A stretch of DNA of 64,000 nucleotides from the NCBI GenBank assembly GCA_963922205.1, contig CAWUHX010000028.1, positions 248,001 to 312,000 of the forward strand. The letters are read 5' to 3'. The translations under genes and the position numbers were made by a program. Origin of the DNA: Romanomermis culicivorax (Eukaryota > Nematoda > Enoplea > Mermithida > Mermithidae). The notes beneath the pieces were generated by a model. It ran no database searches. It was not told where the DNA came from and saw only the letters and a list, made by a program, of their open reading frames with translations. Positions 1 through 64,000 of the stretch are shown in pieces (position 1 is the stretch's first letter; each line of letters opens with the position of its first letter).

Positions 1-180
1 ATTTGCTACCAAATAAGATAGAGTAGTCAGCTAAGAAATAGATTTTTCAAGTTTTTCGGTGAAATATGCGCACTTTACGCAAGTGTAATACTTTGCAACT
101 ACAGCGCGTTGTAATACTGTAGCCATGTTTGTTTACAACAAAACGGCAGATTTGCGGCTTTTGTTGATTGATTCCAGCGT

Positions 181-800
181 TTTTATTTATTAAAAATTAA
201 CTTTCTAAAAAATTAATTAATTTTAACGTCAAACTTTATTAATTTAAAAAAATTTAAAATTAAAATATTTAAAATTTAAAATTAAAAAACTTAAAGTTTA
301 AAATTAGAAAATTTTGACATATTAAATTGAAAACTTTTTAAATTAGAAAATTTAAAATTGAAAAATTTAAAATTTAGAAATTTAAAATTTAAAAATTTAA
401 AATTTAAAATTTTAAAATTCAAAATTAAAAAATTTAAAAATAAAAAATTTAAAATTTAAAAATTTGAAATTAAAAAATTTAAAATTAAAAAATTTAAAAT
501 TAAAAAATTTAAAATTAAAAAATTTAAAATTAAAAAATTTAAAATTAAAAAATTTAAAATTGAAAAATTTAAAATTGAAAAATTTAAAATTAAAAATTTA
601 AAATTAAAAAATTTAAAATTAAAAAATTTAAAATTAAAAAATTGAAAATTGAAAAATTTAAAATTGAAAATTTTAAAGTTTAGAAATTTAAAACTGAAAA
701 ATTTTAAAATTTCAAATAAACAAATTTTAAAAAAATTAAAAGTTCAAAACTGAAAATTTTAAAATTTTAAATTAAAAAATTTTAAAATTTAAAATTAATT
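181..800. repeat. AT-only minisatellite, 15-bp unit
   Basis: Composed almost entirely of A and T. The clearest part (about 481-600) repeats the 15-bp unit AAAATTAAAAAATTT exactly; the flanks are degenerate variants with occasional G. No coding potential. Confidence 0.9.
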
Positions 801-1164
801 AAGGGGGAATTAAAATATGACAAATAAACAAAAAACACCGTGAAAAATAATGTAAACGCATGTAAGTAAACATGTGCAACATGAATGAAAACAAAAAAAA
901 TAATCAGAATAATGTACAAGATCAATAAAATGTATAAAATCTACTGTCTGGTCGTCTTTATTTATACAACTTACGCATCTCAATATCTAATCTTACTGTG
1001 AAATATTTGTCATATAGTCGTCCTGATCCTTAAATTTAGGGATGTTAAGGACGACTTTACCTGGTCCTATCCTTTCCTGATCATTATCAGATCAGGAACT
1101 CAGGATTAAGGATCAGGATTACGGATTACTATACATCCGCCTTTACTCTATACGAAAAATTGTT
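801..1164. other. Non-coding; 13-bp inverted repeat
   Basis: No gene seen. A perfect 13-bp inverted repeat, TCCTGATCCTTAA at 1021-1033 and TTAAGGATCAGGA at 1106-1118, brackets a short segment rich in GATC and could be a small foldback or MITE. No target duplication was identified. Confidence 0.5.
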
Positions 1165-1400
1165 TTAAGTAGAATACGAAGGTATTTTCGTGATCTTTTT
1201 GGAGAAGGGGTTTTCAACCATCAACAATTCATTGTATACTTTTATACAAAAAAAATTATCCCAGGTGTAAACAAGCGTATTTTCGTGATTTTTTTGTGGA
1301 AGGGGCTTTCGACCACGGGGAATTTAATAAATGCGATCACTTTACACAAAAAAGCATCTCAAGTGTAAACAAATGTATTTCTGCGATTTTTTGGCCTTTC
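1165..1400 (+). repeat. 98-bp repeat family, degenerate fragment
   Basis: About two and a half units of the family that recurs at 2,465, 4,310, 26,440 and (inverted) 27,730. Diagnostic words are TGTAAACAAGCGTATTT, CGTGATTTTT, GGGGTTTTCGACCA and TCACTTTACACAAAAAA. Confidence 0.75.
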
Positions 1401-1967
1401 TTCATTACTTGATTCTCAGGGTGTTATGGCTGCCATATATCAGGGTGTTATTGCTGCCATATTTTACAAACCAAACAGAATGTAAAAGACGGTTAGAATC
1501 AAATTTTTTTGAAAATGGTTAAGTATGCAAGTAAGGATCTGTTGGTTTTGCCTATATGCTTGCGTTGCAGACTCTAATGACACATTATACATGGAGTCCG
1601 TCACTCCAACGATAGGTGGTGGGGTTCAAACGTACGTGAACGAAGTGATTCAACCACAGTAATTAGCAAAGCAAAATAATTGCTGCGTTTTTGTGATGAC
1701 AATAGACTTGCTTTCAAAAATAAAACTGTCATACATCTCAATTTTAATCAAGTTTACCAATGATAATTGCAATCCGCGCAACATCACATGTCATCAGTAA
1801 TAGCTCTTTACTATAATTTTGCATACAAATCTCAATAAGTAGCACTACATACGAGATCCCCTGACTCTGAAAAGTTGTTACTGCTGATTTACAACACCTT
1901 GGTTTAAACTCTTTGGTTTATACATTGTTATTTCTGTGCTGAGGGGAGTTTATTTTTGCATTGCTTA
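1401..1967. other. Non-coding spacer
   Basis: No gene recognised. A short tandem duplication (CAGGGTGTTATGGCTGCCAT then CAGGGTGTTATTGCTGCCAT) lies at about 1,419-1,465. The rest shows no structure I can name. Confidence 0.4.
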
Positions 1968-2464
1968 TCATAGGTGGCGCGACAGCGTCAACCTATAATA
2001 TACTTGGCCCCCAAATTTCATGTCCCCCCCCCCCTAGAGCCAAAACGGTAAGAGCTAGAACCTTCGGGTTTTTTGCATAATATCGGGCATAGGGGCAAAC
2101 TATGGGGTACCTTTTGTCATTTCGCCTCTTTCTGCAAATGGTGCTCGGTGGGGCCCCAAAAACAGGTAAAAAACGCACTTTTTTAGGCCTCCCAGTTCCA
2201 CCATGCCCAGCAATCGGTGTGCCATATCCAACCTCCATACTTCGGCCTAAGCATCTTGGGGGTGTAATCTCAAATGCGAATTTTTTTTTTCTTTGAAATA
2301 TGGCCTCAATTCAATTATATGGTTGACCAAAGTCCGGGAAAACGCCAAATTCCCCAATTTTGTTATATAATACTTATGGGTTCAAAAAAATAATTTTTTG
2401 CAGCATAATGCACTACTAATTTTTTAGCAGTTTCAAATAAACCTGTAGCCTTATTGAGATTTTT
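1968..2464 (+). repeat. Head module of composite repeat, copy 1
   Basis: Starts TCATAGGTGGCGCGACAG and continues with CAACCTATAATATACTTGGC, closely matching 26,080-26,120. Similarity to the second copy continues in patches (TTTTTTGCATAA, GACCAAAGT, GGGTTCAAAAAAA) up to the 98-bp array, so head and array travel together. ATAGGTGG and CAACCTAT can pair in a hairpin, with one G-T or mismatch. The leading TC would fit a Helitron 5' end, but that is inference. Confidence 0.6.
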
Positions 2465-3330
2465 GGGCTGCAAGGGTTTTCGACCATTGGGGATTTGATG
2501 GACGCGGTCACTTTACACGAAAAATTATCCCGGGTGTAAACAAGCGTATTTCCGTGATTTTTCAGTGGAGGGAGTTTTTGACCGCGGGGAATTCAATGAA
2601 TGTGATCACTTTACACAAAAAATTATTCCGTGTGTAAACAAGCGTATTTCCGTGACTTTTTGCTGGCAGGGGTTTTCGACCAGGGGGAATTTGATGAATG
2701 TGATCACTTTACACCAAAAATTATCCCGTGTGTAAACAAACGTATTTTTGTGATTTTTTGATGGAAGGGGTTTTCGACCATGGGGAATTTGATGAATGCG
2801 ATCACTTTACACAAAAACTTATCCCGGTTGTAAACAAACGTATTTTCGTGATTTTCCGGTGGGCTGGGTTTTCGATCACGGAGAATTTGATAAATGCAAT
2901 CATCTTACAAAAAAAAACTATCGCGGGTGTAAACAAGCGTATTTTCGTGATTTTTATGGAAGGGGTTTTCGAATGCGGGGAATTCAATGGATGTGTCACT
3001 TTACACAAAAAAATTCTTCCGGATTTAACCAAGCCTGTTTTCGTGAGTTTTTTGAGGGAGGGGTTTTGGACCACTGGGAATTTAATGAAAGTAGTCACTT
3101 TACACACTAATTCATATTGAGTGTAAACAAATGTATTTCTGCGATTTTTGAGGGAAAATGTTTCTGACCATGGGGAATTCAATGGACGGAGTCAGTTTAC
3201 ACGAAAAAAGTCATTTGTGTAAACAAAGGTATTTCTGCGATTTTTTGGGTTGAAGGATGCTAAACCATGAGGAATTCAATAGATATGGTCACCTTTCAGT
3301 ATCTTTACAACGTTTTTTAAGTACTATACG
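2465..3330 (+). repeat. 98-bp tandem array (about 9 units)
   Basis: GACC/GATC anchors recur at 2,482, 2,580, 2,678, 2,776 and 2,874, exactly 98 bp apart. Each unit runs through GGGAATTTGATGAATG, TCACTTTACACAAAAA, TTATCCCGGGTGTAAACAAG and CGTATTTCCGTGATTTTTTG. Units diverge from each other by substitutions and small indels. The open frames across the array only reflect that 98 is not a multiple of three and stops are rare in the unit; they are not genes. Confidence 0.92.
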
Positions 3331-3790
3331 GTTTACACATCCTTTACTTTTGCCGGAGGTGAGAATTCGTTGCTTGAAGTTTTTTTTATTGTTTTTTTGA
3401 AGTGCAGATGACCAAATTTAAAACTTCAATGTGCTTCTATGAAAGTTGTCGTGCATGGTTGAGGCCCACTAAAAAGAGGTGAACTTATTAGAAAATGCCC
3501 CGATGGGGCAGAAAAAAGGAGAATATACTTGCTTCGATAGTTGCCATGCTAGAAAAAGAAGTGGACTAGATTTTTGAGAACTTGGGTCAAAGTTGGAAAA
3601 AATTCACTTTCTTTATATTGGATTTTCATTCTGTCTCAAAAAAATTTTCTATGTCTGTGAAGAAGTATATTCTGCAGCATCGTGCATTTTGTCCTTCCCC
3701 TAGCATTAACTACAGCAAAATTTTTCGATATGAAAATTATATGCACATGATTTCAAATGTAAAAAATGGTAAACCAATAGCTTTCTAACT
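3331..3790 (+). repeat. Tail modules A and B of composite repeat
   Basis: Module A (about 3,300-3,560, words such as CAAATTTAAAACTTCAA and CATGGTTGAGGCCCACT) recurs at 4,950-5,185 in the same orientation and at 27,500-27,720 inverted. Module B (about 3,600-3,780, with AAGTATATTCTGCAGC and GTGCATTTTGTCCT) recurs at 27,360-27,500 in direct orientation. Confidence 0.75.
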
Positions 3791-4309
3791 CCCGACCAAT
3801 TCCAAACTTCTGCCTCTCACACTAGCTGAAAAATGGTGAGGGAGACATATTATAGTCATAATCTCGACATTAAGCTCGCTATAGTCCTGATGACATTCAA
3901 ATTATACTGAACTTGAAATCAAACCGAGTCGTCTTTTTGTTCGAGACGATCTTGAGCTCGAGCTTAGACCCTTTTAGTGCAACTGGGCCTTGGTTACTTA
4001 CGGAGTGAATTCCATAGGATATGTTATATAAAATGAGTCAATTAAGCATATCTTGCACAATCGATTTAGTTCTAAGAAGACTTTGTGCTGTAGCCTTTTC
4101 TAAAAAAGCTGAGTGGGATTTCATGTGTCACTTTCCCCGAGTTTATTCCTGTTTTATTAACACTAAATTTAGAAAAAAAGCTCACGCAGTTAGAAGCACT
4201 CATGTGTGAGGGAGGACATGGGGGGTACAAACTATCTCAAGGGTTTTGAAAATGGAAGATTTGTTATGAAAAATAATTTTTTGTTTAACTTCTTTAAATT
4301 TTGTCACAA
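3791..4309. other. Non-coding spacer
   Basis: No gene recognised. A 62-codon open stretch at 4,021-4,209 has no recognisable motif and no splice context, and I treat it as chance. Confidence 0.4.
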
Positions 4310-4960
4310 AAAACGCCAAAAAACCAAGGTTCACCCTTGTGCAAGTGTAAAGAAACGTATTCCTGCGATTTTTTGGGATTAGAGGTTTTCAACAGTAAGG
4401 AATGCAATGGATGTGGTTACTTTACACGAAAAATTATCCTGAGTGTAAAACAAAATACTCCGGTGGTTTTTTGAGGGGAAAGGTTTTCAACCATAAGGAA
4501 TTGATGCATGCGATCACTTTACACAAAAAAATATCTCGACAGATAAATTTTAACGAAGTTTTGATGGAAGAGGTTTTTCATCCACAGAGAATTCAGTCGT
4601 CGCGATCACTTTACACAAAGTTATCCTGACTGTAAACAGATGTATTTTGGCGACTTTTTTTGCGGGGGAGGGGAGTTCGGCTATGGAGAATTCGATGGAT
4701 GCAGTTATGTCACACAAAAAATTATCATGGAATTCAATAGATATGGTAACTTTACATGAAAAATTAACCTCAATGTAAACCAATATACTTCCAAATTTTT
4801 TTCGGGGGAGAAATTTTCGATCATGCGGCATCCAATGAACATTAGTCACTTTACATAAAAAATTGTCCTGGGTGTAAACTAAGGTATTTCCACAATATTT
4901 TTGGGTTGAGGGCTTTTGACCATGGGGAATTCAATTAATATGATCACTTTAAACTTTGTT
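4310..4960 (+). repeat. 98-bp tandem array, second block
   Basis: The same unit as 2,465-3,330 but more diverged (repeated TCACTTTACACAAAAAA, TGTAAACARATGTATTT, GGAATTCAATRGATGYGGT). It leads directly into a second copy of tail module A. Confidence 0.85.
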
Positions 4961-5190
4961 TAGGACGTGTTTTAAGTACAATGCAGTTACATATCTTTTA
5001 ATTTTACAGAAAGTGAGAAATCGTAGCTTTAAGGTTGGTTTTTATTGTTTTTTTGATGTGAAGATGGTCAAATTTAAAACTTCAACGTGCTTAAATTAAA
5101 GTTTACTTGCTTGGTCATGACCCACTAGAAAGCGGTACGAGTTTATTGGAAAATACCTAATTGTGGTAGAAAAAGGGGAATACATTCAGG
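4961..5190 (+). repeat. Tail module A, second copy
   Basis: Parallels 3,310-3,560: ACGTGTTTTAAGTACAATGC, TTTTTTGATGTGAAGATGGT, CAAATTTAAAACTTCAACGT, then GACCCACTAGAAAG and TTATTGGAAAATACC. Confidence 0.7.
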
Positions 5191-5947
5191 GGCCCAACTG
5201 TCGATGGGGGCTGTAATTGATGAATTGGAAAAAATTCATAAAAATAAATTTCCTTGTTCCTAATGTTAATTCTTATCATGGCTCATTACGTTCTTAAAAG
5301 CAGTAGAATGTGTAGAATAAATATACAATAAAAGACGTGTAGGAATAATGCAACCAATTACTTCGTTCTGTTTGCACTTTCTTATCACTTTCTTCTTTTA
5401 CATTATTTTTCGCTTTTGTTGCTGTTTTTTGTAATATTCATCTTTTCCTGTTTTTCTTTCTCATTTCTTTTTTTCAATTTTTGTATTATTAAAACTTAAT
5501 AGCATTAGTATTAGTGCTGTGTCCTTTCAGGAAAGAAAAGCTAGAAAAAAAATTAAAGGAAGGAACATTTGTGAAAGAGAAAGAATTAAAAGGCAAAGGA
5601 AACGTCTACAATGAGGATATATGCTTATAAAGAGCATCGAGTTCCTGAACAAAAGGTCACACCACACTGATTTGAAAAAAATTCACAATTTTATGTATCA
5701 GTCAAGTAAACCAAAACAGGTAAAATAAAGGTACAAAAACAAGAGTGTGTTACTGAAATTGTAAGTTTTACTAAAAAGTTACGCCAACAACATTTTAATA
5801 TTTCACGGAAAGCAGATGAAAGTTAAGTCTAGTGTTATTTTGGAATCCCTCTAGGGCGGACAACAATATCATGTTGCAACTCATGAAGAATATATTTTCA
5901 CAGTCAAAAAAGAATTGTACAAAGACTATGAACAATGTCTAAAATAA
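5191..5947. other. Non-coding, upstream of Helitron coding region
   Basis: T-rich and then A-rich sequence with no gene recognised. It probably belongs to the Helitron 5' region, but I could not place the Helitron terminus. Confidence 0.35.
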
Positions 5948-7054
5948 TTGGAAGATGGAAAAGCATATACAGAAAATATAAATGGTGATCATACAATTGA
6001 ACAAGATGTGAAATATTGTTTATCAAAAATCATAACTGTTATATCCAAAGATTTGAAAGACAAAGAAGAACATTTTGACAAGATAAATCTCGCCAGAACA
6101 TGTGACAACAATTGTCAAATACCAAAAAATTGGGGTAAACATCTTCACACAGAAATTGGTAACTTGATTGATGAAAAGTTATCATTTTTTGAATTATGTA
6201 TGAAATTATTAGCTTGGCAAACCTGCCCACAGTGTCCTAAATGCCATGCCATCCATTCTGTAACAAAGGTAATCAGTGTCAAGATATGATCAAGTTTTTT
6301 CGAAAACTACAGCCTCATTTTTGTGGCATCCACACACTATTACGAAAAATTTACAAATTGATAGCTGGAAGCAATTGGTTGATGTAGATGGAAGCTGCTT
6401 AGATTTTGATGGATTATCCAGCATTTCACTCACTATTGTCAGAAAGAGAAAAAGATGAAGAAGAAAAAGAAGAAGAAGAAAATGAAACAGAAGAAAAAGA
6501 AACAATACCATCAAGTGAAATGGACAACTACATTATTGAAAAATTTGGAAATTTGTGGGCATTGCTTGACAAAGAATGTCATTCACAATTTTCCGAAAGA
6601 AAGTTGTCATATATGTCACATGTGGATCAAAGACAAGCAAGGACACACTTATAAAGATTGGAAAAAAATTCCTGGTCGACAGCTTAAAAATTCAATGGAA
6701 ATCATCAAAGATTTGGAAGGCACATGCACATTGCCAATGAAGATAGGCAATCGATGTATTGATGATTTTAAAGCAAACAGAGCTCCACGACTGTCCAAAT
6801 ACAACAATGTTTCAATCGATTCTGTACCTATGGAAATTTCAAGTTTGAGTATTTTTGAATTCATGATAATCAAATTCGCTCAAACATTTCAAACTGTAAT
6901 CAAGCTACAACCATTAACCAAAAACAATCAATTTGATGACTACATGTCAGCTTTAAAAGAAGTCACAGTTCATTTACCATTGCCATTGGAATCTATGCAT
7001 GAATATGTGCAAGATACATTACCATCGATGAAAAACTTGCCAAATTATGGTTGA
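5948..7054 (+). pseudogene. Helitron N-terminal region, decayed
   Basis: Overlapping fragments in shifting frames carry the cysteine-rich and conserved N-terminal part of Helitron replicases. A CPQCPKCHAI-type cysteine cluster lies at about 6,220-6,250. The later stretch (about 6,600-7,050) has CHICHMW, then IDDFKANRAPRLSKYNNVSI, then SLSIFEFMIIKFAQTFQTVI and KLQPLTKN, the order found upstream of the Rep domain in autonomous Helitrons. Several frame changes and stops, for example around 6,290 and 6,655, make it a pseudogene. A lysine/glutamate-rich low-complexity run at 6,450-6,510 lies inside. The family call is firm from the downstream domains; exact boundaries are not. Confidence 0.75.
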
Positions 7055-7850
7055 CTCTTGTTCGACTAATTTCAATATTGTTTTCCATGAATTGGTCAAT
7101 TTTGAAAATTGTTACAAAGCATTGAAAAAGCTCAAAGAAATTAATCCACTATACAAAGATGTCAAAGTCAACTATGATAGATTGAATATTTCCTGCAAAG
7201 ATTATGTTACAATTTTGGACAAAAAGAAAAAATTATTGCCTCAAGACAAGGTAAAGTCAATGTTAAAAGTTGCAAAAGATTGTGAAAAATATACCAGCAT
7301 CACTGTCAAAACAAACAAAGGAGACATGAATAAAGAATTGCTAGACACTGAAATATATCGAATGGAAAGAATCAACAACCATGCATTGAAATTGAAAGAT
7401 GAAGAATTGGATTTGAAATGTTACCCTGAACATCACCCATTTGGAAAAGGTGGATTATATTCAAAACGATATATTCATGTAAGGCCTGGTGACATTATAC
7501 AACATCATTTGCAAAATAAACATGCACAATTCAAAAGGAATACACAATGGATTTTAGATGAAATGAGCCAACTGCATGATCGAAACATAGAACAAGGAAT
7601 GTATGCAGTGATTAACACAGGCAAAGTCGAAGACATAGCAGCTGGTGATTTAATAAAAAAGATTGAAGCAAAAGACCAATACATGGAAGCCAATTTGAAT
7701 ACAATGTTTTCCAAAATTCGTGGAACAAAAGAATATTGGAGCAATGTTAACACTGATTTAAGGGCAACGGATGAAAATTTTGGCCCATGCACTTTTTTTT
7801 ACACTTAGTGCTGCAGAGTACAAGTGCAAAGACATGAAAGAGTGACTTTG
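7047..7850 (+). pseudogene. Helitron-like N domain (upstream of Rep)
   Basis: A 253-codon open stretch plus its continuation. It contains YPEHHPFGKGGLYSKR (the FP.LFP.GKGG-type motif of Helitron replicases), the segment around QFKRNTQWILDEMSQLHDRN, and then SKIRGTKEYWSNVNTDLRAT followed by NFGPCTFFYT, matching the Helitron_like_N domain layout. A stop at 7,806-7,808 interrupts just before the conserved LSAAEYKCKDM segment, which continues past it in the same frame. The protein would bind single-stranded transposon ends during rolling-circle transposition. Function is now lost. Confidence 0.85.
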
Positions 7851-7943
7851 CTTCACCAATAGTGATATTGAAAATGTATCAAATCTAAGACAATAATACT
7901 TATCTTCAATAGATTCAGTAACAGTTTCAGATCAATTCCGACT

Positions 7944-8860
7944 TTGATGGGAAGCAATGTTAAAAAAGTGTTAATGAATTGGGAAGGCCCACTAAGAAAT
8001 GTTAAAGCCTATTTTGCTCGAATTAAATATCAAGCTCAAGGAGCACCACATGTTCACATGAAAGTTTGGGTAGAAGGAGCACCTGTAGTTGGCATGGATC
8101 CACCAGAAGTTATAGAACCTTTTATTAACAAGCATATTTGCTGTCAAATGCCCAATGCAGGCAAAGATCCAATTCAACATGATTTGGTAACATCATATCA
8201 ACTACACAAATGCAACAAAAGTTGTTCACGTTCAATTAAGAGAAGAGGTTATTTTGTAACAAAATGTTGGCATGGATTTCCAAGAAAAGAACAAGTTGCA
8301 CTGCCATTATAAGTAAAGGTAATTTGGCCAAATCAAGAAAAAACTGGATTCAAAGGCAAGAAGTTTATGAATTGAAAAGAAGTAAGCATGAAACATTCAT
8401 CAATGACTACAATCCAGTTTTATTGTCAATGTGGCAAGCAAATATGGATATTCAATATGTTGGAGAACCAAGTTTAATTTTAGATGCTTATATCACATCA
8501 TATATTACAAAATCCGAAAAAAACTATGCTGATATTTGGGATACAATTCAAGACAAGAATATGCCCTTTGGTTCCTTATTACAAAAAATGGCCCGCAAAT
8601 ATATGGACAAGTGAAAAATTGGTATTCGTGAATGCACTGCTTTGTTGATGGGTCATCCACTGTTCCATGCATCTTCGGATGTTCATTATGTAAACACACA
8701 CAACAAATCATATTGAAATCACAAATTGAAACCATTTCAAGAACTTAAAGACTTGCCAGAACACTCCAAAAATATTTATTGCTGCAACATGCTAGATGAT
8801 TACTACCTGAATCGACTTGATTTAATGGAAACTGTCAGTTTATATGAATTTGCCAAATGG
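7944..8860 (+). pseudogene. Helitron Rep (HUH nuclease) domain, decayed
   Basis: Contains the HUH signature as GAPHVHMKVW near 8,040-8,070, a downstream HDLVTSYQLHKCNKSCSR segment, and the catalytic two-tyrosine region as DAYITSYITKSEKN near 8,480-8,520 (Y-x3-Y-x2-K), so both tyrosines survive. The preceding FINDYNPVLLSMWQANMDIQ is strongly typical of Helitron Rep. A frame change occurs near 8,270-8,310 and stops fall at 8,310-8,312, 8,612-8,614 and about 8,715. The nuclease would nick and join transposon ends; the broken frame makes this copy inactive. Confidence 0.9.
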
Positions 8861-9361
8861 TAGGAAACAATGCCAAATGCCGATACCAATGATTGTAATA
8901 ACAAACCTAACCGATGGGCAATGAAAAATAATCTTGGAATTGTATGCAAAAGGATGAAAGAATTAGTGATTAAGACTCCAAGCTACAATTTGAAAACTGA
9001 TGATGGCAAAGAAAATTATAGTCAATCCTTATTATTACTTTTCATGCCATGGAGGAAGGAAGAAGAATTAACTGGTGACAACAAAACATTTAGTCAAGCA
9101 GTAGAATTCTACAAATCAGTGTACCCTGAAATATTAGAATATGATGAAAGAAAACAACGTCTATTGCTTCCGGATGAAATTTTGGACAAAGCTGGTGAAA
9201 ATAAGTCAGAAGATAAAAATTATGTCAATAAAAAAGAAGATCATGATATACTGGATGCAGAAGTATTATCAGAAAAAGTTGAAGAAGTAGCAATTCCTGA
9301 CCATATTGTTGTACATGAAGCTGAACTAATCAAGAAAATTTCCAAGCTCAATTATGATTAA
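8861..9361 (+). pseudogene. Helitron Rep-helicase linker region
   Basis: An open frame continuing the Helitron order. NYSQSLLLLFMPWRKEEELT matches the LL.LF.PWR.E.dL motif between Rep and helicase in Helitron proteins, and is followed by a charged stretch rich in D, E and K. A stop at 9,359-9,361 precedes the helicase region. Confidence 0.75.
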
Positions 9362-9379
9362 ATGAAAGTTTACAATATG

Positions 9380-10760
9380 GTTGTTGACTGTATTAATCAG
9401 CAAGGTATGTTTATCAATGCCAATATACAAAAAAGTAAAACTAATCAATTAATCAAACCAATAAATTTTATAGTGAGTGGTGTTGCTGGCACTGGAAAAA
9501 GTTTTTAATTGATGTGCTTTGTGAACAAATTCTACTTTTTAACAATGGATCATCAGACAGTGTTGCTGTACTGGCACCAACTGGCATTACAGCATTCAAT
9601 ATTAAAGATCAAACTTTACATCGATTTTTCAAATTGCCTGTTCAACATACTGGTAATCTACAATATTGATCACTTTCTAATGTGGACAAGAAATACTTTA
9701 AAACCTCAATGGTCAGACTTGAAACTTATTATAGTTGATGAGTTTTCAATGGTATCATCAGCCACATTGAGCATGATTGATTGACATCTTTATTAATGTT
9801 GTTACTCAAATGAAATACCATTTGGATCAAAGAACATTGTATTTTTTGGTGATTTGCTTCAATTACCACCCGTAAATGCCAAGTTCATCTTTGAAGATAT
9901 GGATCAGAAAGAAAACAAGAAATATTTTGGCGCAATTTTAAGTCCAAATCCATGGAAAAATTTCAGTATCAAGAATTGACAATCAACCAAAGACAACAAG
10001 GAGATATGACATATGTAAACATGTTAGCAAGAGTTCGTGTTGGATCACCAAGTGAAAGTGATAATGAAGCATTTAAGACACAGCTTATCAAATCAGAATG
10101 TGTTTAATTGAAAAAAGCCAGTGAATATTATTGTGAAAATATTTAAATCAAAGACAGTGGTGCAATTTGCCTTCTACCAACCAATGCCTAACTCGATGAA
10201 TTTAATAAGCTGATGTTGAAAACTCAACAAATTGAAACTGTTAATATTAATACTGAAGATACTCATCAAGATGGCAAGAAAAAGAAGAAAATAATAAATA
10301 AATTGAAAAGATGGCAGAAACTACAAAGTAAGCATCAGACACAGCTGGCTTAGAAGAAACTTAAATTGTGGGTATTAATGCAAGAGTTATGCTGCAATGT
10401 AATTCGGATATTGAGAAAGGTTTGGTCAATGGTGCTTTAGGTCGAATTACTGACAATATTGCACTACCAAATAAACTGAGTATTAGCTTTAATGATCAAA
10501 TTTGATAGTATTGAGGAAGTTATACAAATTGAATGTGGAATGTTGCATTTGAAGTCCCAGCAAATGTGAGCATGCATCATTCACAGTTTCCAATTCGTCT
10601 TTCCTATGCAATGACAATACACAAATGTCAAGGTCTAACAATGTTACGAAGATGGCATGATGGAAGATGGTACGGCGTATGTTGCCCTCTCAAGAGTTAA
10701 AACTTGTTTTTAATCCATTTCAATCCAAGCAAATTATTGTGCAATCAAAAATCAATTATG
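9380..10760 (+). pseudogene. Helitron PIF1-like helicase domain, decayed
   Basis: Superfamily 1 helicase motifs are readable in order across several frames. Walker A is VSGVAGTGKSF at about 9,474-9,508. LAPTGITAFNIKDQTLHRFF follows near 9,570-9,640, then Walker B as LIIVDEFSMVSSATLSMID near 9,725-9,780. FFGDLLQLPPV lies near 9,845-9,875, ARVMLQCNSDIEKGLVNGAL near 10,380-10,440, and LSYAMTIHKCQGLT near 10,600-10,640. These define the PIF1/RecD-type helicase that Helitrons carry after Rep. More than five stops or frame changes separate the motifs. Confidence 0.88.
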
Positions 10761-11770
10761 GAATAAAATCGTCTTTGATCTACAATAGGTCTGGATCAAT
10801 ATAGACAATTCAACCAATTGCGTGAAAAGTATCGTGCTGTTCCTCCCAAACGAAAAATTACTGCTTCAGATCAAATTGTTGGATTATTGGATGTGCAGCC
10901 ACCTCCAGCAAAAAAACTAGCTGTTAAACAACCTGCTGAAGACATTTATTTTTTGAAACTGCCAAATGTGGATAATGTTTCCTGTTATGCTAATGCTGTG
11001 ACTCAAGGTTTACTTCAAATGACCCAAATGATGAACTCTTTTGAACAAATTCAAACCCCCTCAAATCTTTGCCAATCATTGATCAATATTTATAGATGTT
11101 GCATTTCTAAACAACAGGGAGTTAGTACAAGAAATTTGCACAATTTATTCAATGGACCATATTCAGTCAATGAACAACAAGATGCATGCTTTTTCATGCA
11201 AGATTTATTGCAACAAATTTGTGATGAAGCAACAAGATTTATCTTGAACACAAAGATCGCAACTGGAAAATGCCGAAGTCGCAATCATTTATGAACTATT
11301 GAAAATCATTCCAAAATTATTTTGTGCTTAAATCCAGCTTTGATGTGCCATGAGAAACACCAAAACAATACTCCATTCAAAGATCTACTCGAAAATTTTA
11401 CCCAGGGAAGTGATAATTATTATTGCCCAGAATGTAACTTGAATCAAAATTTTATTATCACAACACAAATCAACCACGACTCTCCTTATTTACTAATGGA
11501 CTTTAATGCATTCATAAACAATGTTAATTTACATTGCTCTATTACTAGATTTCTTGCTAATCGAATGGTTATATTTGGTAAACCTTACAAGCAATTGCAG
11601 CTATTCGACAACATGGGGAATCAACAAATTTTGTCCATTTTGTCTGCATGATCAGGACACCAACTGATTCCTGGATTGAAATTGATGATCAAAAAAACAA
11701 TATCAGTCAGAAAAAGAACTTTATTGCAAAGCTTGATAGTGTTGTCCTCTTGATATTAAAAAGATTCTAA
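10761..11770 (+). pseudogene. USP/C19-type deubiquitinase domain fused after the Helitron helicase
   Basis: The frame that follows the helicase C-terminus (FNQLREKYRAVPPKRK, about 10,805-10,860) runs through a proline/lysine linker into a ubiquitin-specific-protease-like domain. The Cys box is LPNVDNVSCYANAVTQGLLQ, with the cysteine codon at 10,983-10,985. A QQDACFFMQDLLQQI box lies near 11,177-11,220. A zinc-ribbon-like YYCPEC follows at about 11,420 (a second CxxC partner is not clear). A His-box-like segment HFVCMIR followed by DSWIEIDD lies at 11,636-11,690. One TGA at 11,292-11,294 is bridged by open sequence in the same frame, and a frame change occurs by about 11,580. OTU-type cysteine proteases are known in some Helitron-like elements; I cannot confirm that a USP has been reported. 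Confidence 0.72.
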
Positions 11771-12785
11771 TTTATTGGGTATTTTTCCAGCTAACCTTGA
11801 CTTGGAATGCATGTTGAGCATGAGAAGTTTATTCTGTGCTCCATTATGACCCAAAAGGGTTAGCAATTTATTTATTTTTCAAATAAATGAGAGTCATATA
11901 TAGGAATGTGCTAGGTTAATGAGTTTAAGGAACAGTAACTTTTTCAGTCCCATTATCCTTGTTATCAACTATGATTATGTACTTGAATTTGAAAAAAACT
12001 TTTCAAAATTGAGATATTTTAGTAATTCTATTTCCTTGATTTTTAAAGTTTTTTAGGTTTAGTTTCAAAACCTCAGCTGGTCATTAGAATATTGTTGGTT
12101 GCTTAGTTGACCTTACCTTATACAACCTATACCATACTGTTATTAATTTCTTATTTTATTTAGATTGAAAGCAATGATTAGCATATTGATGTTCTGGCTC
12201 TGACATCCCTCAAAAGTGAGTGGTAGTTGGGGGACTACAGCATGGTTGTCTCTTTGGAGACCTGTGCTGCTTTTGACCCTTAATGGGATTATGAGAAACT
12301 CGTGTATTTTAAGGTCAGACATCCCTCACCTTGTGTGGGTGGTAGTTGGGCGGCATTGGTTTGTGGTAGTATTTGTGTGCCACACTGATGATAGGCTGGC
12401 AAGGGTAGTTGAAGCATCTCAAACAGCTCCTCACTATCAAGACAACCCCACCAACTAGTGATGCCAGCCATTTTAGCAAAAAGGGGCTTCTGTTGCAAAG
12501 ATGCAAAATAATTTTTCAAGAAAGTTAGTGAAATGATCCTTCCAGTTTAAAAGGAATTGATTTAATCATTTCATATTGTAGGTGCCTACAAGAATTAATG
12601 TCAACAAGTCACGACTTTATATTTGTCACTGGTTATAAGCCTAACACAAGCAGCAAATGATGCACTTGTCTTAGTTTGATCAAATTTTACGATTCAAACT
12701 ATACTAAATATTTATTTAAAAAAATAAATTTTTCTAATTTTGTTATTTCTCTATTCATTATGTTCCATTGGGACTTTATTATTTG
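11771..12785. other. Non-coding; Helitron 3' end not located
   Basis: No gene recognised. GACATCCCTCA followed by GTGGTAGTTGGG occurs twice (about 12,202 and 12,322), a partial tandem duplication. I looked for a Helitron 3' end (hairpin followed by CTRR) and could not assign one. Confidence 0.35.
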
Positions 12786-14132
12786 TTATACAGCATGCAA
12801 ACTGTGTCAATGCATTATGGATCAAGGAAGTGGTCAAGAGAATTTTGTGGCATGAGGATCGACCGTTTTTGGTGCTGATAGTAGGTTTGTAAGGTCATCT
12901 TGGAAACAGAATCTGATTATTTGGTGTGTGTATCAATCAAAAATGTATACAAACTTCAACATCAGCCAAAGCAAATCATGGTATCTGATTACTTTTATGG
13001 TTAAAATGAATATTTTTGTAGCCTTTGAACCATACATTTTTTAAATGGGTGCAGGTCAAAGACCAAAAAATGGACCAAAAAGGCCAAAAAACCCTAAAAA
13101 TGCCGATTTTAGCTTTAACAAGGTATTTTAGAGAGAACCAATTTGTTTATTGGTCATGGTGCATATGGTGTCCCCCTTGTCGGCATGTATGCTCCAAATT
13201 CTGCTTCTCTGTCGTCATGATTTCTCTACTTGAAAATATTGACATAATGCCTATGTAATCATTATTTTTCCACTTTGTTTAGTTCCATTTGTGGTTTAAG
13301 GTCAAAATATATTGATATTCAGCTCATAAACATTTTCCATCAAAAATTATCCGACTTAATTGATGAAAAAGTAGATATATCAAATGTAAGGCATATTCTT
13401 TTCTTGTCTACCCTGGAAATGCCAAAGGCACTTCAAGCCAAACTTAATTCAATATGTGTCTGATGGCAAGCATGAATGTAACAGTGCTATGGGGTCCAGG
13501 GGTGGTAAACTAATTTTTAGGGGGGTCACCAAAGAAAATTTGGTGGGGGAACTAGGTACAAAAAAATTGTTTGTTGCAAAAAAATTAAGAAAGATGAGTA
13601 AAAAATGACACTTTGTATTAAAAAGTCACAAAAAGTTTCGAACTTTTTCCCAAAAATTAGGGGCTTCCTATACCTAATTATAGAATAGCTCTAACCTGAG
13701 GAGGGTCACTCTATACCTAGAGTTTGGAAACCAAAATCAGCGGTTTCCTACAGCACTCCTCCTGTTACATGTCTGGCTGCAAGCAATTTAATCTGACAAT
13801 GTATTTAGTTGCATGAGTTGCAAGTTTTTTATTTTTTGATCTATTGACTTTTTCTAAATTTTATGTATGTTTTTTATTGTGGCCTATTAAATAATCAAGT
13901 CCAAATCAAGTAATTTTGACTTTATTCTCAAACGCAGATCTGAAACAAGTTCCAACCTGGCGGATTTGTAAAATACAAAACTTGATTGTGACCTTTGAAC
14001 TCTTTCAACACAATAACATAGGTGAAAGGCCATCCAGTCAATCGAGTTCAAATACTGAAAAATCAGTTTCAAAAAGGTATGATAACAATTATTATTCTAT
14101 TTTTCTAATCAAAGAATTTTTTATTTCATTTA
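12786..14132 (+). pseudogene. Remnant exons of an unidentified multi-exon gene, 5' part
   Basis: Several short stretches look like exons. One at about 13,280-13,388 is preceded by a TTTAG acceptor, reads SKYIDIQLINIFHQKLSDLI and ends at AAAT|GTAAGG. Another at about 13,938-14,075 follows a CGCAG acceptor and ends at AAAAG|GTATGA, though with stops. They precede an acceptor at 14,121-14,133 that has a Harbinger element inserted in it, and an exon that continues on both sides of the LTR element. I do not recognise the family, and it may itself be part of an older transposon. A G-rich MITE-like segment (about 13,490-13,770) lies between the exons. Confidence 0.35.
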
Positions 14133-15085
14133 GGGCCAAATCGCTGAAAGTGGAGCAAGTAAAATAGGAGAAGATTTGGAGCATTCAAGGAGCAAATTGG
14201 GAGCAATCGAGGAATAAATGCAGAGAGAAACTCTTTCTCGCATTACTGAAGGTGACGAAAGTAAAGTAGGAACAATTCAGAGAAACTTTGGAGCAAACTA
14301 GGAGAAAAAGACAAGAAAATTGTTCTGGATATTACTTCTGCTAGGAGCAGAAGTAAATTCGGAGAAAGGCATACTTTTGCACTGTGAGAAATAGTGGGGA
14401 TGGAATTAGTGGATTTTTTTGACCATTTGGATAACATTGACAATCTCAAGGGACATGAAGAAGAAGCTATTATACCAGGGATGAATCCAATTCAAAGGAG
14501 AAATGCTTTCGCGAAATTTATGACAGCAAACAATTATACACCTGATATAGAATTCAGAAAGCTGCAGCTCCTCTGATTTTCCACCAGGCTGTCTTTTTTG
14601 CTTGACTGGAAACAAAGCCAGTTCTTTTGTTTTCCAAAATGGAAGCGTGTTAAGCCAGACACTCAACCAAGAAATACAGCTCTTCAGAAGTGAAATTTGT
14701 ATTCCTTTTCCTATTCTCCGTATCTGAAAAGTGATGGTCACAGTGAAAAAAATCAATAATCAAAGACAGACAATCGATGACGAGGCGAGAAATATCTACC
14801 TTTCATATGCACTGCTCACTGTGAGCATGGTGAAAGATGTTTTGGAAAAACTGACATGTAAAAATGTCTGTACTTGCTCCAAGTTTTCTCCGACTTTGTT
14901 CTGGAGAAAAATCTCCTACTTCACTGTTGCGTCTGTGATATGACAGAGAAGCAAGTTTGGAGCAAATAAAATGGTGAAGTAAGGTCGGAGAATCAACTTC
15001 TTTTTCTCTCCTAGTTTGCTCTGACATTGCTCCTACTTCCCTCCTTCTCTGCTCTTTCTTTGCTCCACTTTGAGCGATTTGGCCC
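14133..15085. mobile_element. PIF/Harbinger-like MITE, copy 1
   Basis: Terminal inverted repeats GGGCCAAATCGCTGAAAGTG and, at the other end, the complement of CACTTTGAGCGATTTGGCCC. A 3-bp TTA target duplication is present at 14,130-14,132 and 15,086-15,088. GC-rich GGGCC ends and a TWA duplication are the PIF/Harbinger signature. The 953-bp body is rich in GGAGCAA/TTGCTCC words in both orientations and encodes no transposase. A second copy lies at 48,551-51,047. Confidence 0.88.
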
Positions 15086-15119
15086 TTAGTGTGGAAAATA
15101 TGCTCATTGATGAAAAAAT
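15086..15119 (+). pseudogene. Exon fragment split by the LTR element
   Basis: The short stretch between the Harbinger copy and the 5' LTR reads as the start of an exon (acceptor TTTCATTTAG once the Harbinger element is disregarded). It continues in frame into 24,396 onward beyond the 3' LTR, so the provirus interrupts an exon. Confidence 0.4.
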
Positions 15120-15713
15120 TGTAACGTACCTGCTAAAGCAGTACTGTAAATATGTAGCATACTGTATGTAATAGACATTTATTAAATATTATTAACTTTC
15201 ACATTTTATCGTCTCAAGGGTGTCTGGGATTCACACCCAAACATTCCTACAAAATTACGTGAAGTACTTTATTTTGATCCGTTCACACCCCGGTAGCCCA
15301 ATTAAGATGCCCTAATTAATTTGCACAAACGGCAGCTGTTCCCCTAGAACCTACACTAAACTACACATTCCACAGCTACCGTAATCCCCCGTAAAAATCG
15401 TAAACAACACCTGCACACAGTAAAATATGTAGAAGCCCCGCCGTACAGTAGTCTCAAGTGTAACAGTAGCGGCGGCCCCACAAAACATGTGTATACAGAG
15501 AAACCGATACAGGAAGCATGCACAGAAGCACAGAGGTGTGGCCAAGCCCACCGTAGAAAGCAGGTGAAGCACAGAAAGCATACGGTACCAGAAAAGCGTT
15601 AGAGAGGCGTAACTAAGAAAGCATAAAAAGCGTAGCAGGAAACGACCATTGGCGGAAGAAGATGGACAGAAGCTCGACCTCCCGCGACGCCCAGGGAGTG
15701 GCCAGAATCGCCG

Positions 15714-15720
15714 TATAAAA
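15714..15720 (+). promoter_or_regulatory. TATA box of the LTR promoter
   Basis: TATAAAA in the 5' LTR; the identical word is at 24,101-24,107 in the 3' LTR. Transcription would start about 30 bp downstream, near 15,745, which puts upstream open sequence outside the RNA. Confidence 0.7.
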
Positions 15721-15815
15721 GAAGAAGCAAAGCGTGATTTTGATCATTCTTATTCTTGTATCGTTCAACTTGTCAACCCCGCGCCCTTATTTGCAAGCAA
15801 CCGTCTTCGAAAGCA

Positions 15816-15821
15816 ATTAAA
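15816..15821 (+). promoter_or_regulatory. ATTAAA polyadenylation-type signal in LTR
   Basis: ATTAAA downstream of the TATA box, followed by a GTGTCGTGTATTTTGTT GT-rich stretch; in the 3' LTR it lies at 24,203-24,208, where it would direct 3' end formation. Confidence 0.45.
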
Positions 15822-16013
15822 CCGTGTCGTGTATTTTGTTATTTGCAAGCAACCACGCCGCCCCCGTTTTATTTTGTCGACGTTCAAGCGACCGTCGATT
15901 ACCTGTTGTTGTGTTGTAACCGTTCGCCCGCGCCCCGTCCCGTTTTGTCCCCGCCGTATCGACCGATTGGTTAGAAGTAAAGTACCTCACACAAATCTGG
16001 TCGTTACATATTT

Positions 16014-16031
16014 TGGTGACTGTACCGTTAC
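16014..16031 (+). other. Candidate primer binding site
   Basis: TGGTGACTGTACCGTTAC lies five bases after the 5' LTR. The leading TGG is expected for pairing with a tRNA 3' CCA end. I could not match the rest to a particular tRNA with confidence. Confidence 0.45.
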
Positions 16032-16251
16032 GTTAACCAGTGGAACTCCCTGCCCCCAATTAGGTGTACTCTTATCCGGGCGTTTAGAAGCATTAGATAA
16101 TACAGTAGTAATCATTTCCTACAGTAAGACAGTATTCGTAGAAAGCAAACTGGAAATCCCCTCCAACGAGACATTAAGCGATACATTTAAACGAATACAG
16201 CGTGAAGCAAAAATTGAAGCATTTAAGCAGAAATCCCATCGTAAACCAAGA

Positions 16252-18000
16252 ATGACCCACCAAACGCAAGATCATTTAGGAGAAATCGTTAGAGAACAGA
16301 TAAACGATTTATTTTCAGAACATTTTCGTACCCTACGTACACAATTGAATCAGAATACAGTAAACCCCACCCTAATAGACGATCTAAGAACAGCAAACAT
16401 TCGTAATAACATGGCAAACAATTTCTACGCGAAACCTACAGTATTCACGGGCGGCGTGACCCAACATTTTGGTGAATGGAACAAAAGATTAGAACAATTC
16501 ATGGCACTCCAAGGCATGAAAGATACAGACGTACAGTTAAAGTTGGCATGTTTAGAAATTCATTTAGGAGGAGCCGCGTTAGCAAAATTCAAAAGTTTAG
16601 CAAATTCCAAAAACCCTCCCCACACATACGAACAGTATAAAGTCGCATTACAGGCATTTTTCCCAAACAATAGAGATAATGAGCTACATCAACAATTTTT
16701 ACGCGAAAGAAAACAAAAGCGTTCAGAAACAGTAACGGAATTCTTATTTGATCTAGAACATCTCGCAACCCTCGCCTACCCTAACTTTAACACAGACGCA
16801 CGAGAAATGATCATAAAACCCCTCTTTGTAGAAGGCATGCAAAACGAAATCAGGGAAGCAATTAAGTATAGAAGGTTCGCAACTCTAAAAGAAATGTCAG
16901 ACGAAGCAGCTTACATTGAACAGCAAATTCTTAGAAATGAGTTAAAATCTAACGTCCTTCCCTTCATACCCCCAAAACCCGAACCTATCTTTTCCCTAAC
17001 CAAAAGCACAGACCAACAGGATCTTTTGCATCAGTTAGAACAACAAGTAAAAGATTTACAGTTGCAGATCAAACAAAAACCCCAACCCCCACGACAGAGT
17101 AGCTACAACAATTTCAGTAACAATACTTCCAGCAGGAATAATGCTTACAGAAACAATACCACCCCCAGGCAACCCACATGCTTCCAGTGTGGACAAATAG
17201 GACACGTAGCTCGTAATTGTAAATCAGTAGGCACCCGAAAATCATGTGAAATCTGTTTCCGTAATAATCACAGTACACGTGATTGTAAAAGCCCATGCAT
17301 CCACTGCTCCCAAAAAGGACATAGATCAGATAACTGCCCTTCAAAACCCTACTCCAATTTCCAATGTTTTCTATGCAAGCAGAGAGGTCATACAAGCAGG
17401 TATTGTCCAAATCAGCAGAGTCGTAATATTCAAAATTGCATTGAGTACAGGCAACCCCAACTCCTCATGGACATTGACGACCCCGCATTTTACTCAAAAT
17501 TACCAGCCATAACTAACGGCCCTCAGACTACTTTAGGAACTATCATGCCCAACACCCACCGCCGCAGTGACGAATACGTCCTTGATCTGGACGTACCCGA
17601 TTGGTGCGCCATGTCACCACCCCCCACGCCTGAAGCCGCAAAAATCGAAAAATCGCCGCCCACCATCCCCATAGGCTACAAGATCCCCCGAAAGCAAGAC
17701 ACAACGCCGCCCACCGCCCCCGAAACCCCATCGAAAACAGGTCGCAACTTATTGTCCCTCTTACACGGCCTGACCCCTGAACCCTACCAATTCCGCCCCC
17801 GCCAAACATTGCTACCGACCCCCACAAGTAAGCAAGTCCAAACCCCATCCCATAACTCAAATTCCAAACTTTTACAGAATGTTCAGATTGCAAACCAGCC
17901 ACCCCCTCAACCCAAAACCGAACAACACCAAGAGCCGCCACGTCAAACCGGCCAGAACGAAAATATACAGTACCCCGCCGCCTCCACTAAACCACTACAT
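16252..18000 (+). CDS. gag: Gag of the LTR element, with four zinc knuckles
   Basis: Capsid/nucleocapsid part of the polyprotein. The start is taken at ATG 16,252, the first ATG in any frame downstream of the TATA box, giving Gag about 580 residues before the Env-like part. A retrotransposon capsid domain lies at about residues 60-230 (FGEWNKRLEQFMALQG, then EFLFDLEHLATLAYPN). A glutamine/asparagine-rich linker follows, then four CX2CX4HX4C zinc knuckles at residues 310-395: CFQCGQIGHVARNC, CEICFRNNHSTRDC, CIHCSQKGHRSDNC and CFLCKQRGHTSRYC. After these comes a long proline-rich segment (about residues 440-580). The frame is open in all of gag. The same frame continues into the Env-like region without a stop, which is unusual. 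The frame also extends upstream to 15,649 through the LTR, but there is no ATG there. Confidence 0.9.
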
Positions 18001-19740
18001 TGGCCATTGTATTGTATATTTTTATGTATAATAATCCCCACATCGTGTAGTGCCCAATTTCAGATGTGTGGAACTTCATTGAGCGGTCACTCAGTCAGCA
18101 TACCAAAACTTGTATCATGCATGCCCCCTTCCACAGTAGACAAACCCGTACAAACATTCGGAAAAATCTATATCCCCTCCACTAAGCCCCACATTACAGA
18201 CGCATACAAATGCAGTGTTCGCAAACGCAAAATTTGTACTAATACAGGATTTTTTGGATCAAAAGGTATTGTCTTCGACCAAACCGAAATGCAAAATCTA
18301 ACCCCACATGTTTGTAAGGCAATCGTTATAGACAAAGAACACAATGGTCAAAAATTATACGAAACCCAACCAGGGTTTTGGTCAACAAATAACTCCCTAA
18401 GCGTAGAATACACATGGTGTTGTACAGACCATTGTACCTCGGTCACTAACGTCATCATAGAAATAGGACAAATAGCATCTTGGAATGGAAAATCTATGAC
18501 AGGTACATTAGGCGACCTGGGGTCATGCAAACCGACATCAGGCCATTGTGTCACAGCCGATGGATCCATTATCTGGAATGAAACAGCATTTGAAAACTTA
18601 TGTCCTTTCGAATACAAAAATACACATCCCATCAAACTCACGCAAACACACATGATAATAGAAGAGCTACAAGGTGCATTCTCGGTTAAAAATACAGTTT
18701 TTTAGAACCCCAATTGCCCAGAAATCCAAGACAGCATTCTAACCGAACAAGGCATTATTGTACAATTAGACAAAAGCACACCACATCGTAACGCATTTTT
18801 AACCCCAAAAACCAACGAAACTCATACTACACTATACGATTATGATGATTTTGAACCCATCAATGCAAAACTAAACTATCTAACAGACAAAATACAGGAA
18901 TTCGAAATTCAAAATTTCAAAAATGTATGGAGTGAATTATGCAGACAGGCACAGCGTCACCTTGATCTCATATGGCAAATTTTACGTCTTGATGCAACCC
19001 TTGGAGCACGTGCATTCCTACAGAGAACCGACATCATAGCAGAATTTACAGGAGAAGCCCTCACAGTCTGGCCCTGTAAACAAGTAAATGCATCTAAAAT
19101 CTTTTACAACCACAAAATCAACCAAACATGCTACAAACTCTTACCCATTCTAGTAGGAACCGAACTCATGTTTTCAAATCCAGGAGGCAACGATTTGACC
19201 CCTTTTTCGCAAACCGTTGACTGCCATCACATGCATATAGCCCTTTACAAACAGAATAATACATGGGTAAGTGAAACAGGATCCCCGCATGTCACAAATT
19301 TACCTTTAGAAATCATCTGGAACCAAAATTTCTCCCTTTTTCATTTTAATACACCCACCATTTTTCATGATCAACTTGCAACTATTTCAACCAACTTACT
19401 CTTTTTGAAACAATACATTTACAAAACTCACACACTAGAAAACATTGTCAAAAAACTCGTCAATTACACCGCCCAAATGTCTCTCAATTCCGATACAGTT
19501 TACAACATGATCTCAGGCACTGGCCAAGCACTCGGAAATACACTCTCTGGCGCTGGTCAAGGCATAGAACATGTAATTACCGGTACCACCCAAAGTCTCA
19601 CAGACGGATTAAACAATTTACTCAAAGGACCCCTGCAAATCATTATAAATCTAGCCGTTATTACTGTAGTTATTGCAGGCATCTTTTATTCCTTTCTCGT
19701 CCTTCGAAAATATTTCCCCTCTCCAAAACACCATGCTACA
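18001..19740 (+). CDS. env: Env-like membrane glycoprotein placed between gag and pol, interrupted by one TAG
   Basis: In the same frame as gag. A hydrophobic segment, WPLYCIFLCIIIPTSCSAQF, at 18,001-18,060 looks like an internal signal peptide with a small-residue cleavage site. A cysteine-rich ectodomain with N-x-S/T sites follows to about 19,630. Then comes a strong membrane anchor, around LAVITVVIAGIFYSFLVL at about 19,650-19,705, followed by a basic, presumably cytoplasmic tail that passes into the protease region. Spacing of the cysteines and aromatic residues (AYKCSVRKRKICTNTGFFG) recalls class III fusion glycoproteins of rhabdovirus/chuvirus type, which have been captured by other LTR elements; that is inference. 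A TAG at 18,703-18,705 divides it, and the frame is open on both sides. The stop may be inactivating or a readthrough stop. Confidence 0.72.
18703..18705 (+). other. Single in-frame TAG inside the Env-like region
   Basis: This is the only stop between 15,649 and 23,475 in this frame. The sequence is TTT TTT TAG AAC. Bases 18,706-19,167 after it are open in the same frame, so the two long open stretches are one frame broken once. Confidence 0.95.
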
Positions 19741-22700
19741 AACGAACATGCATACGAAATACCATCAAACAACAGACATTTACATGAGACCATTCCCCCA
19801 TCATTCGGCCATGCTCTCTTAGAATTAGCTAATCGTCGTGGGGCACACACACAGCAGAAATACGTCCTTGTCGATATTGATACCCCCCGAACCCCTGCAA
19901 TCGAACTCATTAATCAAATTCAGCAATCTGCATCAAATAAGCCACCCCAAAATGTACCTGACAAACATACCCCTCACATTCCAATCACACTTAACGGCAA
20001 ATTAATGACAAAAGGCATGATTGACACTGGTGCAGTCTACTCCCTCATTGATTCCCAAGTCGCGCAAGTTTTACAATTAGACATGAAACCCCCGCTAGTC
20101 CAAGCAAAAGCAGCAAATAATCTCCCGATTCACTTTGTAGGGACCACTTTTGTCACAGTGACAGCCCAAACAATCCAGGAAACAATCATGGTCCATGTCC
20201 AAAAAGATTGCACAGCAGACATCCTTCTAGGCAAAAACTTTCTCAGTCGATTTTCAGAATACACTATCAACAATCAAAAGTCACAGGTCAAATTTGGCAA
20301 TGTTATACTACCCTGTGATGGCCTAGAATATAGCCCTCTTTCAACTCGTGGTGGAACTTATTTGGATGAGAAATTAGAATTACCACCCCATACAGTAACC
20401 GAATTTACTGTCCCCTTGCCCAAATCGTACTTACAGGTCAAACAGCTTGAATTCACCCCAAAACCCAAACAGAATCCCAAAGTCCATTTCGCAGCTTGTA
20501 TCTCAGAAAACCAAAACAGTCGCATACGTATATCCGTCCTAAACACGCAAGAAACAGCTCAAATTCTTTACCCTGGAACATGCATAGGCACAGTCTCTTG
20601 TTACATCCCAAAACAAAATGCTCCTGCTAATCTAACCCTTTCAACGCAAAACCAGCCCAACCGTTTTGATACATTCACATGGTTAAAAGAAAATGTCAAT
20701 TTAACCTCCAGTGACCTCACAGAAGCAGAAAAAACGCAACTCCTACACGCCCTATCGAAGTACCCTACATTATATGCTAAATCCAAAATGGACGTAGGCA
20801 GAACCACCCTCGTTTCACATACAATTGACACCAATGGCTCCCAACCTGTACGTAGACAACTTTATCGGACTTCCCCAAAAGAAAAGCAAATCATACAAGC
20901 AGAAGTTGAGCAACTCGCAGCAGCAGGTGTCATAAGCCAAAGCAATTCTCCATGGTGTACCAACACAGTTTTAGTTCCCAAAAAAGATGGAGGCCATCGT
21001 TTATGCATTGATTTTCGAGGCCTCAACAAAGTCACAAAAAAAGATACCTACCCCTTGCCCCGGATAGACGAAATTCTAGACACCCTCCGTGGAATGAAAT
21101 ATTTTACGTCCCTTGACCAATCCAATGCATATTATTCCATTCCCATAGCACAAGCAGACAGAGAAAAAACTGCATTCAATTGCTCAGCCGGCCAGTATCA
21201 ATTCAATTACCTCCCCTTTGGACTCACCAATGCCCCAGCCACATTCCAAAGGTTAATGGATGTTATTTTTTCGGGTCTGCAATGGAACACATGCCTTGTG
21301 TATCTCGACGATGTTTTGGTATTCGCAGACTCCCATGCCCAAATGCTGGAACGTTTAGACACTATTCTTGCCCGATTCTCACAAGCGGGCCTTAAGCTAA
21401 ACATACAAAAATGCAAGTTCTGCCAGCCCCAAGTCCAATACTTAGGCCACGTCATTTCCCAGCAAGGCATTTCACCAGATCCCCATAAGGTACAGGCCAT
21501 CTATGACATACCCACACCCAAAAGCTCAAAAGAAGTTAAGTCATTCCTTGGCCTACCCTCATATTATCGCAGATTCATCCCAAATTGCTCTCAAGTTTCT
21601 AGCCCACTCACATCGCTACTCAAAAAGAACTCAGAATTTTCCTGGGGCCCTGAACAGCAAAATGCATTCACTAAGCTAAAAGAATTACTCCTTCATGCCC
21701 CAATACTGCAGCACCCCGATTTCACAAAACCGTTTATTCTGCAAACCGACGCCTCAAAACTCGGAATTGGCGCCATTCTCAGTCAACTCGATACTAAAGG
21801 TCAGGACCGCCCCATTGCTTTTGGGAGCCGCACATTGAAACCCGCAGAACGCAACTATCCGATCACTGAGTTAGAAACCCTTGCAGTAGTCGAATTTGTC
21901 AAGTATTTCCACCCCTATCTTTTCCAGCAACATGTTATTGTACACACTGACCACACAGCAGTTCAGGCAGTCTTACAAAAGGAAAACCCGTCCCCTCGCA
22001 TTGCCCGTTGGGGATTAGCCCTCTCTGGTATTCAGCTCGACATTCGACCTAAGAAAGGCACTGCTAACCGCAACGCAGATGCAGTTTCTCGATTCCCCTC
22101 ACAGACAGCAAAGCAATCCTTTGATATTGAGCAATTAGAAACCCGTCCCGAAATATCCACCATCAATTCTGTTCTTGAGGCTGAAGCAACTGAACAAGAA
22201 GAGCAGCAGAAAAACTTCGCCGAACTCCAACGCACTGATCCAACTGTCAAAAGCATATTAGCAAAAATCGCCCAAAAACACCCCCTCACTCTGATCAAAT
22301 TCGCAGTGCATCAAAACATTCTCTTCCGTATAGTCGACAAACAGGCAAAACTATACATTCCCAAGTCGCAAGTCCAGCACCTGATCGCCTCACATCATGA
22401 CAGCAAGTTCACAGGTCATTTTGCGGCCAGGAAAACTTTACACTTGCTCCGACAAAAATATTTTTGGCCCCAAATGAGCCGTGATATCACACGTTACTGC
22501 AAAACTTGCCACCCTTGCCAGACACAGAAAGCCCTCAGACACAAAGTACATGCACATTTGGTACCAATTCAGCCGACTGGTCCCTTTGATCGAGTTGGTG
22601 TTGATTGCATGGGACCATTACCCCTCACAGAAGACGACAACCGATTCATTGTTGTTTTCATCGATTATTTCACAAAGTATGTAGAGGCATTCCCGACCCC

Positions 22701-23475
22701 TGACATCACTGCAGCCACTATTGCCAAGCTATTCGTAACCAAAATCGTTTGTCGTCATGGGTCCCCAAAAATCATCCATTGTGATCGTGGCACCGACTTC
22801 GTATCCGATCTTTTCTCACGGATCACCAGTTTATGCAACACTCAGAAAATTCATACCACCCCATACCATCCCATTGCCAATGGGGAAGTTGAGCGTTGCA
22901 ACCAAACCCTAGCCACCCGTATCCGCATGTACATCAATTCAAATCACACTGATTGGGATACTTATCTCCCGTACGCCGTTTTTTCGATCAACATTCATAA
23001 AAATGATAGCACATCATATCCCCCATTTGAATTACTCCACGGTAGACAAGCTAATCTGCCGTCAGACGCAGCCTTAAACTTTTTCCCCACGTCCTACATG
23101 GTTGATTTAGACGATTACGCCCTTCGTGTAAAATCACATTTCACAGAAGCACTCTCAACCGTGCAGAAAAGTTTGCAAAAAGCCCAAGCCCACTATACCC
23201 GTCAGTATAACAAGCATGCTCAGAACATACATTACAAGGCAGGTGATCTTATTCTCTACAAAAATCATTCGTGTAAACAAGGGCTGACTCCCAAATTCCT
23301 CCCTCGCCAAAATGGACCCTATACAGTTACAAATTTCATGTACCCCAACGTTACACTCAAACACCCCCATAAGAATAGTACATTTACCGTGCATGTAAAC
23401 GAGACAACCCCTTTCTACCCTCGAACAGCAACTATCGAATCTACCCCCACCCCTCCTCAACCTCGAAAGCCTTGA
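19741..23475 (+). CDS. pol: Pol of Ty3/gypsy element: protease, RT, RNase H, integrase
   Basis: Continues in the frame of the Env-like region with no stop or shift, ending at TGA 23,473-23,475. Domains in order: retropepsin (GMIDTGAVYSLIDS, about 20,017-20,058); RT (VLVPKKDGGHRLCIDFRGLN near 20,970-21,030, PFGLTNAPATFQ, and catalytic YLDD at 21,301-21,312); RNase H (QTDASKLGIGAILSQ near 21,740, then ELETLAVVEF and VHTDHTAV); integrase zinc finger HH-CC (HH at 22,391-22,396, CKTCHPC at 22,498-22,518); integrase core D-D-E (GVDCMGP, HCDRGTDF, NGEVERCNQ, with the last at about 22,876). A C-terminal GPY/F-like segment near 23,300-23,340 (RQNGPYTV) supports Ty3/gypsy (Metaviridae). All catalytic residues I can check are present. 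The enzyme set would copy the RNA and integrate the DNA. Confidence 0.95.
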   Translation, partial: NEHAYEIPSNNRHLHETIPPSFGHALLELANRRGAHTQQKYVLVDIDTPRTPAIELINQIQQSASNKPPQNVPDKHTPHIPITLNGKLMTKGMIDTGAVYSLIDSQVAQVLQLDMKPPLVQAKAANNLPIHFVGTTFVTVTAQTIQETIMVHVQKDCTADILLGKNFLSRFSEYTINNQKSQVKFGNVILPCDGLEYSPLSTRGGTYLDEKLELPPHTVTEFTVPLPKSYLQVKQLEFTPKPKQNPKVHFAACISENQNSRIRISVLNTQETAQILYPGTCIGTVSCYIPKQNAPANLTLSTQNQPNRFDTFTWLKENVNLTSSDLTEAEKTQLLHALSKYPTLYAKSKMDVGRTTLVSHTIDTNGSQPVRRQLYRTSPKEKQIIQAEVEQLAAAGVISQSNSPWCTNTVLVPKKDGGHRLCIDFRGLNKVTKKDTYPLPRIDEILDTLRGMKYFTSLDQSNAYYSIPIAQADREKTAFNCSAGQYQFNYLPFGLTNAPATFQRLMDVIFSGLQWNTCLVYLDDVLVFADSHAQMLERLDTILARFSQAGLKLNIQKCKFCQPQVQYLGHVISQQGISPDPHKVQAIYDIPTPKSSKEVKSFLGLPSYYRRFIPNCSQVSSPLTSLLKKNSEFSWGPEQQNAFTKLKELLLHAPILQHPDFTKPFILQTDASKLGIGAILSQLDTKGQDRPIAFGSRTLKPAERNYPITELETLAVVEFVKYFHPYLFQQHVIVHTDHTAVQAVLQKENPSPRIARWGLALSGIQLDIRPKKGTANRNADAVSRFPSQTAKQSFDIEQLETRPEISTINSVLEAEATEQEEQQKNFAELQRTDPTVKSILAKIAQKHPLTLIKFAVHQNILFRIVDKQAKLYIPKSQVQHLIASHHDSKFTGHFAARKTLHLLRQKYFWPQMSRDITRYCKTCHPCQTQKALRHKVHAHLVPIQPTGPFDRVGVDCMGPLPLTEDDNRFIVVFIDYFTKYVEAFPTPDITAATIAKLFVTKIVCRHGSPKIIHCDRGTDFVSDLFSRITSLCNTQKIHTTPYHPIANGEVERCNQTLATRIRMYINSNHTDWDTYLPYAVFSINIHKNDSTSYPPFELLHGRQANLPSDAALNFFPTSYMVDLDDYALRVKSHFTEALSTVQKSLQKAQAHYTRQYNKHAQNIHYKAGDLILYKNHSCKQGLTPKFLPRQNGPYTVTNFMYPNVTLKHPHKNSTFTVHVNETTPFYPRTATIESTPTPPQPRKP

Positions 23476-23490
23476 ACGAGGACGTTCAAC

Positions 23491-23506
23491 TCCGGAAGGA
23501 GGGAAA
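23491..23506 (+). other. Polypurine tract
   Basis: Purine-rich CTCCGGAAGGAGGGAAA immediately precedes TGTAACG of the 3' LTR, the normal place for the plus-strand primer. Confidence 0.75.
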
Positions 23507-24395
23507 TGTAACGTACCTGCTAAAGCAGTACTGTAAATATGTAGCATACTGTATGTAATAGACATTTATTAAATATTATTAACTTTCACATTTTATCGTC
23601 TCAAGGGTGTCTGGGATTCACACCCAAACATTCCTACAAAATTACGTGAAGTACTTTATTTTGATCTGTTCACACCCCGGTAGCCCAATTAAGATGCCCT
23701 AATTAATTTGCACAAACGGCAGCTGTTCCCCTAGAACCTACACTAAACTACACATTCCACAGCTACCGTAATCCCCCGTAAAAATCGTAAACAACACCTG
23801 CACACAGTAAAATATGTAGAAGCCCCGCCGTACAGTAGTCTCAAGTGTAACAGTAGCCGCGGCCCCACAAAACATGTGTATACAGAGAAACCGATACAGG
23901 AAGCATGCACAGAAGCACAGAGGTGTGGCCAAGCCCACCGTAGAAAGCAGGTGAAGCACAGAAAGCATACGGTACCAGAAAAGCGTTAGAGAGGCGTAAC
24001 TAAGAAAGCATAAAAAGCGTAGCAGGAAACGACGATTGGCGGAAGAAGATGGACAGAAGCTCGACCTCCCGCGACGCCCAGGGAGTGGCCAGAATCGCCG
24101 TATAAAAGAAGAAGCAAAGCGTGATTTTGATCATTCTTATTCTTGTATCGTTCAACTTGTCGACCCCGCGCCCTTATTTGCAAGCAACCGTCTTCAAAAG
24201 CAATTAAACCGTGTCGTGTATTTTGTTATTTGCAAGCAACCACGCCGCCCCCGTTTTATTTTGTCGACGTTCAAGCGACCGTCGATTACCCGTTGTTGTG
24301 TTGTAACCGTTCGCCCGCGCCCCGTCCCGTTTTGTCCCCGCCGTATCGACCGATTGGTTAGAAGTAAAGTACCTCACACAAATCTGGTCGTTACA
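23507..24395 (+). repeat. 3' LTR (889 bp)
   Basis: Matches 15,120-16,008 along its whole length with six substitutions, for example GATCTG/GATCCG near 23,666 and GACGATTGG/GACCATTGG near 24,034. It ends CGTTACA and is followed by TATTCAAT. No duplicated target site matches the bases before the 5' LTR (GAAAAAAT). Confidence 0.97.
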
Positions 24396-25960
24396 TATTC
24401 AATAAGGCAAAAAACAAGAAGAAACCATTCAAAAAAGCCTTTGTTATGCAAGGATACTGTGTTGGTATGAGGGTTTGAATTTTCTAGAATTTTTTACAGC
24501 CATGAAATAAATGGTGCTATGATACGGAAATTACCATATAAATATGAAGCTTCTGATGTTCAGAAATTATTGGATAAAGCAGGTGTTATAGCAGAGTCAA
24601 TTACAGTAATTATGTGAAACTTTGGAATTCCAACTGGAACTGCATGAGTTTCTTTACCAAATAATTATAAGGTTTGCAACTTCAATTGCTCATGATTTTT
24701 ACAAGGCCAAAAAAGTGACTACATTTCAAATTTTCAATATTTACATCTTTCTCAAGTGCGAGTATCTTCTGATGCATGTGCTATGGGATGACAGAACTTT
24801 GTGATTGTCCCTGGCTGTACTGTGTCAGTAATTGATTTTTGTAAATTTGTCATCCTCAGTTTGGTCATTTTGAACATGTCGTTGATGCTGCATTGCTTGT
24901 TAAATTTTGTGCACAAAAACAAGTTGAACATCATGGGCTGAGCATGAGATACATTATGGTGAGATTTACATCATTTTGCTTTGAACTCTTCTAGTGGTCT
25001 TTTTTTTATTTTAAGCACTGCAAAAATTATCTTTGTTATTACAAGGATAAACAAGAAGCCTATAAACAAGAAATTGAAAAAAGTGGATTAACCATGGAAA
25101 AAAGTCCATGCATTAGGGATCCGGTGCATTACCAATAAAATTCGAATTTCAAATGTAAGTATGTAAATGTGTATTTCTATGTCTAATATTAAATTAAAAA
25201 TTCTGCTAGTAGAAAACCCTTTTCTACATTGTATTTCCATACATTTACTAGATACCTGACGACGGTGCCAATGATTATGGTCGGATGTTGAAGAACCTCG
25301 GTGTGCTTAGAATTTACTTTTGTGATTTGATTGAAACAAATCAAATGTCTTCCAATATTTATGCTCAGTTTCTGAGCTTCTATGATGCTGAAGAAGTTGC
25401 TTCTATGTTGAACAATCAAAAATATGTCTATGTGGGCAAAATGATTAAGCTTAAAGTTCAGGTGGTAAGAAGTGGCTCAATTGTATTTGATTACTGTGAA
25501 CAGATTATTGTTAATGTTGCTCTTTTAAGGATGAATCCCCTAGACCGGTTTGGGCGTGCAAGTATGATATTCCTGAACAATTGAAAATGTTTGGCTTCGG
25601 TGGTTCAGGTTCAAATCGAAGGTTGCCTAACACTTTTAAAACTTTTATTCATGAAATTAATTTGAATTAAATTTAGGCGACCAATGGAAGGTGATGCCAT
25701 AGAAAAGGTCGATCAATTGGAATTTATTTCATTTGGCGTTCCTTATTTTATTCATGTTCATTTGAATTGTGTTTGTTTGTTAGTTCATTTGGTTGGAAAA
25801 ATGCAACTATGTATTCAGCCTGGAAAGGGCGTTTATCAGATTTGCTGTGCTCCAAAATTTCCATTATTTCAATTTAAAAGTAAGAAACTGAGTTCAGAAG
25901 CTAATAGTTACATTTTAAAACATCTGTATCTTCTCATTATTTCACACAATTTGGATTAAT
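24396..25960 (+). pseudogene. Remnant exons of the same unidentified gene, 3' part
   Basis: Beyond the 3' LTR the interrupted exon continues (FKKAFVMQGYCVGM) to a donor-like AGG|GTTTGA. Further exon-like stretches follow: HEINGAMIRKLPYKYEASDV near 24,503-24,560; FGHFEHVVDAALLVKFCAQK near 24,860-24,920; a 99-codon open stretch at 25,285-25,584 containing NYAQFLSFYDAEE-like sequence (read as IYAQFLSFYDAEEVASMLNN); and FGFGGSGSNRRLPNTFKTFI near 25,593-25,650. The last two change frame between them. Codon-like composition and short introns suggest a former gene. I do not recognise the family. Interruptions make it non-functional here unless spliced around. Confidence 0.35.
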
Positions 25961-26017
25961 GCCAGATAAATCCAAAAATTACACAAAAATCTACTAAAAT
26001 GAAGCAACATTATCATA

Positions 26018-26440
26018 GGTTGTGCAGTAGCATCAACCTATCATGAGTCATGGCTGGCGCAGAAGCATCAATCATAGGTGGTGTGGTAGCATCAACCTAT
26101 AATATACTTGGCCCCGTAAAATCTGACTAACCCCCAACAGCAAAAATGATTATAGATAGAGACATGTTGTTTTTTGCATAACATCAGTCATTTGGGCAAA
26201 CATGGGGGTGGAAAAGTTTATTCAAATAAAACATGCAAAAAACGACCTTTTTTCCCCAGTTGCAGCAAGTTATGCATCCCTGGACCTTGCTACTTTTACC
26301 CATGCATCTATGAAGTGTCTACTCAAAATATTTTTTTTATTTTTTGAAAATATCAATTTGGATAAGTAACATGAATGACCAAAGTTGGAGAAAATCAACA
26401 TTGTTTGGGTTCAAAAAAATTTTTTTAAATAAAAAGATGT
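26018..26440 (+). repeat. Head module of composite repeat, copy 2, with two hairpins
   Basis: ATAGGTTG...CAACCTAT (26,019-26,041) and ATAGGTGG...CAACCTAT (26,080-26,101) form two consecutive short stem-loops. CTATAATATACTTGGCCCC follows, as at 1,990-2,010. The segment then tracks the first copy to the start of the 98-bp array. Confidence 0.65.
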
Positions 26441-27345
26441 AGTGTTATCTGATTATCCTGAGTGTAGACAAAAGTATTTCAATGGTCTTATTGGGGAACA
26501 GCCTTTCGACTATTGGAAATTCAATGGATAAAGTCACTTTACACAAGAAATCATCCCGAACAAGCATATTTTCGTGATTTTTATACTTACATGGTCTTTT
26601 AGGCGAAGGGGTTTTCAACTACTATTTTTTCGTTGGCAATGCAATAGATGTGGTCATTTTTTTACACAAAAAAATATTCAAAGTGGAAACAAGCGTATAT
26701 AAGTGGATTTTTCATGGAAGGAGTTTTTGACCTGAGGGAGTTCAATAGGTACAGACACTTTACACCAAAAAAATCTCAGGTGTAAACAAGCATATTTCCG
26801 TGACTTTTTGGTGGAAGGAATTTTGGACTGTAAGTAATTCAATACATGCCGTCACTTTACTTTAAAAATTTATCCTGAATGTAAAATAAGTCCATGATCT
26901 TTTGGGGGAAGAATTTTTTGACTATTCAGAATTTCATGGATGCAGTCACTACACAAAAAATTATCCCGCATGTAAACAAGCATATTTTCGTGATTTTTTG
27001 TTGGAAAATGTTTTCCACTGCAGGGAATTAAATGGATGCGATCACTTTACACATAAAATTATCCGGGGAGTAAACTATCGTATTTCCATGATTTATTTTT
27101 GAAAGGAGTTTTGGACTGCAGGTAGTTCAATAAATGTCATCATTTTACATAAAAAATTATCCTGGGTGTAAACAAGTGCATTTTTGTAATTTTTTGATGG
27201 AAGGAGATTTCGACCGTGAGGACTCCAGTAGATGCAGTCACTTTACACAAAAAATATCCTAAGTGTAAACAAGCATATTAACTTTTTGGTGGAAAGAGTT
27301 TTTGACTGCAAGGAATTCAATACATGCATTCTTTTTACATTGAAA
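26441..27345 (+). repeat. 98-bp tandem array, third block (direct)
   Basis: About nine diverged units with the same words: TCACTTTACACAAAAAATTA, TGTAAACAAGCATATTTTCG and GGAATTCAATACATGC. Confidence 0.88.
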
Positions 27346-27730
27346 AATCCACTTTTGTAATATTGGATTTTTATTCTTTCTCATTAAAAAATTTTTCATG
27401 TCCATGGAAAAGTATATTCTGCAGCTGAGTGCATTTTGTCCTCCCCATAGCGATAGCCACAGTAAAATTTTTCTGGTTGAAAATGATATGCAAGCTGGTC
27501 GTTGACTTCACTCAAATGTGGAGGAATACTTTTCCAACTAGTCCACCTCTTTTTCAGGGACATTTTCTAATAAACTATTCCACCTCTTTTTGGGCCTCAA
27601 CCATGCATTTGGGCCTCAGCCTTCATAGAAACACATTCAAGTTTTAAATTTGGTCATCTTCATATCAAAGAAACCATAAAAAACTACAAATTCTCAGCCT
27701 AGTAAAAGACGTTGTAAACAGAATTTAAAC
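27346..27730. repeat. Tail module B (direct) then A (inverted)
   Basis: 27,360-27,500 matches 3,600-3,740 in direct orientation; 27,500-27,720 matches the reverse complement of 3,310-3,560 (AAGTTTTAAATTTGGTCATC, GGGCCTCAACCATGC). Confidence 0.75.
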
Positions 27731-28010
27731 TGATCATATATGTTACATTCCCCATGGTCAAGAACCCTCAACCTAAAAAATCGAAAAACACCTTTGTTTA
27801 CACAAAGGACGATTTTTTTTGTGTATAGTGACATTTTTTGTGTAAAGTCCATTGGATTCCCCATGGTCAGAAAACCCTTCCCCAAAAATTCGCGGAATAT
27901 GCTTGTTTACACCTGGGATACTCTTTTGTGTAAAGTGGCCGCATCCATTGAACTCCCATGATCGAAAACTCCTTCCAAAAATCACAAAAATAGGCTTGTT
28001 CAACCGATAT
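27731..28010 (-). repeat. 98-bp units in inverted orientation
   Basis: Reverse-complement units: CCCCATGGTCAGAAAACCCT, TGTTTACACCTGGGATA and TTTTGTGTAAAGTGGC. With the direct array upstream they make a foldback with repeat arrays as arms. Confidence 0.85.
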
Positions 28011-28136
28011 TTCGTTTGTAACATCTGCATGATGAGGTAAGAAGAATACCGCAATTTGAAATATATTATTTTGGGAATCTGATAATCAAATAAAGTAATT
28101 TTTATCTTATGAATGTCGTCACTCTAGTTTCAATAT

Positions 28137-28332
28137 TTATACTTATTTTGGGTATACTGTAGAAAAACGATGCTACCTGAGCATCTGTTCTTAATGGAAC
28201 AGCGTCAGCTGTTTCTCTCTGCTACTTCACTTTGGGTGCTTTTTGCTACAGCATAGTCGCTTTTGCTCCTTGGCTCTGCATTTCACCTCATATCCCGCGA
28301 GTGCTACCCAGCTCCATTTAGCTCATCTCAAT
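28137..28332 (+). repeat. Split direct repeat A1
   Basis: TTATACTTATTTTGGGTATA at its start. It matches 31,725-31,906 closely; A1 has an extra TATCCCGCGAGTGC near 28,291. Confidence 0.9.
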
Positions 28333-28333
28333 T

Positions 28334-29220
28334 ATGACTGAGAACCTTCCTCAAAATTATGTCCTTTTACAGGACAACAATATTGGTCAAAATGGGCCAT
28401 CAGCCACCCCCCCCCCCCCCATTGACGTTACCATTCTTCCTCAACAGACTCGGATGATTATAGTGCCAGTGATCATTTAAAAATTTTGATTGACGATAGT
28501 GTCAAAAAACATTTGTCGAAGAAATGATCCTCTTCTACTGATGTCGATAAAATCAACAAAAAACGAAAAAATTCCAGTTTTGCTCAAAAAGCGTCAGAAA
28601 TTTTGTGGAAATGCCAAGGAAATCATCAACAGTTCGAATTTAATAAGGAACTAATGAACTATTTGAAAGACCTAAAATATTGTTTGAATCGGGATTCCTC
28701 CTCATCAGGGGTCAAGGTACGGGAGATTCTGGAAGATATAGATGATACTATTTTACATTGTCAAAAATTCATTAGAATCACAGATTGCAGTGAAGGTGGT
28801 TGGAAAACGGCCTTGGAATACGAACAGGATGAGTTAGCTGAGGCGATGAAGATGAACGTTGGATTCGATCAGCAGAAAGCCGGGCCCTTAAATCGAAAAA
28901 AATCGTCATTACGTTTTTCCTCTACAGCCAGTCAAAAAATGGTCCTGATCAGCTGGCCCCAAAACTTCTCAAATGGGGCCACAAGTTTCTTCCTCCTCAA
29001 CCATCGACAAAGCCTTGTTTCCAGTGCAGATCATTTGGTCACTGGAGATCAAATTGCCCCAACCGAAACGAACCTGGAGCATTCAGTTCAAGGTAAAGAA
29101 ATTAAGCATGCATTGCAGGACCATGATTGTAAGTTTACTGTAGACGAATTACGTCTTTTCGATTGTGTGGCATTCTAACAGGAATTTCCGATAATTCAGA
29201 ACTTTTAACCTTGTGGAGGA
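28334..29220 (+). pseudogene. DIRS Gag-like ORF remnant
   Basis: A candidate ATG lies directly after A1 (28,334). A 14-base C run near 28,412 shifts the frame. The main open stretch (28,603-29,178) holds KFIRITDCSEGGWKTALEY and QDELAEAMKM, typical of the region before RT in DIRS-type Gag, and ends in a cysteine/basic-poor tail with stops. Confidence 0.6.
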
Positions 29221-30470
29221 AATTGAAATATAATCAATGTTCATAATCTTAAGAAATCTGTCCCCTTCTGGGGCTCTATTCAGGCTAGTCAGGATCACAT
29301 CAATATCTTGTCTGAAGGTTACATATTACCTTTCTCATCTAACCCTTCCTCCAGATATTTCAAGAACAATCAAAGTTCACTCAAAAATTCCAATTTCCTC
29401 TCCCATTCAATTTTAGAACTTTTGAAAAATGACTGCATCTCCTTAGTTAGTCATAAACCTGCAGTAATCAGTCCTCTCAGTGTTTCCATTCAGTGGAATG
29501 GTAAGAAACGCCTTATTCTAGACCTTCATTATGTAAGTACTCACCTAATTCCTGTAAGCTTCAAATTAGATGACTACAGAATTGCATCTCAACTGGGGTC
29601 TAAAGACGGTTTCATGTTTTCATTTGACTTGAAAAAGGCTATTACCACATAAAAATTTCCGAAGAATCCCGTAGTTTTCTGGCTTTTTCTTGAAATTTCA
29701 GCCCTAAATCATATTCCTTCATTTTTAACGTTTTGCCTTTTAGTCTCAGTACAGCTCCTTATCTTTTGATGAAAGTGCTTAAGCCCATAGTAACGTTCCT
29801 CAGGTCTGAGGGAATCAAGCTCGTCCTTTACCTAGACAATGGCATTGGCTTTTCCAACAATAAAGCAGTAGCACAAAAACACACTTACTTTGTTAAAGAG
29901 ATCTTTTTCAAAGCTGATTTTTCTTTTAGCTCGGAAAAATCTATATTGAAAGTCACTCAGTTCCTTACTTGGCCAGGTTTCCACATTAATCTTAAGCTAT
30001 TCCAAATCTCTCTACCCAAGGAGAAAAGACTTTTTATCTTAAAAAATTTGGAAAATCTTTCTGAGCAAAGTAATTGCAAAATTAGATCCCTAGCCTTTTG
30101 AGCTGGCTTGAGTATCTCAACATCTCTTGTTCTAGGCAAGTTATCTCTGCTTCGAACAAAAAGCTTTTTTCATCATATCGTTTCTCACAGTCAGGGACAT
30201 ATTCCTCTATGGGACCATGTGTTCTCCATATCAAAATTTTGCAAAACAGACTTGTTATTTTGGGTCACGATCTTCACTCAACTAAAGCCAAAAACTTTTG
30301 GAACAAAAGATCATATTCCCATCATTATTATTTTTTCTGATGCCAGCAAAACATCTGCTGCCTCTTTTGTTTATCCAAAATCCATACTTGGCGAAAACCA
30401 TCACACATCTCAAGTTCTGGAAGAGATAGAGAAACCCAACTTGATGAAAACAAAAGAAATATGACACCTC
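29221..30470 (+). pseudogene. DIRS-type reverse transcriptase, catalytically altered
   Basis: NPSSRYFKNNQSSLKNSNFL, then SPLSVSIQWNGKKRLILDL and FSFDLKKAITT, give the DIRS RT fingers and first catalytic aspartate (29,308-29,652). After a stop and frame change, PFSLSTAPYLLMKVLKPIV and LVLYLDNGIGFSNNK (near 29,820-29,865) show that the YLDD box has become YLDN. An RNase H start, IIFSDASKTSAASFVYP, lies near 30,330-30,375. It would have copied the element's RNA; it cannot now. Confidence 0.85.
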
Positions 30471-31104
30471 TGGAGTAAGGATGGCAATCTGAATGGCTTT
30501 TGTGCCGATGGTCCGTCTTTTGCACAGCCTCTACTCCCCCCTGTTGAACGCCGTTGTTGTGGCAGAAGAGGAAATGACCTCTGCAAAAATGTGAATGGTT
30601 TTTGTGCCAGTGGTCCGTCTAGTGCACAGCTTTTGTCTGCATCTATAGAAGGCATTTGAAATGATATACCAACTGACAGTAAGGTTTCGGTACTCAGCGA
30701 TGCATAAGGCGCAAAATTTTTAGATGAAAAACAGGAAAAAGACTCTTTTTCTCATCTTTACCCCTCTCAAAACCAATTTTTTGACGATGCAAATTATGAC
30801 CAAAATTTTTTCGAACTAGTTCAAATCTTAAAGCAATGAAGAAAAACTTCCACAAAACAAATTATATGAGTAAAATGATTGCACATACACAGTAGCAAGG
30901 AGAAGCAAAGGAAATGGGAATTGTTGAGAATTGTTGAGAATTGAAAACCATTGAATATGGGATTGTTTGCTTTGTGGGAAAACTAAAGAACTGCTGAGTT
31001 TTGTGGTTTACTGATAACCAGGCTATACCTTTCATCTGAAACAGCATATTAACGACCTGTCTATAAAAATCTTCAAACTCGGTGAAAGAAATAACCTGGA
31101 GTTA
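30471..31104. other. Degraded RNase H interval of the DIRS element
   Basis: No intact frame. An internal tandem duplication, TTTTGTGCCGATGGTCCGTC near 30,498 and TTTTGTGCCAGTGGTCCGTC near 30,600, lies here. The RNase H middle is lost or unreadable. Confidence 0.5.
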
Positions 31105-31623
31105 ATGGTACACTGGATATCAAGGAGTATGAATGAATTTGCAGACGCTCTTAGCAGAATAGTTGACTATGATAATTGGTCAATAACAAACGAGGTTTTT
31201 GCATGGATTGATGCACAATGGGGTCCTCATACAGTTGACAGATTTGCAACTTTTTACAACAGAAAGCTTCATAGATTTAACTCTCATTTTTGGAATCCTG
31301 GCACAGAGGCTGTAGACTGCTTCACAACTTTTTGGGCTCAAGACATCAACTGGCTTGTTCCATCACCTTATTTAATCATAAAAGCCATTAATTTTGCTCT
31401 ATCTTGCAGATGTCGAGGTACTCTAGTAATTCCAGAATCTAAAAGCATACCTTACTGGCCCGTCCTTTTTCCAAACCTCTTAGAAAGTCATTTCTTTCAA
31501 GAAATTTTAATTTTGCCAGCGTCCAGCATTTTGCTTTTTCTGGCAACACTGGAAAAGAGCATTTTTAAGCCCCCCCCCCCCCTATTCAGATCTCGTTTTC
31601 TGGCTCTCTGTTTCCAGTCTTGA
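31105..31623 (+). pseudogene. DIRS RNase H C-terminus and downstream domain
   Basis: A 172-codon frame with WISRSMNEFADALSRIVDYD, WGPHTVDRFATFYNRKLHRF and FWNPGTEAVDCFTTFWA. These match the conserved segment that follows RNase H in DIRS elements. It ends in a C run and then a stop just before B1. Confidence 0.85.
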
Positions 31624-31646
31624 TCTCAGAAAAATGCACTTTACCT

Positions 31647-31906
31647 CATCCTAACAAATTCACGTTTGACTTAGAATTTACAAAATAAGTGTTTTATGTT
31701 CGGTTTCGTAGCATTAGAACATAATTATACTTATTTTGGGTATACTGTAGGGAAACGATGCTCCCTGAGCATCTGTTCTTAATGAAACAGTGTCAGCTGT
31801 TTCTCCCTGATACTTCACTTTGGGTGCCTTTTGCTACAGCATAGTTGCTTTTGCTCCTTGGCTCTGCATTTCACCTCATACCCAGCTCCATTTAACTCAT
31901 CTCAAT
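31647..31906 (+). repeat. Internal B1-A2 junction
   Basis: B1 (31,647-31,724, CATCCTAACAAATTCACGTT...) is followed without a gap by A2 (31,725-31,906). The order is the one produced by a circle junction of a YR retroelement. Confidence 0.9.
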
Positions 31907-32995
31907 ATCCCACCCACCCTCCCGCTATCTCTTACTCTCTTCTCTTTTCTTAACTTCCTTAACTTATCCCTTGTTTTAGACCACTTCGATTTGACTAATT
32001 ACACAAACTTGCTAGTACTTCTCGGCAATCCCAACCTATCATCACATTGCTTACAGTCGATTCGCACCCCCATTTCAGCTTCACACTCACAATCGACCCT
32101 TACTGTGTATGCGTCTCAATTTCAAAAATGATCAAATTGGGCGATCACCAACAATGTTACAGTCTTCCCCGCAGATCCACTTGAATTCGCAGCATATTTG
32201 ACAGATAAGACACAATTCCATAGCTCATTCAGTTAAGCACAAGCACATGCCGCCTTGTGTTGGTTCCACAAAATTGTGAACTTGCATGCTTTTAGTGACA
32301 GCTTCATTGTCAAATCGGTTATCGAAGCCGCGCATCATCACTGCTCTGCCAAACATAACAGGAAGGAACCATTCACTCCAGACATATTCCACAGAATTTC
32401 AGTCTTTTGTATGGACAATCCTAGTCTGACGAATCTACGCCTTTTAGCTATGGTCACTCTAGGTTATGCTGGTTTTTTTCGAACAAGAGAAATTTTAAAT
32501 TTGCGAGCCAGCCATGTATTATTTGGATCATCCTCATTTACAGTAAAAATTCGTCAAAGCAAGACAGATGTTTACCAAACAGGATCTACTTTAACAATTC
32601 CTAAAGTACCTCATCTCTCTTGCCCTTTTATGGCACTCCTCAATTACGTCCACACGGCAAAGATAATGCCTAATTTTGAACAACAACTACTATTTCGAGC
32701 CATTTCAAAAAGTCACAATCATGAGCAGTTGAAATCATCACAGCCACTTTCATAGAGCAGATTCAGGGAACAGCTCCTGGATACTTTGGAAACGCTGCAT
32801 ATTGATGCAAGCAAGTTTGGCACTCACAGTTTGCAATCATCAGGAGGTGCTACAGCAGCAGCTTCAGGTGTTTCAGATCACGTAATTCAGATACAAGGGT
32901 GGTGGAAGACCGAATTTTGTAAAAACATGTACATTAAAAAAGGCATTCAAACGGACAGCTTGTCTAAAATATTTTGATCAATTTCTCTTCTCTGA
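31907..32995 (+). pseudogene. Tyrosine recombinase of the DIRS element
   Basis: The N-terminal core-binding domain is readable at about 32,090-32,350 (STLTVYASQFQK, then NNVTVFPADPLEFAAYLTDK). The catalytic domain is at 32,380-32,975: first arginine in GFFRTREILNLRASH, KTDVYQTGSTLTIPK, then GTHSLQSSGGATAAASGV near 32,820-32,875, IQIQGWWKTEF, and the tyrosine in MYIKKGI. The second conserved arginine of HxLR is Q (HSLQ). Stops lie at 32,128-32,130 and 32,753-32,755. It would join the circular cDNA to the genome. Confidence 0.85.
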
Positions 32996-33297
32996 TGTAC
33001 ATAAATATTCCCCTTTTCTCTTTTAAATTTGAGCCGGCTAAATTTATGTTTCTTCTAGCAGTACGATCGAGAATAAAGTTTTGGGATTTAAACCATCTCT
33101 TTTTTCCCATTAAAATTGTTTTTCAAGATTTCACAGAAGATTCCACAGGAAGCGGCCTTAAATTTCTTACCAAAGAATTTTGTTTTGTTTCTTATTGCAT
33201 TTCTTTGTTTCACATGGTTGGTTCGCGTGGTTTTGTAGATTGTTTCATGTACATTACGATTGTAAAATGCAATATAGTGTAGCCTAAAGCCACCCAT

Positions 33298-33375
33298 CAT
33301 CCTAATAAATTCACGTTTGACTTAGAATTAACAAAATAAGTGTTTTATGTTCGGTTGCGTAGCATTAGAACATAA
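33298..33375 (+). repeat. Split direct repeat B2
   Basis: 78 bp matching B1 (CACGTTTGACTTAGAATTAA, then AGCATTAGAACATAA); it marks the right end of the element. Confidence 0.9.
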
Positions 33376-33895
33376 ACCTATGTACACGGACGATACACGG
33401 GTGTCAATTTTATACACTGTTGGCAGGTTTTGAAGTTTGTAAACTGAATGTCACAGTTTACTGTATACATACGCACATGTCCATCAGCAACACAGTCCGT
33501 ATAACCGCTTGTCTATACAGACGGCCTGCCCCTTGCCAGTCTGTATATCCGCCGGGCTATACTGACTGCAGTCTGTATAGCCACAGCCCAGCGACAGCAC
33601 AGCACGGCAGACAAGTGTTTTCAGCACGGTTTTTTTTCCACGAACTTTTTTCCACAAGGTCAAATTTTTTTCCACATGTGGAAAAAATTTGTTTTCGTCT
33701 TAAAATCCTCGTTTTTTCGCTTTTCGCTTTCGTGTTTTTGAGCTTTTTAAAGCATTCTGATAATCATTCTGATCATATATCTTAAAAATTAGATTTAAAT
33801 TTTGTGTTCATAGATCGTAATTAATTCGAAAAATTTTAAAACCATTAATTTGTTCGTAACCTTTCATAACTTTGGCCAAAAAGCTATGAGCCAGA
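33376..33895. other. Non-coding with TCTGTATA words
   Basis: No gene recognised. TCTGTATA/TATACAGA/GTCCGTATA recur in both orientations at 33,496-33,582, and a TTTTTTTCCAC word repeats at 33,630-33,690. Confidence 0.4.
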
Positions 33896-34195
33896 AGCAG
33901 GGTTTTTTTGCACAGGCCAGGTTGCAATGTGCTCGGAGAAAAATTTTAGTTGCTCACTCTGAAATAGATAGATTTGCTTAAATTTATCGGAAAAACCATT
34001 GAAAACTAGTTTCCTTGTATTTCATTCGGTCCGCGTCAGTTTCAGACATTTAAAACCCGATTTTCTGAGTTTTGGAGAGAAAATTAAAAGATTAGTATGA
34101 CTAGACTAGAGTAATGTGTTCGGCGCGTAGCGTAGTGCCGAAAATTTTTTCTGGATTTCAATATTCTAGAACGCTGGAAAAATGAATCTTTTCAC
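33896..34195 (+). repeat. Left arm of long inverted repeat
   Basis: Blocks such as AGGTTGCAATG, TTTCATTCGGTCCGCGTCAG, AAAACCCGATTTTCTGAG, TTAGTATGACTAGACTAGAG and TTTCAATATTCTAGAACGCT match the reverse complement of 37,075-37,290 in the same relative order. Confidence 0.75.
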
Positions 34196-34439
34196 CAGTG
34201 TTTTTTTTGTGTCAAAACATGGTTTTTGGCACAAAAAAATTTGGAATGGCACAAAAAATTTTGGGTGTTTGTGCCAATTCGCACAAATTTTTTGACTAGT
34301 CGAATGCCGAATTTCTTTGATTTTTAGTCATTTTAGGGGCTGAAAACGCAAAATTTTCTCGGCGCTTTGCGCCGAGTCAATAGTATAATATTGGTGGTAC
34401 TTTTATTTGTTCAGAACCTGAGAGAATTGTATTCGAATC

Positions 34440-34870
34440 ATAATTGGGGGGAAGTGCTATGGGAACCCTCCCCCCAAAAATCGTCGACCATATGGCTAGC
34501 CATTGGGCAACCCCCCCACCCCCAGGATTTTCCAATCCTATGGCTAGCCATATGGTAGCCCTAGGGACCCCCATAGTTTTAGTCGGAAAAATACTGAAAA
34601 TGTCATTTTTTCATGAAAAATGTCAATTTTTGATCAAAAAATGGTCAAAAACGTCAATTTTCTCGGCGCTTCGCGCCATAAGTATACATATTTTATCATT
34701 TTTTAGACAAAAATTACTACTTGTTGAGCCGGTTTTCGGACATTTTTCATGGAAAAATCGAATTTTTTTTACTTCAGCGACCCCTTCCCCCAAAATTTTG
34801 GGAATTACTGACCCCCGGCCCGAAAATAGTGCTCCAACCCCCCCCCCCCCCAGACCTCGGAGCTCCGTTA
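34440..34870. mobile_element. C/G-run MITE inside the hAT-like element
   Basis: Runs of C and G flank text similar, in reverse complement, to 51,780-51,970 (TTTTTGATCAAAAAATGGTC, TCTCGGCGCTTCGCGCC) and related to 40,310-40,700. Contains a repeated ATGGCTAGCCAT palindrome. Confidence 0.5.
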
Positions 34871-34964
34871 CATGTATGATTCGAATAGCATATTTGTATG
34901 ATTGCAACAAACCATGAGATTGTCAAATGACTGAAAATGAATAGAAATTTTTAACTTCCGCTGT

Positions 34965-35937
34965 TCATTAAGTGTGATTATGAACCAAAATGTTTTTGTT
35001 CGCTGATGATATAAAAATCTTTAGCTGTACTGAAAACAGTGGGGACCTTCAAAAATTTCTAGAATCCATTGTCAGATGGTCTGAAATTTCTCAACTAACT
35101 CTCTCTACTTCCAAAAGTAAGGTAATGCATTTTGGATTTGATAACAAAATGAAGAAATACAAAATTGACGATAGAATAATTGAGGATACTGACAATTATG
35201 TTAAAGATCTTGGTATTTTTTAACCAAAAATTTTAAATTTGATGAACATATAGGCCATATTATATTACAGATTATATCTTATATTTCGTCGATTTGTAAG
35301 CAAAGATAAATTTTTACTGACTAATGCATACAAAACATACGTCAGACCTATTCTAGAATATGCAACTACCATCTGGTCACCCCACTCAATTAAGAACATC
35401 AGAGCCATTGAAAAAGTACAGAAATACTTCACAAAAAGGGTTCTCAACTATCCTGAGGTTTCTTATAATGATCGTTTAACTGTATTAAAGTTAGAGAAAC
35501 TGGAAAGTAGAAGGCGTTTGAATGACTTGGTTATGTTATATAAGATAATAAACCATGAAGTAGACGTAAAATTGAGTGATTTCTGCACCATTACACATTC
35601 TCAGACCCGATCCAACCACAATTGGAAGTTAAAAACAGATATTCCAAGGACTGATATTAAGAAATACTTCTTTACTAATAGAGTTATTCCTATTTGGAAT
35701 AAACTTCCTGAATCGATAATAACATCTAGAAATAGTAAAATTTTTCGCTCTAAACTGGATAAGTTCAATTTTGGTCAACTGTAAGAGCTATATGCCTTTT
35801 TGACCAAGCACAGCATATTCGTAAATGTACTGCATATTTATTCTGTATTTAATTAACTTATTCGTTTATTTTATTATATTCTCCTAATATTGCTTAGTGC
35901 CGTTGCAAATAAAATCATCATCATCATCATCATCAAA
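34965..35937 (+). mobile_element. 5'-truncated LINE with RT fragment and CAT tail
   Basis: Begins inside RT at FADDIKIFS (34,990-35,020) and continues RWSEISQLTLSTSKSKVMHF. After a frame break it reads LTNAYKTYVRPILEYATTIW and then KVQKYFTKRVLNYP. The last open part (35,518-35,784) has PIWNKLPESIITSRNSKIFR, the usual C-terminus of CR1/jockey/Rex-type LINE ORF2. It ends with AATAAAATCATCATCATCAT, a microsatellite tail. It is dead because it is truncated and frame-shifted. Confidence 0.85.
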
Positions 35938-36456
35938 ATTTTTATTTTTGGTGTTTGATTCGAACAGAAAAATTGACTTTTTAGAAATGAAGAAAAATTG
36001 ACATTGTTGACACAATTTTTCAACCAAAAATTTACGTGCCGCGACTTTCGGCTTAGTTTTTTTCAGGAGATAGCAACTATGGACACCCTTAATTTAATTA
36101 TACAATCGGTGTTAAGAAGAAATTCGTAGTTAGTCTAAAATTAAAGGATATAAAATGCATGAAAAATTCTATAGAAATATGCATCCAATTTCATTCCGAA
36201 TCGTATAAACTGCTTTCTTGATGAGTTTTTCTTATCGCACTGACTGCTTAGATAACATAGATTTGGCACGATTTTTATGCAAACTAGTGCGGCGAAAGTA
36301 TCTTTAGTCATGTTTTTATCAAACTTTTGGCATAAAACTTTTCAAATATTTTTAGTATGTTTTTAGGCTGGAGAAAACTTTTTGTGCCCTTGGCCCAAAT
36401 TTTTTTGGCCCTTTGTGCCAATTGGCACAAATTTCCGTGCACAAAAAAAAACACTG

Positions 36457-36630
36457 GGTCCGACCAGTTGGGGGGGTAAACCCGAAATTTGGGTGGGGGT
36501 CGAAAAAAGTCGAAAATTTTCCCAAAAAAGGCACTTTTTTGCCAATTTTTTTCAATTTTTCCAAGTCTGGGAGAGGGGGGGGTTTGGTACAGAGTTGGCC
36601 AAGTTCTGGGGGTCCCCCCAATTACAGGTT
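36457..36630. mobile_element. G/C-run MITE fragment
   Basis: GTCCGACCAGTTGGGGGGG through GGTCCCCCCAATTACAGGT closely matches 46,330-46,519, a separate intronic copy that has ACCTGTA/TACAGGT ends. Confidence 0.6.
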
Positions 36631-37074
36631 TGGTTTTCTATCCGGAGATACATTTTTAAGCGTTCAGAAAAGGAAAAAAGTCAAAATTTTCCGGCGCTTC
36701 GCGCCCTGTTTCTATTCATTTATAATTTTTATATATTATTCTAGTGTGCTGTTAGAAAATGTCATTCTTGCTATTGCTTATAGGTTCTAGTTATCAACAT
36801 TGTTTGATCCTTATTATTTCTTGACGAATTTGATGAAAACTATAACATTTTTCTCAGTCATTTTCCCAAAATCTTTTTGCGATCTTTATAAAAAATTTGA
36901 ATTTTATGTGATTAAAACATTTTGAGTGTAAGACAATGCTAGAAATTCTTGCCGGTTGGAGGATCCAAATTCATTCTTGGTCGCTTGCCTAGTTTTCGAA
37001 TTTTAGTTTGCCCGACTGAAAATCAAATTCACTGAAAAATTAAACCTTCTGTCTGGGAAATAAAAGCTGGAAAG
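36631..37074. other. Non-coding; second hairpin motif
   Basis: No gene. GGCGCTTCGCGCC lies at about 36,692-36,704; the rest is AT-rich. Confidence 0.4.
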
Positions 37075-37290
37075 ATTCATTTTCCAGCGTCCTAGAATAT
37101 TGAAACGCGGAAAACTCTAGCCTAGTCATACTAACCTTTTTATTTTCTTTCCAAAACTCTGAAAATTGGGTTTTAAAAACCTAAAACCGACGTGAATCGA
37201 ATGAAAAGCAATTAAAAATTTATCTCTGCAAACAAAGTTTTTCCCCAAGTTGCTCATTGCAACCTACACAAAAAAATCGGAATAGCTCAA
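37075..37290 (-). repeat. Right arm of long inverted repeat
   Basis: Complement of the left arm: GATTCATTTTCCAGCGTCCT, TCTAGCCTAGTCATACTAAC and CCAAAACTCTGAAAATTGGG. Confidence 0.75.
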
Positions 37291-38263
37291 AAAATTTTGA
37301 GTTTTGAATTTTGAAATTTCCGCATATCGGAACAGTTTATGGATAAAAATTTAACACAGATGACGAATAAAAACAGAAAAGTCAGAGCACTAAATAAGAT
37401 TCATTGAACAGACGAGTAAAATTAAATCAAACTAATTTTTAAATGAAATGCGAAGTGATCAAGTGAAAAAGTTGAGAGCTAACGATGAACATATTGATGT
37501 TAAGCTTTTATCGACACGCTTGCAGTTTTTGTCTTTACTTTTAGTTTATCGTCTCTGATTGACAGTTTTTTTAGCTTTTTTATTCTGACTGCTTTTGTGT
37601 ACAATCATCAACATTACTATTGCTCAGGTGAAATGAATTGCACGAAGAAATTATATAAATAAATTTTTTCTCAATTTCCGCCTTTGCAAACTGTTCGGAA
37701 TTAGTCCAATACAACTCGAAAAACAATCTGCTGTGTAAGTAATAAATTTTTACCATATTCAATTCAAAATGTAAATTTCTCATTATGTCATATATTTAGG
37801 TTGTATCTCATATATTCAGATTGTATCTCATACATATATTTAGAATTTGTCAATAAGGAACTTATAGATGAACAAAAGGGTCGGTGATTTCAAGTTTACC
37901 CATCGCAGAATACAAATTTCATCTATAATTTACTCTGTTCACTGCAGCAGGTTGTTATAAAAACTTCTTGCAGCTATATTCTTTCTACCGTCGCATGGGC
38001 GCCAAAGTTAAACATAAGGCTTTCAGTTACGACGGTCGCCAAGTTGTGATACAATCGAGTAGACGTACCAAACACACTGCACTGATTTTCCCCATTTAAA
38101 CTTCGAAAATAAATGTAGAAAAAAATTCGACGTCAAGATCAAAAAAGCGAACCGTTTTGCCAATTAATACTCAATAGTTTTAGCGCATCTGCTACAAATG
38201 TTTTCACTATCTATTGATGTTCAATATTTTCGCAAAAGTTATTTTGTGTTATGGATTACCTGC
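37291..38263. other. Non-coding; possible upstream region of the homeobox gene
   Basis: No gene recognised. A 34-codon frame starting ATGGGCGCCAAAGTTAAACA near 37,995 has no supporting splice site. Short repeats of TTGTATCTCATATATT lie at 37,800-37,840. A 5' UTR exon for the next gene could be here, because that gene starts just after a splice acceptor. Confidence 0.35.
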
Positions 38264-38429
38264 AGGGTTTTTCCGTACCGTACGGAATTCACGTAATTCT
38301 AGTAAAAAAATTTCCGTTTCGCACCGGTTTTCGTAATAAATCACATAAAAAATCTGTACCGTACAGAAAACTCGATAAAAGTTTTCAATACCTGCCGAAA
38401 AAAATCCGTCTTTTAGGGAAAAAACACTG
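38264..38429. mobile_element. Short hAT-type MITE
   Basis: CAGGGTTTTTCCGTACCGTA at the left and GGGAAAAAACACTG at the right form imperfect inverted ends of hAT type. No matching 8-bp duplication seen. It creates a spurious 66-codon frame. Confidence 0.5.
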
Positions 38430-39037
38430 CTTCTCTGGCGATTTTTTCTGATTTTCGCTCACTTGATGATTGTTAAGGGAACAAACGATTTGAATTGAAA
38501 GAATTTTTAAACTATCTTTATCATCATTAATGATTGACATTAAACATTTTGGAAGCTTACTTTTCAGTGTATCCCAAACAGCTGGATTTTGAAGTGTAAT
38601 CATTCGGTTTGCTTTTCATTATTTTCATTCAAATGAAAGTATGGATTTATTCCAACTTCCACTGACCATTCTTTGCCGTAGAGTGTCATTTAAAAAAAAA
38701 CGGTGAACACCAGGTGATTTTGTCAAATTGACATGACCGGATATTTGATATGAATGGGGACAGAAAATTCCATTTTTAGTGCGTTTTTAACATTTTCTAA
38801 CTTAAGATAAAAGACGATGAGCGGTAAGTAGTCTGCTCCACGAAAGATTCATGTTATTTTAAGTTGACACAAATTTTCCGATTAACTAAATCCCTAAGAT
38901 GTTTTGAGTAAATTCTATTTCTTTAATTCATTGTCGGGACACAGCACGGTATTTTGATTTCAATTGGGAAAACTTGACCTCGGTACGAGCTGTTTAATTT
39001 TCGTACTAAAAAAATTTCGTTTGTGTTTTTCCAGATA
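38430..39037. other. Non-coding upstream of the homeobox gene
   Basis: No gene recognised. It ends in a splice acceptor, TTTTTCCAG, three bases before the first coding ATG, so a 5' UTR intron probably covers this stretch. Confidence 0.5.
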
Positions 39038-39256
39038 ATGGAGCCGTCTTCAGAACATCTGCCAGATCGTGACCAAACTGCTCATCAACAGAAAATTCGA
39101 AGGCATTGGTTATTCCCTCTGCTTACTTATTTGTCATTGAAATGCGACGAAGCCATGACATTATTTGCTAAAAAAAGCTTGGATACGAACGAATTACACA
39201 ATGTGGTTTCAGGTTTGTGTGTTGGCCAGTCGGAAGAAAGAGAGTTGGATTCTTTC
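39038..39256 (+). CDS. PREP-like gene, exon 1 (first MEIS/PREP motif)
   Basis: Starts ATGGAGCCG three bases after a TTTTCCAG acceptor and ends TTC|GTAAGG; 73 codons, phase 0. Encodes the HWLFPLL motif. Confidence 0.85.
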
Positions 39257-41938
39257 GTAAGGATTATCGATATATGTTGTCTTATCAGATATACTTATGT
39301 TTGCGCATACATCTACTGGAATCACATCGCATGCCGTGCGAATAGCTAATATAAAGTTGAATTACTTTTTGACTGGTAAATTTGGAGAACGAATCTTATA
39401 ACACGTACATGTTGAACCTTAAATACTAAGTAAGATTCTTTTAGATGTGGGACGCAATTTTGCACTTGAGGCATCAATTGTACGAAATTCATAAAGTAAA
39501 TGACCTATGCAACGATTTTATGCGAAAATATTCAGGTAATCAATCAATAATATTTCCAAAAAGCTTTGAAGAAACTTCGCCCTCTGATAACTTACTCTAG
39601 CTTTCGAAGTTTTGTATCTCAGGTCAGAAAAATTCATAAAACATCTTATATTACGCAAAAAAATTATTGAGCGCCTTGCTCAATACTTATCAATAATTTC
39701 CACTGACCATTTGTTTTGGTTATTTATTTGTGTGCTATGCTCGCTTTCCTCGCAACAATTTTTAGTCATCTTATACTGTTCATCTTCCAAAAATACAAAA
39801 ACGAATTAATATTTTTTGAATGAACGCATTACAATTTTCGTTCAGTTCGCCTGAAGGTCTATTTTGCTCAAGAATCGTCTTCGATTTGTTCATTTTCGCC
39901 GGATTTTGATGAAGAAGATAACACTTCCTCGACTAACGACTATTCGGAAATAAATTCTGAGAGTGCACCTGCCGACGGATTCGCTACAGGAAGCGATAAA
40001 TGTTCTGCGCCGCCGATCGCTACGATTCAAACTAGAAATGGACCAATTTCGATCGCACTATATAACCACTATCCCACGTCGTTGTGCGCTAATGAAGACT
40101 ATAATGATCAACAGGCAGCTGCAAAGTCTGTTCATCCTAACCCATCAAGCGTTCTTTTAGGCAAATCACCTGACTCGAATAATGAGGTATCTAGATGTTA
40201 TAAACTATCAAAACATACACTTTATAAGCAACTCAAAATGAACTTTTTCATTCATCAAATTTTTTTTGCAAATCTGTAATGTCTTAAACACTAATTACCA
40301 GCATACGTGCAAGGCAGCAGCGAGGTCTGGGGGGGGGGGTCAAGCGGTTTTTTATGGTCAGATTTATTGACTGTCCAAAATTTTAAAAAGTTATTTTTAA
40401 AAATTCAGTTTTTTCGCCAAAAACGTCCGAAAAATAGTTCAAAAGTAGTAATTCTTGTCTACAAACCAACAATATGGAATTTATTTTTTAAATTGACTTT
40501 GTCCATTATTTTTTGTTTACACATGACGATTTTCTTCCAAAAATTGGTATTTTTAAGCTTTTTCTTCCAAAAGGATGAGATTCTTTGACTGGCTCGTTTC
40601 AGTCAAATGATTGCGAATTCTTGGGGCCACCATATTGCCAGTCACATGGTCGGCGATTTATAGGGTGGTTCTTAATGGAACTTTCTCCCAATTGGTGTAT
40701 GATAGCCAGTTTTTTCAAATCGGAAAATATGCTGCAACGTCCATGCATGTATAATTTTAGTTGTTGATGCATACCGCGGGAATAACCAGCCTTCATGATA
40801 CAGCATAGCAAGCACAGTATCAGATTATTATTTATCGAAATTATTTCTTTCTTAGTCGTTGATATAAAATTATGAATTGTATTTGCTTAGTACATAATTA
40901 ATTTTTATTTTTTCGTAATTTTCTTTTTTCTTCATTGTACTTTATTTATCATGTTTTCTCCTTACTCTTTATGCCATTACGTTCTTCCGTTTCTTAATTT
41001 TGTTATTGCTTGACTTGTGGAATCATTATCGAAACTGATTTTTCAAGGCGAAAAACGTTCTTCGCACTGTTGTAATTAAGTTCAACAAATACAACGTTTT
41101 CTATGCGAGAATCATCTTGCGAATCTTTCGAACATATTTGAATTTTTAATCAGCTATGAGTCTTTAGTATTAGAATGAATTGGGAAAAATTTCGTTTTTA
41201 TGAAACAAATTTTTCAAAATCATCGATTTCATCCCTAAAGTTTTTTTACTTTCGAAAGAAAATCGTAAATTTATAGCGTTGACTCGGATTTTTCTGTACA
41301 TAATCTTAGTTGTTTTAAGAACGTTTCCTCTGCCGATTTCACATTTGACGAAGATCACAACGACTGGTCTAAGTCTAAACGATCAAGTCTTCCCAAAAAA
41401 TCCGTCGATATATTGAGGAGCTGGTTGTTCCAAAATATTTCGGTAAATTTTAAGCTATACTTTACGCAACGGCGACCCATTATTTTTTGTAATCTAGCAT
41501 CCGTACCCTACCGAAGACGAAAAACGACAATTATCAACTGATGCGGGATTGAATTTAACTCAGGTCAACAATTGGTAAGTTGAATTCATTACTATAGAGA
41601 TCACAGTTCTGTGGAATTATATCAAATAATTCTGTATCTGTAATTTAGGCAGGCTATATTCATTCACGAGTTTTTCAGAATCAATTCGTGTTTTCAGGTT
41701 CATTAATGCTCGACGGCGCATCTTGCAGCCGTTATTAACCGACGGAAGCTATTCTTCGATGTTCAATTCATACTGGAAGCACGGTGAAACGTCAGAAAGT
41801 GCAAGCTCAGAAGAGTTGGATCAGAACTGCAATGATAAAAGAAACGAGACAAAAGAAAAAACGTTAAATTCGAATTTTAAAAGGTTTTGCTCCAGTGCTA
41901 AGCACGCTGCTGTTTACTCAGTCGACAACTTGCTTTAG
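39038..41938 (+). CDS. PREP/PKNOX-type TALE homeobox transcription factor
   Basis: Six coding exons: 39,038-39,256; 39,445-39,535; 39,846-40,186; 41,320-41,442 (start less certain); 41,498-41,574; 41,698-41,938. All have GT-AG ends and compatible phases, and total 1,092 nt (363 residues plus stop). The N-terminal MEIS/PREP PBX-interaction domain is split in two. Part one has HWLFPLLTYLSLKCDEAM (residues 23-40). Part two, HLRHQLYEIHKVNDLCNDFM, is in exon 2. A serine/acid-rich linker follows, then the TALE homeodomain (about residues 235-298) with RSWLFQNIS, HPYPTEDEK (the three-residue loop extension) and VNNWFINARRRILQPL. MSWLFQHI-like helix 1 and RRRILQPM-like helix 3 favour PREP over MEIS. 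In animals such proteins partner PBX on DNA and control development. The N-terminal part is strongly diverged. The start ATG is right after an acceptor. Confidence 0.88.
39445..39535 (+). CDS. PREP-like gene, exon 2 (second MEIS/PREP motif)
   Basis: Acceptor TTCTTTTAG, donor TTCAG|GTAATC; 91 nt. Encodes HQLYEIHKVNDLCNDFM, the counterpart of the LLELEKVNELCxxF helix in PREP/MEIS proteins. Confidence 0.88.
39846..40186 (+). CDS. PREP-like gene, exon 3 (linker)
   Basis: Acceptor CGTTCAG, donor ATGAG|GTATCT; 341 nt, completing the phase-1 codon of exon 2. Begins VRLKVYFAQESSS where relatives have CLKTKM, then a serine- and acid-rich linker. Confidence 0.75.
40300..40800. mobile_element. MITE-like insertion in intron 3 of the homeobox gene
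   Basis: Runs GGGGGGGGGG near 40,330, then AT-rich text, then CTTGGGGCCACCATATTGCC, related to 51,780-51,970 and 34,440-34,870. The boundaries are unclear. Confidence 0.4.
41320..41442 (+). CDS. PREP-like gene, exon 4 (homeodomain helix 1)
   Basis: Proposed acceptor TTGTTTTAAG, donor ATTTCG|GTAAAT; 41 codons in phase 0. Encodes KRSSLPKKSVDILRSWLFQN. The acceptor is the weakest splice site in the model. Confidence 0.78.
41498..41574 (+). CDS. PREP-like gene, exon 5 (TALE loop, helix 2, start of helix 3)
   Basis: Acceptor TTGTAATCTAG after a 55-bp intron; donor AATTG|GTAAGT splits the homeodomain tryptophan codon. Encodes HPYPTEDEKRQLSTDAGLNL. Confidence 0.92.
41698..41938 (+). CDS. PREP-like gene, exon 6 (recognition helix, C-terminus)
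   Basis: Acceptor GTGTTTTCAG completes the W codon, then FINARRRILQPLL. The tail, about 70 residues, is serine/acid rich and ends at TAG 41,936-41,938. Isoleucine at position 50 and asparagine at 51 of the homeodomain are as expected for TALE proteins. Confidence 0.92.
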
Positions 41939-42906
41939 CGGTTGGAACAACGCGTTCTATTTGATTGATTTTGTGCCTCCAAACATTGATCGAAAAACTT
42001 CGACTGATTCTAATGACCAGGGTTCAAAATTCAAGATTCATGATCGCAAAAACACGATTTGTTATCTGATTCCATCATTTGTTTGAGATCATCGTTGAGC
42101 ATCGGTCTCTGTTTTTTTGAAATTTTTTGTATCTTTGGGTGTGCGAAAATTCTGCATCGTATTTTTCTCAAAATGCTCCTAAAAAATGGGACTAGAAAGC
42201 CCGCACCAGTAATATTCTCGAAGCTTTTTTGTCTCAGCTATAGCGTTCACAATTTTTGTGCAAAAAATGAATAAGAACTTTGTGCAACCGATTTTGAAAG
42301 TGGTTCTCGTTTTTTGTCATTTTTAATTTACAAGAATTAAAATAGAGCGTTTTTTCATATACTCATGCCTTAAATCGCTTGTGAAGTGTCTCGTACACTT
42401 ATAGAAAATGTAATCAGCATAAGGCAAGCATATTAAAAACAGTGCTTGTTGGAAAATCTAAGCGTTTGCGGAGACAGTAAATTATTCTGGGGGTGTGTCA
42501 TAGCGTCAGTTGGTCTAATATCTGCCTCAATTTCATTATCATTTGTCAATTTGAAATAGACTTGTCCTACTCGCTTATGCAGAACCATTCCGGTTGTTTA
42601 TCGCGTTATGATTTTTGGCGAATAAAATTTGATCGATAATTTCCTCCAAGTTTTGATTATCTGCGGCAGTTCAGCATAAAAATTTTCCTTTTGTTTTGTC
42701 TTCTCTAACCCATTATTTTTTGCATTTTTTTGTATTTTTATGTTTTCTAATTCCATTGTGTTTTCAGAACTAAAGGAGGAGTGAGTGAAAAGTAAATCGC
42801 TGCAGTGAACAATTGTTTACATTTCTTGTTTAAACTCTCAAATATGTGTTCTAATCGATCTTCCTCCTGACAATTGTGTAATCAACAATTCCGCGCTCGT
42901 AAAACG
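41939..42906. other. 3' UTR and intergenic region between the two host genes
   Basis: AATAAA at 42,621-42,626 is a candidate poly(A) signal for the homeobox gene. No other gene seen; the next ATG-initiated gene begins at 42,907. Confidence 0.45.
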
Positions 42907-43224
42907 ATGGCTTTTTTGTCAGGTGGACCGTTTTCGTCTAACGTTTCTGCCGCGACTACTAACAAAAATGGCGACCGTGTTCTCGACGACGCTATTTTAG
43001 AAAACGATCCGTCGGCACAACCCCCAATTAGCGAAAGCTTAATTGATTTGATCACAAAATGTGAAAATCAGGCCTTAATGATAAAACGCGGATTGAAAAA
43101 CGGCCGCGACGGAAAAAATGCGTCTAAAAATTTACGCCGAATGACGAAATGTTTGGACGCGATGACCCCTTGTATCAAAAAACAAGTTAGAGCGCGTAAA
43201 CTGTATAGTCGAGTGCAACGTGGT
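42907..43224 (+). CDS. SKTEL-repeat gene, exon 1
   Basis: ATG 42,907 (AAAACGATGG context). Encodes a start rich in S, T and N, then LIDLITKCENQALMIKRGL and a very basic RRMTKCLDAMTPCIKKQVRA. Phase-0 donor choices are 43,186, 43,213 and 43,225; none is strong, so the 3' end is uncertain and a further exon could exist before 47,597. Confidence 0.6.
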
Positions 43225-46200
43225 GTTCAGATGATAATCACCTGGTCAGTCACTGCAATAACTTCTCGGCTAAAGTTTTTTTCAATCAAAAATGCTATTT
43301 ATCGCGATGTTTTAAACTTTTGTGCCCAATTTTCTTGTATCTCTGTTATCATGTAAAATTTTGGAAGTTCTGCGGTGCTGTATAAATTCTTTCAATGTCT
43401 TCAGTTATATCTGTTGTTTAGTTTCCTTATCACATCTTAATAATCAGGTGTTTGCACACAATGATGCCTTGCATCATAAAGAAGTTAGAAAACGTCATGC
43501 ACTGTTGCCAAGTTCTGGATAACTTTTTAGATCATACAACAGCGTGTCACGAAAAAAGGATTGTCACTACAACAATGATTACTTTGTGGCACTTTTTAAT
43601 CACTAAAATGAATTATTTGGGATATTTAAAAACTACACTGGAGTTTGTAGACAGAATTTATGCCCTTTTATGATCTAAATGTTGAAGGTTGTTTTAAAAC
43701 CCGGAGGTTTTGCTTACAATTCAGCAAAATACGAATCTTTTGGAAGTTACTCGTAGAAAAATGGAGCTTAGTTTTCAAAAAAATCTACTCAATGTTTTCA
43801 AACTCAGATCCTGATCGCTAATTCCCTTGCGATTCACGATGTTACATTGTTCTGTTGTTAAGTCGTTGTAAAAGAACAAAAAATCTCATGATTGCATAAT
43901 CAAATTTTTTAAGATTGTATTGCTCTCAAAAATTTTGGTTCCAGGCAGTATTTTTTTGTGCCAAAGCATGGTTTTTGGCACAAAAAAATTTGGAATGGCA
44001 CAAAAAATTTTGAGCGTTTGTGCCAATTGGCACAAATTTTTTGACTGGTCCAAGGCTAAATTTCCTTGATTTTTAGTCATTTTAAGGACTGAAAACGCAA
44101 AATTTTCTCGGCGCTTGGCGCCGATTCAATGTGTTTAATATTGACTACTTTCCTTTGTCTTATAACGCAAGCGAATTCTATTCGAATAATTTATTTGTAT
44201 TATCGCAACAGACTTTGAGATTGTCAATGACCGGCTAAAGAATAGAAATTGTTAACTTTACTTCCTCTGTTCATTCAGTTGGATTGAGAAATGAGAACCG
44301 AAACTTATATTTTTGGTGATTGATTAAAACAAAAAATTTTTCATTTTTGGCACAATTATTCAACCAAAAATCTACGCGAAGCGACTTTCGACTTAGCTTT
44401 TTTCAGGAGAAAACAATTATAGACAAGACATCCTAATTTAATCTCTAATATAGTTGTTAGGAAGGAGGCCGAAAAGTAAAGGAAACTTCATGACAAAAAG
44501 TCTATAAAAATATCTGAATTTTCGCAGCATTCAATATCTTTTCGGATCGTAGAAACCGTTTGTTAGATCAGTTTTTCTTATCTCGCTGACGTGGTTAGAG
44601 AAAATAGAGCAGGCACGATTTTTATGCAAATGAATGCGGTGAAAGTATCTTTAGTTAGTTTTTATCAAACTTGAAAGAAAGAAAGAAAATAAATGTATTA
44701 AATGCAATGGATTACAAGAGTAAATATGAATAATACAGAAAAGCTCATGGACATGACAAAAGCACGTGCGAATTGAGCTTTAAAATATGACTCAATTTAG
44801 ATTGAAAACAGGGCATATTGTTATAACTTTTGGCACAAAACAATTTTATGGTTTTCAGTAAGACGTTTTTAGAGTGTAAAAAATTTTTGTGCCGTTGGCA
44901 CAAATTTTTTTGGCCCTTTGTGCCAATTGGCACAAATGTCCGTGCACAAAAAAAAACCCTGGCCAGGTAGTACTTTTGACGGCCACGGTGAGTCATCTAC
45001 GCCACTGTTCTTACAAATCAGTAGTTCGTACATCGGTAAAAAGCTCAAGTTTAAGGTAATCAAAAAATGATAATCATCGTCAGGCCTTTAGGCGTGGGGT
45101 AAGGAGGCCATGCCCCCCAAATGTTTTGAATGTTAGTTCTTCAAGAAAAAGTCGTCAGAAATGTCAATTTTACAGTAAATTGAGTGGAAAAAATGTGTGC
45201 CCCCCCCCCCGCAAAAAATTCATGGCCACAGGCTTGATCATTACATCATGAATGAATGCTGAGACCGAAAATATTCAGCGAATAATCTATTTGAGCATTA
45301 ATTTCTCAATAATGGCACTGAAGAAGAAGTGCCCAAGGTTCAAATTCTAGATAGGGATAAAATCGTATATACTAAGGGTAATATTGCTCATGACCTTTTT
45401 TTGCTCGGTGTATAAGAGATGTCGGTGGCTCCCAGAATACAATACGTCTACAGCGATGCACAACGTACAAATCACTTACTCCCCAGTGTCTTGGCCAGTT
45501 TCACTTGTTCACGCTATAAAGCGCACTAAAATTGTTTTTTCGCGTCGAATCATCAGCATTTTCCCTTTTCTGAACATTTTTCCAAAAGAAGCACAATTTG
45601 GGAGAAAACGGTGAATTGCTCAATCTCAATAATTACAGCATACATTGCCGCGCCAGGAAGTTTTGATTTCCACGAAATGTATTTATGCTAGGGTTGTCTC
45701 GCGGCAGACATTTTAGCCGGGGCCGGGGCAGACATATAACATATTAACATATACGTCACTAGTGGTACCATACTTCATGTATCACATCGAAACATTTTTA
45801 ATGTGATTCTTTTTCTTTTTATTTCATGTCAGCTATGATACTGCATTGATTGATAGGGTAGATAGGGTCTGATGCAGACAAAAAAATTAAATTTTTAAGA
45901 TAATTGTCATTACTATAGTTTGTTTTTTATAAAATGCTTCTAAATTGAAAAAAGATAAAAATCAACTATGCAGTCAAAATCGCGTATACAAGGCTTTCAC
46001 AGTAAGGTTTTTCACTCTAAAAATTGTTAAAAGTTGATTGTATAAGCTCACAAATTTTCAGTCTCACGTGATGAATGGTTCAGCTGAAAATTGTAAAAAT
46101 CTAAAATAGTACTTGCTTTCTACTTTTATAATTTAGAAGCATTTCAAAGAAAACAGACTATAAGTATTAGGAAACTCATTCTTTTCCCGAAGAAACTGCA

Positions 46201-49200
46201 TTGCATACATGAACTTGTGTTGATTCATCTGCAGGGTTTTTTAGCATGGTGCTAATGGAACCAGAGCCTTGCTGATGGAAATTTTTGGATGTTAGCATGC
46301 ATGCTAATGACCATACCTGTAAGACCTCCGACCAGTTGGGGGGGGGGTAGGAAAAAGTCGAAATTTTTCCCAAAAAAGGCCAAAAAACATACACTTTTTG
46401 GCAAATTTTTTTAATTTTTTCCCAACTGGGGGGTGGGGGTTGGGGGGGAATCATTTTGGGTACTGGGTTGGCCAAGTTGGGGGGTCCCCCCCCCCAACCC
46501 CCCCCCCCCAAGTACAGGTATGCTAATGACTGGAAGAGAGAAACTTTTGAAAAAAGCTCGAGAAGAAAGTTGGAGATATTACAAAATTTTGGTGAAAAAT
46601 CAAAAATCACCGTTTTCCCAAATAACAACTTTGTCAACATCCTCATTCTCTTTGTCACTTTTGCATAGTGAATGACTGTGGCTCGAATCTGAATTCGCTT
46701 CAGCTCTAACTTCTTGGACACTACTTAGGTAATTTGAAAACATGTTTTGACGTGTATGCTGAAGTGTAGGCAAATCAGTAATAATGAATAGCTAATATAA
46801 TTGTACGTATTCTGAAAAAATCAATTGAAGTTGAAGTACAGTTCCGGGTATAATGAAAACTTTTAAAAATTTATCCAAATAGAACATGAATTTAGTGATT
46901 CCTAAAAGTATTACTATCAAACTAACTACCGAATATTTACTTGTCACAGTCTAAACTTCAATTTTATTATAAATCGAGCTTGTTGTACGATTAAAAATAC
47001 TAATTTTTTGTAGTCTTGTCCCGAACCGGGGCAACCCTAGCCCGGGGCCTGGGACAACCCAAATTTATACTTTCTACAAACATACCACAAAAATCTTCTT
47101 GCGCAGCCAAAAATGTTTGTCTCCTTCAAAAGCACAAAAGCCAGTAGTTATGTGCAGCTGTCAATTTTTCCACTTTCCTGTGAGCACCCTAAACGTATTT
47201 TTCTTACTGACCACGCACTCTAAAAAAATAGCCAACAGCAGTCCTTCTAAGTATCCACTTTAGCTTACCGATTATGATATTTCCTAAAATTTTGTGTACC
47301 AGTACCAGTAAGTCATTTTTATAATATTTCATTCGACCAGAAAGTCATTCTTACCGGGTGTAATAAATGAATTTCCAAACCTAAGGCCGGGGTAATACCT
47401 CCCTACGGGGTGCTTTGCACTGGCGTAATGCGGATTTTCCTGATCTGGATTTTTTTTGGAAATCCGCTTATTGATATCTGACCGATATTCTTTCTGGGTT
47501 CATTGCCGTAAACAATCTATCATATATTTAAAGTTCTGCTTGTGCTGTTTCCTTCTGGAAAAATCTCATTATGTGTATGAAATTTTATCTATTTAGGGTC
47601 AAGCCGCCGTTAGTTTGGCCATACGTCTGCAAGCCGTGGACGACAAATTGTCCGCCCAACCGTCCACCAAATTAAGCGAAGAAACCTTGGAATTCAAGAA
47701 CGCATATAACAATTTTCTTAAACATTTGCCTCAATATCCTGGAGCAAATGTGCGGTAGGTCATGTGAAAAGATGTTTCGACTCGATTTTCACCAACTCTT
47801 GAAGTTAATCAACAAGCTTTTTTAGCTAACCTAGCATCAATAAGTTTTTCGATTCGGAACATTTTAACATCCACCTAACCAGTACCATTAATTAGCCTGC
47901 CGTCTGAACCTACCCTCACACAGCCGGATATTTCATGTTTCAATTTTCCACCAGCATCTTACCGGTCAACGTCAAAGCGCCAGCAGACCGTAAAGACTAT
48001 ATCGTAAGTTACCAGTTCTTCAACAGCTCATTTTCATCTGATACTTTTTTTAGGAAAAAACTACCAAATATTCACCGATAAATTCTCGAACGCCGGCGAT
48101 TTCCAAACTGAAGTCGAAATTTTTTGCTTGTCTGGCTCCTCCTGTAATGCAAATCGTGTCTTTCAAATCCTGTGGCAAAGATTATGAAGTAAATATTGCT
48201 TGTGAAGTGATAATACGCATCAAATCTTAGAAACAAAGTGCCCGAGCAAACATCGTTGGTTTTAGCTTAATATGCCGTACTTTCAGTAATTTTTTTGATT
48301 GCTGTCGAAAAGTTGGGTATGTACAATTTTTTCAGTCATAATTTGTCTGGCCAAAGTGTGAATTTTTCATTGCGAATTTTCGACTGTTTTTTCCTAATTT
48401 TGGCATGGTGTAACACTACCTCACTGAGATATACAGGGATCGCTATGATCCTCTACATCTCCAGACGTTTCCCGAAGAAAACTTTATCCTCCAGTTGAAA
48501 TGCGTTAGTGACTTTACGACGAGTTTCTGCGACGACTAATCACTTCCTTAGGGCCGAATCGCTGAAGGTGGAGCGAAGAAAGAGCAGTGAAGGAGCGAAA
48601 TAGAAACAATCTCAAAGCAAACTAGGGGAGAAGAATTAGATTCCCCGAGTTTACTCCACCATTCTATTTGTTCCAAACTTGCTGTTCTGTCGTATCGCAG
48701 AAGCTGTAATAAAATAGGAGATTTTTTCTCCTGAACAAGGTCGAAGCAATTACAGACAATTTTACTTGTCCATTTTTACAATACATCTTTCGCTATACTT
48801 GCAGTGTTCACTGCATTATGGAAAGTAACGTTTTCTCGCCTTGTAGTCGATTATCTGCTTCGATCATCGATGTCTCTCACTGCGACCATCAGATATGGGG
48901 AATGAGAAGCGGAATACAAATTTTGCTTCTGAAGAGCTTTGCTTTTCGGTTAAAGTCTGACCCAACACACTTCCATTTTGGAAAATATGAGAACCTACAC
49001 CTTTTTCCGTCAAGCAAAAAGTCTGCTTGGCGCAAATCTGGCAAGCCTCCGAATCAAATCCCAATGTTGTTCTCGAAAATCAGCTCGACTAGAAAGTTTG
49101 GAAGCATTTGTCCTTAGAATCGACCACATCACTGCCATCAAAGCTTCTCCTTTATCCCCATCAATATTGCAGTATTATTCAACCGATAAAAAATCTATCA

Positions 49201-52200
49201 ACTCGACCGCGACTACTTTTCACATCGAAAAAGTATGCCTTTCTCCGACTTTACTCCAGCTCCTAGCTAGTGATGGACCGATGGCCAAAAATTTGCCATC
49301 GGCCAGGGTCACCGATGGTATCGGCCGATGCATCGGCTGTAACGTGTACAAAATGCAACCTGAGGTTGCTACACTGTAATAAATTTAAAATTATTATGAA
49401 TGATTCACAAAGTTTTACTGATATTTTCAACATTCAATAATTAACAACATTTCATTCATCCAAATGTGTCATCAACAAAAGCATCTATTGTACTATTTTC
49501 ACTCTGATTGCTGAGTTCACTAGAAGCTTCTTCAACTTCAACTTGTTTTTCCAGGTTGCACTATTGAATCCAATCTCAGCAATAAACGGGATATTTTTCC
49601 ACTTCCAACATCTTTTGCTTTTTAAAATGATTATTCACTAGCTACTGACCCAATTGGGGCTGATAAAAATTTCATGGCAAGCTAAAGAAATTTTTTTTAT
49701 AATGAAACTCATTTTTAACTGCACACTATTTTCATTCACATTAGCAATTCTGGTTTTGTTGCAGCATTTTTCTTCCATTATTCTAGTGGCGAAGAATCAA
49801 AGTCTAGTTTTGATTCAGCAATGTATTCCAAAACAATGGCTTTTGCTCGCTTATATGTTGACATTCGATATTTTTCGCAATGGCTAAATAGTGCAGTAAT
49901 TTGTCAGTTTTGTGTAAATGCTTGAATTATTTACATTAGTATTAATTGGGGCTTACTGAGAAAGTTTGGAGAATGAGTTTGAAGATTCATTCAAATTTTT
50001 GAGCCATATTTTTAGAAAAGCGTTGACCATTCTAACCAAAAAAGACCAACCACTCTAACCAAAGCTAGTTCAGCTTTGTCTTCTGCTTGAGGATCACAGA
50101 AAGCCTAAATTATTTAATTTTGATTTGTATGATCAATATGTGTTATATTTCAAATTTCAATCCATCCTTTTTTAATCGAGGATCTAGTAAAGATGCCAAA
50201 GCATAAAGTTTATTGTCTTCAATGGGTTTAAAGTGGGCTCGATTGTCATTTCTATAAAAATATTGATTCATTTTTTCCGACAATTCCTCCTTTAATGAAC
50301 CCAATCCAGGAAAGTTGCCATTGAGGATTGAGTGGTGTGAAATTCTTAATCATACGATTCTTTAATTTATGTTTTTCAAAAAAATTTAGGCACGAAATCT
50401 AGCTTACTTTACTTCAGCTATTTCTTCCGAAATCAGGCGTTTTTAGATTCATAGATTTTTACAGTTTCTGCAAAAAAATTTAACAAATTGGTAAGCTGCC
50501 AAAACGTAGTTATCTAAGACGTGGATACATTATACATGTACTAAAATATATCCTCACCGCGGCTAAAATATCCCATTCATAGCTTGTCAAATTCTTGTTA
50601 TTTAGTTCATTAATGAAAACACAGGGCAGTTACGCCAGACATTGAAACAACCATTTTCACAAAAAAAAATTATATTTACTAAAGTAACTGTAAAATATAT
50701 ATGTGAACAATCTGTTTTTTAAGCATAAGCACCTACAGTCATTGTAACAAAAATCCAAATAATCGGCCATCGGCCGATTATTTGGCAAAACATCGGCCGA
50801 TGGCAGAAAAACGCAACAATCGGCCGATGCATCGGTTCATCACTACTCCTAGCTGGAGTAATATCCAGAACAATTTTCTTTCATTCTTCTACTAGTTTGC
50901 TCCAAAGTTTCTCCGAATTTATTCCTACTTTACTATCTCCTCCTGCAATGCGAAAAAAGTTTCTCTCTGAATCAACTCCACGATTGCTCCTTGAATGCTC
51001 CCAATCTTCTTTTATTTTACTTACCCCCACTTGCTGCGATTCGGCCCTCAGTCTCTTCGAGGTGAACAAAACAGCATCTTTCAGGGGGTTAAAACTTGTC
51101 TCTGGCCATACAGAACGTAATTCTCTCTTAAGATTTTACTTGATCGTGCGACAGCGTCGGAAAAAGTGATAAGGAGTGCGCCTTTTTCGAGTCCCTGTAA
51201 CTCGCGAATCACCAACGCTTCCTTGTCTACACGTAGCCACCGGAAAGTATGTGGAAATTCTTTTTTGGTATATTGTCGACGAAACTTTCAGGATCAGCAG
51301 ACAATTTCCAACATGTGCATTGGGGGTATGGTAGGGTATCACCCCGTATCAGGCCTGGCGTTTAGATAAGAAACTATCTATAGGCAGTAAATGGCGGATG
51401 CTCACCTATATATTTGGGCAGATAAGCATTTACTGCGTGGGTTTTTTGAACCATACGTGAGTTTATGTCAATCTTTTTAACCCGAGCCCAATTACTATCA
51501 AAGGATTTTTTCCATTTAAGCTTTTTATGCCCGAGTTTTTTTTTGATAAAACCACTATTTACTACTCGAAAAAAATCCCAGTTCACCCACCTCAGGCTGA
51601 ATGATAATGCACAGGCGTATATGTAACGTAGATACGAGTCTTGGAGGGGTCAAGGTCGGAGGGTCATCGACCGCCCAAAATTTCAGGGTATTCCCTGAAG
51701 GAAAAAAATCGATTTTCTCACCAGAAAAGTCCGAAAAATGGTTAAAGAAACAGTAATTTTCGTCCAAAAAATAGTAAACAAATGTATTTATGGTGCGAAG
51801 CGCCGAGAAAATTCAAATTTTTGACCATTTTTGTTTAAGAGTGATCATTTTTTTAATCAAAAAATTGACATTTTCCAGTATTTTTTCGACCGAAGGTTCG
51901 TATGACCACCAAGGCCGACGATTTTTGGGGGGTTCCTATGGCACTCCTCCCCCCAATTACATATATGTGCACAGCACAGGTATGATTTTGGATATTTACA
52001 ATTTATTCACTTGAGCGCGAAAATCAGCTTCGACATTGCCGTTAGAATTCGGCCGGGATCAGGTTTTCTCTAGATCTTGATCAGCTCAATCCCAGTCGGG
52101 ATCTTGATCAGGTGTCAATCCCTGTTGGGACCGGGATCGGGATTTATATATAAATTTTATATAAATAAAGGATTATTACTCAAAATTTGTCAGTCCTTTT

Positions 52201-55200
52201 ATTTTCTTCAAGTCTGATTTTTCCGAAAGTATCATTTGTGAAACTAATCATTATTGTTCCAGAAGTTCTGAGCAGCAGATTTCTTTTCACTGCAAGCTGG
52301 AAAGTCTCATTAGCTAAGAAAAAAACAAATACATCAAAGTTCAAGTTTCTGAACCACAACAAAATTTTCATGGGGTGTAGCCAATTGCGCCGATCCAAAT
52401 GCGCCACATGTCATATGCGCTATTAGCAAATGCGCATTGTTCATTTAGGCCATAATTCTAATTGGACACTGAAAACATAGTATCAAATGAAAAATGTAGT
52501 TATTCTTGAAGATCACACAAACTAGACAAAAACAACATTATAAATTATTCTACAATCATACAGGACCACACGGATCACACAGCCAGAGTTGAAAATTATC
52601 AAAGTGCAATTATGTCGCATTTGGAACTCTAGGATTTTTTACACTCAAGCTACAGTATGATCAGGGTGAAATTAATGTTATTGATTTTATGACCGGCATA
52701 GATTATAATTTGGCTGATCCATTGGCGTATTAAATACTTTAACTCTATACATTTGTGTCTTGCTTATTTTGACTTTCGAACTCAAGTGGTAAGATCTGGA
52801 GTAAATGTTTAGTTTTGTTGCTTCTGAACAAATTCGAAGTATGAAGGTACTGGGTACAGGATTATCTAATCATAGAATCATGATCAGATCATAGAATCAT
52901 GATCAGATCATAGAATCATGATCAGATCATAGAATCATGATTAGATCATAGAATCCTGATCAGATCATAGAATCATGATCGGATCATAGAATCATGATCA
53001 GATCATAGAATCCTGATCAGATCATAGAATCATGATCAGATCATGAAATCATGATCAGATCACAGAACCATTTGCAGTAGCTAAACTGTGATATAGATTA
53101 ACTATATAAGTCTGAGAAAAATAAACATACAGCAAAAATTTTCGGATCGGAAAAATTTTGTACAAACAACGCTTCCTAAACAATTTCTGGAGACAATAGT
53201 CATCTTCGTCATTTTTTCTATTACCGGTGCATCCATTGCCTCTCTATGATGAATGAAAACACAAAGGCGGCGTATTTGCAAAAAGGCAATTGCAGTTGGC
53301 GCATTATACACACGGCGCAAATGCATAGGGCGCATATAAAAAGGGCGCAAATGGGAAAGCGCAATTGAAATTAACGCATATGGCTACAAACCATTTTCAT
53401 CGCTGTCGAGTGGTCTCTATCCGATTCCTGGGCCATATCTTGGAAGACAGTACAGGTAGGTAGATGCTACTTGAGCACATGCTAGGCTTTACCATACCAT
53501 ACACTCAATCCCATGTATATCTTAGCATTACAAAATTGCATCATCTGGACTCAGTGGCGGATCCAGAAATTTTTTTGGGGGGGGGGGCGGTGCTCAAAAT
53601 TAAGTATTTTTCCAAAAAAATTTCAAAGATTTGCCTATAGGTATACGGAAAAAAATCGTATTTCAAAAGTTTCGGGGGGCGGCCGCCCCCCCCCCCCGCC
53701 TCCTCCCTAAATCCGCACTTGTCTGGACTCTTATCATACCAACTAGCTGCTTAGACAAAAAGATACTTTTTTGGGTAGATTGAGCACAAGCTAGTTACAA
53801 CGTACGTCGTTTGAACTTTGCAAACGAAAGATTCCACCTTAGAACAGAAATAAAAGCTTACTTTGATGAAATTCTGCTCTAATCAGGTTGGAGCATGATT
53901 ACTTTCTATGCATTTGTGTCATGTATCCGCATATTTGTTGCCTTGGGTCAAAATTCGCAGAAAATTGATTTGAATATTGAAAGATTTCAGCTCTCCAAAG
54001 AGTAATCTGGGATAGCTTGCATTAGAATCAGCTATGCTGATCCAATGAAAAGCATTTCCAGAACATCTCATGTTTTAGGATTTGTAGGTCTTGAATGAAA
54101 ATGGAAATTTTTTATTAAATGGCGTGGCCTCATTCTAAAATCGACAGAATCTAATTCGGTTAGCTCATCATCAGTTCGTCTGAAATGTATACAGCAATTT
54201 CGTAACGAAATGTTTGAGAAATCATTCGCAAATGATGAAATAAAACACATTATTGCTTCATATACACTCATTTTATGTGTCGAAGAATCCCGATCCCGAC
54301 CACTTTTTTGATCCCGGTCGAACCCTAATCGCCGTTACCATCTTTTGAAAGTTTTAATGTACAGGTTGATAATGCCGGTATCCATAAAGCACGCAAAAGA
54401 TTAACCAAACTCCCTAAAAAGTCTTCATCGCTTAGTCGGGAACCGATTGTAGCCGAAAGGGCTCACTCTTACCTTAACGATCCGTCAAAAACGGAACTCG
54501 TTTTAAGTGAAGAACAACCTATTGCGACACCGTCGAAAAAATCGTCGTACATAGCGACAAATTTGCGTAGTTTCAAAGCCGAAAGATCTGTGGGCTTCGA
54601 TAATGATCCATCGCGTACGGAATTGGTTTTGAGCGAACAGGCTCCAGATATGGTCATTGACACTAAGAATGATAAAGCCATAGGAAGGTATGATCGATAC
54701 TTTTTACTTACATCAATTTTTAACCCAATTTAAAAATTTCACATCTTATCACCCTTCCACATCAAGCGAATATCCGAAAAATTAATTTTACTTATATTTA
54801 CGAATTAGATTGATGTAGTCCGGCAGTTATGGTAAATTCAAAACCAGAATGTTTCTCGGGGAAATTTTTGGGTGTGGTTCAATCTGTAAGTGCAATATAC
54901 AAAGATCTTGTTTTAATTAGTAGCTCTAAAATCGGATCAACTGTCGAATTAAAATTTTGAAGATTGGTGATAAAAGACCACTTTTATGATAGCTGACAAT
55001 GGCATTAGATCACAGGGAAGCAGACATGTAACGGCTGCAAAATCTGGGGAATTAAAATTTTGTAGATTGGTGATGAAAAAAGTTATTTTTATGATAGATG
55101 TCTGAGGGAAGGGCAAAGGAATACATTTAGGGGTATCGATATGTAGCCCGACCTTGAGAGGGTATTTCCCCCACCACTATTACATGTTTTGTGTGCAATA

Positions 55201-58200
55201 CGCAGAAGCAGGAGTTCAAATATAACTCTTGTTAGATCTTCTGTAGAATTCGTATTCATCATGAAGGCAACTCTGTGGCATTACAGTGTTGTTTTTGCAT
55301 TGTGCAAAACTTTTTTTCAGATTTTTTGCACCGTGCAAAAATATTCATCAAGACCAATTTCATAGTGCAAAAAAATTTGACTTGAACGACTTTTTTGGTA
55401 ATTTTTTGCACCGTACAAAAAAAACACTTTGGCATTATACGATTTTTTTATTTTTCCATGTGTCATTTTTATTACTTACTACATTTACGTTTTAGTCGTT
55501 TGTTTAATGTATACTCGTACAGTGATTCATTCGTCAGATCTCGCGACGCAGAACGGATCGAAGCATTTACCGGCGATAAATCAAAAACGGAACTTGTCGT
55601 CAGCGACGTTCCGCCTTCTCCATCGCATCAATATCCTAAACCTCCACCTTTCAAGCCGATCAATGTCGACCGCCCGGCACTCGAATTCGTTCTAAGCGAA
55701 TTAGCTCCGTCCTTGACTCGAAACAGCCAATCGTCGGCGGCGCCGCCGATCGGAAACGCCGAATGCGCTCTGGATTTTGAAAGCGATGAATCCAAAACTG
55801 AACTAGTTGTCAGCGAGTTAGCTCCGTCAACTTTGAAAAACCGCGGTCGACCAGAATCAACGGCGATTTTCGACGCCGAACGTGCTGCCGCTTTTGAGGA
55901 CGATAAATCGAAAACGGAATTCGTCGTCAGCGAACTTGCGCCAAAATTGAGCAATAATTTCAAAGCTGACAAAAACGAATATTTGGGGGAGCAGTTAACG
56001 GTAGAATCTTTAGTGAAATCACACCTCAAATATTAAGAATGTTTTAAATTTTTGAGGAATGATGAAAATTTGTTTAACCTAGCGATATGTTTTTTAGTAG
56101 TAGCGGTTAAAACTGAACCAAAACTGTCGAATGTATTAAGTTTGATCGTTTTGACGTAATTAAATCATGACTTCGACCATAAAATTTAATCCAATAAAAT
56201 TATAACGCTTATGCAAGAATTAACAAAAGCACAAAATCTTGAAATATTTGATATATGACAAAATTTTTATCCGCAGATTCAGTTCAGATTCTTTTTATGT
56301 AAAATTTTCTTCTAATTGTAGGTCATTAAGAGCCGTCCCGCCGGAAATGAAAAGGCTGAAAGATCGGAATCTCATGTAGATGACATATTCATTTCCAAAA
56401 CCGAGTTGAGAATATCTGAAAACTCAGAAATTTCGCCGGATCATCCAAAAGTAAGATAGCTAATGTGCATAGTGGGTCTTGTTTTTGAACGAGAATGATC
56501 GTACAAAATGGTTAAAAAACGATAATTTGGTTATAAATGTAATATAACATATTTTCCGGTCTGACAGAATATTGGAAGTAGCTAGACTAATAGCTACTAA
56601 TGAAATCAGCAAATTGACACACTTTTTATATGTCGTCTCGTGCAAAAATCACTGACACTCAAAATCTGTGATTTCGTTGAAGCTGTATTTCTCATGACGA
56701 TAAAATCCTCTTTATTGTTTAAAAATCATTACCACTGATCACACATAAAATCATACATGTTATGCCATTCCTGGCTGGGTTAGGGGCCCGCTGCTTCATG
56801 GGAGAAATGGGACTAGCTCTCGAAAATTTTTCGAAATTGCTGCCTAGAATATCTTTTGAACAGGATAGGCCTCGAAATTTGGGTCGATGTTTCTCTCTGC
56901 CCCTATTACATGTATGCTATCTATTTTCACTATCTTGTCTCCTGACTTTTATGATGTTCAGATCCGTATGTATGCTATCTATTTTCACTATCTTGTCTCC
57001 TGACTTTATGTTATCGAAAACTGTTTTAGAGCGTTAAATTTTGAAATGAGTTTCAGAAGATTATGAAAAGTGAAAGAAGAGCTGGCGGAGATTTGAACAT
57101 TAAAACTGAAGGAAACCTTCTAGACGAGGAAAATGAAGAATTTGAAAATAGACGTCCAAAGGTAGATTTCTATTTTCTGTTTTACCAATTTTTTACATTG
57201 AATTTATTTTTTAGTCGAGCAGACATATGATCCGACAAGAAAATTTTGCTGCATCGCTAGATTCGAACAATTATTTTCGCGTTTTAGTATCCGAACGTAG
57301 AAGGGAAGACCATATTAGAAAAGTGCGTGTTTTCATTAGCTACTGTTTATCTCGAATCAAGAGACGCAAAGAAAGCCGATGAGTTATCGGCTATACTGCT
57401 AGATGATGATTTTTTGTTTTGGCCATGACGATTTTGAAAAACCGTTACCTACCACGATTCCTTGAATATTTTCGCATTTCATGTGCTTGAAAAAGTGTTC
57501 ACTTTCAATCCTGTATCGAGCGACAGAGCGTTTTTAAGACTTCAAGTTTCTGTCTAACACTGATCAACTGAATATTGAACGTCGTAAAAATTTTCTTTTA
57601 ATTGGTTCAAATGTTCATGAAAATTAAAATTATTTATATGGAATTCGGGTATTTCGTATCCTGGTTGCTGCAAAGGATGCCTTGCACCGAATTTCAAAAT
57701 TCCCATTAGATAGTATCATTTACATCAGTAAATTGCTACCTTAGTAGTCAAGAGTGACATATTTTCGGCATAACTGATTCTTTTCACTAAGATTAACTCT
57801 CCTCGATTTACGCTCAGAATGTATACAAGAGCATAGAAGGAAATGATTTTTCACTAAACTCCGTAGAGCATCATGAAAAAGCTCGCGTAAAAGTGCTCAT
57901 GTCATAATAATTAAAATTGATATCAAGTTCCGCTATTTCAAGTCAGAAAATCAGTTTGATCTCACTCGCCAAAGACTTGCTCGTATTCGATAATCATCGA
58001 CTGATCGATGAAGTACCGATCTTATGTTCTACCAAGCTTTGCTTTTGATTGCCTTAAAACATTAATATTCAAACCTCGAGGAGAGAAACTTAAAAAATCT
58101 ATCTCAAATGAAAAGCTAAAACTGACAATTTATTTAGTTTGATTTGATTTGAATGTTCAACTTCCCAATGAATAGTTACGAAACACTAAGTTTTGCAGCG

Positions 58201-58650
58201 AACATTTTTTCTCATTATCAATTTTTCGTCAACTAAATTCAAATTTCTACAAAAGATAAAATGTTCGTAGTCTTGATCCGATTCTGCTGATATGTCATAT
58301 ACATACCTGGAGAAATCCTGTCAGTTCATCTGGTACCAGCCAGCCCAAAAATTTGGTTGGTTGTCTAATCGTTTTGGGAGTTGTAAAGCCAAACAGGGGT
58401 AGAGAACCAGATGTATAGTACATTTATGTTGAACAAAATAGACAGAATGCAGTCAAAATTGTTTTTCAAGCTTATTTCAGAGTCTACACACTTTTTGAGA
58501 CGTCCCAGTGTATCTTGAAAATTTGGAAAATCAGGGAATAAGATATGCCTGGAATCATGAAAAGTCAGAGAGTTTGAAAAAAGTGCATTTTGGTGCGTTT
58601 TAGAAGGTTGAAATCTCAAAATTTTCGAGTGCATCCATTCATTGATTTCC

Positions 58651-58715
<65 letters not shown>

Positions 58716-60197
58716 CCATGATCGGTTGGTTGATTTCCAGATTGGTGTGTTAGTTCCACGGTTAGATTGGAGCACTGGTTTACTTCTCGATTAGTGGTTT
58801 GATTCCCCGGTTGGATTGGGTGATTGGTTGATTTCATGGTTGGTTCATTCATTGATTCCCTGTTTAGCTGGTTGATTCTCTGATTCAGTGGTCGGTTGCT
58901 GGTTAGTTGGTTCCCTGATTTGCTGGTTGGTTGATGGATTGTTTCATGATAAGTTGGTTGGTTGATTTATTTTATTCCTAGTCGGTTTATTATCTAGTTT
59001 TTATTGGTTGATAGTCTCTCACTAAGTCCTTTATCCCGTTTTTGCTATTAAAATCGGTTCACATACAAAACATGATCTGGTGCTGAGAATTAAGTCATCT
59101 GGTACCGAAGTCACCTCATCTGGTACCAAGTTGCATCCAGTTGAACCTATTGTCCAGGCATATAATGTCTTCAAAATTGTCTCGGATGAGGCTAACTGAA
59201 AAAATTCATTTTGATACTGTAGTTGATTGGTTACGTAAGCTTATAAAATTTGAATGAAATGGATGAATATTTGAAATGAAAGGAATTTGAATTAAAAAAT
59301 GAAAAGTGTAAAAATATTTTTTTAAAACTGCACGAGCCCAAATCCTCTCAGGTTTACTGACTGGGATGTTATAAGCTTTCACTAAAGCGTGGTTAGCAAT
59401 TTGAGATGTTCGGACCGCCCCATAGGGAGGGGTATGAGGGGGGTATTAACCCTACCTAAAGTTCTGAAAATTGATCACTGGTTGCCTAGTTTCCTGACAA
59501 AACGAACTGTTTAGTGATCATTAAGCTACACCTTCACCCCAAAGTTTCAACTTTACCCCTACCTGAAAAATATGACTTTGGGGATCTCTGGTGATGTTCG
59601 ACTATTACCTGTTTACTGAAACCAAAAGTGTAGATTCAATTTGATACATAATTTTCGCGGAGTGGAAAACCTGATACGGTAGAAAAAAACTATCTGTTCT
59701 TGATAAATTGAATGTCAAACTCATAGAAAGACCACAATGCCTATTAACTTTTGATTTAGATAGAACCGTTTGACACCTGAGTGTACACAACATATTTTGA
59801 TCATTTAACGAGGGTTCTGGAGAAAATTTTCTGCGGTTTGTTAGCGCTCATGAAAGAGAAATTCTCTTCATTCATAACAGTAATAAGCTTTACTAGTTTT
59901 TTCTTGTTTTCAAAATAAAATCATGTTTTCCTCATGTTTTTACTATGAACAATGTGTTACTGATATCTTTAGATTCGCCAATGGAACCGTAGTGTCGTGC
60001 TTTTGGGATCCGTCTTCGCCGCTGTTTTGGCCATTCTGGTTTTTAGCTTATTGGAAGCCGTCTACGAAACTTTTCAAGTACCGTTCGACAATTGCTTCGA
60101 AGCCAACGAACAATGTTCTAAATACGGACAATGTTGCTTGGAATTTTGCAACAAGAATCGATTGAAAGTCGCCCTTTCGAAATTATTCACTTATTGA
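42907..60197 (+). CDS. Unrecognised membrane protein with seven SKTELVVSE-type motif repeats
   Basis: Ten proposed exons: 42,907 to about 43,224 (donor uncertain); 47,597-47,754; 47,955-48,003; 48,054-48,188; 54,365-54,687; 55,496-56,000; 56,322-56,450; 57,057-57,161; 57,215-57,322; 59,973-60,197. Phases join consistently (0, 2, 0, 0, 2, 0, 0, 0, 0), which strongly supports one gene of about 680 residues. No known domain is recognised. Exons 5-7 encode seven copies of a motif of about 23 residues: AER, then about 6 residues, D-x-SKTELVVSE and AP. The last exon has a hydrophobic span (SVVLLGSVFAAVLAILVFSL) and a short tail with five cysteines (CFEANEQCSKYGQCCLEFC). I infer a long N-terminal cytosolic or nuclear part, one membrane pass and an oxidised lumenal or outer tail. 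AATAAA at 60,465-60,470 is a likely poly(A) signal. Introns are stuffed with transposons. Confidence 0.78.
43445..43512 (+). repeat. Decayed partial duplicate of exon 1
   Basis: TGTTTGCACACAATGATGCC and on aligns with exon 1 from TGTTTGGACGCGATGACCCC (43,151 on) for about 60 bp, at roughly three-quarters identity with one single-base gap. It is preceded by an ATAATCAG acceptor-like site, so it could also be an alternative exon. Confidence 0.5.
43945..44958. mobile_element. hAT-like non-autonomous element, copy 2 (intron 1)
   Basis: About 1 kb, starting CAGTATTTTTTTGTGCC and ending GTGCACAAAAAAAAACCCTG. It follows the outer parts of the 34,196-36,456 copy (GGCACAAAAAAATTTGGAAT, TTTTCAGGAGA, TTTGTGCCAATTGGCACAAA) without the LINE, which shows where the LINE inserted in copy 1. 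Confidence 0.75.
44959..45687. other. Intron 1 sequence, no gene
   Basis: Contains a short C-run MITE-like piece (about 45,080-45,240, GCCCCCCCCCCGC). Nothing else recognised. Confidence 0.4.
45690..47058. mobile_element. Putative TIR element with GC-rich ends (intron 1)
   Basis: Left end TAGGGTTGTCTCGCGG with GGCCGGGGC nearby; right end GCCCGGGGCCTGGGACAACC. The ends are imperfect inverted repeats (GGGTTGTC/GACAACCC) of hAT-like type. No clear target duplication. A nested MITE at 46,315-46,519 has ACCTGTA/TACAGGT ends and long G and C runs. Confidence 0.5.
46315..46519. mobile_element. G/C-run MITE with ACCTGTA ends
   Basis: ACCTGTAAGACCTCCGACCA at the left and CCCCCAAGTACAGGT at the right, with text shared with 36,457-36,630. 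Confidence 0.6.
47059..47596. other. End of intron 1
   Basis: No gene; ends in the acceptor TTTATCTATTTAG. Confidence 0.5.
47597..47754 (+). CDS. SKTEL-repeat gene, exon 2
   Basis: Only one frame is open: GQAAVSLAIRLQAVDDKLSA and then EFKNAYNNFLKHLPQYPGA. Donor GTGCG|GTAGGT, phase 2. No family recognised; it looks helical. Confidence 0.75.
47955..48003 (+). CDS. SKTEL-repeat gene, exon 3
   Basis: A 49-nt exon between TTTTCCACCAG and ATC|GTAAGT; completes the arginine codon of exon 2 and encodes ILPVNVKAPADRKDYI. Confidence 0.72.
48054..48188 (+). CDS. SKTEL-repeat gene, exon 4
   Basis: Acceptor CTTTTTTTTAG, donor TATGAA|GTAAAT; 45 codons. Encodes TTKYSPINSRTPAISKLKSK, rich in S/T-P sites, and a cysteine-containing end. 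Confidence 0.7.
48189..48550. other. Start of intron 4
   Basis: No gene recognised; directly followed by a Harbinger insertion. Confidence 0.5.
49268..50845 (-). mobile_element. hAT element nested in the Harbinger copy
   Basis: Ends TAGTGATGGACCGATG and CATCGGTTCATCACTA, flanked by perfect 8-bp duplications CTCCTAGC (49,260-49,267 and 50,846-50,853). Subterminal GGCCGATGCATCGGCC-type words recur at both ends. Confidence 0.93.
50161..50640 (-). pseudogene. hAT transposase remnant
   Basis: On the minus strand, 50,310 down to 50,161 reads SLKEELSEKMNQYFYRND, then DNKLYALASLLDPRLKKDG, the conserved LA.LLDPR.K motif of hAT transposases. Downstream, on the way to 49,440, acidic text (EVEEASSELSNQSENSTIDA) precedes the expected C-terminal region. 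Stops are frequent and the catalytic aspartates cannot all be found. Confidence 0.72.
51048..51620. other. Intron 4 sequence, no gene
   Basis: No gene or repeat recognised. Confidence 0.4.
51621..51975. mobile_element. MITE-like segment with GCGAAGCGCC motif
   Basis: Inverse of 34,560-34,680 in part: GGTGCGAAGCGCCGAGAAAA, TTTTTTAATCAAAAAATTGA, GTATTTTTTCGACC, then CCTCCCCCCAATTACATATA. The boundaries are not clear. Confidence 0.5.
52374..53390. mobile_element. TIR element with GCGCAAATG words
   Basis: Ends TGTAGCCAATTGCGCCGATC and, inverted, TGTAGCCATATGCGTTAATT. Subterminal copies of GCGC/TGCGC words recur (AATGCGCCACATG, AAATGCGCAT, GGCGCAAATGCATAGGGCGC). Contains the 19-bp minisatellite. 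The class is unknown. Confidence 0.6.
52873..53072. repeat. 19-bp minisatellite
   Basis: About ten units of AGAATCATGATCAGATCAT with few changes; each unit holds the palindromes TGATCA and ATGATC/GATCAT. Confidence 0.93.
53552..53721. mobile_element. 170-bp hAT MITE with GGCGGATC ends
   Basis: CAGTGGCGGATCCAG at the left and, inverted, CAAGTGCGGATTTAG at the right. Perfect 8-bp duplications TCTGGACT at 53,544-53,551 and 53,722-53,729. G and C runs make up the arms. Confidence 0.92.
54365..54687 (+). CDS. SKTEL-repeat gene, exon 5 (motif copies 1-2)
   Basis: Acceptor TTTTAATGTACAG, donor GGAAG|GTATGA, phase 2. After a basic start (KARKRLTKLPKKSSSL) come AERAHSYLNDPSKTELVLSE and AERSVGFDNDPSRTELVLSE. 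Confidence 0.82.
54688..55275. other. Intron 5, no gene
   Basis: A diverged tandem duplication, GAATTAAAATTTTGWAGATT with GGTGATRAAA, occurs near 54,944 and 55,049. No other feature recognised. Confidence 0.45.
55284..55429. mobile_element. 146-bp hAT MITE in intron 5
   Basis: CAGTGTTGTTTTTGCATTGT at the left and GTACAAAAAAAACACTT at the right are inverted, with GTGCAAAA words inside. Perfect 8-bp duplications TGGCATTA at 55,276-55,283 and 55,430-55,437. It ends 66 bp upstream of exon 6. Confidence 0.93.
55496..56000 (+). CDS. SKTEL-repeat gene, exon 6 (motif copies 3-6)
   Basis: Acceptor TTACGTTTTAG and donor TTAACG|GTAGAA give 505 nt that fit the phases of exons 5 and 7. Motif copies: AERIEAFTGDKSKTELVVSD; a shortened VDRPALEFVLSELAP; AECALDFESDESKTELVVSE; AERAAAFEDDKSKTEFVVSE. 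Spacers are rich in P, S and N. The frame stays open to 56,036 if unspliced. Confidence 0.85.
56001..56321. other. Intron 6, no gene
   Basis: AT-rich; ends in TTCTAATTGTAG. Confidence 0.5.
56322..56450 (+). CDS. SKTEL-repeat gene, exon 7 (motif copy 7)
   Basis: 43 codons. AERSESHVDD followed by ISKTELRISENSE is a diverged copy of the motif; donor CCAAAA|GTAAGA. Confidence 0.78.
56451..57056. other. Intron 7, no gene
   Basis: A direct repeat, CATGTATGCTATCTATTTTC / GTATGTATGCTATCTATTTT followed by ACTATCTTGTCTCCTGAC, near 56,910-57,005. Otherwise nothing recognised. Confidence 0.5.
57057..57161 (+). CDS. SKTEL-repeat gene, exon 8
   Basis: 35 codons, KIMKSERRAGGDLNIKTEGN and then an acidic end; acceptor ATGAGTTTCAG, donor CCAAAG|GTAGAT. 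Confidence 0.7.
57215..57322 (+). CDS. SKTEL-repeat gene, exon 9
   Basis: 36 codons, SSRHMIRQENFAASLDSNNY and RVLVSERRREDHIRK; acceptor TTATTTTTTAG after a 53-bp intron, donor AGAAAA|GTGCGT. The basic end lies just before the membrane segment, as expected for the cytosolic side. Confidence 0.7.
57323..59972. other. Intron 9: repeats, no gene
   Basis: Holds a (TTGA)n microsatellite and degenerate flanks, and three TCATCTGGTACC words (58,326, 59,096 and 59,116). It also contains a GAGGGGTATGAGGGGGGTAT stretch near 59,420. Minus-strand open frames over the microsatellite are artefacts. Confidence 0.5.
58648..58716. repeat. (GATT)n tetranucleotide microsatellite
   Basis: About 16 copies of GATT/TTGA, continuing to about 58,990 as degenerate GGTTGGTTGATT words. 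Confidence 0.95.
59973..60197 (+). CDS. SKTEL-repeat gene, last exon (membrane anchor, cysteine tail)
   Basis: Acceptor TGATATCTTTAG; 74 codons to TGA. IRQWNRS, then SVVLLGSVFAAVLAILVFSL, then a tail with five cysteines in 19 residues and a basic, hydrophobic end. The tail does not end in the PPPx of KASH proteins. Confidence 0.8.
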   Translation: MRQWNRSVVLLGSVFAAVLAILVFSLLEAVYETFQVPFDNCFEANEQCSKYGQCCLEFCNKNRLKVALSKLFTY

Positions 60198-60464
60198 GGT
60201 GTTATTTTCCTAGACAGTTCGCCGCATATATTTCAACGAAAATCGATATGAAAACGTTGTTTTTGAATTCCCTATACTACATGTTGAGCCAAAAAAAGGC
60301 GACCGGTGCTGACTTTCATAGCTTTTGAATGGAGAAAGCTTTTTTAATGCCGTCTGCTGCCGTCGATAGGTGAAACATCTAGCATAAAAATTGCAAAGTT
60401 TTAGCCAGATTGGTCAAATATTGACTGACTAGAATTAATAATATTAATCGTGGATGTTTTTGCG

Positions 60465-60470
60465 AATAAA
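60465..60470 (+). terminator. Candidate poly(A) signal of the SKTEL-repeat gene
   Basis: AATAAA about 270 bp after the stop codon. Confidence 0.45.
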
Positions 60471-63400
60471 AAATAGGCAAAAATCAGCATGTTTTTAACA
60501 GAAAAAAAGTAAAATGAAACCAATCATAAGAACCATATAACAGCTGAAAACTACAGGAGTACCGTTTCAATGTTTTCTCCATTCTGTTTCACCGCTAATT
60601 TTAATCGTTTTTTGAACTGGTTAATGGAATCTCTCTGCGCCATAACCTCGTTCGACCAATTTCAAAACAACAGCTCTTGATTTTAGCGAAATTTTGCCCG
60701 TATTGAAAAAGCATCTGATGAATTTAAATTACAGGTAAATTACAAATCTGGATGTTTTTATGTATTATTGTTTTTAAACCACTTCAAAAATCTTTTTCAC
60801 TATAGGCCAACTTTCACTTTGATTTCATAACTTTTACTTTTCGAAAAATGACCAGTCACACGAAATCTCTGTGTGAAAAAGGCTAGGAGCATAAGATTTG
60901 GCCCTTATAACGAAGACAAACAGGGGATTATAGTGCAGCAATCCGCGTTGAAAAAGCTTATCCATTCGAAAGTTATGTAAATTAGCACCATTCGTTTTTT
61001 GTCTCACCCCGTATCTCACGAAGTATGAGATTTTCTACTGGAATAAAATTATCCTTTTTTTATTATTCAATCAAATATCACTGCTTTTTGAGGAAATGCT
61101 CATAAACTTAAAAATCTGAAAAATAGGTGCTGTCTTCGCAATCGTTTACCTAAAACTAATCGATAGAATATTTACTCATAAACTATTGGAAAAAACTTAG
61201 TTGAGTGGTTCACAAATTCCCAATTTCATATGACATTGTTTAGCAGGAAATAGTACGTAAATTAATTCTTGAGTTGACATCTAACTGAATTTGGAACGAA
61301 TTTTGAAAAGTTCTGGTTTCGTTCCTATTCTTTTCAAGTTTCGAAAGTTCTCACTTTTCTGACATACTTTTGTCGCGTGAGTGTTCCTCTCAGAATATTG
61401 ACTCGCATCTGTTTAAATGGGAAACTTTGACCCGCAGTCATCATCCTGAAGAGCATGATAAATCACAGAAAATGACACGCGGTCCGTCTTTTGCTTGTAA
61501 ATTGAAAATTCCACTCTCAAAGTTTGCTGTAAGCTTTTTACTTAATAAATGGTTAGTCGATTGAGTAGGCTCACAAATTTTCAGTCTCATGTGATATGCG
61601 GTTCAACAAAAAATCGGAAAAATACGAATATGAACTATATGAAAAAATATGAACTCGCATTCCGTTTTTATTATTTACAAGCATTTCAAGAAAAACAGAT
61701 TATAAGTCAATTCATGAATATTTATTAGTACTTGCTGGCGTCATAAGTTCCATGTCTAAAAAGTTTGATCACGTGAGAATATTTTTACACGTTATTTTCG
61801 ATTGGTTCCCACTGTTTATTTCGGGTTTCCGAATTATTATTCATACTCATCTATAAATTATTGTTTCGTTTTTTTTTGTTGATTTATGATTTTTCCACTC
61901 TTCGTACTCTTTGACTTGCAATATTGAAAAGTCATTCTTATTATAGTGGATTTATTTTGAACGCGATAGTTAGATGCATGGCAGTCACAGACTAATTGTG
62001 ATCGGAAAATCAGTTCTCAGTGATGTCGGAAAAAATTATCAAAGACCCTGAACATGAAGAAAAAATTCCTCAAACATTGTTTGTTTCGTTATTTTGAATT
62101 TCGAATATTCGCTGGGTGTTCGCTTATTTCAGTCATAGAAAATTCTGAAGTCAGACGCAATCATATTATTTTTATTAAATGTAATGATACTTTCTGAACA
62201 AATTGGTAAGAGTGGGATAAGAAATTACAGTAAACATTCGCAAATCGAATTAATTATTCAACAATGATGAACATTTGAAAAATCTTTGTTAAAAAAGATA
62301 ACCTTTGCACTTCGACTTTGTTGGAGTTGTCTTTAATTTTGATTTCATTTTATCTATAGTCTGTTTTTTGCAAAATGCTTACAAATAGAAAAGTGACACA
62401 AATCAGAACTACCACCAAAATCTTTTACATAGAGTACTTACTAAAAAAATTTCAGTCGAAAAATTATTAAAGGTTGGTATAATGTTTGTCAGAAAATGTG
62501 CAATACAACTTGCTTTCTACTTCCATTATTTAGAAGCATTTCAAGAAAACCAGACTCTAGTAGCGTGCATAATCATAGCCTATTATCATGACGATTTTTA
62601 ATTTGATCATCATTTTATTTCCAAAAAACGGAGACAGTTTTTTTGAGTGTTGATTTTTCAAACCTGAAAATGAGCAAGTACAATGTGAAAACTTCTTCAA
62701 TGTATAGTTTGCAGTAATACGTGATCACAAATGTGCCGAGCTTGGAAGAGATCATGTTGTGTCCAAAATTCAGGCAGAGGATTGTTGAAGATAACGAGAA
62801 AAAAGTTCGACATTTTCGCCTCAAAAGCCGGGAAAAGTAGTTATTGTAGTGAGATCATAAAAATGTATTTATACGGGGAAAACCTAAAAAATTGACTTTT
62901 ATGGCAAAAATTCGCATTTTCTGCTCTTTTCATGTCAGAAGATATTTCTCATATTCTTGCTTTCTTACGGCCTGGTGCCTGCGGTGCTTTCCCCACACAA
63001 ATACAATGGCATAAGCTGACAATTTCGGGAAATTTATCAAATGCAGTGACTTTGCACTCGCTGGTCAAAGTTCAAGTTTTCAAAATAAATTTTTATAAGT
63101 CCCTTAAGATTGATCAAAACTGAAATTTTAATCTTGTGCTTCATTTCAATGTTTTTCACCGAAGAAAATATAAATTTTCGCCCTGTTTAATGATTGGACC
63201 AAAGTTTTATATATCAGCACTTTTTATCAGAATGGCATTTCATCATCAAAATGTGCTTGATCGGCAATGCTTGCAAATTTAAGCATTTACGTAGACGCTA
63301 ATTGTGCTTTGTTATTGTAATAGGTTTTTTCTGTGAGAGTAACACATTTATAGAAAGATTAAGCTCACGATGTTTCGGCTTTCTTACAAAACTCGAATAT

Positions 63401-63699
63401 GACGTGTCTGCATACTTTTTTTTTAAAAATTAGCACTTACGTCACTTACTTGGTAATATTTTCCAGTCACTTTGTGCCTAGAATTTGTAATTTAATGGAA
63501 ATTCTGTCTGGCCTGTATATTTTGACGGTAAAGATTTTCATCTTTTCCCCCGTATCCGGTCTTTCTGTCACGTTCTCGTCTTTGTTTCTTCCCATTTTGC
63601 TCTCTTCCTTCCACTATATTTTTCTTGTTTCTCTTTTATACGCTTGTTTTCTCCGCTTTTTCTTTCCGGTTACTTTTCTTTTCCTTCGTTATCATTCAG
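60471..63699. other. Intergenic, dispersed repeats
   Basis: No gene seen. GCTCACAAATTTTCAGTCTC and TAGAAGCATTTCAAGAAAA-type words at 61,570-61,700 and 62,510-62,560 are shared with 46,040-46,160 in intron 1 of the preceding gene, so an unnamed dispersed repeat is present at least three times. Confidence 0.45.
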
Positions 63700-63793
63700 G
63701 TTTTCTCCACTTTTTACTCCGGTTACTGCAATTTCATCTTCAATTATTGGATCGCAAGGGATAATTACCAACAGAATTTCGGAAATCTTAGGG
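63700..63793 (+). CDS. Candidate internal exon of a downstream gene
   Basis: A very good acceptor (TTTTCCTTCGTTATCATTCAG) and donor (TTAGGG|GTGAGT) enclose 94 nt. One base plus 31 codons read FSPLFTPVTAISSSIIGSQG and on. No family recognised. Confidence 0.4.
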
Positions 63794-63930
63794 GTGAGTT
63801 GAATAGATTATTCCAGTACTGCTGCCTAGCGCATTGTCGCTAGCTTGGGAAAATTCGTTTCCTTCATCGTCGCCGTTTTCCCCTCTGTTCGTCTTGTGGG
63901 CTTTAGCTTGTTTGAATTTTCTATGTTCAG

Positions 63931-63989
63931 CCATTATCCGCTATTCACGCACGCAAGAATGCAGGAGTTTTGAGAGATTTGAATGGGAA
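63931..63989 (+). CDS. Candidate next exon at the window edge
   Basis: Acceptor TTTTCTATGTTCAG; in phase with the previous candidate, reading PLSAIHARKNAGVLRDLNG; donor GGGAA|GTGAAG. The gene would continue beyond the window. Confidence 0.35.
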
Positions 63990-64000
63990 GTGAAGGAATC

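What the first reader, a model, noticed from the sequence alone, without database searches (positions are those of the whole stretch)
16252..23475. LTR element with an Env-like glycoprotein between Gag and Pol in one frame
Seen: one reading frame runs from four-knuckle Gag through a signal peptide, a cysteine-rich ectodomain and a membrane anchor into protease-RT-RNase H-integrase. Known: env-bearing Ty3/gypsy elements and retroviruses place env 3' of pol and express it from a spliced RNA. Inference: here the glycoprotein would be made as an internal part of the polyprotein, needing an internal signal peptide, cleavage on both sides, and a way to keep Gag and Pol cytosolic while Env enters the ER. 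It could be a distinct lineage with a non-canonical expression strategy.
Basis: partly seen in the sequence, partly recalled or inferred. Interest (0 to 1): 0.88.

Follow-up and report, generated by a model that had tools for sequence, protein, structure and literature searches.

The report
Retroelement family with envelope inside Gag-Pol
A very abundant family of virus-like jumping genes in what is probably an invertebrate genome carries its membrane-fusion (envelope) gene in the middle of its main protein, between the shell part and the enzyme part, instead of at the end as known retroviruses do, and related families share this layout, which points to an unusual way of making a virus envelope.

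Summary
The window holds a Ty3/gypsy-type LTR element (15120-24395). One frame runs from Gag with four zinc knuckles through a signal-peptide-like segment, a cysteine-rich glycoprotein and a membrane anchor into protease-RT-RNase H-integrase. The glycoprotein's C-terminal half matches Pfam Monjiviricetes_fusion (class III type; E 6e-19). This copy has one in-frame stop (18703) inside the glycoprotein, absent from 38 of 38 aligned copies.

The order is a lineage trait. In this genome 39 of 40 fetched copies carry the full glycoprotein in the same place. Sixteen of 16 further loci, from at least five families counting the window's own, show gag-env-protease order. Of 68 glycoprotein matches, 13 lie in open frames of 2000 codons or more. 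Four database proteins of 2293-2499 aa have the same order. dN/dS is 0.09 (Gag), 0.13 and 0.07 (Env halves), 0.06 (RT).

Best reading: Env is an internal two-pass membrane module of a Gag-Env-Pol polyprotein. Layout and selection are shown; expression is inferred. Splicing is the main rival and is not excluded.

The parts
15120..16008 (+). 5' LTR, 889 bp, starts TGTAACG, ends CGTTACA
   Evidence: blastn of the two ends, 6 differences within the LTR; termini confirmed by flanks of other copies
16014..16031 (+). primer-binding-site-like stretch beginning TGG (position by analogy, tRNA not identified)
   Evidence: sequence read directly; inference
16252..17460 (+). Gag: capsid region and four CCHC knuckles (about 17179-17406)
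   Evidence: Pfam Retrotrans_gag 6.7e-6, zf-CCHC 1.9e-9; motif scan; dN/dS 0.09 over 16432-17160
17461..17994 (+). linker between knuckles and signal peptide, same frame
   Evidence: no Pfam match; in-frame dN/dS 0.36 for 17461-18000, 0.58 for 17761-17997
17995..18054 (+). signal-peptide-like hydrophobic segment, possible cleavage after the Ala at 18052-18054
   Evidence: hydropathy with a 15-residue window, alignment with relatives; the cleavage site is judged by a recalled rule
18055..19638 (+). Env ectodomain: 16 conserved cysteine columns and one sequon conserved in 7 of 7 rows
   Evidence: dN/dS EnvA 0.13, EnvB 0.07
18703..18705 (+). in-frame TAG, private to this copy among those examined
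   Evidence: stop there in 0 of 38 aligned copies
18814..19353 (+). match to PF24664 Monjiviricetes_fusion (profile 296-469 of 653)
   Evidence: E 6.2e-19, 67.8 bits, cut-off 27
19639..19695 (+). membrane anchor
   Evidence: hydropathy 2.42 over 19 residues
19981..20250 (+). aspartic protease
   Evidence: PF13975 2.2e-9
20974..21456 (+). reverse transcriptase
   Evidence: PF00078 3.3e-39; nearest solved relative Ty3, E 1e-94
21643..22026 (+). RNase H
   Evidence: PF17919 and PF17917
22357..22872 (+). integrase: H2C2 zinc finger and rve core
   Evidence: PF17921 2.6e-21, PF00665 1.6e-8
23494..23506 (+). polypurine tract just before the 3' LTR
   Evidence: sequence read directly; inference
23507..24395 (+). 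3' LTR
   Evidence: no target-site duplication around this copy

Best explanation
This is one member of a high-copy lineage of Ty3/gypsy LTR elements whose envelope is an internal module of a single Gag-Env-Pol polyprotein. Shown: the order LTR, Gag, signal-peptide-like segment, class III-type glycoprotein, anchor, protease, RT, RNase H, integrase, LTR; one open frame across both junctions in many copies and in at least three families of this genome; purifying selection on the glycoprotein; mobility, with 4-bp target duplications. Inferred: ribosomes translate Gag in the cytosol; the internal signal peptide then docks the chain at the ER; the ectodomain enters the lumen and is folded and glycosylated; the anchor stops transfer; and Pol is made back in the cytosol. 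Signal peptidase would free the luminal N-terminus of Env, and the element's own protease would cut Gag off upstream and Pol off downstream on the cytosolic side. This is the two-pass logic of alphavirus and flavivirus structural polyproteins (recalled). Assembly would then take place at a membrane that already holds Env in fixed ratio to Gag.
For: Same order in 39 of 40 fetched copies of the family, in 16 of 16 PF24664 loci from at least five families (all five main pieces in one frame in 10 of 16, with at most one stop in 8 of 16), and in single-ORF proteins P0030, P0039, P0051 and P0062. Of 68 PF24664 matches in the genome, 13 lie in open frames of 2000 codons or more. dN/dS in the same 20 copies plus the window: Gag 0.09, EnvA 0.13, EnvB 0.07, RT 0.06. 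Shared versus private changes in 40 copies: EnvA p 3e-4, EnvB p 8e-8. Linker from anchor to protease: dN/dS 0.15 in frame against above 2 in the other frames. No 2A (NPGP) motif in the window ORFs or eight relatives. No in-frame Met within 130 codons upstream of the signal peptide in the window and L126, none within 40 in P0051 and P0062. A profile built from six relatives alone matches the window pieces at E 4e-75 and 5e-124 (E for a search of two sequences).
Against: No RNA or protein evidence. Splicing is not excluded: the best-scoring donor/acceptor pair around Env is in frame in 7 of 8 loci, that is 3 of 4 families examined. The Gag-side linker is only weakly constrained (dN/dS 0.58, with 0.73 in one wrong frame), and in the L114 family locus a stop lies in that linker. 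Some relatives have a Met close to the signal peptide: P0039 at 11 and 21 residues, P0030 at 22, L114 at 13 and 18, so separate initiation is possible there. P0014 begins at the start of the Env ectodomain and P0010 inside Env; what lies upstream of them was not seen. Six of 16 further loci have frameshifts. Two relatives (P0005, P0045) lack the fusion domain. Structure could not be predicted. This copy is broken.
Confidence: 0.7

Rival explanations
1. Splicing separates the products. Either Env is made from a subgenomic RNA that borrows a 5' start codon, as in errantiviruses, or Env is removed as an in-frame intron to give Gag-Pol.
For: In the window family the best donor in the linker (17828, CAA|GTAAGC) and acceptors 19678 and 19822 are in frame; GT..AG is kept in 38 and 36 of 39 copies. 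Both sites as good arise in 11 of 400 shuffles. The top pair is also in frame in the L113 and L112 families. Errantivirus env is known to be spliced (PMC12992720, passages).
Against: The sites do not lie at equivalent places in other families and are mostly weaker, one acceptor falls within the Env piece itself (L113 family), and the top pair is out of frame in L114. Most GT..AG are expected to persist in a family about 95% identical. Splicing alone would not need the frame to stay open across both junctions in families with 58-71% RT identity. The splice weights are recalled, approximate values.
Confidence: 0.25
2. The glycoprotein is no longer used for entry but serves inside the cell, for example anchoring Gag-Pol to a membrane. 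(Not exclusive with the polyprotein reading.)
For: Two relatives, P0005 and P0045, keep a signal-peptide-like and an anchor-like segment between the knuckles and protease but no fusion domain.
Against: Ectodomain dN/dS 0.07-0.13, like Gag and RT; 16 conserved cysteine columns and a sequon in 7 of 7 rows. A mere anchor would not need these.
Confidence: 0.1
3. A one-off insertion of a viral or host gene into this copy.
For: None found.
Against: Present in 39 of 40 copies of the family and in all 16 loci of at least five families.
Confidence: 0.01
4. Chance open frame or assembly artefact.
For: The window copy has one stop and no target-site duplication.
Against: Frame-specific stop counts, dN/dS, and perfect 4-bp target duplications in 8 of 8 evaluable copies of 10 fetched.
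Confidence: 0.01

Closest known systems
Errantivirus / insect ERV (gypsy, ZAM; Metaviridae)
   Same: Ty3/gypsy pol and LTR structure, with a captured viral fusion protein
   Different: There env is a third ORF with an F-type protein made from a spliced RNA (PMC12992720, passages read); here it is class III-type and lies between Gag and protease
Env-carrying gypsy elements across metazoans (Chary and Hayashi 2025, eLife 108449)
   Same: Envelope-carrying gypsy elements; type III fusion glycoproteins are mentioned for gypsy in PMC13172572 (passages)
   Different: The paper is not held; I could not check whether it reports any env between gag and pol
Anakin (mosquito BEL/Pao with chuvirus glycoprotein)
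   Same: An LTR element that captured a chuvirus-type glycoprotein (PMC7642597, passages)
   Different: BEL/Pao pol, whereas this RT is nearest Ty3. The order in Anakin is not stated in the passages seen; the paper's introduction puts env downstream in Roo, Tas and Cer-7. PMC10084718 (passages) found no clear capture by Gypsy
Cer1 (C. elegans Ty3/gypsy)
   Same: Gag and Pol without a stop between them (PMC10309623, abstract and passages)
   Different: Its extra ORF (CERV) is 3' of pol, spliced and not a fusion protein
Alphavirus and flavivirus polyproteins (recalled, not searched)
   Same: Capsid and glycoproteins in one chain with internal signal sequences, so cytosolic and luminal parts are made together
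   Different: Positive-strand RNA viruses; no reverse transcription and no integration

Membership tests
Metaviridae (Ty3/gypsy) | LTRs with TG..CA ends and short target duplications | tested here: met
   TG..CA; 4-bp duplication in 8 of 8 evaluable copies out of 10 fetched, none in the window copy
Metaviridae (Ty3/gypsy) | PR-RT-RNase H-IN order | tested here: met
Metaviridae (Ty3/gypsy) | RT nearest Ty3 | tested here: met
   among solved structures 7q5b/4ol8 (Ty3) E about 1e-94, against 1e-62 for the next non-Ty3 chain and about 1e-41 for the chains after it; no tree with named reference lineages was made
Errantivirus | env as third ORF 3' of pol | tested here: not met
   31 bases between the pol stop and the LTR; Env lies between Gag and PR
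Errantivirus | F-type (baculovirus-like) envelope | tested here: not met
   best match PF24664; no furin-like R.[KR]R site in either window ORF
Anakin-type BEL/Pao element | BEL/Pao pol | tested here: not met
   RT nearest Ty3
Retroviridae | gag-pol-env order with spliced env | tested here: not met
   order is gag-env-pol; splicing itself not testable without RNA
Class III viral fusion proteins | profile match over curated cut-off | tested here: met
   67.8 bits against cut-off 27 for EnvB; EnvA alone has no Pfam match. In PDB the Env profiles give only weak matches: A1 to a herpesvirus gB (E 0.0075), A2 to chain 9cu4, named 'ORF8' (E 0.0085; that this is a herpesvirus gB is recalled)
Class III viral fusion proteins | class III fold | not testable with these tools
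   structure prediction not available
Single gag-env-pol lineage | monophyly on RT | tested here: inconclusive
   9 env-bearing rows plus P0005 form one clade, SH-aLRT 98; P0051 and P0062 fall nearby; one clade of all not rejected, p-AU 0.273 and 0.538

The most novel reading that the evidence does not exclude
A previously undescribed body plan for reverse-transcribing elements: gag-env-pol as one polyprotein that is threaded through the ER membrane during synthesis, so that every Gag is made with an Env. It is carried by a lineage of Ty3/gypsy elements with a class III fusogen that has diversified into several families within one genome, with relatives in unnamed contigs.
Probability: 0.58. 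Interest if true: 0.9.

Novelty: new variant of a known kind. Interest (0 to 1): 0.82.

Why it matters
Retroviruses and env-bearing LTR elements are taught as gag-pol-env with env on a spliced RNA. A lineage that keeps the fusogen inside the polyprotein would show that envelope acquisition can occur at another place in the genome and can be expressed without splicing. It would fix the Env to Gag ratio and could place assembly at a secretory membrane. It is also a naturally replicated system, with several families in one host, for asking how a retroelement becomes enveloped and how it loses the envelope again (P0005, P0045).

Tried and rejected
One-off capture and chance were rejected by the copy and family counts and by frame-specific statistics. 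2A-type separation: no NPGP in the window ORFs or the eight relatives scanned. An in-frame Env intron was looked for by sequence: a fair pair exists in the window family; in other families the best sites lie elsewhere, though in frame in 3 of 4 families, so it is not rejected, only less favoured. On re-checking I moved the odds slightly for this reason (best reading 0.72 to 0.70, splicing 0.22 to 0.25, novel case 0.60 to 0.58).

Searches that found nothing: protein search with the C-terminal Env region of P0002; protein search with the Env part of 18706-20700, which covers only proteins of about 366-1163 aa and so no polyproteins; viral contigs with the Env alignment; Rfam on the window; PHROGs on both Env pieces. 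NCBIfam gave nothing for the Env pieces and only chance-level matches elsewhere. The exogenous virus group from which Env came was not determined.

Print searches for this kind of element. I saw no gag-env-pol LTR element in their listings, but only open-licence PMC papers are held, I read only passages of a few, and eLife 108449 was not readable. I therefore make no claim that it is absent from print.
Full report
Element. The window lies in contig C28 of a 359-Mb assembly. A COX1-like stretch of that assembly reads by the invertebrate mitochondrial code with one stop, after the first three codons of the stretch translated, so the host is probably an invertebrate; the species is unknown. The element runs 15120-24395, with 889-bp LTRs that differ at 6 positions and have inverted TGTAACG/CGTTACA ends. 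Ten other copies were fetched at both ends; 8 were evaluable, and 8 of 8 have a perfect 4-bp target-site duplication. The window copy has none, so its LTR divergence should not be used as an age.

Coding content. ORF listing and translation give one frame with a single stop, TAG at 18703. Pfam on pieces: zf-CCHC and Retrotrans_gag; nothing for the linker or the N-terminal Env piece; Monjiviricetes_fusion (PF24664) at 67.8 bits for the C-terminal Env piece, with sub-threshold bornavirus G and herpesvirus gB matches; then aspartic protease, RVT_1, RNase H, Integrase_H2C2 and rve. RT is nearest Ty3 among solved structures.

Copies in the genome. The integrase piece and the C-terminal Env piece each gave 40 of 40 scored matches, out of 1126 and 1124 candidates. 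I fetched 20 of the 39 non-self Env hits and 20 of the 39 non-self integrase hits, in the latter case mostly leaving out loci already on the Env list. All 20 of the first set and 19 of 20 of the second carry full Env between Gag and protease; the exception, L039, begins at window position 18958. The stop at 18703 occurs in 0 of 38 copies where the codon aligns. Over 17461-20086, 25 of 39 copies have no in-frame stop (indels not counted). Gag lies upstream and RT downstream at the expected distance in 20 of 20 of the Env-chosen copies. The LTR start (24 bases, up to 2 mismatches) occurs 2443 times, with 0 for the control. Among the first 100 listed, 23 of 36 spacings under 14 kb are 8.3-8.5 kb and none is 6.2-7.2 kb, the size expected without Env.

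Selection. In the same 20 copies plus the window, dN/dS is 0.09 (Gag capsid), 0.13 (EnvA), 0.07 (EnvB) and 0.06 (RT). In the copies chosen on integrase (19 of 20 evaluable) EnvA is 0.20 and EnvB 0.12. With 40 copies (39 others and the window), EnvA is 0.17 and EnvB 0.10, and shared changes are far less often amino-acid changing than private ones (EnvA 9:26 against 60:36, p 3e-4; EnvB 11:64 against 73:70, p 8e-8). RT shows the same contrast (0:43 against 46:72, p 6e-8); Gag capsid does not reach significance (5:16 against 23:43, p 0.43). The linker from anchor to protease has 0.15 in frame and 2.36 and 2.12 out of frame. The C half of the linker from Gag to signal peptide has 0.58 in frame against 1.26 and 0.73, which is weak. 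Pairs are not independent, so these are descriptive.

Other families in the genome. PF24664 gave 68 scored matches of 2320 candidates, all 68 over the cut-off; 13 of 68 lie in open frames of at least 2000 codons. I fetched 16 of these 68 and compared them with pieces of the window element. All 16 have gag upstream, then both Env pieces, then protease (partial in L117), and 15 of 16 show RT in the piece. The pieces found share one frame in 10 of 16; the other six have frameshifts. Eight of 16 have at most one stop in that frame over about 1690 codons, against 85 or more in each other frame. They fall into at least five groups by identity to the window (EnvB about 91-97, 59-61, 54, 45 and 39%; RT about 94-98, 69-71, 67, 58-59 and 48%), the window's own family included. 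In L114 the one stop lies in the linker between gag and Env, so an unbroken run from gag to Env is shown for at least three of the five groups, not for all. Three loci scanned in parts show PF24664 over its cut-off and RVT_1 in all three; protease matches are below the curated cut-offs in all three and weak in L114; CCHC was seen in L113, no gag family in L119, and the gag part of L114 was not scanned.

Relatives elsewhere. An RT-region search gave 5592 hits, of which 120 were listed; 6 of 120 carry PF24664. P0030, P0039, P0051 and P0062 are single ORFs of 2293-2499 aa with Gag-type features (Ty3_capsid below its cut-off in P0030, Retrotrans_gag in P0039, and a CCHC motif in each of the four), then PF24664, protease, RT, RNase H and IN. 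P0010 starts inside Env and P0014 at the start of the ectodomain and ends after RNase H; what lies upstream of them was not seen. Their sources are unnamed contigs of about 6-10 kb. A profile from these six alone matches the window's two Env pieces at E 4e-75 and 5e-124 (E for two sequences). Sixteen cysteine columns and one sequon are conserved; sequon density in Env is not higher than in Gag or integrase, so it gives no separate support for luminal exposure. Of 38 proteins with both knuckles and RT, 12 have a hydrophobic segment between knuckles and RT; in six of these there are two segments upstream of protease (the four with Env, plus P0005 and P0045), while the other six have one after the protease motif.

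Phylogeny. On RT-RNase H, with 46 rows (42 of the 119 rows of the first tree, plus four host families), the window and eight other env-bearing rows group with P0005 (SH-aLRT 98). P0051 and P0062 fall in a neighbouring group. One clade of all env-bearing rows plus P0005 is not rejected (p-AU 0.273; 0.538 with 42 rows). One gain with later losses is possible but not shown. P0005 sits inside the env clade, which suggests loss of the ectodomain.

Mechanism. No start codon lies close upstream of the signal peptide in the window and L126 (nearest 132-137 codons), P0051 or P0062 (45 or more), but P0039, P0030 and L114 have one within 11-22 residues. There is no 2A motif. The simplest expression is therefore continuous translation with co-translational insertion of Env. 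Cleavage by signal peptidase and by the element's protease, and assembly at a membrane, are inferences from known biology of retroviral and alphavirus polyproteins (recalled). Splicing was examined by sequence only: the best-scoring pair around Env is in frame in 7 of 8 loci (3 of 4 families; one third expected by chance for each family), but not at equivalent places, and mostly weaker than in the window family. It remains open.

Known work. Passages of PMC12992720 (spliced F-type env), PMC7642597 and PMC10084718 (chuvirus glycoproteins; capture by BEL/Pao, no clear capture by Gypsy), PMC13172572 (type III fusion glycoproteins in gypsy), PMC10309623 (Cer1; also its abstract), PMC11952523 (small fusogen-like ORFs upstream of gag or downstream of pol), PMC5408684 (rotifer ORF3s) and PMC12859917, and the outline and first part of PMC12440569, were seen. 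The passages I saw do not describe env between gag and protease. Chary and Hayashi 2025 was not readable, and it is the most likely place for a prior report.

Noticed in passing
P0005 (residues 509-588) and P0045 (631-693); no window counterpart: Two relatives keep a signal-peptide-like and an anchor-like segment only 42 and 25 residues apart between the zinc knuckles and protease, with no fusion domain: possible relics of Env loss, or small membrane modules.
   Followed up: partly
window 15105-15119 and 24396-24410: The window copy has no target-site duplication although 8 of 8 other evaluable copies have a perfect 4-bp one; recombination between copies or a flank rearrangement is likely.
   Followed up: partly
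window 20311-20700; L114 3354-5174: Weak dUTPase-type matches between protease and RT (PF04797 E 0.034; PF22769 E 0.007 in L114); no PDB match of note for the window piece (best E 0.84).
   Followed up: partly
window 2474-3245 and 26661-27339: Two minisatellite arrays about 24 kb apart with similar 98-base units.
   Followed up: no
window 6455-7054: An ORF with a DUF6570 match (E 2.7e-6), next to an ORF at 7047-7808 with no Pfam match; not identified.
   Followed up: no
G000 contig C180 positions 404, 8769, 17134; contig C2 2949890-2966692: Env matches spaced exactly 8365 bases, and LTR starts spaced 8401 bases twice, point to tandem elements that share LTRs.
   Followed up: no
G000 contig C117 992573-993922 (L109): A COX1-like sequence in a 1-Mb contig that reads by mitochondrial code 5 with one stop near the start of the stretch translated: a nuclear mitochondrial insert or a misassembly.
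   Followed up: partly
L114 (G000 C150), linker between gag and Env: In the most distant host family examined, one stop lies between gag and Env while the frame from Env onwards is open; whether other members share it was not checked.
   Followed up: no
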